From: Candidatus Binatia bacterium
GTDB taxonomy: Bacteria > Desulfobacterota > Binatia > UBA12015
Length of the DNA: 64,000 bases
NCBI GenBank assembly: GCA_029243485.1
Contig: JAQWRY010000003.1
Location: 248,001 to 312,000 of the forward strand
Direction of reading: 5' to 3'
Part shown: positions 1 to 64,000 of the stretch, in pieces
How the letters are laid out: each line of letters begins with the position of its first letter
Position numbering within the stretch: the stretch's first letter is position 1
Notes under the pieces: model-generated
What the model was told of the DNA's origin: nothing
Seen by the model: the letters and a program-made list of their open reading frames with translations, nothing else
The model's database searches: none
Translations under genes and position numbers: made by a program

Positions 1-1437
1 GAGACGGCTCTGCCGGCCGCCGTCCTTGGCTCTCTGGCACCCGCCTTTCGTCTGTTGAGCCTGTTGCTCCATCCCGGCCGACGGACGGCGATCTTGGACG
101 GGGAAGCCGCCGCGCCAGCGGGCGAAGCCGAGCGGTACGTCGTCGAGATCGAAGAGCTTCGTTCACAGCTCGCCGAGGCGCGCGACCAATGCCGCGGGAT
201 CGAGAACGAGGAGTTGAGCGCGCAAGCGGCGCAGCGGGCGGAGAGCGAATCCCTGCGGGCGCGCGTGGCCGAGTTGGAAGCGTCGGCGGCGGCAGGCGGA
301 AGCGAGCAGGGCAGGCGCGAAGAACTCGAGTCCGAGATCGGGCGTCGGTCTACGGAGATCGACGAAGGGAAGCATCGCATCGCGGGTCTGGAGGCCGAGA
401 ATCGATCGCTTCATGAGCGAATCGAGAGCTCGGAAGGCGCTCGAGTGGATGCCGAGGAGCGTGCGGCGCAAAGCCTCTCGGCAGAGGAGGCGCTGCGCGA
501 GGTCATGAACCAGCCCGGACTCGGCGACGTCGAGCCGGAGCCGCAAGCGACCTCCCTTCTCGACCCCGAGGGCGGTGACCTTCGACTCGGAGAGATCGTC
601 CAGGCCGCGGCGGCGGCGATCGGTGATGTCGACCAGTCGTCGGCCGAAGACCTGCTCGATCCATCCGACGAGGTCGTGGTCGCGGATCCGGGCGAGCCGG
701 CTCTCGCGAGGGTAGAGCCCTTGCTCGCGATTGCGGGTGGGGACTGCCCCCCGGTGGGCGTGTGGCACTTCGACTCGAATCCGGGCGCGCGCGCGTGGGC
801 CGAGGAGTTGGCCGTCCAATCGGGCTCGGCCTTCTGGACGGGCGACGGTGAACCTCCGCGGGCGGCGAAAAGCATGCTGCTCATCAATCTTTTCGACGAC
901 TCGGTTACCCGAGCGCTGGACCTCGCCGCGAGTGACGTCGAGAGCCTGGTGTACGCGGCCGACGGTGAGTCGGGACAGGGCTTCGAGCTCGGTTCGATCG
1001 GGTGGGTTCCGCGGCCGCTGGATCCGGCCGAGGCGCTTCAGCGGATTCAGACTCGGGTCGCGGGGCGGCTCGGGGGCATCGTGATCGTGAGTGCGCAGCT
1101 TCGCGAGTTGGCCGGCCTCCGGCAGGCTCTGGTCGACGTCGACGCCGCGGGGTCCGTCGCCTGCGATGCGCGACAGGCGACCGATCTCCTGGAGATCGTC
1201 CGGCGGCCCGATGCGGTCCTGATCGATCTAATGCTCGATGGTGGACAGGGGCTCGCCCTGGCACGCCAACTCCGCACGGAATCGGAGACGAGCGACGTTC
1301 CGATCCTTTTCCTCATGCCGGAGGCGATCAACGCGGAGACGATGCGTGCCGATGCCGAGCGCGCCAATGTCCTCGAACCGTACGGCTCGACCGATGCGCG
1401 CCGGTTGCTCAATAGCGCGCTCGCTCACCACTGCTAG
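1..1437 (+). CDS. Coiled-coil protein with degenerate receiver-like C-terminus (5' partial)
   Basis: The reading frame is open back to base 1, so the true start lies upstream; an internal TTG at 55 is only the first start-like codon visible. Residues roughly 25-150 after that codon are E/R/A-rich and heptad-like, suggesting a long coiled coil. The last ~110 residues resemble a CheY-type receiver: a buried strand ending in VLIDLML gives a candidate phospho-acceptor Asp, followed by VPILFLMP. The usual C-terminal Lys-Pro pair is absent (VLEPYG occupies the site), so phosphotransfer is doubtful. It could be a signalling scaffold. Function unknown; the gene ends about 100 bases before glyQS and is probably unrelated to it. 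Confidence 0.6.
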   Translation, partial: ETALPAAVLGSLAPAFRLLSLLLHPGRRTAILDGEAAAPAGEAERYVVEIEELRSQLAEARDQCRGIENEELSAQAAQRAESESLRARVAELEASAAAGGSEQGRREELESEIGRRSTEIDEGKHRIAGLEAENRSLHERIESSEGARVDAEERAAQSLSAEEALREVMNQPGLGDVEPEPQATSLLDPEGGDLRLGEIVQAAAAAIGDVDQSSAEDLLDPSDEVVVADPGEPALARVEPLLAIAGGDCPPVGVWHFDSNPGARAWAEELAVQSGSAFWTGDGEPPRAAKSMLLINLFDDSVTRALDLAASDVESLVYAADGESGQGFELGSIGWVPRPLDPAEALQRIQTRVAGRLGGIVIVSAQLRELAGLRQALVDVDAAGSVACDARQATDLLEIVRRPDAVLIDLMLDGGQGLALARQLRTESETSDVPILFLMPEAINAETMRADAERANVLEPYGSTDARRLLNSALAHHC

Positions 1438-1472
1438 TACCGCCTCAGGCCACGATCTTGATGGCATTTGAT

Positions 1473-1496
1473 GTGGGGCAAACTGGCCTGCCCCAC
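1473..1496 (+). other. Hairpin between the first gene and glyQS
   Basis: GTGGGGCA (1473-1480) and TGCCCCAC (1489-1496) form a perfect 8-bp stem with an 8-base loop. No T-run follows, so it is a weak terminator candidate or an mRNA processing/attenuation structure in the leader of the glycyl-tRNA synthetase gene. Confidence 0.35.
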
Positions 1497-1534
1497 GGCT
1501 GCGTGGTAGCTCCGACCTCCAAGGAGCACCGCCA

Positions 1535-2860
1535 ATGTCCAAACCGAAGAAGAAAGCGCCCGATCGCATGGAGCGGATCGTCAACCTCGCCAAGCGGCGT
1601 GGGTTGGTCTTCCAGTCGAGCGAAATCTACGGTGGTTTGAACAGCTGTTGGGACTACGGCCCGATCGGCGTCGAGCTCCGCCGCAACGTGAAGGACGCGT
1701 GGTGGCGCGAGATGGTCTGGTCTCGCGGCGACATCGTGGGGCTCGACTGTTCGATCCTGATGCACCCCCGTGTGTGGGAAGCCTCGGGCCACCTCGCCGG
1801 GTTCACGGATCCGATGGTGGACTGCAAGAAGTGCAAGAGCCGCTTCCGTGCAGATCATCCCGATCAGATCGCGGTGCACGCCGATAGCTGTGACGGCGAG
1901 CTGACCGAGGCGCGTCAGTTCAACCTCATGTTCAAGACGTTCATGGGTCCGGTCGAGGAGTCGGCGAACGAGGTCTTCCTGCGCCCGGAGACGGCGCAGG
2001 GCATGTTCGTGAACTTTGCGAACGTTCTCGATACGAGTCGGCGCAAGCTCCCGTTCGGAATTGCGCAGCAGGGGAAGTCGTTCCGGAACGAGATCACTCC
2101 GGGCAATTTCCTCTTTCGCACGCGCGAGTTCGAACAGATGGAGATGGAGTACTTCGTCAAGCCGGGCGAAGAGGCGCAGTGGTACGACTACTGGAAGAAG
2201 GAGCGCTTCGACTGGTACCTCCGCCTCGGCATCAAGCCCGAGAATTTGCGGCTGCGTGAGCATGAGTCGGACGAGTTGGCGCACTATGCCAAGGGCTGCG
2301 CGGACGTGGAGTACAAGTTTCCATTCGGCTGGTCGGAACTCGAGGGCATCGCGAGCCGCACGGACTTCGATCTCAAGCAGCACGCCGAGTGGAGTAAGAA
2401 AGATCTCTCCTACTTCGACGAGGAAAGCCGAGAGCGCTACGTGCCCTACGTCATCGAGCCGGCCGCCGGCGCCGATCGCGCGACGCTCGCGTTCCTCGTC
2501 GATGCGTACGATGAGGACGAGGTCGAGGGCGAGACGCGGGTAGTGCTCCGTCTGCACCCGCGACTCGCGCCGGTCAAGGTCGCGGTGTTGCCGCTGCTTC
2601 GAAAGAACGGGCAGCCCGAGAAGGCGCAAGAGGTCTTCGCGCAGCTTCGCCCGCACATGGTCGCGCAGTACGATCAGGCGGGTTCGATCGGGCGGCGCTA
2701 CCGTCGCCAGGATGAGATCGGTACGCCGTTCGCGCTGACCGTCGACCATCAGACGATGGACGACGGAACGCTGACCCTGCGCGATCGCGACAAGACGTCG
2801 CAAGAGCGCATTCACGAGTCGGACATTCTGGCAGAGTTGTTGCGGCGGGTCGCGGGATAG
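1535..2860 (+). CDS. glyQS: Glycyl-tRNA synthetase, single-chain (alpha2) type
   Basis: Charges tRNA-Gly in the cytoplasm. The 441-aa protein has the class II synthetase core: an N-terminal [12 protein letters not shown] segment, motif 2 with [11 protein letters not shown] followed by [11 protein letters not shown], and a C-terminal anticodon-binding domain (from about residue 340, with [10 protein letters not shown] near the end). An insertion around residues 95-120 carries a CxxC pair and a later Cys (CKKC, then DSC), a zinc-ribbon feature of bacterial alpha2 enzymes. The ATG at 1535 follows an AAGGAG ribosome site by about ten bases. Length is close to the usual 440-470 aa. It is not the alpha2beta2 form of most Proteobacteria. 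Confidence 0.96.
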
Positions 2861-2865
2861 CATCG

Positions 2866-3765
2866 ATGCGGTTCGGACTCACCTCGCCGGTCGTCACGTT
2901 GACCCCGCGAGGACATGCGCCCTGGGAAGATGCGGCCGGACCGGAAGAGCTCCGCCAAGTTGCGGAGGCGGCCGACCGGCTCGGCTACCATCATCTCACC
3001 TGCAGTGAGCACGTCGGAATTCCGACGGACGTTGGGCCGGCGCGGGGCTCTCGTTACTACGATCCTCTCGCGACCTTCGGATACCTGGCGGCCTTCACGA
3101 GGCGGATCCGCCTCGCGACCCACGTCCTGGTGTTGCCGTACCACCACCCACTCGAGGTGGCGAAGAGGTACGGTACCCTCGATCGGATTTCGAACGGGCG
3201 GCTGATTCTGGGTGTCGGTGTCGGGAGTCTGGAGGAAGAGTTTCGTCTGCTCGGCGCGGAGTTCGACGCGCGGGGGCCGTTGTTCGAGGACGGACTTCGA
3301 GCGCTGCGTGCCGCGATGGGCGGGCCCACGCCGTCCTATCAGGGGACGCACTTCTCCTTCGACGGATTCACGATCGACCCCTGTGCGGTGCAGGACAAGG
3401 TGCCGCTGTGGATCGGAGGGCGGAGCGAGCGGTCGCTGCGCCGGGCGCTCGAGTTCGCGGATGGTTGGGATCCCTTCGGCCTCAGCCTCGACGCTCTCCG
3501 CGACCTGCTCGCTCGGGCTCGCGCGAAGCCCGCGTGGATTGCTCGCGAGGAATGTGGAGAGCCCCTGGATCTCATCTTTCAGCCCGAGCGTAGCCTCGAC
3601 CTCGCGACACCGGATGGACTCGAGCGCGGGCGGGAGATCTGCCGGGGCTACGCGGAGATCGGGGCGACGGTTCTTTCTCTGCGGTTCCGGAGCGCGAGCG
3701 TCGAGCAGTTCATCGAGCAACTCGAGATCGGTGCCGCCGAGCTATTCCCGGAGTTTTCGGTCTGA
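2866..3765 (+). CDS. LLM class (F420-type) flavin/deazaflavin-dependent oxidoreductase
   Basis: A 299-aa luciferase-like (bacterial luciferase/F420 superfamily) TIM-barrel enzyme. Visible family marks are the TCSEHV segment near residue 45, the LATHVLVLPYHHPLEVAKRYGTLD stretch split around residue 85-105, and SNGRLILGVGVGSLEEEF, the phosphate/cofactor-binding region typical of F420-dependent members. It starts six bases after the glyQS stop, so the two may be cotranscribed, although no functional link is known. Substrate cannot be read from the sequence. Presence of F420-type enzymes is typical of actinobacteria and some uncultured deltaproteobacterial or Binatota lineages. Confidence 0.85.
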   Translation: MRFGLTSPVVTLTPRGHAPWEDAAGPEELRQVAEAADRLGYHHLTCSEHVGIPTDVGPARGSRYYDPLATFGYLAAFTRRIRLATHVLVLPYHHPLEVAKRYGTLDRISNGRLILGVGVGSLEEEFRLLGAEFDARGPLFEDGLRALRAAMGGPTPSYQGTHFSFDGFTIDPCAVQDKVPLWIGGRSERSLRRALEFADGWDPFGLSLDALRDLLARARAKPAWIAREECGEPLDLIFQPERSLDLATPDGLERGREICRGYAEIGATVLSLRFRSASVEQFIEQLEIGAAELFPEFSV

Positions 3766-3828
3766 CGGCTCGGCCGCCGGGCTTCAGTTGACCCGCCCGG
3801 GCGGCTGCGTCATGGTCTAGATTCGTCA

Positions 3829-5931
3829 ATGCCAGATCCCGATGAACTGCGTCTTCTTCAAGCGATCCACACAATCCAGACCCGGTACACCGATGACGGG
3901 ACGACCGATGCAGTGCTCGAAGATCTTCTTGCGACGCTCCTCGGTCTGACCGGGAGCGAGTACGGGCTCATCGGCGACGTTCTGACCGGGGACGACGGGG
4001 TTGCCTATCTCGAGCCCCGGGCCTTCGCGAACATCGCGTGGGACGACGCGACGCGTCGGTTCTATGCGGAGAATGCCCCGACGGGTCTCGAGTTCGCGAA
4101 TCTGGAGAACCTTCTCGGGACCGTCATGACCACCGGCGGCTCGGTCATCTCGAACGACCCGAGTCACGACGAGAGAAGCGGTGACCTTGTGAGCGGACAT
4201 CCTTCGCTCGACGCGTCCCTCGGTCTTCCGCTCCATCACCGTGGTCAGATGATCGGGATGGTGGGCGTCGCCAATCGCGCCGGTGGGTACGACCAGACGC
4301 TCGTGGACTTCTTGACGCCTTTCGTGACGACCTGCGCCGCGATCACGAAGGCGTACCGGGACGACCGTGAATGGCGACGGCTCGAGGGGGAGGTTCGGCA
4401 AAACGAGGAGCGCACTCAGCTCATCGCCGACGTCTCGAGTGATGGGAAATTCATCGTGGACATTCCGCCGAACGGTGAAACCCACGTGTGGATCGACTCG
4501 GGCTACGAGCGGCTCGCGGGGTACAGCAGCGAGGAAGTGGATCAGGTTGGTCTCGAAGCGCTTCTGCACCCGGATGACCGGAAGCGTGTGGTCGCGTATG
4601 CGCGGGCGATCGTTCCGGGCGAGACGGCCCGTTGCGAATTCCGGCTCGTGAGGCCCGACGACAGTGTGCGGTGGGTCCACTGCTCGCAGCGGCTGCAGGT
4701 CGGCCTCGAACCCGGTCACCGCCGCTACGCCGGCGCCATCCACGACGTGACCGACCGCGTCGAGGCGGAACTGGAGCGCCGACGCGCCGAAGAGAACCTG
4801 CGGCACATCCAGAAGACCGATGCGATCGGAACGCTCGCGGGTGGTGTCGCCCACGACTTCAACAACGCGCTGTACGTGATTCTCGGCAACGCTGAGCTCG
4901 CGTTGCAAAAGCTCGGCGAGGACGATGGGGCTCGCAAGAATCTTAACGAGATTCTCGCGGCGGCACGGCGGGGCGCCGACATCACGAACCGGATCCTACA
5001 GTACAGCCGAGTGGGCACCGAGCCACAGACGGCGTGCGATGTCGGTGCGGTCGTCCGCGAGACGCGCGAGTTCCTAGCCGCGGCCCTGCCGTCTTCGACC
5101 CAGTTAGTATTCGACGGACAGTGGGAAGGCCTCTTCGTCCCCGTCGGTGCCTCGGACCTGCAGCAGGTCCTGGTGAACCTGTGCACGAACGCGAGTCATG
5201 CGATGTCCGTGGGTGGGGAGGTCCATGTGGACTTCGAGGAAGTTCCCCGCTCTTCCGTGGCCGAGCCCCCGCAGGTGCGAATGTCCGTCCGCGACTCGGG
5301 GCACGGCATGTCCGCGTCCCTCGTGCAGCACATCTTCGAGCCGTACTTCACGACGAAGCCGCGCGGGAAGGGGACGGGATTGGGCCTTGCCGTGGTGCAA
5401 GGGATCGTGAGTGCTGCCGGTGGTACGATCGACGTCACGAGCGAGGTCGAGGGCGGTTCCACCTTCCGGGTGCATCTGCCGGCGGTGGCGCCCGCCTCGT
5501 CCGAGGAGGCCGCCGCGCCGGCCCTCGGGCATGGTCAGGAGAACGTGCTCTTCGTCGATGACGAGCCGCGTGTGGCGCGTCTTGGGCAAGAAATTCTCGA
5601 ATCCCTCGGCTACTCGGTAGAGGCGCTCACCAACAGCCGGGATGCGCTGGATCGTTTCGGCGCCAATCCGGGTCATTACGACATCGTAGTGACCGATCAG
5701 ACCATGCCGCACCTCACGGGAGACGCATTCGCGCGCGCGGTGCTACGAATCCGACCGGATATGCCCATCGTTTTGTGTACCGGGTTCAGTGAACGCCTCG
5801 AGGCGGGGGAGTGGGGCGAGCTCGGCATCCATTCTTTCCTGAAGAAGCCGTTTAGTCTAGAGCAGTTGGGGACCACGGTGCGGCGCGCGCTGGATGAGAG
5901 CAGGGGGGCACAGCCATGGCAGAGATCTTGA
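3829..5931 (+). CDS. Hybrid sensor histidine kinase (GAF-PAS-HisKA-HATPase-REC)
   Basis: A 700-aa soluble kinase with no membrane segment. Residues ~10-175 read as a GAF domain (SLGLPLHHRGQMIGMVGVANR), ~195-310 as a PAS domain with PAC (YAGAIHDVTDR), the dimerisation domain carries the phospho-acceptor His342 in GGVAHDFNN, and the ATPase domain shows NLCTNASHAM, DSGHGM and GTGLGLAVV boxes. A complete receiver follows from residue ~570 (FVDDEP, VVTDQTMPHLTG, KKPF). Thus it can both autophosphorylate and pass phosphate internally. It overlaps the next response regulator gene by 16 bases, implying coupled translation and a phosphorelay with it. Signal unknown. Confidence 0.93.
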   Translation: MPDPDELRLLQAIHTIQTRYTDDGTTDAVLEDLLATLLGLTGSEYGLIGDVLTGDDGVAYLEPRAFANIAWDDATRRFYAENAPTGLEFANLENLLGTVMTTGGSVISNDPSHDERSGDLVSGHPSLDASLGLPLHHRGQMIGMVGVANRAGGYDQTLVDFLTPFVTTCAAITKAYRDDREWRRLEGEVRQNEERTQLIADVSSDGKFIVDIPPNGETHVWIDSGYERLAGYSSEEVDQVGLEALLHPDDRKRVVAYARAIVPGETARCEFRLVRPDDSVRWVHCSQRLQVGLEPGHRRYAGAIHDVTDRVEAELERRRAEENLRHIQKTDAIGTLAGGVAHDFNNALYVILGNAELALQKLGEDDGARKNLNEILAAARRGADITNRILQYSRVGTEPQTACDVGAVVRETREFLAAALPSSTQLVFDGQWEGLFVPVGASDLQQVLVNLCTNASHAMSVGGEVHVDFEEVPRSSVAEPPQVRMSVRDSGHGMSASLVQHIFEPYFTTKPRGKGTGLGLAVVQGIVSAAGGTIDVTSEVEGGSTFRVHLPAVAPASSEEAAAPALGHGQENVLFVDDEPRVARLGQEILESLGYSVEALTNSRDALDRFGANPGHYDIVVTDQTMPHLTGDAFARAVLRIRPDMPIVLCTGFSERLEAGEWGELGIHSFLKKPFSLEQLGTTVRRALDESRGAQPWQRS

Positions 5932-6299
5932 TTGTAGAGGATGATGCATCCGCCCGCGCCGTCCTCCGCGAGACCCTCGAACTCGCCGGCTACCAGGTAC
6001 GGGAGGCCGGGGACGGGGAGGAGGCTCTCCGGACGCTCGGAGACGACGTCGCAGATCTCGCGATCATCGACTTGTTCATGCCTCGCAAAGAGGGTTTGGA
6101 GACCATCCGTGAAGCTCGCGGGAAGTTCCCCGAACTGAAGATCATTGCCATCTCCGGAGGCGGCAACCGGGGACAGCTGGAATACCTGCCGATCGCGGAA
6201 CGCTTCGGCGCGAACCGGGTTCTGGCGAAGCCGTTCGAGCAATCGACGCTCCTCGGGGCGGTTGAAGAGCTGTTGGCGAATTCGTCGGTGATCCACTAA
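5916..6299 (+). CDS. Stand-alone response regulator receiver protein
   Basis: A 127-aa single-domain CheY-like protein. Acidic pocket residues are in IVEDD, the phospho-acceptor is Asp52 (IIDLFMP), and the conserved Lys lies in VLAKPF, so it should be phosphorylatable. There is no output domain. Its start lies within the 3' end of the hybrid kinase gene, so the kinase at 3829-5931 is the likely partner. The output probably acts through protein-protein contact. Confidence 0.93.
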   Translation: MAEILIVEDDASARAVLRETLELAGYQVREAGDGEEALRTLGDDVADLAIIDLFMPRKEGLETIREARGKFPELKIIAISGGGNRGQLEYLPIAERFGANRVLAKPFEQSTLLGAVEELLANSSVIH

Positions 6300-6316
6300 A
6301 TCGTCATTTCGTCGAC

Positions 6317-7111
6317 GTGGAACTACATCTAAACAACCAGCTCTTTCGTTGGGAGCCGCATGAGGGTCCCTTCCGGCGCGTCACCCCTGCGCAGGCTCGG
6401 GCGTACGACGAGCAGGGGGCCTTCATCCTCGAAGACGCGTTCGATGTCGACACGATGGCGAAGGTCATCGACATCGTCGACCCGATTGAAGCGCGCACGA
6501 CCGAGTTTCTGCGCACGCAGAAAGACGGGAAGATGTTCATCGCGCAGGCCGACGCGATCACCTTCACGACGCACCTGGTACTTCAGTCGCCGCTCCTTCG
6601 CGACTTCGTTTCCGGCCCCGTCTTCCAGGATCTCGGACATGATCTCATCGGATCGGCCGTGCGCCTGTATTGGGATCAGGCTGTCTACAAGAAGCCGGAA
6701 CCCGATCGCGAGTTCCCGTGGCATCAGGATAATGGATACACGTACATCGAGCCGCAGGCCTATCTCACGTGCTGGGTCGCGCTCACCGATGCGGACGAGG
6801 AGAACGGTTGCCCGTGGGTCGTGCCCGGTAAGCACCTCGACGGCACGCTGCTCCACACGATGACCGACTTGGGTTGGCGTTGTCTCGAAGACCGGCCCGA
6901 TGCGGTACCGCTGCCCGTGCGCGCCGGCAGCATCGCTGTCTTCTCGTCGCTCACCCCGCACCGCACTGGCCCGAACCGCACGACGGACGTTCGAAAGTCC
7001 TATATCGTCCAGTTCGCTCCCGACGGCGCCAACCGCATCGACGTCACCCCCGAAGGCACCCGCCACCGGACGCCCCAAGACGCCCCGGACCGCCAGTTCT
7101 TGATTGGCTGA
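6317..7111 (+). CDS. Phytanoyl-CoA dioxygenase (PhyH) family protein
   Basis: A 264-aa Fe(II)/2-oxoglutarate-dependent oxygenase of the PhyH family. The metal triad is visible: HxD as His136 and Asp138 (WHQD) and a distal His215 in LTPHRTGPN, with the following Arg placed to bind 2-oxoglutarate. The gene starts with GTG 17 bases after the response regulator. PhyH members hydroxylate diverse small molecules; the substrate here is not evident. The gene ends at a hairpin shared with the convergent repair gene. Confidence 0.9.
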   Translation: MELHLNNQLFRWEPHEGPFRRVTPAQARAYDEQGAFILEDAFDVDTMAKVIDIVDPIEARTTEFLRTQKDGKMFIAQADAITFTTHLVLQSPLLRDFVSGPVFQDLGHDLIGSAVRLYWDQAVYKKPEPDREFPWHQDNGYTYIEPQAYLTCWVALTDADEENGCPWVVPGKHLDGTLLHTMTDLGWRCLEDRPDAVPLPVRAGSIAVFSSLTPHRTGPNRTTDVRKSYIVQFAPDGANRIDVTPEGTRHRTPQDAPDRQFLIG

Positions 7112-7113
7112 GC

Positions 7114-7138
7114 GGGGACGTTTTCAAAGAACGTCCCC
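7114..7138. terminator. Hairpin between convergent genes, likely bidirectional terminator
   Basis: GGGGACGTT (7114-7122) pairs perfectly with AACGTCCCC (7130-7138) around a 7-base loop; a pyrimidine-rich CTTCTTCCC follows on the plus strand. It lies just after the PhyH stop, and the stop codon of the convergent alkyltransferase-like gene falls in its loop. Confidence 0.7.
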
Positions 7139-7462
7139 TTCTTCCCAGCCGTAGCGGTCGAGGCTGATGCGGCCCTTGGAGGAGAATTTTACATTTTCGT
7201 CTTCGAGGAGGCGGCGTTGGAGGGTGTCGGGGCCCGGGAAGGAACGGGAGCTGACTTCGCCGCGGGAGTTGAGGATGCGGTGCCAGGGGACCTTCGAGCC
7301 CTCGGGAAGTGCGCGAAGGGCGAAGCCGACGTGGCGGGCGTGTCGCGGGTAGCCTGCGAGGATCGCGATCTGGCCGTAGGTTGCGACTTTTCCGCACGGG
7401 ACACGGCGGACGACGGCGTAGAACTTTTTGTACAGGTCCTTCGTCACGGTTTCGGGGAGCAT
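7124..7462 (-). CDS. Alkyltransferase-like protein (ATL) of the MGMT family
   Basis: A 112-aa protein matching the C-terminal domain of O6-alkylguanine-DNA alkyltransferases: VPCGKVATYGQIA, the GYPRHARHVGFAL helix with the DNA-flipping Arg, and an active-site loop reading VPWHR at residues 58-62. The acceptor Cys of the canonical PCHR motif is replaced by Trp60. That is the hallmark of ATL proteins, which bind O6-alkylguanine without repairing it and hand it to nucleotide excision repair. The ATG at 7462 gives the standard ~110-aa length; the frame is open further upstream but only as antisense of the SDR and DUF4198 genes. Confidence 0.92.
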   Translation of the reverse strand: MLPETVTKDLYKKFYAVVRRVPCGKVATYGQIAILAGYPRHARHVGFALRALPEGSKVPWHRILNSRGEVSSRSFPGPDTLQRRLLEDENVKFSSKGRISLDRYGWEEGDVL

Positions 7463-7537
7463 ACCAGGGTGGCTCGCCGGGGTCGGGCATCCTAAGGTCT
7501 CCCGGAGTCGGCGACGACGTCGACGGAAGGAGACTTG

Positions 7538-8380
7538 ATGAGCACCCAGGCACTCGCAGGAAAGACGGCTTTCATCACCGGAGGCGGTACGGGCATCGGG
7601 TACGGCTGTACCCTCGCGCTGCTGCGCGATGGTGCGACGGTGACGATCGCCGGCCGGCGTCTCGAAGTCCTGGAGGAAGCGGCGACCGCACTGCGGGCAC
7701 AGGCGCCCGACGGCGCAGAGGTGCGGGTCACACAGTGCGACGTCACGTCCGAGGAGGAAGTGACCGCGTGTGTCGCGAAGGCGGCGAACGACGGTCATCT
7801 CGATATCGCGATTGCCAACGCGGGCGGTGGCTTCGGGGCTTACATCCTGCTGACGGACGCCGCGACGTTCCGCCAATCGCTCGATCTCAACATCCTGGGC
7901 TCCTACAACACGATCCGCGCGGCGGCTTTTGCGATGAAGGACTCGGGCGGCGGCTCGATCATCGCGATGTCCTCGATCGCCGGCGCCATCACGCACCAGG
8001 CCATGCCGGCGTATTGTACGGCGAAGGCGGGTCTCGACATGCTCGTCCGCTGCGCCGCCGATGAACTCGGTCACTTCGGTATCCGGGTCAACTCGATCCA
8101 GCCGGGCATCACGGCGACGGACATGATGAAGGGCGCCGTCATTCCGAACGAAGACGTCGTAAACGATTACATCGAGAACATGCCGCTCGGCCGGGTCGGA
8201 GAGGTCGAGGACGTCGGTCAGCTCGCGCGATTCCTGGCGGGGCCCGAGTCTTCCTGGATCACCGGCCAGTCGGTGGCGGTCGACGGTGGGCACACTCTGC
8301 GCCGCGGCCCCAGTTACGATGCACTGTTTCGCCCCGCACTCGGCGAGGACACCTGGAAGCTCGTCAAAGGCGATTCCTAG
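7538..8380 (+). CDS. SDR family NAD(P)-dependent oxidoreductase
   Basis: A 280-aa classical short-chain dehydrogenase. The nucleotide motif is TGGGTGIG near the N-terminus, NAGGG forms the central strand, catalytic Ser is in SSIAG, and Tyr159/Lys163 sit in YCTAKAG. The ATG at 7538 is preferred over a TTG three bases earlier; GGAAGGAGA precedes it. The first motif residues (AGRR) suggest NADP preference. Substrate unknown. It is divergent from the ATL gene and is followed four bases later by the DUF4198 gene. Confidence 0.93.
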   Translation: MSTQALAGKTAFITGGGTGIGYGCTLALLRDGATVTIAGRRLEVLEEAATALRAQAPDGAEVRVTQCDVTSEEEVTACVAKAANDGHLDIAIANAGGGFGAYILLTDAATFRQSLDLNILGSYNTIRAAAFAMKDSGGGSIIAMSSIAGAITHQAMPAYCTAKAGLDMLVRCAADELGHFGIRVNSIQPGITATDMMKGAVIPNEDVVNDYIENMPLGRVGEVEDVGQLARFLAGPESSWITGQSVAVDGGHTLRRGPSYDALFRPALGEDTWKLVKGDS

Positions 8381-8383
8381 CCC

Positions 8384-9199
8384 GTGCGGATCGTCTGTAC
8401 CGCGCTCGCGCTGCTCCTCGCGGCAACGACTGCGGGCGCGCACGAGTTCTGGGTCGAGCCCGAGAGCTTCACGCCGAGCGTCGGCGACCGAGTAGCCGTC
8501 CGACTCTTCGTCGGCGACGCCGGCGAGCGCGAAGAGATAGCCCGGCGGAGCGATCACCTGCTCCGCTTCGAGTCGGTACGCGCCGAAAGCACGGAGCCGG
8601 TCGTCGGTCTCCTCGGCCGCGCGCCGGCCGGCATGCTGAGCCTCGAGACTCCCGGCGAGTTGCTGCTCGTCTACCAGGGGCGGCACACGTTCATCGAGTT
8701 GCCGGCGGAAAAGTTCGAGAGCTACCTGCAAACCGAAGACCTCGCCCGCGTCATCGCAGAGCGCGTGCGCCGGAACGAGAGCCTGTCTCCAGGTCGCGAG
8801 ACTTACGCGCGCTACGCCAAGTCGCTCGTGAACGTCGGCGAGGTCGACGATGGCCAACGTGTCTTCTCGCTTGAGGTTGGCCTTCTGGTCGAGGTCGTCC
8901 TCGAAACGGATCCCCGCGGCTGGCGGGTGGGCGACCCCCTGGTCGTCCGGGTCTTGTACGGCGGACGTCCACTCGCCGATCAGAGCCTCAAGCTCATTCA
9001 TCTGATCGACCGCGAGCTCCAGCTGCATGCTCGTACGGACGCGGAAGGCCGGGCGGAGCTTCAGCCGCCGCAGCCGGGTCCGTGGCTCGTGGCCACCGTC
9101 TTCATGCGGCGCGCCGGCGATGGCGTCGAGGGCGACTGGGAGAGCTTCTGGGCGAGCCTGACGCTCGAGTTGCCGCCCGTAGTCTCGAAGTTGGAGTGA
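8384..9199 (+). CDS. DUF4198 domain exported protein
   Basis: A 271-aa protein with a cleavable signal peptide (hydrophobic residues 4-16 ending AGAHEFW). Mature protein begins HEFWVEP, typical of DUF4198 proteins, whose N-terminal His and acidic residues suggest metal binding; the family is often found with nickel or cobalt uptake genes. Here the neighbours are an SDR and a small unknown, so that role is not supported by context. The GTG start lies three bases after the SDR stop. A C-terminal beta-rich part (VVRVLYGGRPL, GRAELQPPQPGPWLV) resembles a carboxypeptidase-regulatory fold. Confidence 0.85.
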   Translation: MRIVCTALALLLAATTAGAHEFWVEPESFTPSVGDRVAVRLFVGDAGEREEIARRSDHLLRFESVRAESTEPVVGLLGRAPAGMLSLETPGELLLVYQGRHTFIELPAEKFESYLQTEDLARVIAERVRRNESLSPGRETYARYAKSLVNVGEVDDGQRVFSLEVGLLVEVVLETDPRGWRVGDPLVVRVLYGGRPLADQSLKLIHLIDRELQLHARTDAEGRAELQPPQPGPWLVATVFMRRAGDGVEGDWESFWASLTLELPPVVSKLE

Positions 9200-9636
9200 A
9201 CGACGTGCCGGAACTCCCCGGCGGACTGCTCGCCGGCGAGACGTTCGCGACCAAGCTTGGCGGCATCACGATCGCGCGTTGCGAATATCCGGCGGTCTTC
9301 TGGGTGCAAGCTGAAGGCGCGATTACGCCCCCGCTGCTGCGCGAGGATCTGTTGCGGGCGGAGGTCTTCGCGGCAGAGCATCCGCATGGATGGACGTATG
9401 TGGCCGACGTCACCCGAGTCCGAGTGGTGCACCCGATGAACGTATTCGAGCTGCGCCGGATTCCGGGGCTCGCCCACCTCACCCAGTACGTCATCGTCAC
9501 GCCCTGCGCGGTACAGCGTTGGCTCATCAGGCGGGGCCGTCGTTTCGTCTCTCCGGACGCGCTCGTCGACACCTCGGCCGAGGCCTGGGCGCTCTGCGAG
9601 TCGCCCCTGACCCCACGCGGTGAGGCGGCTCCGTAG
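9196..9636 (+). CDS. Small protein of unknown function, SpoIIAA/STAS-like at best
   Basis: A 146-aa protein starting at a GTG that overlaps the DUF4198 stop (GTGA), indicating coupled translation. Its alternating strands and helices, with GWTYVADVTRV and YVIVTPCAVQRW, vaguely recall SpoIIAA-like/STAS folds, but no diagnostic motif is visible. No signal peptide or membrane segment. It ends 14 bases before the convergent cyclase gene. Identity uncertain. Confidence 0.65.
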   Translation: MNDVPELPGGLLAGETFATKLGGITIARCEYPAVFWVQAEGAITPPLLREDLLRAEVFAAEHPHGWTYVADVTRVRVVHPMNVFELRRIPGLAHLTQYVIVTPCAVQRWLIRRGRRFVSPDALVDTSAEAWALCESPLTPRGEAAP

Positions 9637-9649
9637 CTGCTGTGAACCT

Positions 9650-12600
9650 TCAGGTTTCGTCGAGAAGTCGCCGCGTACGCTCCGCGTGCCCGTGCGCGCC
9701 CATCTCGGACCATGCCTGATTCGCTTCCCGGTAGTGTGCGCGGACTCTCGCGGGGTCGTCCCGCCGCCTGGCCAGCTCGGCGCGCGCCTCCAAGACGAGG
9801 GGCAAGTAGCCGCGTGCGCCCGCTCCCCGAAGCCGTTGGTCCGCCCCGTCGAGGAGTCGTCGGGCTTCCGGGAACTCGGTCGTGGCGGCGACCACGAGCA
9901 TGCAGAGAGCGCCCGCCGTCGTCTGGCCCGTGCGTCGGCAGAGCTCGGCGGTTGCTCGTCCCGTCTCGGCAGCGTCGACGGATCCTCCCGCGAGAAGGGC
10001 CGTTGCGAGCGCCTCCCCCTGCCACGGCCGGAGGCCCTCCAGCCCGTACGCGAGGATGGTCCCGCCGGCCACGCGGGCGTGCTCGATCGCTGCTTCGGCG
10101 TCGCCGGCGAGCGTTCTCGCCCGCGCCGCGCTGCTGTGGGCCAGAGTGACGTAGGTCGGTGCTCCGTGGCGCTCGGCGAGTTCGAGGAATCGCAGTCCGT
10201 GCTCGGTTGCCCGATCCGCGTCTCCCGCGCGAAGGTGGACCTCTGACGCTGTTAGGTGCGCGAGCATCTCGCTTTCTGCTCGGCCGTCTCGCACGCCTCG
10301 CTCCATGGCGTCGGCCGCGCCGATCTCGGCCGTCTCGAAGTTGCCGAGTCCGGCGTGTGCTTGCGCGCGAAGCCCGAGCAGGTGGGTGCGCGCAGAGAAC
10401 TCGCCGAAACCCCGGTCGGTCGTGGTGGGTTCGAGGTCGGCGTCGTGTGTCTCTAGGAGCCTCATGGCATCAGCGAGCTTGCCGCGTTCGAGCAGTGAGT
10501 TCGCCAGCGGCACGAGCGTGATCAGGGTGAGTTCACGGTCGCCGAGCGAAAGCGCGCGCTGGTAGGTTTCTCGCCCTAGCCGCTCCCGGCCGTCCTCGTC
10601 GCCCCGATTTCCGAGGCAGATCTCGAAGCCGACGGCGACGGTGGCGCGCAGGCCTTCGTTGGCGAGCCGCTCGGCGAGCGCCGCACCCTCTCGGTAGAGG
10701 CGATCCTCTTCTTCGGGCTCCATGCCCGACCGCCATGCGAGCTGGAGGAGGCGGGCGCGGGCCTTTACGCCGAGGGTCATCGTCTCGTCGCTCGGTGAGA
10801 TCCTCTCGAGCAACTCGACGACGCGCCGGTCGTGGCGGAGCGCCTCGGGGATGTCCTTGGTCCCCACCCAGAGCGCGGCCCGCGCGTGGAAACGGGCCGC
10901 TTCGAGTGCTTTGCCGCCTTGCTCGAAGTGGTGTGCGAGAAGGGCGGCCTTCTCGGAGAGTTGGTCCGAGTGGAGGTCCGCGAGTGCTCGCGCTGCCGCG
11001 AGGTGCGTCTTGGCGCGACGATCCTGGAGTTGCGAGTGGTATGCGACTTCCTGCGTGAGGGGATGCTTGAACGCGAACCGGCGCACCGGGTAGAGCGCAT
11101 CTTCGAGGATCATCTCCGCCGACTGAAGCGACGCGAGCGGCGCGGCGAGTTGGCTACGCGGCAAGCCCGTCGCCTTCTCGAGCACCGGTTCTTCGAACGT
11201 CTTCCCGAGCACGGACGCGGTCTGCAATAACGACTTCTGGTCGTCGGGGAGTCGATCGATTCGAGCTGCGAGTACGGCCCGGACACTGCCCGGGATGGCA
11301 AGCGAGCGCACGGCGGTCTCGAGCTTGTAGGAGCCGCGCTTCCCACGCAGGTCGCCGCTCTCGATCAGAGACTGGACGACCTCCTGGATGAAGAACGGAT
11401 TTCCGCGGGTGCGCTCCTCGATCATCCGGGGAAGCGCGTAGACGGTGTGGTCGGAGCCCAAGAGCTCGGTGAGGAGGGTGTGAACCTCGCGGGACTTCAG
11501 CGGGCCGAGGCGTACCTCGGTGTGGTTCTCCCAGGAAGACCAACGGCCCCGATACTCCGGGCGGTAGTTGGTGACCACGAGCGTGCGCGTCCCGGCGACG
11601 GCCGCGAGCCAGCCCGCGAGCATCTCGTCGCTGGCCGCGTCGAGCCAATGCAGATCTTCCCACAGCAGGATGCCACCCTGAGTGCGATTCCGCGCCTCCG
11701 ACGCGCGGCACACGAAGTCGAGGAGCTTTCGCTTCCGCAACGCGGGATCCATCTCGATCGTCGGAGCCTCCGGGTCGGCGATGCCCATGAAGTCGAACAC
11801 GATGGGTAGAAGCTCGGAGAGCATCGGATCCCAGAGGACCGCGCGCCCTGCGACCTTCTCACGCGCCTTGGCTGCATCGTCGCGCTCGTCGACGTCGAAG
11901 GAGCTTCGGAAGACGGAGAGCCACGGAAGGAGCGGTACCGATTGGCCATGCGAGAGGGCGTGGCCCTCCGCGACGCGGATTCCGCGCGCGCGGCATCGCT
12001 CGAGGAACTCGAACGAGAGTCGGCTCTTGCCGACGCCGGCTTCGCCGATGAGGCTCACGATTTGCGCCTCACCGGCGAGGGATCGTTCGAGCTTTTCTTC
12101 GAGGAGTTCCATCTCGTTCGCGCGGCCGACGAAAACCGAGAGCCCCCGGGTCTTGGACAGATCGAACCGTGTGCGCAGGGCGCCGACGTCCTCGAGTTCG
12201 AAGGCCTGTACGGGGTCCGCGACACCGCGGATCTCGAATGTGCCGAGGTCGCGTAGCTTCATGAAGCCCTCGACGAGCTTGGCGGTGCTGCCCGTCAGAT
12301 AGGCGGTTCCCGGAGCCGCGAGCTGCTCCATACGTTGGGCGAGTCCGACCGTGTGGCCTTGGGCGGTGTAGTCCATGCGAAGGTCGTCGCCGATCTTGCC
12401 GACGACCACTTCGCCCGAGTGCAGGCCCATACGAACGGAGAAGTTCATCCCGCGACTGCGCTTCAGGTCCTCGGCGTAGCGCCGCAGCTCGGTGCGCAGG
12501 GCGAGCGCGGAGTAGCACGCGCGGCTGGCGTGGTCCTCGTGTGCGATGGGTGCGCCGAAGAGCGCCATGATGCCGTCGCCGGTGTACTGATTGATCGTTC

Positions 12601-12913
12601 CCTCAAATCGGTGGATCCCGTCTCCGAGGATCGCGAAGAACCGATTCAGGATCCGGTGCCATTCTTCCGGATCGACCTCTTCGGCGAGGGTCATTGAGCC
12701 CTTCACGTCGGCGAATAGAACCGTGACTTGTTTACGCTCTCCTTCGAGGGCGCTGCGCGTGCGAAGAATCCGGTCGGCGAGATGGCGTGGGGTGTAGCTC
12801 TGCGGCGACTCGGCGGGGAGACTCGCAGGGGCCTCGGTACCGAGCCGCACGCCGCATTCTTCGCAGAACTTCGCGTGCGCGCTGTTCTCGTGTCCGCAGC
12901 TCGGACAGTTCAT
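9650..12913 (-). CDS. Zinc ribbon-nucleotidyl cyclase homology-AAA ATPase-TPR protein
   Basis: A 1087-aa multidomain regulator. Residues 1-22 form a zinc ribbon (Cys 3, 6, 17, 20). Residues ~60-235 are a class III cyclase homology domain; both metal Asp residues are present (Asp69, Asp113). The base-recognition Lys position is Gln109 (INQYTGDG), and the usual GDxVNxAxR reads GHTVGLAQR, so the transition-state Asn is Gly190. Residues ~262-520 are an AAA/NACHT-like ATPase with Walker A GEAGVGKS (290-297) and Walker B-like LLWEDLHWLD. The remainder is helical TPR-like repeat. Architecture matches the LuxR/AfsR-like cyclase family without a DNA-binding domain. Cyclase activity may be altered or lost. 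Confidence 0.92.
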   Translation of the reverse strand: MNCPSCGHENSAHAKFCEECGVRLGTEAPASLPAESPQSYTPRHLADRILRTRSALEGERKQVTVLFADVKGSMTLAEEVDPEEWHRILNRFFAILGDGIHRFEGTINQYTGDGIMALFGAPIAHEDHASRACYSALALRTELRRYAEDLKRSRGMNFSVRMGLHSGEVVVGKIGDDLRMDYTAQGHTVGLAQRMEQLAAPGTAYLTGSTAKLVEGFMKLRDLGTFEIRGVADPVQAFELEDVGALRTRFDLSKTRGLSVFVGRANEMELLEEKLERSLAGEAQIVSLIGEAGVGKSRLSFEFLERCRARGIRVAEGHALSHGQSVPLLPWLSVFRSSFDVDERDDAAKAREKVAGRAVLWDPMLSELLPIVFDFMGIADPEAPTIEMDPALRKRKLLDFVCRASEARNRTQGGILLWEDLHWLDAASDEMLAGWLAAVAGTRTLVVTNYRPEYRGRWSSWENHTEVRLGPLKSREVHTLLTELLGSDHTVYALPRMIEERTRGNPFFIQEVVQSLIESGDLRGKRGSYKLETAVRSLAIPGSVRAVLAARIDRLPDDQKSLLQTASVLGKTFEEPVLEKATGLPRSQLAAPLASLQSAEMILEDALYPVRRFAFKHPLTQEVAYHSQLQDRRAKTHLAAARALADLHSDQLSEKAALLAHHFEQGGKALEAARFHARAALWVGTKDIPEALRHDRRVVELLERISPSDETMTLGVKARARLLQLAWRSGMEPEEEDRLYREGAALAERLANEGLRATVAVGFEICLGNRGDEDGRERLGRETYQRALSLGDRELTLITLVPLANSLLERGKLADAMRLLETHDADLEPTTTDRGFGEFSARTHLLGLRAQAHAGLGNFETAEIGAADAMERGVRDGRAESEMLAHLTASEVHLRAGDADRATEHGLRFLELAERHGAPTYVTLAHSSAARARTLAGDAEAAIEHARVAGGTILAYGLEGLRPWQGEALATALLAGGSVDAAETGRATAELCRRTGQTTAGALCMLVVAATTEFPEARRLLDGADQRLRGAGARGYLPLVLEARAELARRRDDPARVRAHYREANQAWSEMGAHGHAERTRRLLDET

Positions 12914-12960
12914 AGGCCCACCGTCATCTCACGCAGTGTACCGGAGTGAGTGCGGGGGCG

Positions 12961-14193
12961 TCAGCTCGGGCGAGTTTTTGTGCGCGCCCATGCGATCGCG
13001 GGGTCTTCGATGAATCGTCGCGAGATCCATCCCAGCAAGAGCGAGCCGGGGAGTACCAGGGCCGTCAGTCCGAAGAACTGCGCATCTCCGGTGCCGCGGA
13101 TCCAGCCGAGGGTATGGGAGAAGAGGAGGATCAGGGGGAAGTGCCACAGGAAGGCGCCATAGCTGACGTCTCCGAGCCAGCGCGCGAACGGGTTTGCCAT
13201 CGCCCACTGTGCGCGCGCGGAACCGAGTGCCGTCGTGAGCATGAGCCCCGCGAACGCGAACGAGGGGATGAGGTCGTCGAAGTAGCGGGCGTAGACGCCG
13301 TCCGCGGCGTCCTTGCTCACACTGCCGTAGCCCACCATCGAGACGAGGAGCAGGGCGAGCAGCCCGAGTTGAAAGAGCAGCGGTCGCGTGGCCCAACCGG
13401 GTGCGTTCCCCCGCTTTCGCGCGGTACGGCCGGCGACGTACAGATAGGCGGCGGCCATCCCGAAGGTGAAGTGACCGAGGTATCCGGGGAACTGCTCCAC
13501 GAGGCGCGGCGCGGTCCCGCCGACCGCGTTGCCGGCGCCCACGATCGCCGCGACGGATGGCAAATGGAACGCCAGCCAGCGCCAGGCGATCGCCCCGCCC
13601 ACACCCAGCGCGAAGCCGAGCCTCGGGTTGCGAAAGAACAGGCCCGCGACCAGCGGCAGGAAGGCGTAGAAGATCGCCTCGATCGAGAGCGACCAGAGGG
13701 CCCCGTTCACGCCGAAGCCCATCACGCTGGCGTGGAAATCGAACTGGCGAAGCAGCCACCGGGGGGCCGAGTGTTGCAGGAAGAGGAAGTGGATCAGGAG
13801 GACGATCCAGCCCCCGGTGCTGGCGAAGGGGGAGGCGAACCGGGTCAGGACCGGGGTCGCGGCGGCCTGGACCACGAGCGCGACGTAGTAGGCCGGTACG
13901 ATGCGCGCGACGCGGCGGACCGTGTAGCTCCAGAGGGATCCGAAGGTGCCACCGCGCCGGACGACCGGCAGGAACAGCACAAATCCACTGATCACGAAGA
14001 AGAAATCGACCCCCATCCCGGCCGCGATGGTAAGCGCCCGGAGGGGCCCGCCGTCGAGAGGGGCGTCCGTGTAGAGCCAGCAGTGGAAGATCGCGACCAG
14101 GAGGGCCGAGGTGCCCCGAAACCCGTCGATCACAGGGACGTGCGGTGGGACCGGCGCGGGCGCGTCGCCGTGAGTCAGAAGGGCGTCGGCCAT
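12961..14193 (-). CDS. Acyltransferase 3 (OafA/YrhL-type) membrane protein
   Basis: A 410-aa polytopic inner-membrane O-acyltransferase with about ten hydrophobic segments. The family start IDGFRGTSALLVAIFH carries the conserved Arg and His, and FFFVISGFVLF is the second family block. Such enzymes acetylate surface glycans or lipids. The ATG at 14193 directly precedes the family N-terminus; the frame stays open far upstream only as antisense of ppdK. It is 47 bases upstream of the cyclase-homology gene on the same strand. Substrate unknown. Confidence 0.88.
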   Translation of the reverse strand: MADALLTHGDAPAPVPPHVPVIDGFRGTSALLVAIFHCWLYTDAPLDGGPLRALTIAAGMGVDFFFVISGFVLFLPVVRRGGTFGSLWSYTVRRVARIVPAYYVALVVQAAATPVLTRFASPFASTGGWIVLLIHFLFLQHSAPRWLLRQFDFHASVMGFGVNGALWSLSIEAIFYAFLPLVAGLFFRNPRLGFALGVGGAIAWRWLAFHLPSVAAIVGAGNAVGGTAPRLVEQFPGYLGHFTFGMAAAYLYVAGRTARKRGNAPGWATRPLLFQLGLLALLLVSMVGYGSVSKDAADGVYARYFDDLIPSFAFAGLMLTTALGSARAQWAMANPFARWLGDVSYGAFLWHFPLILLFSHTLGWIRGTGDAQFFGLTALVLPGSLLLGWISRRFIEDPAIAWARTKTRPS

Positions 14194-14322
14194 GTCGAAC
14201 AGGGGGTTGCCGGTTTTAGGCCGCGAAGTCCAGAGGCGCCGTGGCAGGCCTGGGGTCCGGGTGGTAGGGATCTGCCTTTCGACGCCCAAGAGAATGGGCG
14301 AAATTCCGAGGAGATCCACATC

Positions 14323-17196
<2,874 letters not shown>

Positions 17197-17207
17197 GCCG
17201 ACTCCTG

Positions 17208-17240
17208 AGGCCGCCCCCGATAAGGGGCGGCCTTGACTTC
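17208..17240 (+). terminator. Rho-independent terminator after ppdK
   Basis: AGGCCGCCCC (17208-17217) and GGGGCGGCCT (17224-17233) make a perfect 10-bp stem with loop CGATAA, followed by TGACTTCTT. It begins 11 bases after the ppdK stop. Confidence 0.8.
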
Positions 17241-17331
17241 TTGCTCCGGATTGCGCTGTCATCCGCGGCAGCGGTCAGATCTCGTGCGTACCCCGCGCGG
17301 GGGTGGCCGGTGCCCGAGGAATTCCGATTTT

Positions 17332-18792
17332 GTGAGCGATTTGATGTCACGGCTAGGCGGCTTTGGCGCCACTCTGGCGGATCCGTTCGTCCCGACCTCG
17401 ATCCGTGAGCAGGGGATCGAACGCGTTCGCCGTGCGAGGCTGCTCGTTGGGGTCAGCCTCACCAGTGCCGTGGTCGTCGTCCTCGGCTCGGTGAACGCTC
17501 ATCTCGATGGTGCGGTGGTCGTGGCCCATTGGCCCTTGCTCGCGGTGGCGCTGCTCTTGTTTCTGCCGTTCCTCCTAAGGTGGACCGGATCCATCGGTCT
17601 CGTCGGAAACCTGATCGTCGCCGCGATTGCGTTCACGATCAGCTTCGCAAGCCTCGCCCGCGTTTCCAGCGGGCTCGAGCCGATGATGGCCTCCGCGCTG
17701 ATTCCGCTCGTCGCCGTCCTGGTCGGTGGCTGGCGCGTCGGACTCTTCTGGGGGGCGCTCGTCGTCACCCGGCTGATTTTGTTCGCCGGTGTCCACGTTG
17801 GGTGGTTGGAACTCCCGGGCTTCCTCGTTCTACCGGAGACGGTGCTGCAGGGCACGGGCCGGATGCGGGGCGCCGGGGTGATGATTCTCATCCTCGTCCT
17901 CGCATTGGTGTACGACGCGCTGATGACGCGCTCGCTGGTCGAGTTGGCGCAGGCACGGGATCGGGCCGAGCGTGCGGATCAGGCGAAGAGTGAGTTCGTT
18001 GCTAGCCTGAGCCACGAGGTGAGGACGCCGATCTCCGTCATCATCGGGATCAGCGACATGTTGCTCGAGTCCAAGCTGGACTCGGAACAGCAAGAATTCG
18101 CCCGGACTCTTAGGAGGTCCGGCGGAAATCTCCTCAATCTCGTGAACGACGTTCTTGATCTGTCAAAGATCGAGGCTGGGCGCCTGGAGATCGAGTCGAT
18201 TCCGTTCGACGTGGCTGCCGTCGCGCGCGACGTGAAGCGTCACCTCAGTCACGCAGCGGACACCAAGGGGATCGCTTTCGACCTGAAGCTCGGTAGAGGG
18301 CTTCCCGCGGGAGTCTATGGTGACCCGGGTCGGGTGCGTCAGGTTCTTCTGAATCTGGTCGGGAACGCGATCAAGTTCACCTCGCAAGGTGGGGTGGAGC
18401 TCGAAGTCGTGGCTAAGAAGCGCAAGGGCGAACAGGTGACGCTTGGGTTCGCTGTGACGGATACCGGGGCGGGCATCCCGGCCGACGCGCTGGAGCGACT
18501 CTTCGAGCGCTACACGCAGATCGACTCGTCCACGGCGCGGGTCTCCGGCGGCAGCGGGCTGGGGCTTCCGATCAGCAAGGAGCTGGTCGCGAAGATGAAG
18601 GGCAAGCTCGAGGTTCGAAGCCAGCCCCAATTCGGCTCCCGGTTCTCGTTCTCCCTCCCGATGCAGGTCGTGGAGGTCGCCAGCACCCCCCCGATCGAAG
18701 CGTCCGAGACGAAGAAGTCCGCATCCGTCGCGGACGTCTCGGCGACCCCAGCTCACCAGTTCGAGCGTTTGAAGCAGTACGTCGCCTCCTGA
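17332..18792 (+). CDS. Membrane sensor histidine kinase
   Basis: A ~486-aa kinase. Residues ~30-205 contain about six hydrophobic segments forming an integral membrane sensor with little periplasmic sequence. HisKA follows with phospho-acceptor His228 in SHEVRTP; the ATPase domain has [16 protein letters not shown] and [10 protein letters not shown]. No receiver domain is present and no response regulator lies next to it, so it is an orphan in this window. GTG 17332 has a CGAGGA site 11 bases upstream; ATG 17344 is an alternative. The C-terminal ~35 residues are unstructured. Confidence 0.9.
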
Positions 18793-18830
18793 AGGTTGCG
18801 CTCTCCTCGGCAGCCCGGCATTCACGGGGT

Positions 18831-19322
18831 ATGAACCGAGCGAAGTTGAGCAGAAGCGGGCTGCTGGGGATGGTTCTCCTGCTGGCTCTTGCCGTCCCGA
18901 GCGCCTGGGCGGGCGGAGACTGGAACGACGACGGCATCGCCTGGCGCTCCTTCGACGACGGCGTGGCCGAAGCGAAGAAGGACGGCAAGCCCGTTTGCCT
19001 GGTCATCTATACCGAGTGGTGCCCGCACTGTAAGAACTACGCGAAGGTGTTCCACGATGCCGAGATTGAAGAGCTCTCGAAGCAGTTCGTCATGATTCGG
19101 CTGGACCAAGAAAACAACGAGAGCCTCTCGAAGAAGTTCGTCCCGGACGGGTCCTACATCCCGCGCACGATGTTCCTTGATTCCGCCGGCAATCTCGTGC
19201 CGGAGATCAAGCTGTCGCGCGACAAGTACCTGTATTTCTACGACGAGCACGATCCGACGCAGCTTCGTGAGGCCATGAAGAATGCGCCGAGCAAGGTGCA
19301 AAAGCTCTCGGACGCCTCGTAG
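18831..19322 (+). CDS. Exported thioredoxin-fold protein
   Basis: A 163-aa protein with a signal peptide (hydrophobic 11-25, cleavage near SAWAG). The mature domain is a DUF255/thioredoxin-like fold with a WCPHCK active site (Cys64, Cys67) and cis-Pro region YIPRTMFLD. It should act in the periplasm as a disulfide reductase or isomerase. It precedes aroE by three bases, so the two are probably cotranscribed although functionally unrelated. Confidence 0.88.
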   Translation: MNRAKLSRSGLLGMVLLLALAVPSAWAGGDWNDDGIAWRSFDDGVAEAKKDGKPVCLVIYTEWCPHCKNYAKVFHDAEIEELSKQFVMIRLDQENNESLSKKFVPDGSYIPRTMFLDSAGNLVPEIKLSRDKYLYFYDEHDPTQLREAMKNAPSKVQKLSDAS

Positions 19323-19325
19323 CCC

Positions 19326-20207
19326 ATGGCGGCGCGCGGTTCTCTGGTCCCGATTGGCTCCGACACCAAGCTCGTCGGGCTGATCGGCGATCCGGTCGAT
19401 CACTCCCGGTCTCCGGCGATGCACAACGCCGCGTTTCGGGCGCTGGGCCTTCCGTGGGCGTACCTCGCGTTTCCCGTCCCTGGTGATCGCGTCGGTGAGG
19501 CGGTCGCGGCCGTCCGCGCTCTCGGTCTCGTCGGGCTGAACGTGACGATCCCGCACAAGCAGGCGGTGATCCCCCACCTCGACAAGCTCTCGCGGCGGGC
19601 CTTGGCCTGTGGGGCGGTGAATACGATCGTCCACCGCCGCGGTGTGCTCCGAGGCGAGAACACCGACGTGATCGGACTCGAGCGCGATTGGGGAGAGCTC
19701 GGTGTTGCGCCGCGCGTAAAGGACGCGGTGGTCCTCGGGGCCGGGGGATCGGCGCGCGCGGCCGCCGTCGCGCTCGCGAGTCGCAGCCGTCGCGTTCTGG
19801 TAGCGGCCCGCCGGGTCGAGAAGGCCCGGGCCCTCGTGGGCGATTTGCGGCGGACCTTGCGGACCAAGATCGAGGCGGTGGACCTCGCGGACCTACGCCC
19901 CGATTCGAATTCCGCCCACGGATGGCTCGAGCACGCGGGTCTCGTCGTGAACTCGACCTCGGCGGGTATGAAGGGGGAGCCCTTCTTTCCATTCGCCTTC
20001 GGCGCGACGCCCAAGAGCTGCTTCTTCTACGATCTGATCTACACCGCGCGCCGCACGCCGTTCGTCACGGCTGCAGCGCGCGTGCGTCGCCCGGGCGCGA
20101 ACGGGCTCGGTATGCTGCTGCACCAGGGAGCGGCGGCCTTCGAGATTTGGACCGGCGTGGAGCCGCCGTTGGATGTGATGCGACGGGCCCTCGCGCGGAA
20201 GCCCTGA
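19326..20207 (+). CDS. aroE: Shikimate dehydrogenase (NADP+)
   Basis: Reduces 3-dehydroshikimate to shikimate in aromatic amino acid synthesis. The 293-aa protein shows the shikimate-binding segment DHSRSPAMHN, catalytic Lys in NVTIPHK, NTDVIG with the catalytic Asp, the dinucleotide motif GAGGSARAA, the NADP-selecting AARR, and a C-terminal GLGMLLHQGAAAFEIWTG. Length fits the family (270-290). The start follows the thioredoxin-like gene closely. Confidence 0.95.
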   Translation: MAARGSLVPIGSDTKLVGLIGDPVDHSRSPAMHNAAFRALGLPWAYLAFPVPGDRVGEAVAAVRALGLVGLNVTIPHKQAVIPHLDKLSRRALACGAVNTIVHRRGVLRGENTDVIGLERDWGELGVAPRVKDAVVLGAGGSARAAAVALASRSRRVLVAARRVEKARALVGDLRRTLRTKIEAVDLADLRPDSNSAHGWLEHAGLVVNSTSAGMKGEPFFPFAFGATPKSCFFYDLIYTARRTPFVTAAARVRRPGANGLGMLLHQGAAAFEIWTGVEPPLDVMRRALARKP

Positions 20208-20212
20208 CGACC

Positions 20213-21958
20213 ATGGCCGAGGTCGGACTGCGCGAAGCTCTCGAGGCGCTCGACGGTCGTTCGTACGGCGACTACCGCCGAGTCGGACGGCGCACGTGGT
20301 CGCTCTCGCCGATCGAACTCACGATCGAGCACGTGCAGGGCGACCCGTTTGCGGCCCCGAGCCGCGTTCGGTTGGACCTCGACTCGGAGGCCTTGCTGCT
20401 GCCGGACTTCGCACTCGCGGGCCCCGCGGCGTGCCGGGCAAGCGCGGACTTCCTGCACCGCCTGCTCGCTGGTGCCCTGCGGTCTGCGCGTCCGCCCAAG
20501 CCGCAGGGGGACGCGCGCGGAAGAGGTCGAAATGGCAGCGGCGGCAGCGGCACAGTCGAGATCGCCCGCGTCGGACAGGAAGTCCTGGCGCGCACCGCCG
20601 TGGTGATCGACCCGGACGGTGCCGCAAGGGTTCGTCTCACGGTCGGACTGCCCGCGGCCGGTCGCCGGATTCTCGGTCGTGCGGCCGGTGAACTGCTTGC
20701 GGAGCGACTGCCCCGACTGGTGTTGGACGTCGTCGGGAGCGAGCGCGTCGATCTCGAAGCCCTGCGGGCGCACGTCGAAGCCGTGGAGGATCAGGTCGCT
20801 CTTCGGGCGGGGCTCGTCGAGCGCGGCCTTGTCGCGTTTCTCGCCGAGGGTGCGATCCTCGCGCGATCCAGTGGCGTCGACGACCGGCCCCTCGCGGTCG
20901 CGCGTGCGCTCGCGGTGCCCGCGTCGCTCGCCGTCGAACTCGACACGCCGCACCGTGGTCGCGTGCGGGGCATGGGGATCCGCGACGGCGTAACCTTGAT
21001 CGCAGGGGGTGGGTATCACGGGAAGTCCACGCTGCTCGATGCTCTAGCGCGCTCCGTGTACGACCACGTGCCTGGTGATGGTCGCGAGGTCTGCGTCACC
21101 CGGGAGGATGCCGTGTGCATTCGGGCCGAGGACGGCCGATCGGTGCGCGGGGTGGATCTCCGTCCCTTCATCGGACGCCTGCCGCTCGATCGATCGACGG
21201 AGAGCTTCGACACGGACGATGCATCGGGGTCGACCTCGCAGGCCGCTGCAATTGTGGAGGCGCTCGAAGCGGGGGCCGGCGTTTTCCTCATCGATGAGGA
21301 CACGGCGGCCACGAACTTCATGATTCGCGACGCGCGGATGCGGCGTCTGGTGCCGGCGGGGCGAGAGCCGATCACGCCCTTCCTCGATCGCGTCCGTTCT
21401 CTAAGCGACGAGTGCCACGTTTCTTCCGTACTCGTCGTGGGTGGCGCGGGGGACTATCTCGATGTTGCCGACGCCGTCGTGCTGATGGACACCTACGCGC
21501 CCACGGACGCGACGGCCGCCGCACGCTCGGTCGCGATGGCGCTCCCGCTGGTGGATGACGCCGCACCTCGCTCCGCGGACCCGTGGATGGCTCCCGTCCC
21601 GCGCCGGCCCCGTCCGCAGTCGTTCGATCCGCGACGCGGGCGAAAGGAAGAGCGCGTACGAAGCCGGAGTACGCGCGCGATTGAGTTTGGTAGTGAAGAG
21701 ATCGACCTCTCTCTGGTCGCGCAGCTCGTCGACCCGGGTCAATGCCGGCTCATCGGCGACGTCCTCCTCGACCTCAGCCGAGGTCGGTGTGACGGGAGTG
21801 CGAGCCTGGCCGAGCTCCTTGACCAGTTCGAGGAAGCCTGCCTTGTGTCGGGGATCGAGGCGGTCGCCGAGACGTCGTTCGGCGACCGGGCCGGCGTGCG
21901 TCGCTTCGAGATCGCGGCGGCGATCAATCGCCTCCGGAGCCTCCGAATCGACCGCTGA
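20213..21958 (+). CDS. ABC-class P-loop ATPase (COG3044/PF09818 family)
   Basis: A 581-aa soluble protein matching the predicted ATPase of the ABC class family. Marks: a central KxQGxGRNG-type glycine loop near residue 105, Walker A GGGYHGKSTLL near residue 265, FIGRLPLD, a signature-like DDASGSTSQAAAIVEALEAG and Walker B FLIDEDTAATNFM near residue 360. Trypanosome MRB1590 of this family binds RNA, but the bacterial role is not known. A C-terminal part after ~460 is charged and helical. It starts five bases after aroE, and ATG 20213 is chosen because the frame upstream is only a shadow of aroE. Confidence 0.85.
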   Translation: MAEVGLREALEALDGRSYGDYRRVGRRTWSLSPIELTIEHVQGDPFAAPSRVRLDLDSEALLLPDFALAGPAACRASADFLHRLLAGALRSARPPKPQGDARGRGRNGSGGSGTVEIARVGQEVLARTAVVIDPDGAARVRLTVGLPAAGRRILGRAAGELLAERLPRLVLDVVGSERVDLEALRAHVEAVEDQVALRAGLVERGLVAFLAEGAILARSSGVDDRPLAVARALAVPASLAVELDTPHRGRVRGMGIRDGVTLIAGGGYHGKSTLLDALARSVYDHVPGDGREVCVTREDAVCIRAEDGRSVRGVDLRPFIGRLPLDRSTESFDTDDASGSTSQAAAIVEALEAGAGVFLIDEDTAATNFMIRDARMRRLVPAGREPITPFLDRVRSLSDECHVSSVLVVGGAGDYLDVADAVVLMDTYAPTDATAAARSVAMALPLVDDAAPRSADPWMAPVPRRPRPQSFDPRRGRKEERVRSRSTRAIEFGSEEIDLSLVAQLVDPGQCRLIGDVLLDLSRGRCDGSASLAELLDQFEEACLVSGIEAVAETSFGDRAGVRRFEIAAAINRLRSLRIDR

Positions 21959-22002
21959 AGCGACCACGTGCCGCGGCGGGCCGGGCGCGTTAGCCTAGCC
22001 GC

Positions 22003-22785
22003 ATGCCAGGACAGGTACGTACCGAGAAGAGCGATGGGCTCGGCTGGATCATCTTCGACCACCTCGAGCGACGCAATGCGATCACCAACCAGATGTGGAA
22101 AGCGATTCCGGTTGCTGCGAAGGAGATGGATGAGGATCCCGACGTACGCGTCGTGATCTTGCGGGGCGCGGGCGATGTCGCCTTCGTCTCGGGCGCCGAC
22201 ATCTCCGAATTCGGCCAGCTCCGGTCGGGCGATGGAGCGCAGAACTACGACGTGGACAACTGGCTCGCGTTCGACTCGCTCGCCAACATCACTAAGCCGA
22301 CGATCGCGATGATTCACGGTTTCTGCGTCGGCGGTGGCTGCGCGATCTCGCTCACGGCCGACCTTCGGTACACGGCCGACGACGGTGTCTTCGCGATTCC
22401 CGCGGCGCGGCTCGGCCTCGGCTATGCGACGAGTGGCCTCGAAACCCTCGAGCGGATCGTCGGTGTGTCGTCGGCGAAGGAGATCTTCTTCACCGCGCGT
22501 CGCTTCGACGCGGCCGAGGCGCTGCGCCTGGGCCTTGTGAGCGAGGTGCTGCCGAAGGCCGATCTCGAGACCTACGTCCGCAAGGTCGCGACGCAGATGG
22601 CGGCGAACGCACCGCTGACACTGCGGAGTGCGAAGCTGTCCTTCCGTGAGATCGGCAAGACGCCCGAGGCGCGGGATGCGGAAGCGCTCAAGACCTCGAT
22701 TTCTGCCTGCTACGGTAGTGAGGACTACGCCGAAGGCGTATCGGCGTTCCTCGAAAAACGACGACCGGATTTCCAGGGAAAGTAG
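22003..22785 (+). CDS. Enoyl-CoA hydratase/isomerase (crotonase) family
   Basis: A 260-aa crotonase. The oxyanion-hole segments are visible: ERRNAI with the downstream GDVAFVSGADI, and GFCVGGGCAISLTAD with GG dipeptide. The general acid/base Glu usual near the second site is replaced in AAARLGLGYA, so it may be a hydratase variant, isomerase or hydrolase. It is followed eight bases later by a CaiB-type CoA transferase, forming a two-gene CoA-ester unit. Confidence 0.9.
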   Translation: MPGQVRTEKSDGLGWIIFDHLERRNAITNQMWKAIPVAAKEMDEDPDVRVVILRGAGDVAFVSGADISEFGQLRSGDGAQNYDVDNWLAFDSLANITKPTIAMIHGFCVGGGCAISLTADLRYTADDGVFAIPAARLGLGYATSGLETLERIVGVSSAKEIFFTARRFDAAEALRLGLVSEVLPKADLETYVRKVATQMAANAPLTLRSAKLSFREIGKTPEARDAEALKTSISACYGSEDYAEGVSAFLEKRRPDFQGK

Positions 22786-22792
22786 GCCGCAG

Positions 22793-23968
22793 GTGGCCGG
22801 CCCTCTCGAAGGCGTTCGCGTCATTGACCTGACGCGGTATCTGGCCGGGCCGTTCGGCTCGATGCTGCTCGCCGACTACGGGGCGGACGTCGTGAAGGTA
22901 GAGTCGCCGCGTGGGCGCGAGTTCCGCAGCGGTGCCGACGAGCGGGACAACTACTTCTTCCTCGCTGCGAATCGCGGCAAACGCTCGATCACGATCGATC
23001 TGAAGAAGCCGGAGGGGCGCGACCTCGTTCTCCGACTCCTGGAGGATGCCGACGTGCTGATCGAGAACTTCCGGCCCGGCGTCATGGACGCGCTCGGACT
23101 CGGGGCGGAGGGGCTGCTCGAGAAGTTCCCCCGGCTGGTCTACTGCGGCGTCTCTGGTTTCGGCGCCGACGGCCCCTATCGCGACCGCCCCGGTTTCGAC
23201 CAGATCGCGCAGGGGATGAGTGGTTTCATGAGCCTGACCGGAACGCCGGAGAGCGGTCCGACCCGCGCCGGCATCGCGATCGCGGACTTGCTCGCGGGCG
23301 TCTTCGCCGCTCATGGCATTCAACTCGCGCTGCTGGCCCGGGAACGCATGGGCCGAGGGCAAGTGGTTCACACGTCCTTGCTCGAGTCGATGATCAGCAT
23401 TCTCTCGTGGGGTGCCGGCATGTTCTTCGACTCAGGGAAGGCGCCGGGCCCGGCCGGTCAGCATCATCCGCTGTCGTCACCGTACGGTCGGTTCCGCGCG
23501 GCGGATGGATTCCTCAACATCGCCGCCGGGAACGACGCGATGTGGGAGAAGCTTGCGCGCGTGCTCGGACGCGAGCGGTGGCTGCAGGACGAACGATTCG
23601 AGACCGTGACCGGCCGCGTGAGCCACCGCGATGCACTTACCTCCGAGATCGAGGACGCGCTGACGGGAGAAGGCGTCGACACGTGGGTGGAGCGGATCAA
23701 CGCCGGCGGTGTCCCGTGCGGACCTGTCCTCGACCTGGAGCAGGTTTTCGCCGATCCGCAGGTGCTCGCCCGCCAGATGTTGGTGGAGCTTCCGCACCCA
23801 GAGCGCGGCACGATCAAGACGACCGGCCTTCCGGTGAAGCTCTCGGAGACCCCGGGGGCGATCGAGCGCCGGCCGCCGCTGCATGGGGAGCACACCGACG
23901 AAATCCTGACCGAGGCTGGGCTCTCCGAAGAGGAGGTCGCGGCCCTTCGATCCGGCGGAGTCTTGTAG
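22793..23968 (+). CDS. CaiB/BaiF family (class III) CoA transferase
   Basis: A 391-aa CoA transferase. It opens with PLEGVRVIDLTRYLAGPF and has the family LLADYGADVVKVE segment. The catalytic Asp lies near residue 170 in GIAIADLLAG, with the expected C-terminal HGEHTDEIL. GTG 22793 is used, eight bases after the hydratase stop. Donor and acceptor acids are not evident. A second CaiB gene at 55177 is a distinct paralogue. Confidence 0.92.
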   Translation: MAGPLEGVRVIDLTRYLAGPFGSMLLADYGADVVKVESPRGREFRSGADERDNYFFLAANRGKRSITIDLKKPEGRDLVLRLLEDADVLIENFRPGVMDALGLGAEGLLEKFPRLVYCGVSGFGADGPYRDRPGFDQIAQGMSGFMSLTGTPESGPTRAGIAIADLLAGVFAAHGIQLALLARERMGRGQVVHTSLLESMISILSWGAGMFFDSGKAPGPAGQHHPLSSPYGRFRAADGFLNIAAGNDAMWEKLARVLGRERWLQDERFETVTGRVSHRDALTSEIEDALTGEGVDTWVERINAGGVPCGPVLDLEQVFADPQVLARQMLVELPHPERGTIKTTGLPVKLSETPGAIERRPPLHGEHTDEILTEAGLSEEEVAALRSGGVL

Positions 23969-23980
23969 GCTATACTGCGG

Positions 23981-24814
23981 GTGGTGGCGGCCGGGCGGCA
24001 GTTCGATCGGAAGTTCGGTGAGGATCTCGTGGAGAGCCTCCCGACCTCGCCAGGGATCTATCTTTTCCGTGACGACGAAGATCAGGTCTTGTACGTCGGG
24101 AAGGCCAAGGACATCCGACGGCGGCTTTCGAGCTATCGGAACGCCTCGCGCCGGAAGGCGCATCGCAAGATGCGCACGCTGGTGCGTGAAGCGAGCTCCG
24201 TCGAGGTTCGGCTGCAGGAATCGGAGCGGATGGCACTCCTCACCGAGAACGAGCTCATCCGCGAGCTGCGACCCCCGTACAACGTCGATGGGGCCTACTC
24301 GTTCCTGTATCCGTCCATCGGCGTTCGTCACAAAGACGGCCAGGCGCTGTTCTGCTTCACGACCAGCATCGATGCCTGGCAGGGACTCGGGTTCCGTTGG
24401 TACGGCAGCTTTCGCTCCCGCCTGCGTGCGAAGGACGCCTTCGACGCACTGATCGACCTGGCCACCCGGCTCGGCCACCTCGAGCCGGGTACGAACCTGC
24501 CCGAGCTGCCGCGCGTACGTGGATCGAGGGTCGTGGGCATTCGTCGGCTCGGCCCCACGCGCGTCGCGTCGGTTCGCCGCTTCCTGTCGGGCGAATCGCT
24601 CGACGGCCTCGGCCGTCTTGCGGTCGATCTTCTGGAAAAGCCGCGCGCGCGGCGTGACGCGGCGGACGTACAAGAAGCACTCGACCGGCTGGCGGCGTTC
24701 TATCGGAGCGACATCGAGAAGCTCCGCGCGGCGGTCAATCGAGTTGGGCGGAAGCAGGCGTACGTTCCACAGCAGGAACGCGATGCGCTCTTCATCTCGA
24801 GCCGTCACTCGTAG
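23981..24814 (+). CDS. GIY-YIG nuclease resembling the N-terminal part of UvrC
   Basis: A 277-aa protein. Residues ~18-100 form a GIY-YIG domain: GIYLFRDDEDQVLYVGKAKD with the catalytic Arg of RRRLSSY and a later Glu in LLTENELIRELRPPYN, as in UvrC and Cho. The remaining 180 residues do not carry the UvrBC, RNase H or HhH regions of full UvrC (~600 aa). It may be a Cho-like incision nuclease. Start is a GTG 12 bases after the CaiB stop. Confidence 0.85.
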   Translation: MVAAGRQFDRKFGEDLVESLPTSPGIYLFRDDEDQVLYVGKAKDIRRRLSSYRNASRRKAHRKMRTLVREASSVEVRLQESERMALLTENELIRELRPPYNVDGAYSFLYPSIGVRHKDGQALFCFTTSIDAWQGLGFRWYGSFRSRLRAKDAFDALIDLATRLGHLEPGTNLPELPRVRGSRVVGIRRLGPTRVASVRRFLSGESLDGLGRLAVDLLEKPRARRDAADVQEALDRLAAFYRSDIEKLRAAVNRVGRKQAYVPQQERDALFISSRHS

Positions 24815-25146
24815 GGAAGCGTTCGCCTCAGCCGATCGCTCCCTCGAGCCATTGCTGGAGTGGTTTCATCTCGCGGGGAAAAGTCGAATCCAGATTTCGC
24901 CATACTGGCCGGGCATGCTGTTTCCGGTCGCCTGGCGAGTTCGGAGTCGGCCTTCCTGTGTTAGGAGACAACCCGCGATCGCGGCCTTTGTCGCGCTGTT
25001 CTACCAGGGGCTCCTCAACAACCTCGGCGAACTCTGGAAGCCGGACGTACTGGCGGACGGCTTCGGAAACGTTCGTTGCACGTTGCCGGATTCGCCGAAC
25101 CCGCGACCGGGGTCTCGTTCACTTTCCTACAGATGGGCGACAACGA
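24815..25146. other. Gene-free stretch
   Basis: No frame here has a start, ribosome site and protein-like composition together. A short minus-strand frame near 24985-25095 reads like an antitoxin helix but has no start codon. The stretch adjoins the thioesterase remnant and is probably decayed sequence. Confidence 0.5.
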
Positions 25147-25512
25147 TCAGGCCAGCGCGTCGCGCAGGAGCCAGGATTCGTCTTGCACTTCGTCGTGGAA
25201 GCGAACCGAGACGTCGAGGCTCGGGGCCATAAAGCCTGTGTTGCCCACGTGGGTTCGGCATGAGGCGGGCCAGTCCATGGTGTCGATCAGCAGGAGCGAG
25301 CGTGCGGCATCGAGGAACGGATCCCCGGGAAACGTCGTGCGCGGCCGGAAGCGAAACCACCCGCGGAAGAGTGCACTTCCGGTTTCCAGCTCTTTTCACG
25401 CCACCCACTCCTCGGTCGGCCGCTCCTCGAAGTTCTCCCAGAAGGGATAACGTTCCGCGAAGTCCTCGGCCGGGACCAGGTCTTGAACGGAGCGCAACGA
25501 ATCGGGGCCCGG
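25147..25512 (-). pseudogene. Remnant of an acyl-CoA thioesterase-like gene
   Basis: The minus-strand frame ending at TGA 25147-25149 translates to a recognisable piece of the two-hotdog thioesterase family: FPGDPFLDAARSLLLIDTM, then FMAPSLDVSVRFHD and WLLRDALA. Upstream in the same frame is PDSLRSVQDLVPAEDFAERY and NFEERP, matching the family linker, but a TGA at 25396-25398 interrupts it. The N-terminal hotdog and the C-terminal strand after WLL are missing. It lies directly downstream of YihY on the same strand. This reads as a truncated, stop-containing pseudogene. Confidence 0.65.
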
Positions 25513-25632
25513 GACGCACCCTCGCCCCCAGTGACGCGCGTGTCTTCTCGGAAGTCTCCCACGCGTCGGTTCTGCCGCCTTGCGCCGGTCGGTTCAACCG
25601 CGCCGTTCCGGGGAGCTCGGACCGCCGCGGCT

Positions 25633-26550
25633 TCAGGTCGGTTTGTTGCCTTCGCGCTGGGCCCACGGGCTCGGCTGGATGGGGACGCCGAGCTTCCGGG
25701 CGGTGACCTGAGTGAGTTCAGCGCCGAAGAGAACGATCTGCGCCGAGTAGTAGACCCACACGAGCAGGACGGCGAGCGATCCGGCCGCGCCGTAGACCGA
25801 GGCGAGGGACGAGCGCCCGAGGTACAGCCCGATCAGGAGCTTGCCGAGCGCGAAGAGCAGCGCGGTCGCAAACCCGCCCGCGAGCGCTTCCCTCCATCGA
25901 ATTTCGGCATCCGGCAGGACGCGGAAGATCAGCGCGAAGAGGGCCGTCGCCATCGCGAGCGATACCGAAACGCTCACGGCCTGTGCGCCAATCTTGCCGG
26001 CGGTTCCCACGGCCCGCATCTGGTCGGCGATCGCCGCGACCGCGGCGCTCGCAACGAGCGAGACCAGGAGGAGGAACCCGACCGAGACCACGATCCCCAG
26101 AGATACGAGCCGGGCGCGAAGAAACCGGCCGACTCCGGACCGAGTCGGGTTCGGCTTCAGATCGAAGATCTGGTTCAGCGCGGCCTGGAGCTGGGCGAAG
26201 ACGCCCGAGGCGCCGAACATCGCGGTGGCGAGCCCGATCATCCCGGCCCAGCTTGCGGTGTCGCCCTTGGCCGCTTGCTCGATCAGTTGCTCGATCAGCC
26301 CACCGCCTTCTTCGCCGACGAGACCGCGGAACTGCTCGGTCAGGTGGCCCCCCGCTGCATCGGCGCCGAGGAAGAACGCGGTCAGGGACAGGATGACTAG
26401 GATCAGCGGGGCGACGGCGAAGACGGTGTAGTAGGCGAGGGCGGCTCCGAGTTGGAGGCCACGGTCCTCGCCGAACTCCTTCACCGTCTCGCGCAGGACC
26501 TCCCAGGCCCAGCGCCAGCCGGCCGGTGATGGCTCTCCGGTCTCCTCCAC
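25633..26550 (-). CDS. YihY/virulence factor BrkB family membrane protein
   Basis: An inner-membrane protein with six hydrophobic segments. Family marks are GAALAYYTVFAVAPL, the GLATAMFGASGVFAQLQAALN stretch, LKPNPTRSG and RWREALAGG, ending GSLAVLLVWVYYSAQIVLFGAE. The frame is open to a GTG at 26685, but that would overlap the slp gene by 128 bases and add a compositionally odd N-terminus. GTG 26550, eight bases after the slp stop, gives 305 aa, the usual family length. Function of YihY proteins is unsettled. Confidence 0.85.
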   Translation of the reverse strand: MEETGEPSPAGWRWAWEVLRETVKEFGEDRGLQLGAALAYYTVFAVAPLILVILSLTAFFLGADAAGGHLTEQFRGLVGEEGGGLIEQLIEQAAKGDTASWAGMIGLATAMFGASGVFAQLQAALNQIFDLKPNPTRSGVGRFLRARLVSLGIVVSVGFLLLVSLVASAAVAAIADQMRAVGTAGKIGAQAVSVSVSLAMATALFALIFRVLPDAEIRWREALAGGFATALLFALGKLLIGLYLGRSSLASVYGAAGSLAVLLVWVYYSAQIVLFGAELTQVTARKLGVPIQPSPWAQREGNKPT

Positions 26551-26557
26551 CTTCGCG

Positions 26558-27301
26558 TCAGCGCCGTCCAACCGGGACGCGCTGCCCCCCCCCACCTCGG
26601 ACGAACTTTCCACCGCTTCCTCCCCGAACCATTCGGCCGCCGCCGCGACCCCCGCCACCTCTGCCGCGATAGTGTCTACCGCCACCGTGACCGCCCCGGT
26701 AGCCGTACCGATACGGCAATCGGTACCCGTAGCCGTATCCGTAATAGGGGCCCGGGAAGCCGGCGCCGAACCAGGGTCCGTAGTACGGACCCCACCGGTA
26801 TGCGTAGGGCGACGCGCCGAAACCCCAGCCGTAGCCGTACGCGGGGTAGGGGGCCGCGTAGTAGACCCGCCGCGGCCAGAGGTACACGACTTCCGCCGTC
26901 ACGACCGGCACCTTTAGTTTGAAGGACTCGAACGACTGCGTCGCTTCGCGGTCGATTAGGCCGGTGGTGGTGATCGCGCGGCCAGGTTTGTACACGGCGG
27001 GGTCGTAGAAGCCCGGTGCGCAGGCGCGGTATCGACCACCGGCGAAGTCGGTGCCCTGCTCGGGCTTGGCCCGCGAATCGAGCGGTCGGCTCAGGATGTC
27101 GAAGCAGGTGTCGTTCTTGCCGTGCGTCACCGACAAAATGTCGCCGCCCCACCGGACGTAGGAGCCGGTTCGCTGTTGGACCGCTGCCTGGTCGGGCGAG
27201 ATCGGCTCGTAGAAGTCCCCTTGGAGGACGGCGGGCGTGGACGCGCACGCGCCGAGGATGACGCCTGAGACGGCAGCGCCGATGGTGCTCCGCTTCGACA
27301 T
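26558..27301 (-). CDS. slp: Slp-family outer membrane lipoprotein with Tyr/Gly-rich tail
   Basis: A 247-aa lipoprotein. A short signal peptide ends in lipobox LGAC (Cys19-20 region). The Slp domain follows (YVRWGGDILSV, TCFDILSRPLD, GRYRACAPGFYDPAVYKPGR, VVTAEVVYLWPRR). After ~residue 155 the sequence becomes Tyr/Gly/Pro-rich and then Gly/Arg-rich, a low-complexity tail longer than in enteric Slp. ATG 27301 sets the start. YihY follows immediately, suggesting an envelope-related pair. Confidence 0.88.
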   Translation of the reverse strand: MSKRSTIGAAVSGVILGACASTPAVLQGDFYEPISPDQAAVQQRTGSYVRWGGDILSVTHGKNDTCFDILSRPLDSRAKPEQGTDFAGGRYRACAPGFYDPAVYKPGRAITTTGLIDREATQSFESFKLKVPVVTAEVVYLWPRRVYYAAPYPAYGYGWGFGASPYAYRWGPYYGPWFGAGFPGPYYGYGYGYRLPYRYGYRGGHGGGRHYRGRGGGGRGGGRMVRGGSGGKFVRGGGGQRVPVGRR

Positions 27302-27417
27302 GACCCGGATTGAGTATGAAGGGGCCGTGTGGCCGGCACAACGTCGGGTTCCTGAGTAGGGTCGGTGCGCTCTGCGGCACCGGTAGGCTCGGCCGACCTC
27401 GCGGAAGGCTCCCAGAC

Positions 27418-27849
27418 TCAGGCGCCGGCGGTCGGATCGGTCTCTGGATAGCCGGGCGCGTAGTACGTGTCGTGGCAGTCGGTCGCGTACAGCGAGCTCT
27501 CGGGGTCGACCCGGTTCAGAATTACGCCGAGCAAAGCAATCGCCTCGGCCCAGTGCTCTCGCCAGGTGCGAACGTATTTCGCGATGAGCAGCCCGGTCGA
27601 CACGGTGAGGAGCACGCACGCGTTTCCAACATGCAGCCAGAAGAGTGGCCCGTGCGTGACGACGATAGCGGGCAAGGGCGTTTCGTTCGTGAGAGTGGCC
27701 TGATCCCACACCAGAGGGGTGGAGAGCCACAGGCACGTGAGCGTGATCACGGGGAGCGCCGCTATCAGCCGCCGTTTCACCCAACGCTTTCTCCCGGTGA
27801 GGAGCACCCCGGCGAAGAGGGGGAGAAGCGCATAGGGGGTCGCAACCAA
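27418..27849 (-). pseudogene. Fragment of a 7TM sensor (histidine-kinase-type 7TM region)
   Basis: A 143-codon frame from TTG 27849 encodes four hydrophobic segments. The run LLPLFAGVLLTGRKRWVKRR and the later GPLFWLHVGNACVLLTVSTG resemble the second half of the HisKA_7TM sensor domain, whose helices normally end just before a PAS, GGDEF or kinase module. Here the frame loses similarity after REHWAEAIALLGVIL and stops, and no upstream helices are found. A truncated sensor remnant is the simplest reading; an intact small membrane protein is possible. Confidence 0.5.
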
Positions 27850-28114
27850 TGTTCGTGGCCTCTGGAGTGTCTATCGGCCGCGAACGCTCTAGGAAAAAGG
27901 ACCGATGTCGATGTGGCCCAAGGCATGGCGTCTTCGCCAGGGGTGCCTATGAAATACGTTGGCCGCACCGGATTCCCTCAAGCGGTGCGCAATGCGGGCC
28001 GATATGCAGACAAGATCCTCTCCTCGTCGCTGGCTCCGATCCAGGGTCGGGGAGCGTGTGCGCGCCGGGCCCCAGCGCGTCACGTGAACCAGATTTGGGG
28101 CGGCGGAGAGTCGA

Positions 28115-29878
28115 TTGGGTTTGGGCGGAGTGGAAGCCTTCACGAGAGAGTCGAAAGAGCCGGGCGGGGGCAAAGCCCAAGCTGTCGGTAGTCGAGTTGG
28201 TGACCTGCTCCTGAGGCAGGGCGTCATCAGCGCGTCCGATCTTCGGGTGGCGACGGCTCGTCTTCGGGAAGCCGGCGGCGCCCTAACCACCTGGATGGTG
28301 AAGCTCTGCGGGCTTTCCGAGCAGGAGCTTCTGACCATCCTGCAGGAGGAGTACCACCTTCCGGTGGTCGACCCGGCGGCGCTCGATATCGCGCCTGAAG
28401 TCATCGACGTCCTCCCGGCCTTGCTGGCGAACAAGTACCACGTGGTTCCGGTGAGCCTCAGCCGAACGAGTCTGACGCTCGCGATGGCCGATCCGTCGAA
28501 CCTCGTCGCCATCAACGAGGTGAAGTTTCTCACGGGACTCGACGTTCGCGCGGCGATCGCCGGTCCGGGATCGATCGAGCGCGTGATCGAGCGGTACTAC
28601 GAGCACAGCGTCAACTATGGCGACGTTCTCTCCGAGCTCGGCAACGAGGAGATGCAGGTCGTTCAGGCCGAGGAAGAGCTCGACCTCAAACAGCTCGAGA
28701 AGGCGACGGAAGAAGCGCCCGTCGTCAAACTCGTGAACGCGCTCCTTACCGACGCAATCAAGAAACGCGCGTCCGACATTCACATCGAGCCGTACGAGAA
28801 GATACTGCGCGTCCGGTTCCGAATCGACGGCGTTCTGTACGAAATCATGCAGCCGCCGGTGAAGCTGAAGAGCGCGATCATCTCGCGCATCAAGGTCATG
28901 GCTTCGCTCGACATCGCCGAGCGCCGGCTGCCGCAGGATGGACGAATCAAGGTGAAGATCGGTCAGGGCCGCGAGATGGATCTTCGTGTCTCCACCCTGC
29001 CCACGCTCTTCGGCGAGAAGGTCGTTCTTCGGTTGCTCGACAAGGGTGGCGTGCAGCTGGATCTCAAGACGCTCGGCTTCGAGCAGGAGTCCCTCGACAA
29101 GTTCCAGGACGCGATCATGCGCCCGTACGGCATGATTCTCGTCACGGGGCCCACCGGGTCCGGGAAGACCACGACGCTGTACTCGGCCCTGTCGGAGCTG
29201 AACAAGATCACGACCAATATCTCCACCGCGGAAGATCCGGTCGAGTACAATCTCGTCGGAATCAACCAGCTGCAGGTGCACGAGGACATCGGACTGAACT
29301 TCGCATCGGCACTGCGCGCCTTCCTGCGACAGGATCCCGACGTCATCATGGTTGGTGAGATCCGTGACTTCGAGACCGCGGAGATCGCGGTCAAGTCGGC
29401 GCTCACGGGTCACTTGGTTCTGTCCACCGTCCATACGAACGACGCGCCTTCGACGGTCAACCGGCTGCTCAACATGGGCATCGAGCCGTTCCTGATCGCT
29501 TCGTCGGTGAACCTCATCATGGCGCAACGTCTCGCACGCGTGGTGTGTCCGAAGTGTCGCGAGCAGATTGAGATTCCTGCTTCGGTGATGATCGACATGG
29601 GCGTACCCGAGGAGGAGGCAAAGCCGATCCTTTCGTACCGCGGCAACGGGTGCCAGAACTGCGGCACGACCGGCTACCGCGGTCGAAGTGCATTGTACGA
29701 AGTGATGATTATGACCGATTTGCTGCGCGAGCTGATTCTCTCGGGGGCTTCGTCCGCCGAGTTGAAGCGCCAGGCGATGGAAGACGGGATGAAGACCCTC
29801 CGCCAAAGCGGCGTCGAGAAGATCATCGAGGGTATCACCACTGTCGAGGAAGTCATGCGCGTTAGCATGGCGGACTAA
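28115..29878 (+). CDS. pilB: Type IV pilus assembly ATPase PilB
   Basis: Cytoplasmic hexameric motor that powers pilus extension. The ~587-aa protein has an N-terminal MshEN/T2SSE_N domain (VGDLLLRQGVIS, LDIAPEVIDVLPALLANKY), then the GspE ATPase core: Walker A GPTGSGKTTT (345 on), the Asp-box ISTAEDPVEYNL, Walker B VIMVGEIRDFETAEIA and His box SALTGHLVLSTVHTND. A zinc site is formed by CPKC (~478) and CQNC (~513). Start is uncertain among TTG 28115, TTG 28121 and GTG 28130, after GGCGGAGAG. It leads the island in the myxobacterial/Geobacter order. Confidence 0.96.
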   Translation: MGLGGVEAFTRESKEPGGGKAQAVGSRVGDLLLRQGVISASDLRVATARLREAGGALTTWMVKLCGLSEQELLTILQEEYHLPVVDPAALDIAPEVIDVLPALLANKYHVVPVSLSRTSLTLAMADPSNLVAINEVKFLTGLDVRAAIAGPGSIERVIERYYEHSVNYGDVLSELGNEEMQVVQAEEELDLKQLEKATEEAPVVKLVNALLTDAIKKRASDIHIEPYEKILRVRFRIDGVLYEIMQPPVKLKSAIISRIKVMASLDIAERRLPQDGRIKVKIGQGREMDLRVSTLPTLFGEKVVLRLLDKGGVQLDLKTLGFEQESLDKFQDAIMRPYGMILVTGPTGSGKTTTLYSALSELNKITTNISTAEDPVEYNLVGINQLQVHEDIGLNFASALRAFLRQDPDVIMVGEIRDFETAEIAVKSALTGHLVLSTVHTNDAPSTVNRLLNMGIEPFLIASSVNLIMAQRLARVVCPKCREQIEIPASVMIDMGVPEEEAKPILSYRGNGCQNCGTTGYRGRSALYEVMIMTDLLRELILSGASSAELKRQAMEDGMKTLRQSGVEKIIEGITTVEEVMRVSMAD

Positions 29879-29891
29879 ACGTCTCGTCCCG

Positions 29892-29935
29892 TGCATCGCT
29901 TCGCTGCAGCAAAGTAGCGAGATGATGCATTCTTC
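29892..29935 (+). terminator. Imperfect hairpin after pilB
   Basis: TGCATC (29892-29897) with GATGCA (29924-29929) and inner TCGCT (29901-29905) with AGCGA (29916-29920) form an interrupted stem, followed by TTCTTCTT. It lies 14 bases after the pilB stop and would partly separate pilB from pilT. Confidence 0.5.
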
Positions 29936-30000
29936 TTGGCCTGAAGGGTCAAGCCCGGCGCGAGAACTGCCGAATCGTGGAGTAGGGTCACCCCGAGCGA

Positions 30001-30016
30001 TGGTACCGCGTTTGCA
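30001..30016 (+). promoter_or_regulatory. Sigma-54 type promoter in front of pilT
   Basis: TGGTACCGCGTTTGCA matches the -24/-12 consensus TGGCACG-N4-TTGCW with GG and GC ten bases apart. A transcript would start near 30027, about 40 bases before pilT. The -12 element overlaps the 8-bp palindrome GCGTTTGC/GCAAACGC at 30008-30027. Confidence 0.6.
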
Positions 30017-30068
30017 TAGGCAAACGCAGTGACGCACGCGACGGTGTGACCGGGGAGGTTTCGACAAA

Positions 30069-31172
30069 ATGCAGATGCACGAGTTGTTTCACGAGATGGC
30101 AGGCCAAGAGGCGTCCGACTTGCACATCACGTCGGGTGCGCCGCCGATGATTCGCGTACACGGTTCCGTGACGCCGCTGCCGTACGAACCGCTGAACTCG
30201 AATGACACGAAACAGCTCTGCTACAGCGTCCTTACTGAACAGCAGAAGAAGAAGTTCGAGGAAGAGAGCGAGCTCGATTTCTCCTTCGGCGTCGAGGGCC
30301 TTTCGCGTTTTCGTGGCAACTTGTTCATCCAAAAAGGTGCCGTGGGCGCGGTCTTTCGCTCGATTCCGCATACAGCGCCGCCGCTGAAGTCGCTGGGCCT
30401 TCCCGCGGCCGCCGAAGCGCTGATCAAGCTGCCCCGTGGTCTGATCCTGGTCACCGGGCCTACCGGTAGCGGTAAGTCGACGACGATGGCCGCCATGGTC
30501 GACGAGATTAACGAGACCCGGCAGGACCACATCGTCACGATTGAAGATCCGATCGAGTTTCTGCACAATCACAAACGCTGCATCGTGAACCAACGAGAGG
30601 TCTTCGCGGATACGCAGACTTTCGGGCAGGCGTTGAAGCACATTCTTCGTCAGGATCCGGACGTCGTGCTCATCGGCGAAATGCGAGATCTCGAGACGAT
30701 CGAGGCGGCGCTGACGATCGCGGAAACCGGTCACTTGGTCTTCGCGACGCTGCACACCAACTCGGCGGTCCAGACAGTCAACCGCGTGATCGACGTGTTT
30801 CCGGCGCACCAGCAGTCGCAGGTGCGTGCTCAGTTGTCGCTCGTGACGGAGGCGGTTCTCTCGCAGACCCTGCTGCCGCGCGCCGACGGCCGGGGTCGTA
30901 CGATGGCCTGCGAGCTGATGATTCCGAACCCAGCGATCCGGAATCTCATTCGTGAGGAGAAGGTCCATCAGCTCTACTCGCAGATGCAGGTCGGGCAGCA
31001 GAAGTTCGGAATGGTCACGCTCTCGCAGTCTCTCCTCGATCTCGTGTCCCGCAACATCATCACCGCCGAGACGGCGTTGCTGGCCGCGACGGAGCCCGAA
31101 GAACTGAAGAAGATGCTCGGCGTAGCTCGCGGGCCGACCGAGCAGGCCGGCCGCATGGTGCTGGCAAAGTAG
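30069..31172 (+). CDS. pilT: Twitching motility ATPase PilT
   Basis: Retraction motor of the type IV pilus, 367 aa. Hallmarks: N-terminal HITSGAPPMIRVHG, Walker A GPTGSGKST (Gly130 on), EDPIEF, Walker B VVLIGEMRDLETIEAAL, His box ETGHLVFATLHTN, and the PilT-specific AIRNLIREEKVHQL near residue 300, which is required for retraction. It follows pilB with a 190-base gap that contains its own sigma-54-like promoter, so extension and retraction motors may be separately regulated. Confidence 0.97.
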   Translation: MQMHELFHEMAGQEASDLHITSGAPPMIRVHGSVTPLPYEPLNSNDTKQLCYSVLTEQQKKKFEEESELDFSFGVEGLSRFRGNLFIQKGAVGAVFRSIPHTAPPLKSLGLPAAAEALIKLPRGLILVTGPTGSGKSTTMAAMVDEINETRQDHIVTIEDPIEFLHNHKRCIVNQREVFADTQTFGQALKHILRQDPDVVLIGEMRDLETIEAALTIAETGHLVFATLHTNSAVQTVNRVIDVFPAHQQSQVRAQLSLVTEAVLSQTLLPRADGRGRTMACELMIPNPAIRNLIREEKVHQLYSQMQVGQQKFGMVTLSQSLLDLVSRNIITAETALLAATEPEELKKMLGVARGPTEQAGRMVLAK

Positions 31173-31181
31173 GCGTACGCG

Positions 31182-32405
31182 ATGGCTCAATTTGCATATC
31201 AGGGGCGGACCGCCAGCGGGAAGACGTTGCGCGGCAACATGGAAGCGCCGAGCCGTGAGGCGGTGATCAACCGTCTTCGCGCGCAGCGCATCCAGCCGAT
31301 CACGAACAAGATCAAGGAGCGCGGCAAGGGATTCGATCGCGAGATAACGATCCCGACCTTCGGGAGCGCCGTGAAGTCCAAAGACGTCGTGATCTTCACG
31401 CGTCAGCTCACCACGATGATCGACGCCGGCATGCCGCTCGTCCAGATCCTCGACATCCTCGGGACGCAGACGGACAACAAGGTGTTCGGGAAGCAGGTTC
31501 TGGCGGTGAAGGAGGCGGTCGAATCCGGGGCTACGCTGTCCGATGCCCTGCGGCTCTTCCCGAAGACGTTCGATGAACTCTACACCAACATGGTCCAGGC
31601 GGGTGAGATCGGCGGCATTCTCGATACCATCCTGGGACGGCTCTCCATCTACATGGAGAAGATGATCTCGCTGAAGCGCAAGATCAAAGGTGCAATGATC
31701 TATCCGGCGACGATCATCTCGGTCGCCATCGTCGTGACCCTGATCCTGCTGGTCTTCGTCATTCCGGTCTTCGCGGAGCTCTTCGGGAGCTTCGGGCAGG
31801 CACTTCCGCTGCCCACTCAGATCGTGATCAACATCTCGAACTTCACTGTGGCCTACCTGCACGTGCTCGTCGCGGCGGTCGTCATCACGGCCATCGTGAT
31901 TCGGCAGACCTACCAGACCGAGAAGGGCCGATTCATGATCGACAAGTTCATGCTGCGGCTTCCGATCCTGGGTGAGATGCTGCGAAAGGCATCGATCGCA
32001 CGGTTCTCGCGGACACTCGGCACCCTGGTGTCCTCGGGTGTTCCGATTCTCGACGCTCTCACCATCACGGCCCGTACCGCTGGGAATAAGGTCGTCGAGA
32101 AGGCGGGCTTCATGGTTCGTGAGAGCATCAGCCAGGGCCGCACGATGGCGGAGCCGCTGACGCAAAGCGGAGTCTTCCCGCCGATGGTGTGCCAAATGAT
32201 CGGCGCCGGTGAGATGACCGGAGCGATCGATCAGATGTTGCAGAAGATCGCCGACTTCTACGAGGAGGAGGTCGACAACGCCGTCAACAACCTGACCGCG
32301 CTGATGGAGCCGCTCGTCATCGTGATTCTGGGAACGATCATCGGTGGTCTCGTCATCGCGATGTACCTGCCGATCTTCCAGCTCGGTTCGTTGCTCTCGA
32401 CATGA
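31182..32405 (+). CDS. pilC: Type IV pilus inner-membrane platform protein PilC
   Basis: A 407-aa T2SS/T4P platform protein to which the motors dock. Two repeats of the GspF domain are visible, each with [15 protein letters not shown]- or [15 protein letters not shown]-like openings, and three membrane segments (around residues 170-195, 225-245 and 375-400). The start lies nine bases after pilT. Its stop overlaps the start of the sigma-54 activator by four bases, so the regulator is translationally coupled to the machinery. Confidence 0.97.
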
Positions 32406-34612
32406 CGCTCACTTGGACAAAGGACACCGGAGTTCAGTCGCCGCTTCGCGATCGGCTGCGGGTGCTGCTCTTCGCGCGCGTCCTAATCATGAGCGTGTTC
32501 CTGGCCGGGGCCGGTGCGCTCTGGTTTGCGAAGCCTGATGTCACGCGTGCGCTGCTCGGAGACGTGACGTTCTCGGTTCTCGCCTTGGCGTATCTCGGAA
32601 CTGTCTTGTCGGCGGCTTTGGTTCGCACCGTTGCGAGGCCGGGTTGGCTCGCCTACCTGCAGATCGTTTTCGATGTCCTCCTCATTACGGGCGCGCTCGG
32701 CGCGATGCGCGGGGCCGATGGTCCCATGGCGCTCCTGTACGTTCTGCCGATCGCGAACGCGGCCGGTCTCCTGATGGTGCCCGGTGCGGTGGCGGCGGCG
32801 GTCGCTTCAAGCGTGGCGTACGGTGCGCTGTTGCTACACGGACAGCACGTGGTGCTTGCCGTCGGCGGGTTGCCGACGAACGACTTGGCTTGGCCGATCA
32901 CGCTGGCCGCGATCTGCTTCGGACTCACCGCCGTCGGCGTGGGTGGGGTTGCTCGCCGGCTCGAAGTGGCCGAAGGCCAGCTCGAGAATCATCGGGATGA
33001 AGTCGGGCGCCTCGAAGAGATGCATCGCGTCCTGGCGAATGGGCTCGAGTGCGGAATCCTCGTGACGGACTGCGAGGGGCGCGTGCGCTCGGTGAATCCT
33101 GCGGCCCAGCAGATTCTCAGCTTGCCGGTGGGCTCGATTCACGGGCGCGAGATCTCCTGGCTGGTCCCTCTCCTCGAGTCGGCGGAGGCCGCGGAGTCGC
33201 GCGGCCATCTCGAGTGCTCGCAGCGTGTAGGGCCGGGCGAGTCGCGACGCCTGCGGATTGGTCGCAGCGTCCTGCGGGACACCTACGGGAACCAGATCGG
33301 CGAGATCGTCATGCTGCAAGACGTCACGCGCATCGAGCAGCTAGAGGCGCGGCTGGCGGAGGACGAGGGCGCGCCCCTGGGGCTCGGGGGCGACGAGGAT
33401 ACGCCCGCCGAGAACGAGAACGATAGTGAAGACGGTGCGACCCCCGGTCCGGGGGTGGAGGACGGCCTCATCGGTACGTGCGCCGCCATGGATCAGGTCT
33501 CGCGCTTGATCGACAAGGTTGCGGTGACCGACGCCACCGTCCTGGTGACGGGCGAAAGCGGTACGGGAAAGGAGCTCGTCGCGCGCGCCGTGCATCGCAG
33601 GAGTGCGCGCGGGGACGGCCCCTTCGTCGTGGTCAACTGCGGCGCGATCCCGGAGTCGCTCATCGAGAGCGAGCTCTTCGGACATGTGCGGGGCGCCTTC
33701 ACCGGCGCCGTCGCGGACCGGGCAGGCCTCTTCCGACGAGCACACGGAGGCACGATCTTCCTCGACGAGATCGGCGAACTCTCGCCGGCTCTTCAAGTGC
33801 GACTCCTTCGCGTGCTGCAAGACCACAAGGTCCTGCCGGTCGGAGGTAATGCGGCGGTTGATGTCGATGTGCGAGTCGTTGCGGCTACGAACCGGATTCT
33901 GGAAGATCTGGTGAAGGCCGGCGATTACCGAGAGGATCTCTACTACCGGCTCGCCGTCATCTCGGTCGACATTCCGCCTCTGCGCGAGCGGGGCGGCGAC
34001 CTGTCGGTCCTGATCGAGCACTTCCTGCGGGTCGGCGCCGCTCGGCACGGGAAGAACGTCCGCTGCGTGAGCGCCAAGGCGATGTCGCTCCTTCTCAAGC
34101 ATCCCTATGCGGGCAACGTGCGGGAGTTGGAGAATGTGATCGAACACGCGATCACTCTTGCGGACCGCGATACCGTCCAGGACGTTGATCTCCCGGAATC
34201 GATCCGTGGGGTCTCGCCCGTTCGGTCGGTGCGCCCCAGCGCGGCGGAGGCGACCGCCTCGGCGTTGGACGGTAGCTTGCCGCCGTCGGAAGACCTCGCG
34301 GCCGCCTCAGGTCCCGATCCTTGGGCATCCGAGGAGGCAGGGCTGGGCGATGGACCGGGTGCGTCGCTCCGCTTGCCCATCGACGACGGCGAAGGAGCGA
34401 GCCTCGACGAGCAGCTCGCGACGCGAGAGAAGCAGATGCTCCTCGCGGCGTTGGATCGCGCGTCCGGAGTGAAGAAGAAGGCGGCGGTGCTGCTGGGGAT
34501 CAACTACCGCTCGTTCCGACACCGTCTTCAGAAGTACAGCCTCGATGCGCACAGCGACTCTGTGCTGAGCCGGGCCGACGGCGGCACTCTGCTGCGCGAA
34601 ATGAAGCCCTGA
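32402..34612 (+). CDS. Membrane-bound sigma-54 activator: PilS-like sensor fused to PilR-like output
   Basis: A 736-aa one-component regulator. Residues ~20-190 hold about six membrane segments as in PilS; ~200-315 form a PAS domain ([22 protein letters not shown]) with PAC-like [16 protein letters not shown]. An acidic linker (320-355) leads directly into the AAA+ domain: Walker A GESGTGKE (384-391), sigma-54-contacting GAFTGA (431-436), [11 protein letters not shown] Walker B and arginine fingers in [10 protein letters not shown] Fis-type helix-turn-helix ends the protein (~676-716). There is no HisKA, HATPase or receiver. It occupies the place held by separate pilS and pilR in pilB-pilT-pilC-pilS-pilR-pilA clusters. 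Confidence 0.93.
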
Positions 34613-35030
34613 GCCGAGCTTTGCCCCATAGCGTTCTCTCAGGTCGCGGCGTAGCCGCGCGCGCATTGTTCGTTCCGAGTGCCGCCTCCTTTTTGGTTGG
34701 GTGACACCGGGGCGAACCTCGGGCAGGCGCTGGCGTTCGATGTCGATTGGTCCCTCCGTGGCCGCGTTCTGTCACCGACGGCTCGTGTCGTCACGAAATC
34801 GACGCGCGCAAAGCGTCTCTGTCCTGCGGTTGCGGTCACCGATTGACGCTGAGTGTCTGCGCAATGGTCGGTCGTCAAGAAACTGCCGCAGTCGCGGCCC
34901 GGACGAAGACGCCTCCGCGTATGGGAACGCTATAGCAGACAGGATGGTGCCGCGACGGCGAAATCGCAGAGCCTCGTAGTTGCGACGTTTTTCACCTTCC
35001 TCTCGTGACGGCGGGCGCAGGTGGCCTGGC
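34613..35030. other. Intergenic region upstream of the pilA promoter, no gene seen
   Basis: About 420 bases without a credible frame, tRNA or strong hairpin. Its position between the activator and the pilA sigma-54 promoter makes it the likely site for activator-binding upstream sequences; no clear inverted repeat was identified by eye. Confidence 0.5.
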
Positions 35031-35046
35031 TGGCATCGGTGTTGCT
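35031..35046 (+). promoter_or_regulatory. pilA: Sigma-54 promoter of pilA
   Basis: TGGCATCGGTGTTGCT fits the -24/-12 consensus with GG-N10-GC spacing and only minor mismatches. Predicted transcription starts near 35057, giving a ~100-base leader before pilA. Sigma-54 control of the major pilin is well known in Pseudomonas, Geobacter and Myxococcus. Confidence 0.75.
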
Positions 35047-35157
35047 CTAGTCCAGGGTGTGCCGATGCGCATCGCGGGTCGGCGAAAATAAATGGCACAG
35101 CGTTACCGCGCGGGGCGGTCGCTTAGATGGGTCGGATCTCAGGAGGTTTCGGAAGAA

Positions 35158-35517
35158 ATGTTTAAGGCGAAGAACGAGAAGGGCTTTACGCTCATCGAAC
35201 TGTTGGTGGTCGTCGCGATCATCGGCATTCTGGCGGCAATCGCAATTCCGCAGTTTTCTGCGTATCGCTCGCAGGGTTTCAACGCTCGAGCGTCGTCTGA
35301 TCTGCGCAACCTGGCAACGGCCGCCGAGGCCTATTTCGCTGCGAATGCAGCGTACACCTCGGACGTGACCAGCCTGACCGGCTTCAAGCAGTCGCCTGGA
35401 GTGGACATCATCCTGACGCCGGCGGGCCAGTTCTTTACGGCCACGGCGAACCACGCGAACGGAGACAAGACCTACGACTGGAACTCCGAGAACGGTGGTT
35501 TGCAGAACGCGCCGTAA
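35158..35517 (+). CDS. pilA: Type IV major pilin PilA
   Basis: A 119-aa prepilin. The leader MFKAKNEKG is cut before Phe, and FTLIELLVVVAIIGILAAIAIPQF is the canonical N-terminal helix (given here in two parts: FTLIELLVVV and AIIGILAAIAIPQF), with Glu5 in place. The globular part is short (~85 residues), has no disulfide pair, and ends TYDWNSENGGLQNAP. ATG 35158 follows AGGAGG by 11 bases; a longer open frame upstream has no ribosome site. The short pilin and its position recall Geobacter-type PilA, but the C-terminal domain is present. A related C-terminal fragment exists at 60063-60284. Confidence 0.96.
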   Translation: MFKAKNEKGFTLIELLVVVAIIGILAAIAIPQFSAYRSQGFNARASSDLRNLATAAEAYFAANAAYTSDVTSLTGFKQSPGVDIILTPAGQFFTATANHANGDKTYDWNSENGGLQNAP

Positions 35518-35563
35518 GGACGGGGTGGCAACCGGCCTGAAATCCGGCTGACACACGAAGCGG

Positions 35564-35598
35564 GATGGCGTCGCTCCCCCCGGGGCGACGCCATCTTC
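35564..35598 (+). terminator. Terminator after pilA
   Basis: GATGGCGTCGC (35564-35574) pairs perfectly with GCGACGCCATC (35585-35595), an 11-bp stem, followed by TTCGC. It lies 47 bases after the pilA stop and would limit read-through into the membrane glycosyltransferase-like gene, keeping pilA expression high. Confidence 0.7.
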
Positions 35599-35615
35599 GC
35601 ATGGGGAGAGAACAC

Positions 35616-37277
35616 GTGGCATTTGAGGAGGCAGGCGCCGTGCGGAACACAACGAAGAGCATCACCGGTCTAGCGGTGCTTTTGGTTGTGGGGGCAGCGC
35701 TCCACTTCTTCGGCGGAAACATCGCCGACCCCGACCTCTGGGCGCACCTCCAATACGGGCGTGCGATCTTCCAGGGGGAGGGCCTCCCGACGGTGGAGGT
35801 CTACTCCTATACCGCGGCGGGCGCGCCCTTTTACGATCACGAGTGGCTAACGGACTACCTCACGGCCGGCGTGTTCGATACCTTCGGGGCCACGGGGCTC
35901 GTGGTAGGGAAGCTTCTAGTTCTGGCCGCGATGTTGGTTCTGCTGATCGACACCGCCCGAGTGCTGGGTGGTCTGCTCGGCCCAGGGCGCAACGTTCATC
36001 CCCTGACGGCCGCCGCTGTTCTGGTTCTCGGTCTCGCCGTGATCGGACCCGGCGCGACGTTCCGAGCGCAACTGTTCACGATGACGTTCCTCGCACTCGA
36101 GGGCTGGCTGCTCACGCGGGCGGAGGTCCGCGCGCGGCAAGAGGCGAACGCGGCACGGGTGACCTGGGAGATCTTGGTCCTTCCCCCACTTCTGCTGCTG
36201 TGGGCGAACCTGCACGGGGGCTTCCTGGTCGGACTCGGGATGTTCGGCCTGTACGCGGTTTCGGTCGGGATCCAGGAGATCATCGCCCTGCGCACCGGGC
36301 GATCCGTCGGCGAGGCCGTTCGGCGCATTGGCCCGTTCGCGGTCGTCTGCGTGGCCGCGGTCCTTGCGCCGATCGCGAATCCGTACGGGATCGAGCTGTA
36401 TACCTATCTCGCACGCACGCTCGACATGCACGGTCAGATTTCGGAGTGGTATCCGGTCGCGCTCTTCTCGGGCCACTTTCTGCGGTTCAAGATCATGGTC
36501 CTCCTCTCGGCCCTCGGCATTGCCGTGGTCTGGCCGGGATGGAGCGAGCCTCGTGCGCCGGGCGCGGCGTGGCCCGCCTTCGCGTGGCGCGTCGCCTTCT
36601 ACGCATTCGCCGCGTACATGGCCTTCAAGCATCAGCGCCACACCGTCCTGTTCGGGATCGTCGCGACGCCTTTCCTCGTCGTGTCGATGGAGCAGGTGCG
36701 CCTTCTGGCGGTAAGGCGCTTTCCGGCGCTTCGACCGCGAAGGCCCGTCTTCGCAGTACTCGCCGCCGGTGCGGCCTCGGTCGCGCTCTTTCAGGTGGTG
36801 GGATTCGCCCGTCAAATCGACGAGCACGGCGGGGCGATCCGCTACGGACGACTCGATTACCCGGTCGATGCCTTGGGCTTCCTTACCGAGCACGGATTCG
36901 ACGGGAATCTGGCGATGCCGTTCGAGTGGGGGGCCTATGCGATCACGAAGATGGCGCCCGAGTCGCGGGTCTTCATCGACGGACGCTTCGAGGCCGTTTA
37001 CCCGAAGCAGGTCATCGACGACTACTTCGCGTTCATGAACGGCACGGCCGGATGGGAGCGACTCCTCGACGAGTATCCCACCGACATCGTCGTCGTGCAG
37101 CGTTGGCGCAACATCCATCCACGGCTTTTTGCGCGTGACGATCTGCATTATGTGTACTCCGATCCTGCTTCTCTCGTGTTCGTCCGGCCGGGCGTGCGCA
37201 CCGACGAGGCGCTCAGGCGACTCGCGTCGGTCGAGGACCGGAACGACTTCCCGCGTCTGGCGACCTACTTCCCATGA
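35616..37277 (+). CDS. GT-C-like polytopic membrane protein next to pilA
   Basis: A 553-aa protein with roughly ten membrane segments. The first outer loop has acidic motifs ADPDLWAHLQYGR and YDHEWLTDY, as in GT-C glycosyltransferases and related uncharacterised proteins. The C-terminal ~120 residues form a soluble domain (NLAMPFEWGAYAI, SRVFIDGRFEAVYP). GTG 35616 has GGGGAGAG upstream; ATG 35601 is an alternative. It begins the three-gene overlapping set after pilA, as pilin oligosaccharyltransferases do in Pseudomonas, so pilin glycosylation is a possible but unproven role. Confidence 0.75.
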   Translation: MAFEEAGAVRNTTKSITGLAVLLVVGAALHFFGGNIADPDLWAHLQYGRAIFQGEGLPTVEVYSYTAAGAPFYDHEWLTDYLTAGVFDTFGATGLVVGKLLVLAAMLVLLIDTARVLGGLLGPGRNVHPLTAAAVLVLGLAVIGPGATFRAQLFTMTFLALEGWLLTRAEVRARQEANAARVTWEILVLPPLLLLWANLHGGFLVGLGMFGLYAVSVGIQEIIALRTGRSVGEAVRRIGPFAVVCVAAVLAPIANPYGIELYTYLARTLDMHGQISEWYPVALFSGHFLRFKIMVLLSALGIAVVWPGWSEPRAPGAAWPAFAWRVAFYAFAAYMAFKHQRHTVLFGIVATPFLVVSMEQVRLLAVRRFPALRPRRPVFAVLAAGAASVALFQVVGFARQIDEHGGAIRYGRLDYPVDALGFLTEHGFDGNLAMPFEWGAYAITKMAPESRVFIDGRFEAVYPKQVIDDYFAFMNGTAGWERLLDEYPTDIVVVQRWRNIHPRLFARDDLHYVYSDPASLVFVRPGVRTDEALRRLASVEDRNDFPRLATYFP

Positions 37278-38851
37278 GTCCGGCTCGGGGGGATTTCGGA
37301 GGACCGCGGTGGATCGGCGCGTGTCTCACGGCACTTGCCGTTGTTGCGCAGGGACTCTGGCTCGCGCGGGAGTATCCGAACGCGCATCTGGACGCGGATC
37401 TCCTCTCCTATCTCGCGTACTACCGGGACTGGGCGGCGGGGGCGGCGACGCCGTTCGGGTACACGGTGCCGAAGGTATTGCCCGTGGCTCTGTTCGGACC
37501 GACCGGGAGTCCGGAGGTCTCGTCTGCGCTGACCCTCTGCGCCGCGGCGGTCGGTGGAGCCTTCGTGTTCTTGCTGGCAGCGAATCTCTTCGGGACGGCC
37601 GCGGCCGTGCTGGCGGCGGTGGCGTACGTGTTCGATCCTCTCCGCAGTATCCTCACGCTTCGCTCGAGCGCGGATCTTTACGTGGGCGTCGGGCTGCTAG
37701 CGGCGATGTATGCTCTTTCGATTCGCGCAGTGGTCTGGGCAGGGGTGGCGATCTTGGTCGCGGCTTTGGCCAAGCCGTTGGCGCTCGTCTGTGGTCTCGC
37801 GGTGCTGGTCGTGCCGAAGATCACTCTGTCTCGACGGCTCGTCGCGGTGGCGATCCCGTTCCTCGCCATTCCCGCGATCTCGGCGCTCGACGCGGCCCTG
37901 GACGGGCGGCCGATCCTCGCGGGCATTCTCTCATTGGGCCTTCCGGACGAGCACAAAGCGTTCGTGCACGTCGCGCAGGGCCCGCCACTGGGCTGGCTCG
38001 ATTCGCTCGAGATGCTCTTCGTCGACTGGTTCGGGAGATTGCTGTTCGCGCGGACATGGCCCCTGGTCTTGATCGGCGCGGCGCTCTACGCGGTGCGGTC
38101 GGTTCTTGCCTGGCGCGCGGGTGCTTCCGACGCTACGAGCGAATCGCGGTCCGGGGTGGATCCGAGGCTCGTCGTCCTGACGGTTCCGCTCCTCCTGACC
38201 GGCGCCTACGTCGGTCTCGCCCTGTTGCAGCCCTTCGTTTTCTTCACCCGCTTCTTCTGGGTGCTGTCGGCGGCGCTCACGATTCTCGCCGCGTACGGTG
38301 CAACGGCGGTCGCCTCGGCTGCGCCGCTGCCGCGCTGGGGACGGGCGGGCCTCGTCACGATCTTTGCCCTCGCGCTTCTCGCCGACCGATCCGATGACTT
38401 CCAGTGGAGGAAGCAGCTGATGTTGGATCCGTTCGAGACGCATGCAGCACTTGCCTATCGCGGCGTCGAAGTGATCGCCGATGACAGCCGTTGTGAGGGG
38501 GCCGCAGTCGTTCCGCTCGCCTATCTGCCCCTCGCCGCGTGGCGGGTACCGGCGAAGCTCCGGCGCGGCGATCTCTGTGCGATCGAGGATTGGGCGGCGG
38601 GTCGAGGCTGTGCGCGTCCGACCTGTGTGCTCGTCATGCCGGCCGCGCCGACCACGCAGGCGGCACGGGAGGCGTCGAATCGTTTGCTCGAGTCCGGGTG
38701 GGCGGTCGAGGTGTCGGACGGACAAGGCGCGTTGGTGCGCGCCACTGCGGGTCAATCGACCGCCGCCGAGGAGAACGCGGAGACGGTCGCACCCGCGCAG
38801 TCGCCGGAGCCGTCGTGGTTGGAAGCAGAGGGAAGGGGAGCCCATACATGA
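37274..38851 (+). CDS. Second GT-C/ArnT-like polytopic membrane protein
   Basis: A 525-aa protein with about ten hydrophobic segments and an early outer-loop motif NAHLDADLLSYLAYYRDW that resembles the acidic catalytic loop of GT-C enzymes. The segment around residues 115-130 (VAYVFDPLRSILTLRSSADL) fits the second conserved loop. The C-terminal ~120 residues are soluble and contain four Cys. It overlaps the preceding gene by four bases (ATGA) and the following PAP2 gene by four, so all three are translated together. Donor and acceptor unknown. Confidence 0.7.
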   Translation: MSPARGDFGGPRWIGACLTALAVVAQGLWLAREYPNAHLDADLLSYLAYYRDWAAGAATPFGYTVPKVLPVALFGPTGSPEVSSALTLCAAAVGGAFVFLLAANLFGTAAAVLAAVAYVFDPLRSILTLRSSADLYVGVGLLAAMYALSIRAVVWAGVAILVAALAKPLALVCGLAVLVVPKITLSRRLVAVAIPFLAIPAISALDAALDGRPILAGILSLGLPDEHKAFVHVAQGPPLGWLDSLEMLFVDWFGRLLFARTWPLVLIGAALYAVRSVLAWRAGASDATSESRSGVDPRLVVLTVPLLLTGAYVGLALLQPFVFFTRFFWVLSAALTILAAYGATAVASAAPLPRWGRAGLVTIFALALLADRSDDFQWRKQLMLDPFETHAALAYRGVEVIADDSRCEGAAVVPLAYLPLAAWRVPAKLRRGDLCAIEDWAAGRGCARPTCVLVMPAAPTTQAAREASNRLLESGWAVEVSDGQGALVRATAGQSTAAEENAETVAPAQSPEPSWLEAEGRGAHT

Positions 38852-39888
38852 GCCAAGGGTTGGATCTGGCGATCGAACCGGGCGCCGAGCGGTCCAGTGA
38901 GGGACTCCGGTCGTACCTGACCGGTGCTTCGGCCTGGACCTGGCGTTGCCTTGCACTGGTGGGCGTCTACGTGGCGGTCGGCTACGCCGCGGCGCTCTTC
39001 CTGGGGCTGCCGCTGCACTGGCCGATCGCGCACCTCGTTGCGCAGATTCAGCTCGTTGCGGTGGTGGCGTACGGCTCGCTCGCTCTCGCATACGCACTCG
39101 ATCGCTCCATCGGTCCGCGTGTGCGGTTGGGGGATCTCGCCGCGCGATTGCTGTCACCGCGAATCTTCTTCGAGTTCGTCGCCGCGATGGTCGCGGTGCA
39201 CGTGACCCTGGTCGTCTTCGTCAACTTGAAGCAGTACGTGCCCGCGCTGAATCCGACGCTGTACGACTCGCCGTTGTGGCGCCTCGACGCCTGGCTGCAC
39301 TTCGGTGTCGAACCCGCTGTGTGGGCGACTGAGTTCGCGGCCGAGTACGGATTACTACCGTTCCTCGATCATGCGTACCTCGTGTTCTTCCCGGTGCAGC
39401 TTCTGGTGCCGCTTCTCTTCCTCTTTTCGACCCGGCTGCGGCCGGTTCGCGGGACGTTCTTCTTCGCGTACTGCCTGCTGTGGATGTTCGGTAGTCTCAT
39501 CTACATCGTTTGGCCCGCGCTCGGCCCCATCTATTACTGGCCCTCGCGATTCGTGTGGCTGGATCTCGCCCCGTACGCGCAACACCTGCAGTGGACACTC
39601 ATCCAGGATTACGCGCAGTTCCGCTCCGGCCCCGAGTACTACGCCGTGAAGCTCTACTACGGGGTCGCGGCCCTCCCGAGCTTGCACGTCGGCATGTTCA
39701 CGCTCTTTGCTCTCGCGACCTGGAGATGGCGTGGGATGTCGGCCGTCTTGTGGGTCCTCACAGCGATCACGTTCGCCGGCTCGCTCGCGCTGGGATGGCA
39801 CTACGCGGTGGACGGGTACGCGGGGGCGTTCATGGCGTGGGGCGCATGGCGGATTGGTCGGCTCATGGCGCCGCAGACAGAATCCTGA
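38848..39888 (+). CDS. PAP2/AUR1-like membrane phosphatase or phosphotransferase
   Basis: A 346-aa protein with six or more membrane segments and a PAP2 active site in two parts: LPSLHVGMF with the catalytic His, and LGWHYAVDGYAGAF with the second His and Asp. This arrangement is that of inositol-phosphoryl transferase (AUR1)-like PAP2_3 proteins and polyprenyl-phosphate phosphatases. Start ATG 38848 follows GGAAGGGGAG and overlaps the previous stop. With two GT-C-like partners it may process a polyprenyl-linked sugar donor. Confidence 0.85.
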   Translation: MSQGLDLAIEPGAERSSEGLRSYLTGASAWTWRCLALVGVYVAVGYAAALFLGLPLHWPIAHLVAQIQLVAVVAYGSLALAYALDRSIGPRVRLGDLAARLLSPRIFFEFVAAMVAVHVTLVVFVNLKQYVPALNPTLYDSPLWRLDAWLHFGVEPAVWATEFAAEYGLLPFLDHAYLVFFPVQLLVPLLFLFSTRLRPVRGTFFFAYCLLWMFGSLIYIVWPALGPIYYWPSRFVWLDLAPYAQHLQWTLIQDYAQFRSGPEYYAVKLYYGVAALPSLHVGMFTLFALATWRWRGMSAVLWVLTAITFAGSLALGWHYAVDGYAGAFMAWGAWRIGRLMAPQTES

Positions 39889-39936
39889 TGGCCCGTTTGG
39901 TTTTGCCTGCGTCGTCATGCGATTCTGAGTCGCAAC

Positions 39937-40725
39937 GTGGCGCCTGAATATCTCATATGGGGCGCCGTGCTGTATCTGGGCGCGGCCGTCGGAAGCTTCC
40001 TGAACGTGGTGATCCACCGCGTTCCGCTCGGTGAATCCGTCGTGAGCCCGCGGTCTCGATGCCCGTCGTGTCGCAGCACGATCGCCTGGTACGACAACAT
40101 CCCGGTGTTGAGCTGGGTACTGCTGCGAGGGAAGTGTCGAGGGTGCGGCACGGGTATTTCCGCTCGCTATCCGTTCATCGAGTTCATCACGGCGTTGATC
40201 GCGGTGGTTCTGTTCGCCCGACATGGACCGACACCCGCCTTCGGGGTTCAGTTCGTTTTCTCGTGCGCGCTGCTTGTCATCGCGTACATCGACCTCGATC
40301 ATCAGATCATTCCGGACAAGATCTCCTTGCCCGGGATCGTGCTGGGACTCGCCGCGGCGATTCCCGCCGGGATGCCGGCCATCACCGATGCGGTTCTCGG
40401 CGTCCTCGTCGGCGGCGGCTTGTTGCTCACTGTCGCGTGGACCTACGAACGTTGGACCGGGCGGGAGGGCATGGGGGGCGGGGATGTTAAGCTCCTTGCG
40501 ATGATCGGCGCGTTCCTCGGCTGGCAGGGTGTGCTGCTCACTTTGTTGCTTGGTTCGCTTCTAGGGTCGGCCATCGGGATCGCCCTCATGGCTTCGCGCG
40601 GAGCGGATCGGAAGCTCGCGATCCCGTTTGGACCGTTTCTTTCGCTGGGAGCCCTCGTGACGCTCTTCTGGGGCCACGCGATTGTGCGCTGGTACATTTC
40701 CTACGCCGGGTTCTCGCAGATCTGA
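39937..40725 (+). CDS. pilD: Prepilin peptidase / N-methyltransferase PilD
   Basis: A 262-aa A24-family aspartic protease of the inner membrane that cleaves prepilin leaders and N-methylates the new N-terminus. The cytoplasmic zinc/methyltransferase domain has CPSC (~42) and CRGC (~67) pairs; the catalytic Asps are in DLDHQIIPD and MGGGDVKLLAMIGA. It opens LGAAVGSFLNVVIHRVP as expected. GTG 39937 is the start. It supplies the protease for pilA and both minor-pilin sets around it. Confidence 0.97.
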   Translation: MAPEYLIWGAVLYLGAAVGSFLNVVIHRVPLGESVVSPRSRCPSCRSTIAWYDNIPVLSWVLLRGKCRGCGTGISARYPFIEFITALIAVVLFARHGPTPAFGVQFVFSCALLVIAYIDLDHQIIPDKISLPGIVLGLAAAIPAGMPAITDAVLGVLVGGGLLLTVAWTYERWTGREGMGGGDVKLLAMIGAFLGWQGVLLTLLLGSLLGSAIGIALMASRGADRKLAIPFGPFLSLGALVTLFWGHAIVRWYISYAGFSQI

Positions 40726-40789
40726 CCGCGATCCCTTGTGACGCGCGCGCGACCTGATTAGTTCTCGAACACCCCGGTCCGCACGCGGT

Positions 40790-40811
40790 CCTCCGAGAGA
40801 AAGCTCGGAGG
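40790..40811 (+). promoter_or_regulatory. Hairpin sequestering the ribosome site of the first minor-pilin gene
   Basis: CCTCCGAG (40790-40797) and CTCGGAGG (40804-40811) form a perfect 8-bp stem with a 6-base loop. The GGAGG in the right arm is the ribosome-binding site of the gene starting at 40816, so the stem would block initiation unless opened. Confidence 0.55.
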
Positions 40812-40815
40812 TGTG

Positions 40816-41253
40816 ATGAAGGTCGATCGTACGAGGGGTGTGACGCTCCTCGAGTTGTTGGTGTTGCTCGGTTTGCTCTCGCTGTTCGCCGGCGCGGCGG
40901 TGCCGCAGTTGAGCAGCATGATGGGAATGCTCGAGCTCCGCGCGGGGGCGTTGCGGATGGCTTCGGCCCTGACGCGCGCCCGGTTCGCGGCGCTCGCGCA
41001 CGGGGAACCTTGGTGGGTTCGGGTCGTGGGCCCGAGCGCCTTCGAGGTGGGCCCGGAAGGTATCGCGCCGGTCCGAACGCAGCTTCCGGGTAACGTTCGT
41101 TTCGTCGCGGTGACCTCCGGCGGGGAGGTGCGCTTCGGACCCAATGGGTGGGCAGAGAATGCGACGTTCACGCTGGGCTACGCGGAGCACGAGCGCTCGG
41201 TCGTGGTGAACCAGCGCGGACGCGTTCGCCTGCGGGATCGGGAGGACGGATGA
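40816..41253 (+). CDS. Minor pilin, GspH/FimT-like (set 1)
   Basis: A 145-aa prepilin with leader MKVDRTRG, then VTLLELLVLLGLLSLFAG and Glu5 present; +1 is Val instead of Phe. The C-terminal domain fits the GspH/FimT fold (ARFAALAHGEPWWVRVV, LPGNVRFVAV, VVVNQRGRVRL). It opens a four-gene set in which each stop overlaps the next start. Either ATG 40816 or GTG 40813 could initiate. Such proteins sit at the tip of type IV pili or T2SS pseudopili. Confidence 0.88.
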   Translation: MKVDRTRGVTLLELLVLLGLLSLFAGAAVPQLSSMMGMLELRAGALRMASALTRARFAALAHGEPWWVRVVGPSAFEVGPEGIAPVRTQLPGNVRFVAVTSGGEVRFGPNGWAENATFTLGYAEHERSVVVNQRGRVRLRDREDG

Positions 41254-41639
41254 CCACGTCCGGTGAGCGGGAGAGGCGTCGCCGTAGGCGTCGGGCCGGG
41301 TTTACCTTGCTGGAAGTTCTAGCAGCGCTCGGGCTCGTGGGTGCGGTCGGCGTCGTTGCGAGTGGCTCGGGGCACGCGCTCGCGAGGTTCGGATGGGCTG
41401 CACGCGGGGAGGCCGCCGGGCTGTTCGCCGCCGAGCGGAAGCTCGAGGAGTTGTTGTCGCTGCGGGCAGACGACCGGACGGGTGGTACCGATCGCACGGA
41501 GTCTTCGGGGATCGCGGTTCGCCGCGTCTGGCGCATCGTGCCGGACACGCCGGCGCCGGGGCTCACGCGGGTCGAGGTGTCCGCGAGCTGGGAAGCCCCG
41601 GATCTCACGATTCTCACCTTGGTTGGAGTGGCGTTGTGA
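41250..41639 (+). CDS. Minor pilin, GspI/PilV-like (set 1)
   Basis: A 129-aa prepilin. Its 17-residue leader contains seven consecutive Arg and ends in Gly before FTLLEVLAALGLVGA, with Glu5. The remainder is short and has the GspI-like pattern AERKLEELLSLR and VEVSASWEAPD. ATG 41250 overlaps the previous stop (ATGA). Confidence 0.85.
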   Translation: MTTSGERERRRRRRRAGFTLLEVLAALGLVGAVGVVASGSGHALARFGWAARGEAAGLFAAERKLEELLSLRADDRTGGTDRTESSGIAVRRVWRIVPDTPAPGLTRVEVSASWEAPDLTILTLVGVAL

Positions 41640-42238
41640 GGCCGAGGCCAGGGGAAGAGGGGAGTACGCTCGTGGAGCTGCTCGTCGCGTCGGCACTCGG
41701 CCTCGTCGTCATTCTCGCGGGCATTCAGTTGCTCCGGACACACGCGGCACTCGCGCTGCAGGTCCAGGCGGACCTCGGCGCTTCGAGCGGCGCCGTGTGG
41801 GCTTTGCGGACGGCTTTGCGCGACGTGAAGCGGGCGGGAGCCGATCCTCTTCAGCGGGGCCTCCCGGCCGTCGCGACGGCGCACCCGAGTGCGTTCGCAC
41901 TGACGCGCGATGCCGATTCCGACGGTGCGATCGACGTGCGCTCTGAGGAGAGCGTCGGTTTCGCGTGGTCGGGTCGGCAGGGCGGGCGAGTCGCGCGGCG
42001 TGTAGGCGCGCAGTCCATGGCGGTCGTCGCGGAGGTGCCGGAGGGTGGGCTGCGGCTGCGTTACTTCGACGGGCGTGGCCGGGAGTTGTCGGCGACCGGA
42101 GGCCTCGGTGATGCCGATCGGGCGCGGGTTCGCCGCGTGGAGGTGGATCTCGAAGTCGTCGAACGGATCGGCCATGTCTCGGGGCGCGTGCTGCTCTCGG
42201 GCGGGGCCTCCGTCCGGGTGCGGGAGGGCGTGCGATGA
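41636..42238 (+). CDS. Minor pilin, GspJ/PilW-like (set 1)
   Basis: A 200-aa prepilin starting at GTG 41636 inside the previous stop. Leader MRPRPGEEG precedes STLVELLVASALGLVVILAG; Glu5 is present but +1 is Ser. The body has PilW/GspJ-like features (SSGAVWALRTALRDVKRAGADP) and a long beta region ending VSGRVLLSGGASVRV. Confidence 0.85.
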   Translation: MRPRPGEEGSTLVELLVASALGLVVILAGIQLLRTHAALALQVQADLGASSGAVWALRTALRDVKRAGADPLQRGLPAVATAHPSAFALTRDADSDGAIDVRSEESVGFAWSGRQGGRVARRVGAQSMAVVAEVPEGGLRLRYFDGRGRELSATGGLGDADRARVRRVEVDLEVVERIGHVSGRVLLSGGASVRVREGVR

Positions 42239-43272
42239 ATCCGAAGGCCGAATCGGGTCTCGTGTTGTTGAGCCTCGTTCTTCTCCTCGCGCTCCTCGGT
42301 CTCGTGACCGGGGCGAGCCTCTGGTTTACACGCGCCGAGCTCTGGGCGGCGGGGCGCGCGCGGTCGGAGCTGCAGGCGGCGTACACGGCGGAGGCGGGCG
42401 TGCGGCACGGCCTAGCGCTGCTCGCTCCGGATGTCGACCTCACCGCGCTCGCGGAACGCTCCGTCGACGCGCTCGCGGCGCCCGACACACCGGGGCCGTG
42501 GCCCATCGCGGGAGGAGGGTGGGTTGCGTTTCCCGGCCCGCCGTTTGGCTACGGGCTCGAGGTCGCTGCTGCAGGCGACACGCGTCGGGTCGTCGTGCGA
42601 TCCTCGGCGACCGCGGTTCGGGACGCGGCGCTCGTCGCCGTGGCCTCGGTGGCCCTTGCGGCGGAGCCCTACGCACCGGCGACGCTTGTCCTGGGCGGCG
42701 GCCCCCTCAGCTTCGAAGCGGCGGCGCTCGGAGGTTCCGAAAACCGGCTGGTCACGATCGTGGGGAGTCATGCGAACCGGGTGGCGGCGATCGGGACTGC
42801 GTCGTCGGTGGAACTCGAAGCCGCGATCGAATCCGCCGAGGTAGCGGGCGCGGGCATCGAGGGAGACGGCATGGCCACGGTGCGCCGGTTCCCGCTCTCC
42901 CGATTCGCTCTTCGGAGCGGCCTCGACGAGTGGGCGCCCGACGTGCTGAATGCGTCGGTGGGTGCCCGCGGCAATCCGGTCGCGCTGCGCATCCGCGGCG
43001 GCGTCGTGCCGAGGTTGCTCGGGGCGGGGCTCCTATACGTCGCGGGGGATCTCGACGTGATGGGTGAGGTCGACTTCGCGGGTGTCGTCTTCGTCGAGGG
43101 GCAAGTGCGAATCGGCGGGGAGTCCTGTCGACTGGACGGGATGTTGTGGGCGCGTGAGGTGGCCTTCTCGGGTGCGTGTCGCGTTGCGTTCGATGCCGCG
43201 GCGGTGGCCGATGCTGATCGGGCTCTTCGCCTTCCTCGCCTACCGGTCCTGACCGGCCTCGCCGGTGGCTGA
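42235..43272 (+). CDS. Minor pilin, GspK/PilX-like (set 1)
   Basis: A 345-aa protein with a pilin-type leader MNPKAESG followed by LVLLSLVLLLALLGLVTG. Position 5 after the cut is Ser, not Glu, as is usual for GspK and PilX, which cap the pseudopilus tip. An AYTAEAGVRHGLALL helix follows, the PilX/GspK signature. The size matches GspK (~330) better than PilX (~190). ATG overlaps the previous stop. Its 3' end overlaps the convergent SGNH gene by 33 bases. Confidence 0.82.
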   Translation: MNPKAESGLVLLSLVLLLALLGLVTGASLWFTRAELWAAGRARSELQAAYTAEAGVRHGLALLAPDVDLTALAERSVDALAAPDTPGPWPIAGGGWVAFPGPPFGYGLEVAAAGDTRRVVVRSSATAVRDAALVAVASVALAAEPYAPATLVLGGGPLSFEAAALGGSENRLVTIVGSHANRVAAIGTASSVELEAAIESAEVAGAGIEGDGMATVRRFPLSRFALRSGLDEWAPDVLNASVGARGNPVALRIRGGVVPRLLGAGLLYVAGDLDVMGEVDFAGVVFVEGQVRIGGESCRLDGMLWAREVAFSGACRVAFDAAAVADADRALRLPRLPVLTGLAGG

Positions 43273-44427
43273 GCCGAGAGCCAGCCTCGGACGGAGCGCG
43301 TCGGCGATCGCCTGGTGCCCTACTACGGTGAGATGCTTCCAGCGCGGGTAGTAGGTGCGCTCGCGCCCCGTGTGTCCGCGCGATTCACGTCCGAGCAGTT
43401 GTGTTGCGTCGATCGTGGGAATGTCCTCGGCCTCGAGTGCGCGCCGGAGCACCTTCTGTGGGCGCCGCCAATCGATGCCGTTCTCGCGCAGTTCCGCTCT
43501 CCACTCCGGATCGTTGCTGGCCTCGACCTGCCAAGGATCGGGGAGAATCAGAACGATGGGCTCCGCGCCCATGGCGCGCGCGCGCCGCCCGACTTCGACG
43601 AGGAGGCGCGCCGTGATGCGAAGCGCAGCGGCGTCCGCTTCGGTCACGTCCGCGGTGTACACGCTGCGCATCGGGCGCCCACCGAGATGCCAACGCTCGC
43701 GGCCGCCGGGTTTCGGTTGGTTCTTGTCCACCGTCGTTTCCGCGAGTGCGTTCAGGATTGCGGAGTGGCGCATGGCGCCGCGATAGATCTCGATGCCGAC
43801 CTGGAGAAGGGCCGACGCTTCCACCGGAACGCCCTGCACCTGGAGTGATCCGTCGTGGGTAAGTTGGAACCACGGCTTGGGAAATTGCCAGGTCCCGGCG
43901 TACACGTTGTCGTGCAAGTCGTTGCCCATGTACGCGGTGATCACGACGACGTCGGGTCGATAGGGCGCGACGACCTGCTCGAGCGTGAGGAGTTGTTGGT
44001 CGGTGCCGTAGCCGATGACGGCGAAGTTCAGGACTTCCGTCTCCGCGTCGTCGAGCCGCGCGGCGAACGTTTCATCGTCGCCGACGCCGTCTCCCCAGGC
44101 CTGACTGTCGCCAAGTATCGCGACCCGCGTCTTTCCCGGCGTGCGGTGCATGGGGTGGTTGGGGCCGCGCTGGCCGGCTTCGTTGATCGTCACCCACGTG
44201 AGAAACTCGTCACCCCCGTAAGGGCCGGCGATCCCCGCTCGATTGCGCCAACCCCGATCGCGATCGGGCTCGGCGAAGTAGACGCGGTTTCGCATGTGCG
44301 GACGGTACTCGAACCCGATGGCACGGGCGGCGAGCTCGCCGACGCCGATACCCAGTATGAGGCCGAGAGTGATCAACAGAGCCCGTGTTCGCCAGCGCGG
44401 CGCGCAATGACCAATCCGATTAGACAA
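43240..44427 (-). CDS. SGNH/GDSL-like hydrolase with N-terminal membrane anchor
   Basis: A 395-aa protein anchored by one hydrophobic segment (residues ~16-35), catalytic domain outside the membrane. The nucleophile block is RVAILGDSQAWG with Ser108; ITAYMGNDL supplies the Asn of block III; and a C-terminal WKHLTVVGH provides the His. This is the esterase family that includes AlgX/AlgJ-like and O-acetyl esterases. Start is TTG 44427. It is convergent with minor-pilin set 1 and divergent from set 2; a role in surface glycan trimming is possible. Confidence 0.8.
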   Translation of the reverse strand: MSNRIGHCAPRWRTRALLITLGLILGIGVGELAARAIGFEYRPHMRNRVYFAEPDRDRGWRNRAGIAGPYGGDEFLTWVTINEAGQRGPNHPMHRTPGKTRVAILGDSQAWGDGVGDDETFAARLDDAETEVLNFAVIGYGTDQQLLTLEQVVAPYRPDVVVITAYMGNDLHDNVYAGTWQFPKPWFQLTHDGSLQVQGVPVEASALLQVGIEIYRGAMRHSAILNALAETTVDKNQPKPGGRERWHLGGRPMRSVYTADVTEADAAALRITARLLVEVGRRARAMGAEPIVLILPDPWQVEASNDPEWRAELRENGIDWRRPQKVLRRALEAEDIPTIDATQLLGRESRGHTGRERTYYPRWKHLTVVGHQAIADALRPRLALGSATGEAGQDR

Positions 44428-44584
44428 GAGACCCTAGTTCGCCGCGGCGGGGGGGGCGTTACTTCGTTGACGATCCGACACGACCGTCGAGATTTCGCCG
44501 GGTGTGCCGCTTCCGACTCGCGGCATCTTAACCGAAACCCGAGCAGCAGCAAGGCTTTATAGCGAATGCGCTAATCTGGCTGCG

Positions 44585-44600
44585 CGGAACATCCTTTGCA
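44585..44600 (+). promoter_or_regulatory. Sigma-54 type promoter of the second minor-pilin operon
   Basis: CGGAACATCCTTTGCA has GG-N10-GC spacing, AAC in the -24 box and a full TTGCA -12 box. Predicted start near 44611 would leave only a short leader before the GGAGGG ribosome site at 44615-44620. Confidence 0.5.
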
Positions 44601-44625
44601 TCCAAAGGAGTTCCGGAGGGCGTGC

Positions 44626-45279
44626 GTGAGTTGTTTTCGCCAAAAATCACTACTGAGACGAGCCGTCGGCTTGCGAGGTTCGGGGCCCATGGGCTCCGGG
44701 GCGCCGCGTCCGAATCGGGGCAGGTGTGCCGGACTTGGGCGCCGGCTGCGCGACCAGGCCGGCTGGACGCTCGCCGAGCTGATGGTGGTGACGGGCCTGA
44801 TCGTGACGCTGGCCGGCATCGCGGTCCCGCAATTCTCGCTGATGGCTGTTCAGATGCGCACGCAGGCTGCCGCCGCACAGGTCATGAGCGACTTGAACTG
44901 GGCGCGGACGATGAGTCTGCGGACCGGTGTCGCTCACTACATCAACGTCACGGGCGATCCGCCGATGATCTATGACGTGCATCGCGTGGCGAGCCCGGGA
45001 GCGGTCGTACCCGCGACGGATCCGGTCATCCGAGCGATCGACCTCACGGCCCGTATGCCCGACGTGGATTTCAGCCTCAATGGCGTGACCCTCGATCCGT
45101 ACGGCGGGACGGTGACCGGGCCGAGCCCGGGCCAGATCATCTTCACCGGTCGGGGACTGCCGACCGCTCCCGGAGCGTTCTTCGTGGCGTCGGACGACGG
45201 AAAAACCGCCTTTGCTATTTCGATCACGGGCGCCGGTCGCACCCGGATGTGGCGTCGTGGTGATGGAGCGTGGAAGTGA
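44626..45279 (+). CDS. Minor pilin, FimT/FimU/GspH-like (set 2)
   Basis: A 217-aa prepilin from GTG 44626, five bases after GGAGGG; ATG 44689 is an alternative. The helix reads WTLAELMVVTGLIVTLAGIAVPQF (parts WTLAELMVVT and GIAVPQF), so +1 is Trp, rare in this family, with Glu5 present. The leader would be 46 residues (25 from the ATG), far longer than the usual 6-15. The body has SDLNWARTMSLRTG and a final FAISITGAGRTRMWRRG, matching GspH/FimT. It starts the operon that ends in pilY1. Confidence 0.85.
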   Translation: MSCFRQKSLLRRAVGLRGSGPMGSGAPRPNRGRCAGLGRRLRDQAGWTLAELMVVTGLIVTLAGIAVPQFSLMAVQMRTQAAAAQVMSDLNWARTMSLRTGVAHYINVTGDPPMIYDVHRVASPGAVVPATDPVIRAIDLTARMPDVDFSLNGVTLDPYGGTVTGPSPGQIIFTGRGLPTAPGAFFVASDDGKTAFAISITGAGRTRMWRRGDGAWK

Positions 45280-45659
45280 GCATCCTGCGCCGACTCCGCG
45301 GTGAGGCCGGGTTCACGATCATCGAGACGATGGCGGCGACCCTCATCATGGCGATTGCCTTCCTCGGTTTTGCCGGCGTTCATACGCTCTCGAGTCGGGC
45401 GCAGTCTCTGGGGAACAACCAGGGACTCGCGACGTTCATCGCGAACGAGCAGATCGAGTTGATGCGGCGCAGCACGTTCGCAGACGTCACCTCCGACGTC
45501 GATTCGGTGGAGGCCGAAGGTGTCGACTTCACTGTGGTTCGCCTCGTGACGAACTCCGATCTGTCCAAGAGGGTCGGCGTCATCGTCTTCTGGTCGAGTC
45601 GCCTCGGGATGCGGGTGGTGACGCAGACTTCGATGGTGAGTCTGGTGACGAACCCATGA
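45276..45659 (+). CDS. pilV: Minor pilin PilV-like (set 2)
   Basis: A 127-aa prepilin starting at GTG 45276 overlapping the preceding stop. Leader MSILRRLRGEAG precedes FTIIETMAATLIMAIAFLGF with Glu5. ANEQIELMRRSTF is the conserved PilV helix. Order FimT-PilV-PilW-PilX-PilY1 matches the Pseudomonas fimU-pilVWXY1 operon. Confidence 0.9.
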   Translation: MSILRRLRGEAGFTIIETMAATLIMAIAFLGFAGVHTLSSRAQSLGNNQGLATFIANEQIELMRRSTFADVTSDVDSVEAEGVDFTVVRLVTNSDLSKRVGVIVFWSSRLGMRVVTQTSMVSLVTNP

Positions 45660-46489
45660 AGCGTGACGTGAGGTTAGTTGCCGGGAGCCACGTGGCCCGG
45701 ATTCTTTTGAACGAGCGTGGCCTCACGATCGCCGAGCTCCTCATGGCGGCGTTCATCGGCCTCGTCGTTCTCGGCGCGAGTTGGGGAGCGGTCGCTGTCC
45801 AGGGTCGCAGTGCGGTCTATCAAGCGGGCCTGGCCGACGCGCAGTCGACCGGCCGCGGGACCGGAACGCTTCTCCTGCAGGATCTCCGCATGGCGGGCTT
45901 CGGCATGCTGGGCGTGTCGCCCGACGAGGACCTCCCGCCGATCGAGTACGACGAGAGCGGCGGTACGACCACGCTCACGCTCCGCGGTGCCTTCAACAAC
46001 GTACAGACGACGTTGCAGATCGGGGCGGCGCCGGGTGCTACGACCCTAACCGTGAACCCGCCGGCGAACGGTACGTTCGTGACCGGTGAGCACGTCCTGG
46101 TAGATTCCGGACTGGACTCGGAAGTGAAGACCATCACCAGTGTCTCGACCGTCGGCGGCAACCTGACGATCGGTCTCGATTCCTCGTTGGACCATCAGTA
46201 TCCGGTGGGCCCCAACGTCACGCAGATCGAGAAGATCATCTACACCTGGGAGGACGACCTGCTGCAGCGCGATGGCCAAGTGGTCGCGGATAACGCGATG
46301 GAGTTCGATCTCCAGTTCGTGGATCAGGACGGGACAGTCACGCCGGCGCCCGGCGACAATCTCCGGTCCGTGATTCTGGCGGTGGTTGCGGGCGATCCCT
46401 CGCCGCTCCCGGATATTCCGGTTGCGCAGTCGACTGTCGAAACCGAAGTGAACGTTCGCAATCTGACGTTCCGCTTCGATCTAAGCTGA
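45656..46489 (+). CDS. pilW: Minor pilin PilW-like (set 2)
   Basis: A 277-aa prepilin with a 22-residue leader ending NERG before LTIAELLMAAFIGLVVLGAS, Glu5 present and +1 Leu. GTLLLQDLRMAGFGMLG is the typical PilW segment. The rest is beta-rich, with NGTFVTGEHVLVDSG and a C-terminal NVRNLTFRFDLS. ATG overlaps the pilV stop. Minor pilins of this type prime pilus assembly together with PilY1. Confidence 0.9.
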   Translation: MKRDVRLVAGSHVARILLNERGLTIAELLMAAFIGLVVLGASWGAVAVQGRSAVYQAGLADAQSTGRGTGTLLLQDLRMAGFGMLGVSPDEDLPPIEYDESGGTTTLTLRGAFNNVQTTLQIGAAPGATTLTVNPPANGTFVTGEHVLVDSGLDSEVKTITSVSTVGGNLTIGLDSSLDHQYPVGPNVTQIEKIIYTWEDDLLQRDGQVVADNAMEFDLQFVDQDGTVTPAPGDNLRSVILAVVAGDPSPLPDIPVAQSTVETEVNVRNLTFRFDLS

Positions 46490-46499
46490 GGATGTACCA

Positions 46500-46991
46500 A
46501 TGAAGACGATTCGGAATGAGCGCGGCATCGTGATGATCGCCGCTCTGGGAATCATCGCGGCGCTCTCGGGCCTTTCCGTTGTCGTCGCGTCGAGCGGGCA
46601 GATGTCCACCCTGACCGGCGCGATCGCCTCGCAGGCGTCGCGCGCGTTCTACGCCGCCGACGGTGGGGCCTACTACGCGCTGGGCGAGCAGGACAACTTC
46701 GTTCCCGACATGGGGGATCGCTACACGAATCACAACTCGACGTCGGCGAATCTCGAGGCGTCGGTCACGGCTTCGTACCTGAACTACCGTGCGTTGCCGG
46801 GAAACCTGTTGATCCGAACGAGCGACGGCAAGACCCGCCCCGCTCAGTTTGGGCAGGGAGAGGGGCTGGGAAAGATGTACTACTTCCAGCTCGACTCCCA
46901 GAAGAACACGACGACTCTGGGGATCGACCCGATGGCGCGGGTTCAGATGCAAGCAGCCAAGCCGGGGCCGTGCGCTGATTGCGGCTCGTGA
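46500..46991 (+). CDS. pilX: Minor pilin PilX-like (set 2)
   Basis: A 163-aa prepilin-like protein: leader MKTIRNERG, then IVMIAALGIIAALSGLSVV. Position 5 is Ala, as expected for PilX/GspK-type tip proteins. QASRAFYAADGGAYYALGE is the PilX helix. It carries a C-terminal CADCGS. It lies 10 bases after pilW and 21 before pilY1. Confidence 0.85.
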   Translation: MKTIRNERGIVMIAALGIIAALSGLSVVVASSGQMSTLTGAIASQASRAFYAADGGAYYALGEQDNFVPDMGDRYTNHNSTSANLEASVTASYLNYRALPGNLLIRTSDGKTRPAQFGQGEGLGKMYYFQLDSQKNTTTLGIDPMARVQMQAAKPGPCADCGS

Positions 46992-47012
46992 TGGGGTGGT
47001 GAGGAGACGGCA

Positions 47013-50000
47013 ATGAAAAGGCTCTCGCGGCGCGCCGTTTTGCCGATCGTGCTGATCCTGGGATGGGTTGGCACGGCGGCTGGGCTGGACACCGACATCT
47101 TCACCGGTACTCAGGTGGCCCCGAACGTCCTGCTCATCATGGACAATTCGGGGAGCATGGGGCTTCAGGCGTACAACACGTACCCGAACACGATCTATAC
47201 GGGCTCGTTCACTCCGGGCACGGTCTATACACGCTGTAAGGACAAGAACGGCATCAGCGGCGGTAACGTCCACTCGAACTGCCGCTGCGGCCGCACGCAG
47301 TCGGACTGGGTCGTGGATCAGAGCCACTGCGCGGGTTCGTTTACCGACATCATCCCGCCTCCCAACGGCGACGACATCGATGACCGCGATTCGCGTCGGC
47401 GCATGGGTAACCGCCGGAACTTCGAAACGAATCCTCCCAAGAACTGCGTTGCCAGCCTCGAGCCCTGCACGAGTGATGTGGATTGCAGCTCGGTGCCGGG
47501 CGACTCGTGCGCGGAGCAGAACAAGATGGCGATCGCGAAGGGCGTGATGACGTCGGCGATCAACGATGCCGAGAACGACAACGTTCGTTTCGGGATGACG
47601 GTGTTCGATCCGGCCGGCATCGACTACAACTCGATGGACTACTCGGATCCCGCCGACATCACGAACTGGCACGTGAACAACGAGGCCTTCGTGTCCCCGG
47701 TCCAGGACATGGACGCCTCCTCGCGTGCCAGCCTGACGTCTGCCATTCAGGCGATGAGTGCCAACGGAGGCACGCCGACGTCGCATCGCCTGATCGACGC
47801 GTGGAACTACTTCAACGGTACCGCCGGCGCTCCCGGCTTCACGACGTCACCAGTCGAGTACGTCTGTCAGCGGAATTACGTGCTGATGGTGACCGACGGT
47901 ATTCCGGAGGTGGAGGCTGACTTCTTCACGAGCAATCAGCAAAACTGTACGTTCAATCGCCTCCAGTCGTTCGCAGGAACCCCGGGCGATCTGAACGGGG
48001 ACGGAAAAGAGGACCCGGCTAGCCCGGCATATCTCGCGACGACGGGGGAGATGTACAATTGCGGCTCGGACTACCTCGACGACGTGATGCTCAAGGTCCG
48101 TGGCGAGTTCCCGCTCGGGAACTCGCAGAACCAGCCTCTCGCGCTCTACGCGATCTCGTTCGGGTTCGATTTCTGTCAGGAGCCGGCGCCCGGGGACACG
48201 AGCCCCGGGGGCGGGTCGATGCTGTGGCGCGCTTCGAAGAAGTACGGCGGTGGCGACTGCCTGTCGGCGGCCGATCCGGATAAGCTCGACGACAAGTTGA
48301 GAGAAGCGATCAACCTCATCAAGAACGATGCGCAGTCGTTCGTCGCGCCCGTGGTGCCCGTCAGCCAGACGAACCGAACGGAGTCCGGCGATCGTCTGTA
48401 CGTGGCGTTGTTCAGCCCGCGCGAAGGTCAGCAGGAATGGACGGGTAATATCAAGAAGTACGGTCTGAACCGAGACTCGGGTACGGTCTGCAACGCTTCC
48501 TCGCCGAGTTGTACGCCTGGTCCGGGCGCCGCGACGCTCGGCGACGGAACCATTCTGGGAACGGCGGAGTCGTACTGGGATGGCGCGACCGGGGGCGCTT
48601 CGGGAAGCTCCGTGACGTCGGGCGGCGTGGGGGCGGTCCTGCAGCAGAGCAACATCGCCAACCGGAACATCTTCACGTACACGGGCGGCGGCGTCGGGGC
48701 ACTCGGCGGGCTCGACCTGTCGGCGTCCGGGCAGGCCTTTGACAAGGCGAATGGATCGATCACGCCGGCGATGTTGGGTCTGGTCGCGCCCGACGACACG
48801 CAGATTGAGCGCGATGCGCTGATCGACTACATACACGGCGTCGACGTCTACGATAGCGACGACGACGGCGACATCACCGAGACCCGCAGCTGGATCCTCG
48901 GCGACATCATTCACTCGGTGCCGCTCATCGTGAACTACGATCCGGCGGGCAACAACGCGCTGATCATCGTGGGTGCGAACGACGGCATGTTACACGCCTT
49001 CGATGACGCGACAGGCGCCGAGGTGTGGGCGTTCGTTCCGCCGGACGTGCTCGGGAACCTGAATCTGCTGCGCCCGGGGCAGGCGTCCACGCATCCCTTC
49101 TTCGTGGATGCGTCGCCGAAGGTGTTCAACGGGACGAGCGGTGAGAAGACGCTGGTCTTCGGCCTGGGGCGCGGCGGTCGTGCCTACTACGGGCTCGACA
49201 TCACGAGCAAGACGGCGCCGAAGCTCTTGTGGCGCGTAAACGATCAGACGAGCGGCTACTCGGAGCTCGGCCTCACGATGTCGACTCCTGCCATGACGAA
49301 GTACAGCCTTGCGGGCGGAGCGCCGGTCGCGGTCGTGGGGGGTGGCTACGACACCCATTTCGATGATCCGGCCATCAGCACTCCGAACTCCTCGGGCGCG
49401 ATGGGCCGCACGATCTACGTGATCGATCTCGCGACGGGCAACAAGCTCGCCGAGGCCGGCGGGAGTGGGATGGACTACGCGATCCCGAGTGACGCGCTCG
49501 TGTTTGACGTGAACGGCGACGGAGTCTTCGACCGGGGTTACATCGGCGACATGGGTGGCAACATGTGGCGGATCCGGGATGATTTCTCGGTCGAACTGCT
49601 GTTCAGCGCGCCGGCGGGGCACCGGATCTACTATGCGCCCGATGCCGTCATCAACGCCGGCTCCGTCATGGTCTACTTCGGCACCGGCGATCGCTCGAGC
49701 CCGTTGTCGACGCAGGTGACGGATCGCTTCTACGGTGTCCGTGACGACGCGGCGAACAATCTCCATGAGTCAGACTTTGTCGACGTGACGAACACTGTCG
49801 TCCAACCGGGGTCGCCTGAAGAAGAGACTCTCATCGGGCAGATCGCGGACAAGCACGGCTGGTTCATCCGGCTCCTCGGTGTGGGTGAAAAGGTCCTCGC
49901 GCCGCCGACCGTCTTCTTCAACGTCGCGTTCGCGACGTTTACGCCGTCGACGGTCGTCTGTGAGGCCGGTGGGTCCGCGCGGCTGTACGCCATGAGTCCC

Positions 50001-50279
50001 CTCACGGGGAGTCCGAGCTTCGACCTGGCCGGCACGAGCGGAGGCGGTCTAGGCGACGGGTCTGGAGAGGGCTCCGGCGCCGGCGGCATCCTCACGACGA
50101 ACGACCGGTTCGTGCTCGTCGGTCAGAGTATTCCGACATCGCTCAAGGTCACGTTCGGAGACGACGAGACCAAGGCGTTCTTCGGTGTGACCAAGGGTGG
50201 CGGGATCGCGCTGCAGCCGCTCAGCCTTCCGCAGATGCAAAACAACGTCGTTCCCGTGAACTGGCGGGAAGTTTGGTGA
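47013..50279 (+). CDS. pilY1: PilY1 pilus-tip adhesin
   Basis: A 1088-aa exported protein: signal peptide ends near residue 24, then a von Willebrand A domain with MIDAS MDNSGSMG (Asp44, Ser46, Ser48). A Cys-rich insertion (residues ~75-175, about ten Cys, including EPCTSDVDCSSVPGDSC) interrupts the VWA region. The C-terminal half is the PilY1 beta-propeller (WILGDIIHSVPLIV, VGANDGMLHAFD, FGLGRGGRAYYGLDI) with calcium loops DSDDDGDIT and DVNGDGVFD (832-840). It works at the pilus tip in adhesion and surface sensing and interacts with the minor pilins encoded just upstream. Confidence 0.96.
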   Translation: MKRLSRRAVLPIVLILGWVGTAAGLDTDIFTGTQVAPNVLLIMDNSGSMGLQAYNTYPNTIYTGSFTPGTVYTRCKDKNGISGGNVHSNCRCGRTQSDWVVDQSHCAGSFTDIIPPPNGDDIDDRDSRRRMGNRRNFETNPPKNCVASLEPCTSDVDCSSVPGDSCAEQNKMAIAKGVMTSAINDAENDNVRFGMTVFDPAGIDYNSMDYSDPADITNWHVNNEAFVSPVQDMDASSRASLTSAIQAMSANGGTPTSHRLIDAWNYFNGTAGAPGFTTSPVEYVCQRNYVLMVTDGIPEVEADFFTSNQQNCTFNRLQSFAGTPGDLNGDGKEDPASPAYLATTGEMYNCGSDYLDDVMLKVRGEFPLGNSQNQPLALYAISFGFDFCQEPAPGDTSPGGGSMLWRASKKYGGGDCLSAADPDKLDDKLREAINLIKNDAQSFVAPVVPVSQTNRTESGDRLYVALFSPREGQQEWTGNIKKYGLNRDSGTVCNASSPSCTPGPGAATLGDGTILGTAESYWDGATGGASGSSVTSGGVGAVLQQSNIANRNIFTYTGGGVGALGGLDLSASGQAFDKANGSITPAMLGLVAPDDTQIERDALIDYIHGVDVYDSDDDGDITETRSWILGDIIHSVPLIVNYDPAGNNALIIVGANDGMLHAFDDATGAEVWAFVPPDVLGNLNLLRPGQASTHPFFVDASPKVFNGTSGEKTLVFGLGRGGRAYYGLDITSKTAPKLLWRVNDQTSGYSELGLTMSTPAMTKYSLAGGAPVAVVGGGYDTHFDDPAISTPNSSGAMGRTIYVIDLATGNKLAEAGGSGMDYAIPSDALVFDVNGDGVFDRGYIGDMGGNMWRIRDDFSVELLFSAPAGHRIYYAPDAVINAGSVMVYFGTGDRSSPLSTQVTDRFYGVRDDAANNLHESDFVDVTNTVVQPGSPEEETLIGQIADKHGWFIRLLGVGEKVLAPPTVFFNVAFATFTPSTVVCEAGGSARLYAMSPLTGSPSFDLAGTSGGGLGDGSGEGSGAGGILTTNDRFVLVGQSIPTSLKVTFGDDETKAFFGVTKGGGIALQPLSLPQMQNNVVPVNWREVW

Positions 50280-50305
50280 GGCGACAGGGCCTCGGGGAGA
50301 GAATC

Positions 50306-50584
50306 ATGCGTTGGATCCTAGGGGTAGCTGGAAGTCTCGCGATGGTGCTCGCCGCAGGGTCTGCGTCCTTCGCCGACATTCAGCGCAACGGAGTGGTGAC
50401 CTACGTGTCCGAGGACGCCGTCGAGGTCAATGGGGAGCGGATCCTCCTGGGCCCGGATTCCCTGATTACCAGCGGCGGGCGGGCGGTTTCCGTCTTTTCT
50501 CTGCGTCGAGGCATGCCCGCGGAGGCGGAAATCGACGATGCCGGCAAGCTGATCGTGCTCGAGGCAAAAGGAGTGGTTGAATAA
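50306..50584 (+). CDS. Small exported protein after pilY1 (PilY2 position)
   Basis: A 92-aa protein with a signal peptide (hydrophobic 4-19, cleavage after SFA). The mature ~68 residues look like a small beta barrel (GVVTYVSEDAVEVNGERILL, AEAEIDDAGKLIVLEAKG). ATG 50306 follows GGGGAGA. It is the last gene of the set-2 operon, where Pseudomonas has pilY2; similarity to PilY2 is positional only. Confidence 0.75.
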   Translation: MRWILGVAGSLAMVLAAGSASFADIQRNGVVTYVSEDAVEVNGERILLGPDSLITSGGRAVSVFSLRRGMPAEAEIDDAGKLIVLEAKGVVE

Positions 50585-50735
50585 GATCGGCGAAGACCGA
50601 ATATTAGAGATGGATGACTCGTCGATAACGCTGGGTACGGTAACTCCGGTTTTGGATGGGCGAACGCCACCCCCTCCTATCGCCGCGACTGTATCTGGCC
50701 GCTTCAATGGCGGGCCTTCCAAGGCCGGCGGACGT

Positions 50736-50785
50736 GGCCGGTAGGGTTCCTCCTCTCCCCTGCCGGCCCCCGTCGGCCATTTTTT
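50736..50785 (+). terminator. Strong terminator at the end of the pilus operon
   Basis: GGCCGGTAGGG (50736-50746) pairs with CCCTGCCGGCC (50758-50768) over 11 bp with one T-G pair, and a TTTTTT run lies at 50780-50785. Flanking GGAC and GTC may extend the stem. The 150 bases between the small gene and this hairpin hold no other feature seen. Confidence 0.75.
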
Positions 50786-50790
50786 CGATT

Positions 50791-50815
50791 CCAGGCGACG
50801 CAGCGCGTCGCCTGG
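50791..50815 (-). terminator. Hairpin downstream of the MBL gene
   Basis: CCAGGCGACGC and GCGTCGCCTGG make a perfect 11-bp stem with an AGC loop, ten bases past the MBL stop codon. No T-run on the minus strand, so it is a hairpin barrier or RNA-stabilising end more than a classical terminator. Confidence 0.5.
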
Positions 50816-50825
50816 GCCCGCATGA

Positions 50826-51839
50826 TCAGGGGTCGGCGTGGAAGTAGACGACTCCTTCGCGCTCCTCGCGCGAGGCGTCTCCACGGACGTGCAGAAGTTC
50901 CAGGTGGGCCAGAGTCTCGATGAACGCGGCGCCCTTTTGCATGCGGGCGTCGGGGTCCTTGAAGACCCAGGCGAAGACCTGGGAGGCGGTTTCGAAGGCG
51001 GTACTGGGCTTCGCGCGGATGACGTCGACCATCTCGCGCAGGCGGTGTTCGTGGTGGGCGATGATCTGCTGCGCGCGGTGGCGGTGGGTGGAGTAGGCGG
51101 GACCATGGGCGGGGCAGACGAGGGCGGCATCGAGGGCTGCGACTTTTTCCTGGGAGGCCAGGAAATCCCCCAGCGGGTTGCGGGGGCCGGTCGCGAAAAC
51201 ACCCACGTGGGGCGTGATCTTCGGAAGCAGGTGATCCCCGACGAAGAGGGTGCGATCGTCGAGGTCCAGAAAACAACAATGTCCGGGGGTGTGCCCGGGC
51301 GTCCAGACCACCTGGAGCCGCCGTCGACCGATTTCGAGGACGTCCCCGTCCTCCAGGAGATGATCGACGGTCTGGGTGGGCTGGAACGTGCCGGCCCACA
51401 CCTCGGCTGGCTTTGGGGCGCCTTTGACGTCCGCGGGGATCGGCATGCCGTGCCGCCGGCCGTGGACCAGCATGTCCTGCATGGGAGCGTTCAGCGCGTA
51501 CTCCATCCGCTCGACCTCGAGGGGGTGGAGGTAAACGGTCTTCCCGCCGTCCGATCGGAAGGCGGCCGACGCGCCGAAATGATCGGGGTGGTGGTGTGTG
51601 CCGAGCAGCGTGGTGACCGCTTCGGGCTCGATCCCCTGGCTTGCGAGTGCGCCCGCGAAGGCGACGCGACTGTCTTCCAGGGCGACCCCCGTGTCGACAA
51701 GCGCCCATTCGCCCGAGCCACACTCGATGAGGAAGACGTTGATGATGGAGGGCTTCGACGGCAGCGGCAGGAAGACCTCGAGAACCCCGGGCGCGACGCT
51801 GCGAACCTTCGCGCCTTCGGGGGAGACTGCGTCGCTCAC
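50826..51839 (-). CDS. MBL-fold metallo-hydrolase
   Basis: A 337-aa metallo-beta-lactamase-fold enzyme. The metal motif is THHHPDH (His82-Asp86-His87), followed by TPGHTPGHCCF, FVGDHLLP and CPAHGP as later ligands. A C-terminal helical domain (~265-330) resembles the LACTB2-like winged helix (HHEHRLREMVDVI). GTG 51839 overlaps the dodecin stop, so the two are translationally coupled. Substrate not evident; hydrolase on thioesters or RNA are known for the LACTB2 type. Confidence 0.88.
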   Translation of the reverse strand: MSDAVSPEGAKVRSVAPGVLEVFLPLPSKPSIINVFLIECGSGEWALVDTGVALEDSRVAFAGALASQGIEPEAVTTLLGTHHHPDHFGASAAFRSDGGKTVYLHPLEVERMEYALNAPMQDMLVHGRRHGMPIPADVKGAPKPAEVWAGTFQPTQTVDHLLEDGDVLEIGRRRLQVVWTPGHTPGHCCFLDLDDRTLFVGDHLLPKITPHVGVFATGPRNPLGDFLASQEKVAALDAALVCPAHGPAYSTHRHRAQQIIAHHEHRLREMVDVIRAKPSTAFETASQVFAWVFKDPDARMQKGAAFIETLAHLELLHVRGDASREEREGVVYFHADP

Positions 51840-52048
51840 TCGTGAACCTGGTCTTGAATCGCGAACCGCACCTTCACGGTGACCCTCCATCCGCAGATCT
51901 TTCCGTTCTCGACCTGCGCGGTGGTTTGGATCACGGTCGCTTCGCGAATCCCCGCGATCGTGACCGAGGCGCGTGAGATGGCGATTTCGACCGCATCTTC
52001 GATTGAACTCGTAGACTGTCCCGCCAGTTCGACGATCTTCTCGACCAT
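51836..52048 (-). CDS. Dodecin
   Basis: A 70-aa flavin-storage protein that forms dodecamers. VEKIVELAGQS, SSIEDAVEIAISRAS and WRVTVKVRF are the family blocks, with the flavin-stacking Trp54. ATG 52048 follows GGAGGG by seven bases. Its stop overlaps the start of the MBL gene. Typical dodecin length (65-75 aa). Confidence 0.93.
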   Translation of the reverse strand: MVEKIVELAGQSTSSIEDAVEIAISRASVTIAGIREATVIQTTAQVENGKICGWRVTVKVRFAIQDQVHE

Positions 52049-52091
52049 TGCTTTCCCTCCGCGCGTGGCCGGTCCGTGTGGAGCGGCCACG

Positions 52092-52829
52092 CTACTTGGT
52101 TGTGGCGGCGATGGCGCAGCCGTTGCACGATTTCTCGAGTTCCGTCACGAAGGTGCGCGCTCGCGCCACCTTCTCGGGCTCGCCCTTCTTCTCGGCAATG
52201 ACAAGCGCTTCGCGCCCGGCCCGGAGGGCATCGGCGTCCCGGTTGACGATCTTGTAGGCCTCGGCCAGCTCGAGACGGGTTCCGGCGCCGTTTGGGTTGA
52301 TCTCGACGGCGCGCTCGAGGTGGCGGACGCCCTCGGTCGTATTCCCGCCCATCAGGCGTGGGAGCTTCATGAGCATGCCGCCGCGTGCCGCGAGGGCGTC
52401 CGGATGATTGGGGTTGAGCCGGAGTACTTCGTCGAGTTCCGCGTTGAGCGACGACAGCGAGAGTGCCGCGCGCGCCAGGCCGCCCGCCTGGGCGATCCGG
52501 CCCTTCGCTCCGAACAGCACGAAGTGCGCATCCGCGTTGTCCGGAATCAATTCGACCGCGCGCGAGGCGGCCTCTGCGGCCAGCTCGTAGTTGCGCGTTT
52601 GCTCGGCTTGGTCCGAGGCTATTTCGCCCGCGTCGAGAAATTGAGACGCTCGTTCGAGTTCTCGCCGTCCGGCGATTTCGTCGGGCGTCAAGTCTTTTTC
52701 TTCGGGAGTGGGTTCCGCTGTCGTTCCGGCCGAGGCCTCGGAAGACGCTCGGGAATCCGGTGCGGCGACGGCCGCCGGTGTAAACCCAGCAATAGCCATG
52801 GCGAGCGCGAGTGCCCGTATGCCGGCCAT
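52092..52829 (-). CDS. Exported TPR-repeat protein
   Basis: A 245-aa protein with a signal peptide (AGIRALALAMAIAGF, cleavage near AVAAP). An acidic linker is followed by several helical repeats; NYELAAEAASRAVELIPDNADAH and the AVEINPNGAGTRLELAEAY repeats (each ~34 residues) fit TPRs. Two Cys near the C-terminus (SCNGCA) may bind metal or form a disulfide. It lies 43 bases upstream of dodecin on the same strand and is divergent from the IclR regulator. Role unknown, probably periplasmic protein contacts. Confidence 0.8.
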   Translation of the reverse strand: MAGIRALALAMAIAGFTPAAVAAPDSRASSEASAGTTAEPTPEEKDLTPDEIAGRRELERASQFLDAGEIASDQAEQTRNYELAAEAASRAVELIPDNADAHFVLFGAKGRIAQAGGLARAALSLSSLNAELDEVLRLNPNHPDALAARGGMLMKLPRLMGGNTTEGVRHLERAVEINPNGAGTRLELAEAYKIVNRDADALRAGREALVIAEKKGEPEKVARARTFVTELEKSCNGCAIAATTK

Positions 52830-52941
52830 TCGGCATTGTGTAATTTCCCGGGAATTCGGCGTTGACTGCACTTGAACCACTGACCTACCTTCGGTGGGGA
52901 ACAACCGAGGGGTCAACGTAGCACTCGAGATCATCCCTGAC

Positions 52942-53691
52942 ATGAAACTGCACACGACGACAAATCGCAACGCTTCACTCGAAAAGGCGAGCCGCGTGCT
53001 CTCCGCGTTCAGTGAAGATACTCCGGAGCTCGGAGTGATGGACCTCGCTCGCCGCGTAGGTCTGAACAAGAGCACCGCAAGTCGCTTCGTCTCGACGTTG
53101 ACGCAGCTCGGTTTATTGGAGCGAACGGAGGGAGGCCGCAAGGTCCGACTCTCGCTCCGCCTCTTCGAGTTGGGGATGCGCGCGGCACGGAATCGGCCTC
53201 TCGTGGCCGAGGCGCAGGTCGTCCTGCAACGCCTCGGCGAGCAGGCTCGGGAAACCGCGTGGCTCGCCACTCCGGCCGATGGTGACGTCGTCTTCGTGAC
53301 GCGCCTGGCCGGGTCGCGCGAGGCATCCGTCATCGAGACGGGCAGGCGGTACCCGGGCCGGGGCGGAGCCCTCGGGCGCCTATTCGCCGCCGCGGCACCG
53401 TCCGCGGACGCTGAGGGGAGCCCGAAGCTCATCGATCACGTTCCCGAAGTCCTCGTGGACCACGGAGATCTGATTGACGGTGTGACGTTCGTCGCCGGTG
53501 GTGTCTTTGACCGGACCGGGCGTCTGGTTGGTGCCATCGGTATCGCCTGTGCTGCCGGTCCTGCCGCCACTGCGGCACACGTACCGCTTGTACGACGCGC
53601 CTCGGCGGAGCTGTCGAGGAGGCTCGGCTTCCTGCGCACGAGCGAGTTGACGGACGACAGCCGGCTCGAACCTTCTCAGAAAATCGCCTAG
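52942..53691 (+). CDS. IclR-family transcriptional regulator
   Basis: A ~249-aa regulator. The N-terminal winged helix reads SLEKASRVLSAF and MDLARRVGLNKSTASRFVSTL; the rest is the GAF-like ligand domain ending in GRLVGAIGIA. ATG 52942 puts the start where IclR proteins normally begin, although a GTG at 52894 is also in frame. It heads the catabolic cluster and probably controls it in response to a pathway acid, as IclR proteins do. Confidence 0.9.
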   Translation: MKLHTTTNRNASLEKASRVLSAFSEDTPELGVMDLARRVGLNKSTASRFVSTLTQLGLLERTEGGRKVRLSLRLFELGMRAARNRPLVAEAQVVLQRLGEQARETAWLATPADGDVVFVTRLAGSREASVIETGRRYPGRGGALGRLFAAAAPSADAEGSPKLIDHVPEVLVDHGDLIDGVTFVAGGVFDRTGRLVGAIGIACAAGPAATAAHVPLVRRASAELSRRLGFLRTSELTDDSRLEPSQKIA

Positions 53692-53752
53692 TCGGCGGAG
53701 GACTCGTGGTGGTGCGGATTTCTGGTAGTCTTCACCGGTTCCCCCTCCACCG

Positions 53753-55180
53753 ATGACTGCTCCGATCTCAGCTGCACTTGCTCAGTTCGCTGCGGAGGTA
53801 TCCGCGGGCGGCGTACCTCCCGCGGTGACCGAGAAGGTCGCGACCCATGTCCTCGATCTACTCGGGGTGCAGCTCGCCGCGTCGCGGCAGGAGTTCGCGT
53901 CGTCCGTTCGGACGGTCGCTCGTGGTCTCGGCGGGCCGGCCGAAGCGATTGGCCTCGGGTTGGCCGAGCCGCTCGCCGCGCCGAATGCTGCGTTGTTGAA
54001 CGGGACCCTCGCGCACGGCGTCGATTTCGACGACACGCACCTGCGGTCGATTGTTCATCCCAGCGCGACAGTGACTCCGGCAGCCCTGGCGGTCGGGGAG
54101 GAGGTCAATGCGAGCGGGGAAGCGGTCACCCGCGCGATCGCCGTCGGATTGGAAGTCGCGGTTCGGATAGGGCTCGCGGCCGAGGGCGAGTTTCACGACC
54201 GCGGCTTCCACGCGACACCGATCGCCGGCGTCTTCGGGGCGACACTCGCCGCCGGAATGCTGTACCGGTCGTCGCTCGTGCAGGTCGTGTCGTCTCTCGG
54301 GCTGGCGGCGAGCATGGCCGGAGGCCTCCTGGAGTTCCTGACCGATGGGACCTCGGCCAAGCGATTGCACGGCGGTTGGGCCGCGCACGGAGGCGTCATG
54401 GCCGCCCGGCTGGGTCGAGCCGGGTTGTCCGGGCCCGCCGGGGGGCTCGATGGTCGGTTCGGGCTGCTTCCAACCCTGTTCGGAGACGCCGCCGACCCGC
54501 AGCGAATCGGGCGAGGACTCGGCCTGGATTGGGAGATGCTCGAGATCGCTCTCAAGCCGTATCCGTGCTGCCACTTCGTGCACGCGTTTCTCGACGCCGC
54601 GGCATCGCTACGGGGAGAACTCGGCGTCGCGGCGGGAGCCGAGGCGGACGACGAGTTGCTCGCGAAGATCGCCTCGGTCGAGTGTGGGGTCGTGCCGCTC
54701 ACGATTCCGGTCGTGTGCGAGCCTCGAGAGACCAAACTACGCCCGCAGACCCCGTACGACGCGCAATTCAGCCTGCCGTTCTCGGTAGCCCTGATGTTCG
54801 CGCGCGGGCGCGTGACCCTGGACGAGTACGATCCAGAGACGATTCGCGACGAGCGGCTGATTGCACTCGCGGAGCGCGTTCGGGTCGTGCCCGAGGAGCG
54901 TGAGGGATTCCCGGCACGCTTCCCGGGTCGCTTACGTCTCGACCTGACGGACGGCCGCACCTTCGAGGTCGACCAGGACGACAACCGCGGTGGCCCCGGC
55001 GCTCCGCTGTCCTGGGAGGAAGTCGGGATGAAGTTCCGTGCGAACGCGGAGCCTCTGCTCGGGACGAAGCAGGTCAGCGCGACGATCGCGCAGTTCGAAG
55101 GCCGCCCGTTGCCGCCGGCGCGCGAGATCGTGCAAGGACTCCGCGGTGCCGCTGAGCGAATTCCCGGTAACGGCGCATGA
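53753..55180 (+). CDS. MmgE/PrpD family protein
   Basis: A 475-aa protein of the family that contains 2-methylcitrate dehydratase and cis-aconitate decarboxylase. Family blocks are NGTLAHGVDFDDTHL, ATVTPAALAVGE, the SKRLHGGWAAHGGVMAA-like segment (AKRLHGGWAAHGG) and KPYPCCHFVHAFLDA. It overlaps the following CaiB gene by four bases. The substrate should be a branched hydroxy or unsaturated polycarboxylate. Confidence 0.92.
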   Translation: MTAPISAALAQFAAEVSAGGVPPAVTEKVATHVLDLLGVQLAASRQEFASSVRTVARGLGGPAEAIGLGLAEPLAAPNAALLNGTLAHGVDFDDTHLRSIVHPSATVTPAALAVGEEVNASGEAVTRAIAVGLEVAVRIGLAAEGEFHDRGFHATPIAGVFGATLAAGMLYRSSLVQVVSSLGLAASMAGGLLEFLTDGTSAKRLHGGWAAHGGVMAARLGRAGLSGPAGGLDGRFGLLPTLFGDAADPQRIGRGLGLDWEMLEIALKPYPCCHFVHAFLDAAASLRGELGVAAGAEADDELLAKIASVECGVVPLTIPVVCEPRETKLRPQTPYDAQFSLPFSVALMFARGRVTLDEYDPETIRDERLIALAERVRVVPEEREGFPARFPGRLRLDLTDGRTFEVDQDDNRGGPGAPLSWEEVGMKFRANAEPLLGTKQVSATIAQFEGRPLPPAREIVQGLRGAAERIPGNGA

Positions 55181-56370
55181 CCCAGACTCTTCCTCTTGCC
55201 GGTGTTCGCATCCTCGCCGTGAGTCAGCTCGGCGCGGGCCCGTGGGCGCTCAGCATTCTTTCGGATCTCGGCGCCGACGTCATCAAACTCGAGCCTCCCG
55301 GCCGTGGGGACGAGGCGCGTCACGTGCCGCCGTTCGCCGAAGGCGGCGACTCCCTTTACTACCAGGCGCTCAATCGCGGTTGTCGGGGCATCACCGTGGA
55401 TCTTCGTCAGCCTCGTGGGCAGGAGGTCCTCCGTCGCCTCGTCCCGAAGTGTGCTGCGGTCTACAACAACGTCCGAGGTGGCGAGCCTGCGCGGCTCGGT
55501 CTGACATACGAGGCGTTGCGCGACATTCATCCCGCCGTGGTTTGCTGTTCGCTATCGGGGTTCGGACAAACGGGACCACGGGCGAATGAGCCGGGCTACG
55601 ATTTCCTGATCCAGGCCTACACCGGCTTCATGGCGCTCACGGGCGAGCCGGGCGGGCCGCCGACCCGATCCGGGGTTTCCGTCGTCGATTTTTCGGCCGG
55701 ACTCGTTTCGGTTCTCGCCTTGATGATCGGCCTGCGTCGCGCGGAGGCCACCGGCGTCGGCGCGGAGATCGACGTCAGCCTGTATGACACGGCGATCTCG
55801 ATGCTGAATTACCTGGCCTCGTGGAGCCTCTCCCGGGGTCACGAGCCGCAGCGCACCGAAGCCTCGGCCCACCAGAGCGTCGTGCCCGCGCAGAATTTCG
55901 AGACCGCCGACGGGCACCTCGTGGTGATGTGCATGAAGGAGAAGTTCTGGGAGCGGCTCTGCCGTGTGCTGGAACGGCCCGAGATTCTCGCCGATGACCG
56001 TTTTCTGGGCTTCTCTGCGCGATTCGAGAATCGTGAGGCTCTCCTGGCGCTTCTGGGCGCCGAGTTTCTCACGCGAACGACCGACGAATGGCTCGCGGTG
56101 CTTCGCGGCGTGGTGCCGTGTGGGCCCGTGTACGGAGTCGAAGAAGCGCTTCGCGACGAGCACGCGGTGGCGCGGGAGATGACCGTTGCTATCTATCACC
56201 CTGTGTTCGGGCGTTTGGACCAGGTCGCAAATCCCATCAAGATGATGGGTGTCCAGCCGAAGTACACCCGCGCCGCGGGCCTGGGCGAGCACACGGACGA
56301 AGTTCTGACCGAACTCGGTGGCTTCACGACGGGTGAAGTCGACGCTCTTCGGGGCAGTGGGGTCGTCTGA
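55177..56370 (+). CDS. CaiB/BaiF family CoA transferase (catabolic cluster)
   Basis: A 397-aa class III CoA transferase. It opens PLAGVRILAVSQLGAGPWA, has SDLGADVIKLEPPG and CSLSGFGQTGP, and the catalytic Asp in SVVDFSAG; it ends with GEHTDEVLTELG. Start overlaps the MmgE/PrpD stop, implying that activation of an acid to its CoA ester follows directly. It differs strongly from the paralogue at 22793. Confidence 0.93.
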   Translation: MTQTLPLAGVRILAVSQLGAGPWALSILSDLGADVIKLEPPGRGDEARHVPPFAEGGDSLYYQALNRGCRGITVDLRQPRGQEVLRRLVPKCAAVYNNVRGGEPARLGLTYEALRDIHPAVVCCSLSGFGQTGPRANEPGYDFLIQAYTGFMALTGEPGGPPTRSGVSVVDFSAGLVSVLALMIGLRRAEATGVGAEIDVSLYDTAISMLNYLASWSLSRGHEPQRTEASAHQSVVPAQNFETADGHLVVMCMKEKFWERLCRVLERPEILADDRFLGFSARFENREALLALLGAEFLTRTTDEWLAVLRGVVPCGPVYGVEEALRDEHAVAREMTVAIYHPVFGRLDQVANPIKMMGVQPKYTRAAGLGEHTDEVLTELGGFTTGEVDALRGSGVV

Positions 56371-56756
56371 TGTCCGCTGCGGTCGATCTCTTTCGTCGCT
56401 TCTGCGCGGAGTGGCCCGGCTTGCCGCCGCAGGGAATCGCTGGGTTCTTCGCCGCCGACTTCCTCTATCGACACGACTCGATGGAGCGCCCCCTGGCCGG
56501 CGCGCTGGCCATCTCCGGTGCCGTCGAGATCTTCCGGGCGCGTTTCGAGCAGATCGAGTCCGAGGTGTTGCGGATCGCAGAGGACGACGGCGTCGTCCTC
56601 TCCGAGCGCGAGGACAGGCTTTGGCTGCCGGGTGGTCGGATCGTACAGTTCAGGGCCATGGCGACGGTGGAGGTCCGCGACGGGAAGATCTCGCTGTGGA
56701 CCGACTACTTCGATCTCGTCGCTCTCGCGCGCCAGGTCGACCTCACCGAGGGGTAG
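56370..56756 (+). CDS. Limonene-epoxide hydrolase/SnoaL-like protein
   Basis: A 128-aa cone-shaped alpha+beta protein close to the LEH family: YRHDSMERPLAGALAI in the N-terminal half, DRLWLPGG, and a C-terminal GKISLWTDYFDL with the conserved Asp pair. The LEH Asn near the Tyr is replaced by His, so epoxide hydrolase activity cannot be assumed. Start overlaps the CaiB stop by one base (TGATG). Confidence 0.82.
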   Translation: MSAAVDLFRRFCAEWPGLPPQGIAGFFAADFLYRHDSMERPLAGALAISGAVEIFRARFEQIESEVLRIAEDDGVVLSEREDRLWLPGGRIVQFRAMATVEVRDGKISLWTDYFDLVALARQVDLTEG

Positions 56757-56855
56757 CCCGACCCTTGACGGTCGGGGGAGCCCTAGTGTTCCCTACGGGC
56801 AACGTGCCGCACGTGCGGCGATGGACCGGCCCGGGCCGGCTGGAGAGAGAGTCGC

Positions 56856-57785
56856 ATGTCCCTTCCTGAGTGGTTTCACGAATTGGCGAAAGAGGTTTCG
56901 AATCGGGGTCGGTGGGGCGACGACGACGAGATCGGTACGATGAATCTGATCACCCCGGACGTGACGCTCCGCGGGCTCGGTTGTGCGAAGATGGGACGTT
57001 CCTTCTCCTTGTCGCTTCCGTTGCATCACGATGGCCCGCAGACCGGCCGGATCCCGAATCGGATCAACCCGATCCACACGATGATCGGCATCAACACCCC
57101 CTTCATGGGTGACCCGCAGAAGACGTGTCTCAGCGACGACATCGTCGTGATGGGTACGCAATCGGCCACGCACTGGGACGGCTTGGCCCACGCGAGCTAC
57201 GAGGGGCGAATTTACAACGGATACCCGGCCGCCACAGTGATCGCGGAGGCCGGCGCCACGAAGTGCGGCATCGAGAAGGTCAAGACGATCGTCACGCGCG
57301 GCCTGCTGCTGGACATCGCTGCGGTCAAAGGCGTGCGCCGCCTGGAAGCGGGCTACGCGATCGTTCCGGAGGATCTCGACGCGGCGCTCTCGAAGGCGGG
57401 GCTGACCCCGCAGCCCGGAGACATCATCCTCGTGCGCACGGGCCAGCAGGAGCATCTGTTCGCCGGAGACAAGGACGCCTACCGTCTTCCGGCGCCGGGT
57501 CTCTCGTACAAGTCCGTGAAGTGGTTTCGTGACCACGATACGGCCGCAGTCGCGACGGACACGTTTTCGTTCGAGGTCTGGCCGGGCGAGGACGAGGCTG
57601 TTCTTCTTCCGGTCCATCTTCTGCACCTCGTCGAGATGGGCATGATGCAGGGCCAGCACTGGTTCCTCGACGATCTCGCCGAGGATTGCGCGAAGGACGG
57701 TGTCTACGAGTTCCTGCTGCACGCATCGCCGGAGCCGATTGTCGGCGGAACCGGTAGCCCCGTGAATCCGGTCGCGACGAAGTAG
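56856..57785 (+). CDS. Cyclase family (kynurenine formamidase-like) hydrolase
   Basis: A 309-aa PF04199 protein. The metal-binding HxGTHxDxPxH motif appears as THWDGLAH (His106, Asp108, His112). Segments MNLITPDVTLRGL and YAIVPEDLDAAL fit the larger cyclase-like branch common in CoA-ester catabolic clusters. It is a metal-dependent amide or lactone hydrolase by family; substrate unknown. ATG 56856 follows GGAGAGAG. Confidence 0.9.
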   Translation: MSLPEWFHELAKEVSNRGRWGDDDEIGTMNLITPDVTLRGLGCAKMGRSFSLSLPLHHDGPQTGRIPNRINPIHTMIGINTPFMGDPQKTCLSDDIVVMGTQSATHWDGLAHASYEGRIYNGYPAATVIAEAGATKCGIEKVKTIVTRGLLLDIAAVKGVRRLEAGYAIVPEDLDAALSKAGLTPQPGDIILVRTGQQEHLFAGDKDAYRLPAPGLSYKSVKWFRDHDTAAVATDTFSFEVWPGEDEAVLLPVHLLHLVEMGMMQGQHWFLDDLAEDCAKDGVYEFLLHASPEPIVGGTGSPVNPVATK

Positions 57786-57809
57786 GGTCGGGCGCACCCT
57801 GGAGCCGCG

Positions 57810-58973
57810 ATGGACTTCGCCTTCACCCAGGAAGAGGAGCGCTTTCGGGCCGAGTTGCGCGCGTTCCTCGCGAAGACGGTCCCGGGCGAAGAGCCTCCCG
57901 AGGGCTTCGCGGTGGAGTTCGAGTTCATGCGCGAGTTCCAGCGCGCGATGCATCGCGGTGGCTGGGTTGGCATCCATTGGCCGGCGGCGTTCGGCGGTCG
58001 CGATGCCACACCGATGGAGCAGGCTATCTTCGCAGAGGAGATGGGACGGGCGCGCGCGCCACAGCTCGTCAATCGCGTGGGGATCAACAACGTCGGGCCG
58101 ACGCTGATCCACTTCGGCACCGATACGCAGAAGGAACGCTATCTCCCGGGAATCCTCTCGGCCGAGGAAGTCTGGTGCCAGCTGTACTCGGAGCCGGATG
58201 CCGGATCGGACCTCGCGTCCCTGCGCACGCGCGCCGAACTCGACGGTGACGATTACGTCGTGACCGGCCAGAAGGTCTGGACCAGCTATGCGGTCCAGGC
58301 GCGGTGGGCGATCCTGCTAGCTCGCACCGATCCGAACGCGAAGAAGCATCGCGGGATCTCGTATCTGATCGTGGACATGGAGGCCGATGGGATCGAGATC
58401 CGGCCGTTGCGTCAGCTCACCGGCGCGTCCGAGTTCAACGAGGTCTTCCTCGAGGGCGTCCGGGTGCCGCGCGAGAACTTGATCGGGGCCGAGAACGAGG
58501 GTTGGCAGATCGCCCAGGTGACTCTCGCCCACGAGCGTGGCGCGAACTACGCCATCAAGGAGCAGACGCTTGCCCGCATCGCGCTGGACGAACTCCTGGC
58601 CGAGGCTTCCGCTTCGGGCGCCGCGGCTGACCCGACCTTTCGCCAAGAGCTCGCACGGCTGCACATCGAGACCGAGATCATGCGGTTCATGAATCTCCAG
58701 ATGTTGAGCAAGGTCGGGCGGGGCGTCACCCCCGGGCTCGAGACCTCACTCGTCAAGCAATTCTGGTCCGACCTCAGTCAGGCCATCGGAACGGCGTCCG
58801 TGCATGCGCTGGGTCCACATGGCATCCTTCTACGCGGCTCGCGCCATGTGCGCGGCGCCGGCCGATTCGCGCAGCGCATGTTGTTTTCCCGCGCTTCTAC
58901 GATCGCCGGCGGAACCGCCGAGGTCCAACGGAACATCATCGCTCAGCGTTTGCTCGGTCTTCCAAGAAGCTGA
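57810..58973 (+). CDS. Acyl-CoA dehydrogenase
   Basis: A 387-aa flavoenzyme. FTQEEERFRAELRAFL opens the helical domain; CQLYSEPDAGSDLASL and VTGQKVWTSYA form the FAD-binding middle; GGTAEVQRNIIAQRLLGLP ends it. The size fits a standard medium-chain type enzyme, not methylsuccinyl-CoA dehydrogenase (~550 aa). It is 24 bases after the cyclase-family gene and 27 before the MaoC gene. Confidence 0.94.
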   Translation: MDFAFTQEEERFRAELRAFLAKTVPGEEPPEGFAVEFEFMREFQRAMHRGGWVGIHWPAAFGGRDATPMEQAIFAEEMGRARAPQLVNRVGINNVGPTLIHFGTDTQKERYLPGILSAEEVWCQLYSEPDAGSDLASLRTRAELDGDDYVVTGQKVWTSYAVQARWAILLARTDPNAKKHRGISYLIVDMEADGIEIRPLRQLTGASEFNEVFLEGVRVPRENLIGAENEGWQIAQVTLAHERGANYAIKEQTLARIALDELLAEASASGAAADPTFRQELARLHIETEIMRFMNLQMLSKVGRGVTPGLETSLVKQFWSDLSQAIGTASVHALGPHGILLRGSRHVRGAGRFAQRMLFSRASTIAGGTAEVQRNIIAQRLLGLPRS

Positions 58974-59000
58974 CCGGCACAATCACGGAGAACCATCGCA

Positions 59001-60041
59001 ATGAGTCAAGAGAAGGGAGGCCTCGGAAACTTCTTCGAGGATTTCGAGATCGGCAAGGAGCTCGTCTGTGCCACGCCGCGCGTGGTGACGTCGGCCGAGA
59101 CGGCCATGCACATCGCGACCACCAACGATCGCAGCCCGCGGTTCTGCAACGCCGAGGGGCGCGTGAACCCGGTGATCGTCTTTCACGTGGTGCTCGGTCA
59201 GACCGTGCGGCTCGTTTCCCTCAACTCGCCGGCGAACCTGGGCTACGCCGGGATGATGTGGAAGACCCCTGTCTTTCACGGCGATGAGATCTCCACCCGC
59301 ATCAAGATCCTCGGGTTGAAGGAGAATTCCAACGGCAAGACCGGCATCGCGTACGTCGAGACGACCGGGCGCAACCAACGCGACGAGATCGTGCTGCAAT
59401 ACACGCGTTGGGTCATGGTCCGGAAGCGCGACGTGAACACGCCGACGGCGTATCTCGATGTACCGATCGTTCCCGAGCTCCCCAAGCAGGTTGAAGTCGC
59501 ACAGCTCCCGCAGTGGAGTGGCGCGCTCACCACGACCGATCAGACCGGCGGGAAGTTCTTCTTCGAGGACTACGACGTCGGCGAGCGCATCTATCACTTC
59601 GACGGGATGACCGTGAACAACGCGGATCACATGACGTACACCCGCCTGTGGCAGAACACCGCGAAGGTCCACTTCGATCACCTTCTCACCGACGGGAAAC
59701 CCCTCGTGTACGGTGGCTTTCCGCTCGCGACCTCCTACGCGATCGCGTTCAACGGCCTGGAGAATCGCTCGGGCATCGTCGCGATGAACAGCGGTGCGCA
59801 CGCGAATCCGACGTACGCGGGCACCACGCTCTACGCGTACACGGATGTCCTCGAGACCCACGATCTGGGTGGCTCCGTAGGGGCTCTGCGCCTTCGTCTG
59901 GTGGGGGTCAAAGACGGAAACCCTGCGGACGAGCCGGATTTCGAACGCCGGGTCACCGACGACAAGGGCAAGGAGCGCTACAATGCGCGCGTCGTGCTCG
60001 ATCTCGACTACTGGGAACTGATGCCGAAGGCGAAGGCCTAG
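59001..60041 (+). CDS. MaoC-type double-hotdog hydratase, mesaconyl-CoA hydratase-like
   Basis: A 346-aa protein made of two hotdog domains. GNFFEDFEIGKELVCATPR and the central KENSNGKTGIAYVETTGRNQR are close to remembered mesaconyl-CoA hydratase (Mch) sequences of the ethylmalonyl-CoA and 3-hydroxypropionate pathways, as are DGMTVNNADHMTYTRLWQNT, AKVHFD, VYGG and LDLDYWELMPKA. It would hydrate a branched C5 unsaturated CoA ester. It is the last gene of the catabolic cluster. Confidence 0.82.
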   Translation: MSQEKGGLGNFFEDFEIGKELVCATPRVVTSAETAMHIATTNDRSPRFCNAEGRVNPVIVFHVVLGQTVRLVSLNSPANLGYAGMMWKTPVFHGDEISTRIKILGLKENSNGKTGIAYVETTGRNQRDEIVLQYTRWVMVRKRDVNTPTAYLDVPIVPELPKQVEVAQLPQWSGALTTTDQTGGKFFFEDYDVGERIYHFDGMTVNNADHMTYTRLWQNTAKVHFDHLLTDGKPLVYGGFPLATSYAIAFNGLENRSGIVAMNSGAHANPTYAGTTLYAYTDVLETHDLGGSVGALRLRLVGVKDGNPADEPDFERRVTDDKGKERYNARVVLDLDYWELMPKAKA

Positions 60042-60062
60042 GAGCTTGGCCCGAGGTGGGTC

Positions 60063-60284
60063 CTACGGAGCGTTTTGCGGTCCACCGTTCTGGGAGTCCC
60101 AATCGTACGTCTGTGTTCCGCTCGCATGCGTGGAGGCGGGGGTGAACGATGTTCCGGCCGGCATCACCGTGATCGTGACTCCCGGTGATTGCCGCAAGCC
60201 GTTCAGCGCGGAGAGGTTCGCAGTGTAAACCGCGCGCTCGGCGAAGTAGGCCTCCCGAGAGGAGGCGAGGTCGCGCTTGTGGGA
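60063..60284 (-). pseudogene. Truncated pilin C-terminal cassette (silent or decayed pilin)
   Basis: Between in-frame TGA (60285-60287) and TAG (60063-60065) the minus strand encodes 73 codons whose product aligns without gaps to the end of PilA (35158-35517). By hand 39 of 71 residues are identical, including EAYFA, QSPGV, PAG and the terminal TYDW/NGG/QNAP. Both end exactly at the same residue. There is no start codon, leader, or N-terminal helix, and none is found upstream before the adjacent gene. It therefore cannot make a pilin itself. It sits between the MaoC gene and a DUF2939-like gene. Confidence 0.85.
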
Positions 60285-60321
60285 TCAGACTCGCAACCCC
60301 GGTGACGCGTTGCGGCCATGG

Positions 60322-60343
60322 AGCGTCGACGGTTCGACGCTCG
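60322..60343. terminator. Hairpin after the DUF2939-like gene
   Basis: GAGCGTCGA (60322-60330 region) and TCGACGCTC (ending 60343) pair perfectly over 9 bp around CGGT. It lies just past the minus-strand stop at 60348 and separates that gene from the pilin cassette. No T-run. Confidence 0.45.
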
Positions 60344-60347
60344 AGAC

Positions 60348-60854
60348 TCAGACCCGATCGCCGCGTTCCTCGATTCGCAGCAGCGCGCCGATGGGGCTCA
60401 CGCCCACGACCTTCCAGGCGAGATCGTTGCGCTGTTCGAGGATCAGGTCGATCCTTCGGTCGCCGGCCTGGAGCGTGATCGTGGCTTTGTCGTCGTCCCT
60501 TCGCATGCTCCACCAGGCCTCGAGGAAGTCCGACGCCGTGACCTCGAGCGGGTGGTCGGGGTCGTCGAAGACGGTCCGCACGCGTTCGCCGGACAGGAAG
60601 GCCAGCGCGAGGCGGCCCAGGTCGACGTCTTGATCGCTCCCCTTGGGGTCGTTCTGGAGGTCGTGGACGGCCCGGAAGGTGATCGCTGGGACGTCCACCA
60701 TATGCGTGAGCTCGCCTACGTCGCCGCGGTCGAGCGCCAGGGTGAGCCGCCACAGGGCCCAGGTCGGCGTGGTGGGGACGAGGGAGAGGCCCAGTCCCAG
60801 GCCGAGGGCCACGGAGGCCCCCAGGGCAATCCCGACGATGAATCCCCGCTGCAT
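60348..60854 (-). CDS. DUF2939-like membrane-anchored protein
   Basis: A 168-aa protein with one N-terminal membrane segment (residues 5-27) and an outer domain opening TPTWALWRLTLALDRGDVGELTHMVD, the DUF2939 pattern of a short helix followed by the VD-containing strand. The remainder ends in an antiparallel sheet (ATITLQAGDRRIDLILEQ, LAWKVVGVSPIG). No catalytic motif is visible; function unknown. Confidence 0.75.
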   Translation of the reverse strand: MQRGFIVGIALGASVALGLGLGLSLVPTTPTWALWRLTLALDRGDVGELTHMVDVPAITFRAVHDLQNDPKGSDQDVDLGRLALAFLSGERVRTVFDDPDHPLEVTASDFLEAWWSMRRDDDKATITLQAGDRRIDLILEQRNDLAWKVVGVSPIGALLRIEERGDRV

Positions 60855-60943
60855 GTCGGGTCTTATCGTCGATCCTGGGGGAGACTTCCACCAGCGTGGG
60901 GTGTAGATTGCGCGCGGGCGAGCTGGTTCCCTATGCTGGTCGG

Positions 60944-61801
60944 GTGCGAATCGATCAGATTCTTAAAGCCGGGGGCCCCGTCTTCTCCTTCGAATTCTTC
61001 CCGCCGAAGACGGAGAAGGGCAGCGAGAATTTGCTGCGAACCATCGAGGAGCTCAAGGCGCTCGATCCGTCATTCGTCTCGGTGACCTACGGTGCCATGG
61101 GTTCGAATCGCGGCCAGGTGATCGAGCTCGTCGAAAAGATCAAGAACGGGCTGGGCGTCGAGGCGATGGCCCACCTGAGTTGTACCGGGCACACGAGTGC
61201 CGAGCTCGAGGGGGTTCTGGACCAGCTCGCAGGGGCCGGAATCGAGAACGTCCTCGCGCTGCGGGGGGATCCTCCGAAGGGCGAGCAGTTTGCCGCGGTA
61301 GAAGGCGGCTTCGGCTACGCCTCGGATCTGGCTGCGATGATCAAGGCGCGCGGCTCGTTCTGCATCGGAGGGGCGGCGTACCCGGAGACGCACCCGGATG
61401 CGCCGGACGCCGAGACGGACCTCAGGCACCTGGTGACCAAGGTGAAGGCGGGGGCCGACTTTCTCATCACCCAGCTCTTCTTCTCGAACCCGGACTACTT
61501 CGCGTTCGTGGAGGGCGCTCGTGCGCAGGGCATCACCGTGCCGATTGTGCCGGGGATCATGCCGATCACGGATGTCGGCCAGGCGAAGCGGATTACGGCG
61601 ATGTGCGGCGCGACGATCCCGCCGGACCTGCTCGCGGCACTCGAGAGCGCCGACGGAGACAGCGAGAAGGTGCTCCAGGTGAGCGTCGACCACGCAGTTG
61701 CCCAGTGTCGCGACCTACTTTCGCGCGGAGCGCCCGGCGTTCACTTCTACACGATCAACCGAAGCCCGGCGACGCAGCGCATTCTCACCGAGTTGCGCTG
61801 A
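60944..61801 (+). CDS. metF: Methylenetetrahydrofolate reductase
   Basis: A 285-aa FAD-dependent TIM barrel enzyme supplying methyl-THF for methionine synthesis. FSFEFFPPKTEKG, FVSVTYGAMGS, HLSCTGHT and LALRGDPPKG are the diagnostic blocks, with GADFLITQLFF and PIVPGIMPI later. GTG 60944 is used because it precedes the family start directly; the frame is open further upstream. In VTYGAMGSNR the common GAGGST is altered but the loop is intact. Confidence 0.95.
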   Translation: MRIDQILKAGGPVFSFEFFPPKTEKGSENLLRTIEELKALDPSFVSVTYGAMGSNRGQVIELVEKIKNGLGVEAMAHLSCTGHTSAELEGVLDQLAGAGIENVLALRGDPPKGEQFAAVEGGFGYASDLAAMIKARGSFCIGGAAYPETHPDAPDAETDLRHLVTKVKAGADFLITQLFFSNPDYFAFVEGARAQGITVPIVPGIMPITDVGQAKRITAMCGATIPPDLLAALESADGDSEKVLQVSVDHAVAQCRDLLSRGAPGVHFYTINRSPATQRILTELR

Positions 61802-61897
61802 GCGCTCTCTATAGCGCCTGCATACTCGCGTGCGATTGGGTCGACAGGGGCGAACTCTGGGCTCATCCCGAGGTTCCGAGCTGCCGATCCCTAGAGT

Positions 61898-62488
61898 ATG
61901 CGGATCGTGATCGGAGCTCTGGCCCTCTATCTCGCAAGCTGTACCCCCGCGGGTCCGGGTGTGGACCCCACGGAACCCGAAGGCCTGGCTGCCGCGGTGG
62001 GCGTGATCTGGGCGAGTCCAGCGACGGATCTCGAAGTGAAAGAGGTCGGCGCGGAGCCCAGCGACGTGGATGCGGGCACCCAGTTCGCGAGCCCGATCGA
62101 TCCCCTTCCGACTGATGGGATCGAAACGGCCGAGGGGCGCTCGCACATGGGTGATCTCTACGCCCGCGCGGGCCTGATCCCCGAGGCGATCTTCGAGTAC
62201 CAGCAGTCGATTGAGATCGATCCGTCGAACGCGGTTCGGCACTTCAAGCTGGGACTCGCGTATCAGTCGGTCCGGCAGTTCGGCGAGGCCCTCACCTCCT
62301 ACGAGGAGGCGGCCCGGCTGGAGCCGGATTCGGCCTGGGCCCATGCGGCCGTTGCCATCGTGCACGCGAAGATGGGCCATCAGGAGAAGGCCTTCGACGC
62401 CTACCAGACGGTGAAGAATCTCGACGACGAGATGGCCCACGGGCTCCTGGAAGTCATCACGCAGTACGGCACGTTCCACCAGGTCTAG
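61898..62488 (+). CDS. TPR-containing lipoprotein
   Basis: A 196-aa lipoprotein with lipobox LASC at residue ~15. After a 60-residue linker come about three TPRs (HMGDLYARAGLIPEAIFEYQ, HFKLGLAYQSVRQFGEALTSY, HAAVAIVHAKMGHQEKAF), so it should act in the periplasm or at the outer membrane as a protein-contact scaffold. It is similar in style to pilotin-like PilF/Tgl proteins, which are TPR lipoproteins, but has too few repeats to assign. Confidence 0.82.
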   Translation: MRIVIGALALYLASCTPAGPGVDPTEPEGLAAAVGVIWASPATDLEVKEVGAEPSDVDAGTQFASPIDPLPTDGIETAEGRSHMGDLYARAGLIPEAIFEYQQSIEIDPSNAVRHFKLGLAYQSVRQFGEALTSYEEAARLEPDSAWAHAAVAIVHAKMGHQEKAFDAYQTVKNLDDEMAHGLLEVITQYGTFHQV

Positions 62489-62512
62489 ACGTGGACCTCG
62501 CGTCGTAGGGTG

Positions 62513-64000
62513 CTACCCGACTGTGAGGTGGTAGTTCCCCAGCGTGTCGAGTCGGGCCTTCTGGTTGGGGTAGATCACCACCGTGGTGAGCGGCTCCTCG
62601 ATGATCGCGGGGCCGGTGACGGTCTGGCGAGCCCGCAATTTGCTCCCGTCGTAGACCGGGGTCTGGTGCCACTTGCCGTCGAAGTACGCCCGCCGTCGCC
62701 CCTTCTGCGCCGTCGACACGGGTCGGGAAGACGGGCGGATGTGCGGCATCTCGGGTTTGAGGGTGATCGCCGTCGCTTGGAGGCCGACCGCGCGAAGGAT
62801 CGGCGTCTGGTCGCGGGACGCGTACGTGTGGAGTTCCTCGTGGGCGCGGTGGAACGCTTCGATCATTCCGTCGCGGCTATGTCGCGTGAAGGCGCCGCCT
62901 CCGGTCAGGGGCAGGGGCATGTCGAACGTCTGGCCCGGGTAACAGAGGTAGGCGATTCGTTGGTACTGAATCTCCTTCGCCTTGAAGCCGGCCCGCGCGA
63001 GTGACTTCGTCGCGGCCTTCGACATATCTGCGTAGAGCTTCGTTACTCGGCTGAGATCGATGTCGCCGGCGGGCGTGATGTACGACCGTAATTCGTAGAC
63101 GGTGGGATCGGTCATCAGAAGGCCGAGCGCCGAGAACGTAGGCGCGCTCTTTGGGATGATGACCGACTTGATGCCGAGCTCCGCGGCCTGCATGCCGGCG
63201 TGAACGGCTCCGTTGCCGCCGAAGGCGACCAGCGGCAGGTCGCGCGGGTCGACGCCGCGCAGCGCCGAGACGCGGCGAATGGCGTTGGCCATGCTGGCGT
63301 TCACCATTCGGAAGATGCCGAACGCCGCGTCTTCGATGGTGGCGAGGCCGAGCGGACGACGGATCTGCTTGTCGATGGCCTTCGTCACGCTGTCGAGATC
63401 GAGTTCGAGTTCGCCGCCGTAGAAATAGGCCGGGTCGAGATAGCCGAGGGCGAGGTTGGCGTCCGTCACCGTCGGTTGCGTGCCGCCCCGGCCGTAACAG
63501 ATCGGTCCGGGCTGAGCGCCGGCGCTCTGCGGCCCGACGTGCAGCGCTCCTTCGACGACGCTCGCGATCGAGCCACCGCCCGCGCCGACGGATCGGACGT
63601 CGACCATCGGCAGTCCGATCAAATAACGATGATGCCAGTTCCACGACGACGAGACCTCGGGTTGGCCTCCGCGCACGAGGCAGACGTCGTAGCTCGTACC
63701 GCCCATGTCGACGGAGATGAAATCGTCGACCTTCGCGTCGGACGCGACCTTGCACGCGCCGATCACGCCGCCCGCCGGTCCCGAGCCGAGCACGGTCACG
63801 GCTTTGTCCGCGACATAGGCCGCGGTCATCAAGCCGCCGTTCGACTGGATCAGCAGTAGGTCCTTCGCGTACCCGTTCTCGCGGAGGTTCTGCTCGAGCT
63901 TGCCGAGGTACTTTTTGATCTTCGGTCCGACGAAGGCGTTGACCAACGTGGTCGACGTGCGTTCGAACTCGGGAGCGCGGGGCATCACCTCGCAGGAGAG
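62513..64000 (-). CDS. Hydantoinase/oxoprolinase A-type subunit (HyuA), 5' partial
   Basis: The last ~495 codons of a ~690-aa enzyme subunit; the frame continues past the right edge. LLIQSNGGLMTA, VLGSGPAGGVIGA, DFISVDMGGTSYDV and GAGGGSIA are the actin-like ATPase blocks of HyuA/acetone carboxylase-type proteins; IVEEPL-like IIEEPLTTVV and a final strand close the protein. These subunits use ATP to open 5-oxoproline, hydantoin or ketone substrates together with HyuB, which is not seen in the window. The GTG at 63988 is internal. Confidence 0.92.
   Translation of the reverse strand, partial: LSCEVMPRAPEFERTSTTLVNAFVGPKIKKYLGKLEQNLRENGYAKDLLLIQSNGGLMTAAYVADKAVTVLGSGPAGGVIGACKVASDAKVDDFISVDMGGTSYDVCLVRGGQPEVSSSWNWHHRYLIGLPMVDVRSVGAGGGSIASVVEGALHVGPQSAGAQPGPICYGRGGTQPTVTDANLALGYLDPAYFYGGELELDLDSVTKAIDKQIRRPLGLATIEDAAFGIFRMVNASMANAIRRVSALRGVDPRDLPLVAFGGNGAVHAGMQAAELGIKSVIIPKSAPTFSALGLLMTDPTVYELRSYITPAGDIDLSRVTKLYADMSKAATKSLARAGFKAKEIQYQRIAYLCYPGQTFDMPLPLTGGGAFTRHSRDGMIEAFHRAHEELHTYASRDQTPILRAVGLQATAITLKPEMPHIRPSSRPVSTAQKGRRRAYFDGKWHQTPVYDGSKLRARQTVTGPAIIEEPLTTVVIYPNQKARLDTLGNYHLTVG

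Follow-up and report, generated by a model that had tools for sequence, protein, structure and literature searches.

Which function is served by three genes that lie between pilA, the major pilin candidate gene, and the prepilin peptidase gene pilD of a Candidatus Binatia bacterium? The first two, here called gtA and gtB, encode membrane proteins and the third encodes a PAP2 protein, and the best reading of the locus, held with slightly more confidence than doubt, is that of a cassette for pilin modification in which gtA is the candidate transferase. The GT-C pair and the PAP2-like protein behind pilA, together with other such enzymes in the same slot of some relatives, suggest, short of proof, a sugar coating of the pilus. 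The computed basis comprises two predicted GT-C folds, conserved acidic and arginine residues, a fixed place behind pilA within the order, the optional presence of gtB and PAP2, an empty slot in one genus and, in some other families, further GT-C-related proteins in the slot.

The interval between pilA and pilD

The analyzed window is a stretch of 64,000 nucleotides on one contig (C3) of a 6.5 Mb genome (88 contigs, 97.5% complete). It features a single type IV pilus cluster (Table 1), in which pilB, pilT, pilC and a pilS-pilR-like fusion are followed by pilA, the three genes, pilD, pseudopilins and a PilY1-like gene. The names in this cluster derive from reading of the sequence, with Pfam tests covering pilA, PAP2 and pilD only.

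Table 1. Features of the type IV pilus cluster in the window, with positions counted from the first base of the window.
Feature	Position	Strand	Basis or remark
pilB, pilT, pilC, pilS-pilR-like fusion	28115..34612	+	names by sequence reading; same order in relatives
pilA, major pilin candidate, presumed acceptor	35158..35517	+	N_methyl PF07963, 40.5 bits
Hairpin, 14 pairs and tetraloop	35564..35595	+	folding; terminator or attenuator candidate
gtA, GT-C membrane protein with C-terminal domain	35616..37277	+	predicted structure: STT3/OST-like
gtB, second GT-C membrane protein	37274..38851	+	predicted structure
PAP2_3 protein	38848..39888	+	PF14378; candidate polyprenyl-(pyro)phosphate phosphatase
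pilD, prepilin peptidase	39937..40725	+	PF06750, PF01478 (Peptidase_A24)

A first-pass annotation had described three genes with 4-base overlaps between pilA and pilD, which the open reading frame coordinates bear out. The gtA/gtB and gtB/PAP2 junctions are both ATGA overlaps, and the interval contains only these three genes, with 98 bases between the end of pilA and gtA and 48 bases between the end of PAP2 and pilD. The encoded proteins comprise 553 (gtA, GTG start at 35616), 525 (gtB) and 346 (PAP2) amino acids. An in-frame ATG at 35565 represents an alternative start of gtA and would yield 570 amino acids; the alignment with two close relatives begins at the GTG instead. In the presumed acceptor, the C-terminus GGLQNAP is invariant in all 12 aligned PilA rows, and comparison by eye of 17 aligned rows revealed no serine or threonine tracking the presence or absence of gtA.

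The identity of the third gene as PAP2 was confirmed by a match to PF14378 (PAP2_3) well over the cut-off (93.8 bits vs. 27, E 1.5e-26) and by the histidine motifs PSLH and GWHYAVD. Eight PAP2 homologues were aligned, and in two of them, from G001 and G005, the PSLH and H..D residues are no longer present; the gene is missing in three genomes of the order.

Conserved residues and predicted folds of gtA and gtB

The gtA family is covered by no curated Pfam or NCBIfam model. The protein of the window has no Pfam match at E up to 1 and no NCBIfam match of its own; across the family of 71, one NCBIfam model and four Pfam models (O-ag_pol_Wzy, one transporter and two models of unknown function) match one member each (E 1e-5 to 8e-3 over both collections). 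Searching the gtA profile against the sequences of solved structures gave nothing useful. Two sequences of Scone reached E 2e-4 and 3e-4, with no stretch passing alone, and 6fnp_A reached E 0.19; all of these were dismissed as chance matches. The profiles of gtA and gtB, compared with each other, reached a probability of 3.

Both acidic loop motifs pointed out in the first-pass annotation are present and conserved: ADPDLW corresponds to gtA residues 37-42, with DPD in 71 of 71 rows, and DADLL to gtB residues 40-44, with D40 and D42 invariant in nine of nine rows. In the gtA model, DPD (38-40) sits between the helices 4-32 and 39-52, in the presumed first outer loop, where GT-C enzymes carry acidic residues. 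Altogether, D38, P39, D40, W42, E76, R150, W196, H200, P256, R341, W438 and R457 are identical in all 71 rows of the family alignment. These 12 invariant residues and the fixed place of gtA behind pilA argue against a chance finding. The invariant residues also bear on the idea that gtA is a mere pilus assembly helper of the TfpY type that transfers no sugar. Such a role is quite improbable, as the GT-C fold predicted for gtA and the identity of D38, D40, E76 and R341 throughout a wide family speak against it; moreover, TfpY-like proteins are described as about 244 amino acids long and of another architecture (PMC11841053).

The gtA model was built from the 71-row alignment (pLDDT 93.1, pTM 0.93) and the gtB model from nine rows (pLDDT 75). 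Foldseek of the gtA model against the PDB gave, as top matches, the DPY19 C-mannosyltransferase (9e-7), ArnT (4e-6), AglB (9e-6) and PglB (1.4e-5). VIA-align ranked the catalytic OST subunit 8age_A first (Z 22.2, rmsd 4.7 Å, 449 aligned residues), with PglB 5ogl_A (17.9), AglB 5gmy_A (17.2), PMT (16.6), DPY19 (14.7) and ArnT (14.6) further down. Additionally, gtA residues 410-525 match the C-terminal globular domain of AglB (3vu0_A; Z 8.3, rmsd 2.9 Å, 108 aligned residues). For gtB, the best Foldseek match was ArnT (E 1.2e-5), and the best VIA-align matches were AglB and PglB (Z 23.1), with ALG12 at 22.6. On the sequence side, a PMT_2 match at E up to 0.1 occurs in three of nine gtB homologues, and gtB of the window shows only a weak YfhO match in Pfam at E up to 1.

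Hence the GT-C-like character attributed earlier to both proteins held up, as predicted-structure searches against solved GT-C enzymes gave matches for each of them, and the predicted folds support the assignment of gtA and gtB to the GT-C proteins with putative activity. The best VIA-align matches of gtA are STT3/OST enzymes and not ArnT or PMT. The latter share the GT-C fold with both proteins (Foldseek to ArnT at E 4e-6 for gtA and 1e-5 for gtB); they differ from gtA in their lower VIA-align Z, and gtA lacks any Pfam match.

The relation to STT3 deserves closer consideration. Like STT3, PglB and AglB, gtA is predicted to feature the GT-C fold over nearly its full length, with an acidic pair in the first loop. 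However, the STT3 profile PF02516 does not match gtA, the single PF02516 match of the genome lying elsewhere (C86), the literal WWDYG motif is absent, and gtA, with its 553 amino acids, is shorter than the STT3 proteins of the comparison (open frames of 810-1224 amino acids). When full-length profiles were compared, gtA scored 48.9 against 11 class members of the WWDYG-type STT3 proteins (pairwise E 9.5e-5, probability 58.7), vs. a maximum of 27.2 in 40 column shuffles, a lenient control because the membrane-helix pattern is lost in them, and 20.5 for the reversed profile. The same STT3 set gave a probability of 13 with gtB. The gtA alignment places R341 opposite an invariant arginine and FEWGAY..RVFIDGR opposite WWDYG..DGG, with an ambiguous register at the motif. 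Near this motif, and subject to the same ambiguity, gtA residues 436-439 follow the pattern F/Y-x-W-G/A (F or Y in 69, W in 71, and G or A in 70 of 71 rows), and the acid position of the WWDYG-aligned block carries D or E in no more than 29 of the 71 rows. STT3 proteins carry an acid in the SVSE/TIXE motif of their fifth outer loop; a candidate counterpart in gtA is I-x-E/D-W at 275-278 (E in 55 and D in 16 of 71 rows).

The C-terminal domain of gtA alone scored 16.5 against STT3, a value well within the range of 100 shuffles (mean 15.9, maximum 26.1), and a 12-row gtA alignment (A1) followed a different, weak path (probability 7, E 0.005). The link between gtA and STT3 is therefore drawn mainly from predicted structure. 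A proof of gtA as an STT3 at the level of sequence failed, with no PF02516 match, no signal in the C-terminal domain and an ambiguous register. We term gtA STT3-like with regard to its predicted structure, and not an STT3.

The same data address the possibility that gtA is a true pilin ligase of the PilO/TfpO type (Wzy_C, PglL-type), to which the shared place behind pilA might point. TfpO is a Wzy_C-type enzyme. No Wzy_C match at E up to 1 was obtained for gtA or gtB, and the identity of either protein as PilO, TfpO or PglL was rejected; the weak Wzy match noted above (PF14296, E 0.002, in one of 71 members) belongs to another Pfam family than Wzy_C. Considering that gtA is free of Pfam matches, that gtB yields YfhO at most and that the best structural matches of gtA are STT3-type GT-C enzymes, we give this possibility next to no credence. 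Unlike the position occupied by TfpO in P. aeruginosa, the slot described here holds GT-C lineages and PAP2.

Occurrence of the cassette and of the gtA family

Within the order, gtA was found in 12 of 14 genomes and directly behind pilA in every one of the 12 (the window and 11 further loci), which confirms a conserved place for this gene. The rest of the cassette is more variable. G006 features pilA-gtA-pilD, and G004 has pilA-gtA-gtB-pilD without PAP2, as does G003 over two contigs. One extra gene lies between PAP2 and pilD in G001 (TPR repeats) and in G012 (PMT_2); the G002 contig ends inside gtB, and the G005 locus is split between contigs. Accordingly, gtB and PAP2 are optional and gtA is the constant gene of the cassette. 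In both genomes of genus g5, pilA is followed by pilD with no cassette between them, a natural empty slot; one of these genomes is only 63% complete, with its pilA-pilD locus intact. Among 148 genomes of the class, gtB occurs in 12, of which 11 belong to the order (11 of 14) and the twelfth is G090, where gtB and a pilA match share a contig at a distance of about 12 kb. Within the class, gtB is thus nearly private to the pilA cassette.

To other families of the class, the slot behind pilA was followed in 20 loci, which were hand-picked so as to span families from the 97 genomes of the class in which pilA was matched; genes were called and transmembrane segments counted by a simple script. At least eight predicted transmembrane segments were found in the next gene in six of 14 countable same-strand neighbors vs. 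eight among the 173 remaining genes called (Fisher p 1.2e-4), where four pilins without such a neighbor (L331, L334, L335, L337) were added to the 14 by hand and are still counted within the 173. Directly behind pilA lie a TMTC-type protein (TMTC_DUF1736) over the cut-off in G090, a PMT_2-like protein just below it in G085, and YfhO-type proteins over the cut-off in G127, G122 and G134 and below it in G121. Two genes further on, G087 encodes two TMTC-type proteins (one over the cut-off) and G082 a PMT protein. The TMTC protein O-mannosyltransferases are absent from the window cassette. In G075, G106, G105 and G096, pilD directly follows pilA, and the remaining sampled loci have no such membrane neighbor directly behind pilA, no same-strand neighbor or a contig end. 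In many pilA loci of the class, the slot is empty or contains no membrane enzyme.

The gtA family itself reaches much further, with profile matches in 90 of the 148 class genomes. In family f17, pilA and gtA are neighbors in five of six genomes: in G142 (gtA broken), G144 and G147, the order pilA-gtA followed by pilD was seen in sequence, and in G145 and G146 the neighborhood was established by coordinates; the sixth, G143, has pilA and gtA on different contigs. Outside the class, a pilA-gtA neighborhood was detected in G148 and G247 by the Desulfobacterales search, the pair in G247 being flanked by three TPR proteins, one PMT_2 and one PMT, all over the Pfam cut-offs. Likewise, a Lentisphaerae record (G149) carries gtA, in a copy with one stop, behind two pilin-like genes.

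Such neighborhoods represent a minority of the gtA loci examined. A pilin neighbor was present at 15 of 79 named gtA loci, 13 of the 15 deriving from families f1 and f17. With 1.5 kb flanks, it was found at three of 18 class loci, plus L063, which was positive in a separate sequence inspection, and at two of 10 loci in another set, one of 25 in the Desulfobacterales search and none of 29 in the Lentisphaerae-class search. On a quickly built 75-row gtA tree, limited by a short search and by three very long branches, the pilin-adjacent label requires four changes, at least three of them forced by starred branches. A sister clade of the family adjoins an S49 peptidase (sppA-like) gene in six of seven fetched loci of families f5-f8 and in none of two in f9 and f16; the gtA family is thus not pilin-specific. 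Considering the few pilin neighbors and this sppA-side clade together, the family would act also on something else, or on exported proteins generally. Additionally, other families of the class feature multi-copy arrays of gtA homologues.

These distributions leave room for another interpretation, in which the cassette builds or decorates a different surface glycan (exopolysaccharide, lipid A or a lipoprotein glycan) and adjoins pilA through co-regulated surface functions. ArnT-type GT-C enzymes modify lipid A, and the location of most examined gtA relatives away from pilins, the sister clade beside the sppA-like gene and the multi-copy arrays would all fit such a role. Nevertheless, the pilA-pilD interval of the window is limited to three genes, and the pilA-gtA order is fixed in 12 of 12 cases in the order and recurs in other groups; we regard a function directed at another surface glycan as rather unlikely. 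The possible pilin glycosylation unit of the first-pass annotation is partly supported: the predicted GT-C folds and the place behind pilA stand, whereas most gtA relatives examined do not lie beside pilins.

Proposed function and comparison with known pilin cassettes

As a pilin-modification cassette, the three genes would equip PilA with sugar at the outer face of the inner membrane. In this process, gtA would move a polyprenyl-linked sugar or oligosaccharide onto PilA waiting in the membrane, gtB might add sugar from a polyprenyl-phosphate donor to a lipid-linked or pilin-linked glycan, and PAP2 could hydrolyze the released polyprenyl pyrophosphate or trim a lipid intermediate. This reading is favored by the predicted folds, by the pilA-gtA neighborhoods in the order, in f17 and in the genomes outside the class, by the near restriction of gtB to the order, by the PMT_2, PMT and TPR genes near the cassette in G247, G001 and G012 and by the excess of multi-pass proteins in the slot of other families. 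Counting against it are the scarcity of pilin neighbors among gtA relatives, the sppA-side clade, the lack of a PilA acceptor residue that tracks gtA, the degenerate or missing PAP2 copies, the hairpin at a locus without accessory gene and the many slots of the class with no membrane enzyme. Lipid-linked sugars likely exist in the host, since its genome features seven matches to initiating sugar-phosphate transferases (PF02397) besides the one PF02516 match; none of these matches was tied to the pilA cassette. More tentatively, and with more doubt than confidence, gtA may represent an unnamed STT3-related family of bacterial oligosaccharyltransferases that spans several phyla and that, in this class, was captured for the glycosylation of type IV pilins as its dedicated task; the position behind pilA would then be an exchange slot in which STT3-, TMTC-, PMT- and YfhO-like GT-C enzymes replace one another. 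If true, STT3-like GT-C enzymes would also modify bacterial type IV pilins, and a testable function would be at hand for a large family of membrane proteins that lacks a curated model.

Literature searches on Binatota pilins and on bacterial TMTC proteins with pilin glycosylation returned nothing, and in the available excerpts on pilin glycosyltransferases and accessory genes, nothing was recognized as describing the pilA-gtA cassette. Known pilin enzymes include PglL (PMC3643930) and the glycosyltransferases TfpO and TfpW (PMC11841053). The pilin-accessory cassettes of Pseudomonas feature an accessory gene behind pilA with a terminator between them and occur in several types, two of which are glycosyltransferases (PMC11841053). 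A proposed role of pilin glycosylation is the protection of Pseudomonas against phages that target the pilus (PMC11841053); in line with this proposal, the GT-C exchange slot, if real, could help uncultured bacteria to diversify their surface.

The analogy to the PilO/TfpW slot of Pseudomonas, which had been drawn for this locus, holds for the layout, with a gene behind pilA, a hairpin and several enzyme types across the class, but not for membership of the Wzy_C (PilO/TfpO) family. Like the TfpO, TfpW and TfpX/Y/Z cassettes of P. aeruginosa, the loci described here combine a gene directly behind pilA, a terminator-like hairpin between the two and several unrelated types in one slot (PMC11841053). 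The hairpin of the window scored z -2.68 vs. shuffled sequences, and a strong GC-rich hairpin also follows pilA in the other 11 loci of the order with pilA-gtA that were folded and in two of family f17 (z -1.70 to -5.48 vs. shuffles over order and f17). As the window hairpin has a weak T tail and is not called by a terminator-pattern scanner, and as a hairpin also follows pilA in the gtA-less G008, where no accessory gene lies behind it, this structure is regarded as a marker of the pilA end rather than of the cassette.

Membrane proteins behind pilA and relatives of gtA

In other families of the class, TMTC-, PMT- or YfhO-like membrane proteins are encoded immediately after pilA or two genes beyond (loci L321, L323, L325, L328, L329, L330, L332 and L339). 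A sister clade of gtA, the predicted GT-C membrane protein gene directly behind pilA in the window, adjoins an S49 signal-peptide-peptidase-like gene in six of the seven fetched loci (L282-L286 and L288; families f5-f8 of the class). The window's own genome, G000, features a second gtA homologue, whose surrounding 20 kb showed nothing resembling the pilus proteins of the window.

pilA-like copies outside the pilus cluster

Distant from the pilus cluster, the window contains a pilA-like fragment without the prepilin N-terminus; it could be a remnant, or else serve as a silent pilin cassette. Further pilA homologues are located on other contigs of G000.

Coordinates of pilA- and gtA-related copies and of the opposite-strand gene
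Feature	Position	Strand	Details
pilA-like fragment	window 60066-60296	(-)	model positions 43-119, E 3.8e-26, one TGA
pilA homologue	C1:268403-268729		match starts at position 11
pilA homologue	C47:103186-103524
Second gtA homologue	C52:183042-184508 (= L048 9039-10505)		31% identity
Gene with GDS motif	window 43240-44427	(-)	within minor pilin cluster, strand opposite to cluster

Additional observations

Judged by eye from its motif, the opposite-strand gene appears to be SGNH-hydrolase-like. Locus L086 also has a pilus cluster of the window's type; its record, CAMBZJ010000021.1, bears the title Klebsiella pneumoniae and is most likely a mislabelled MAG.
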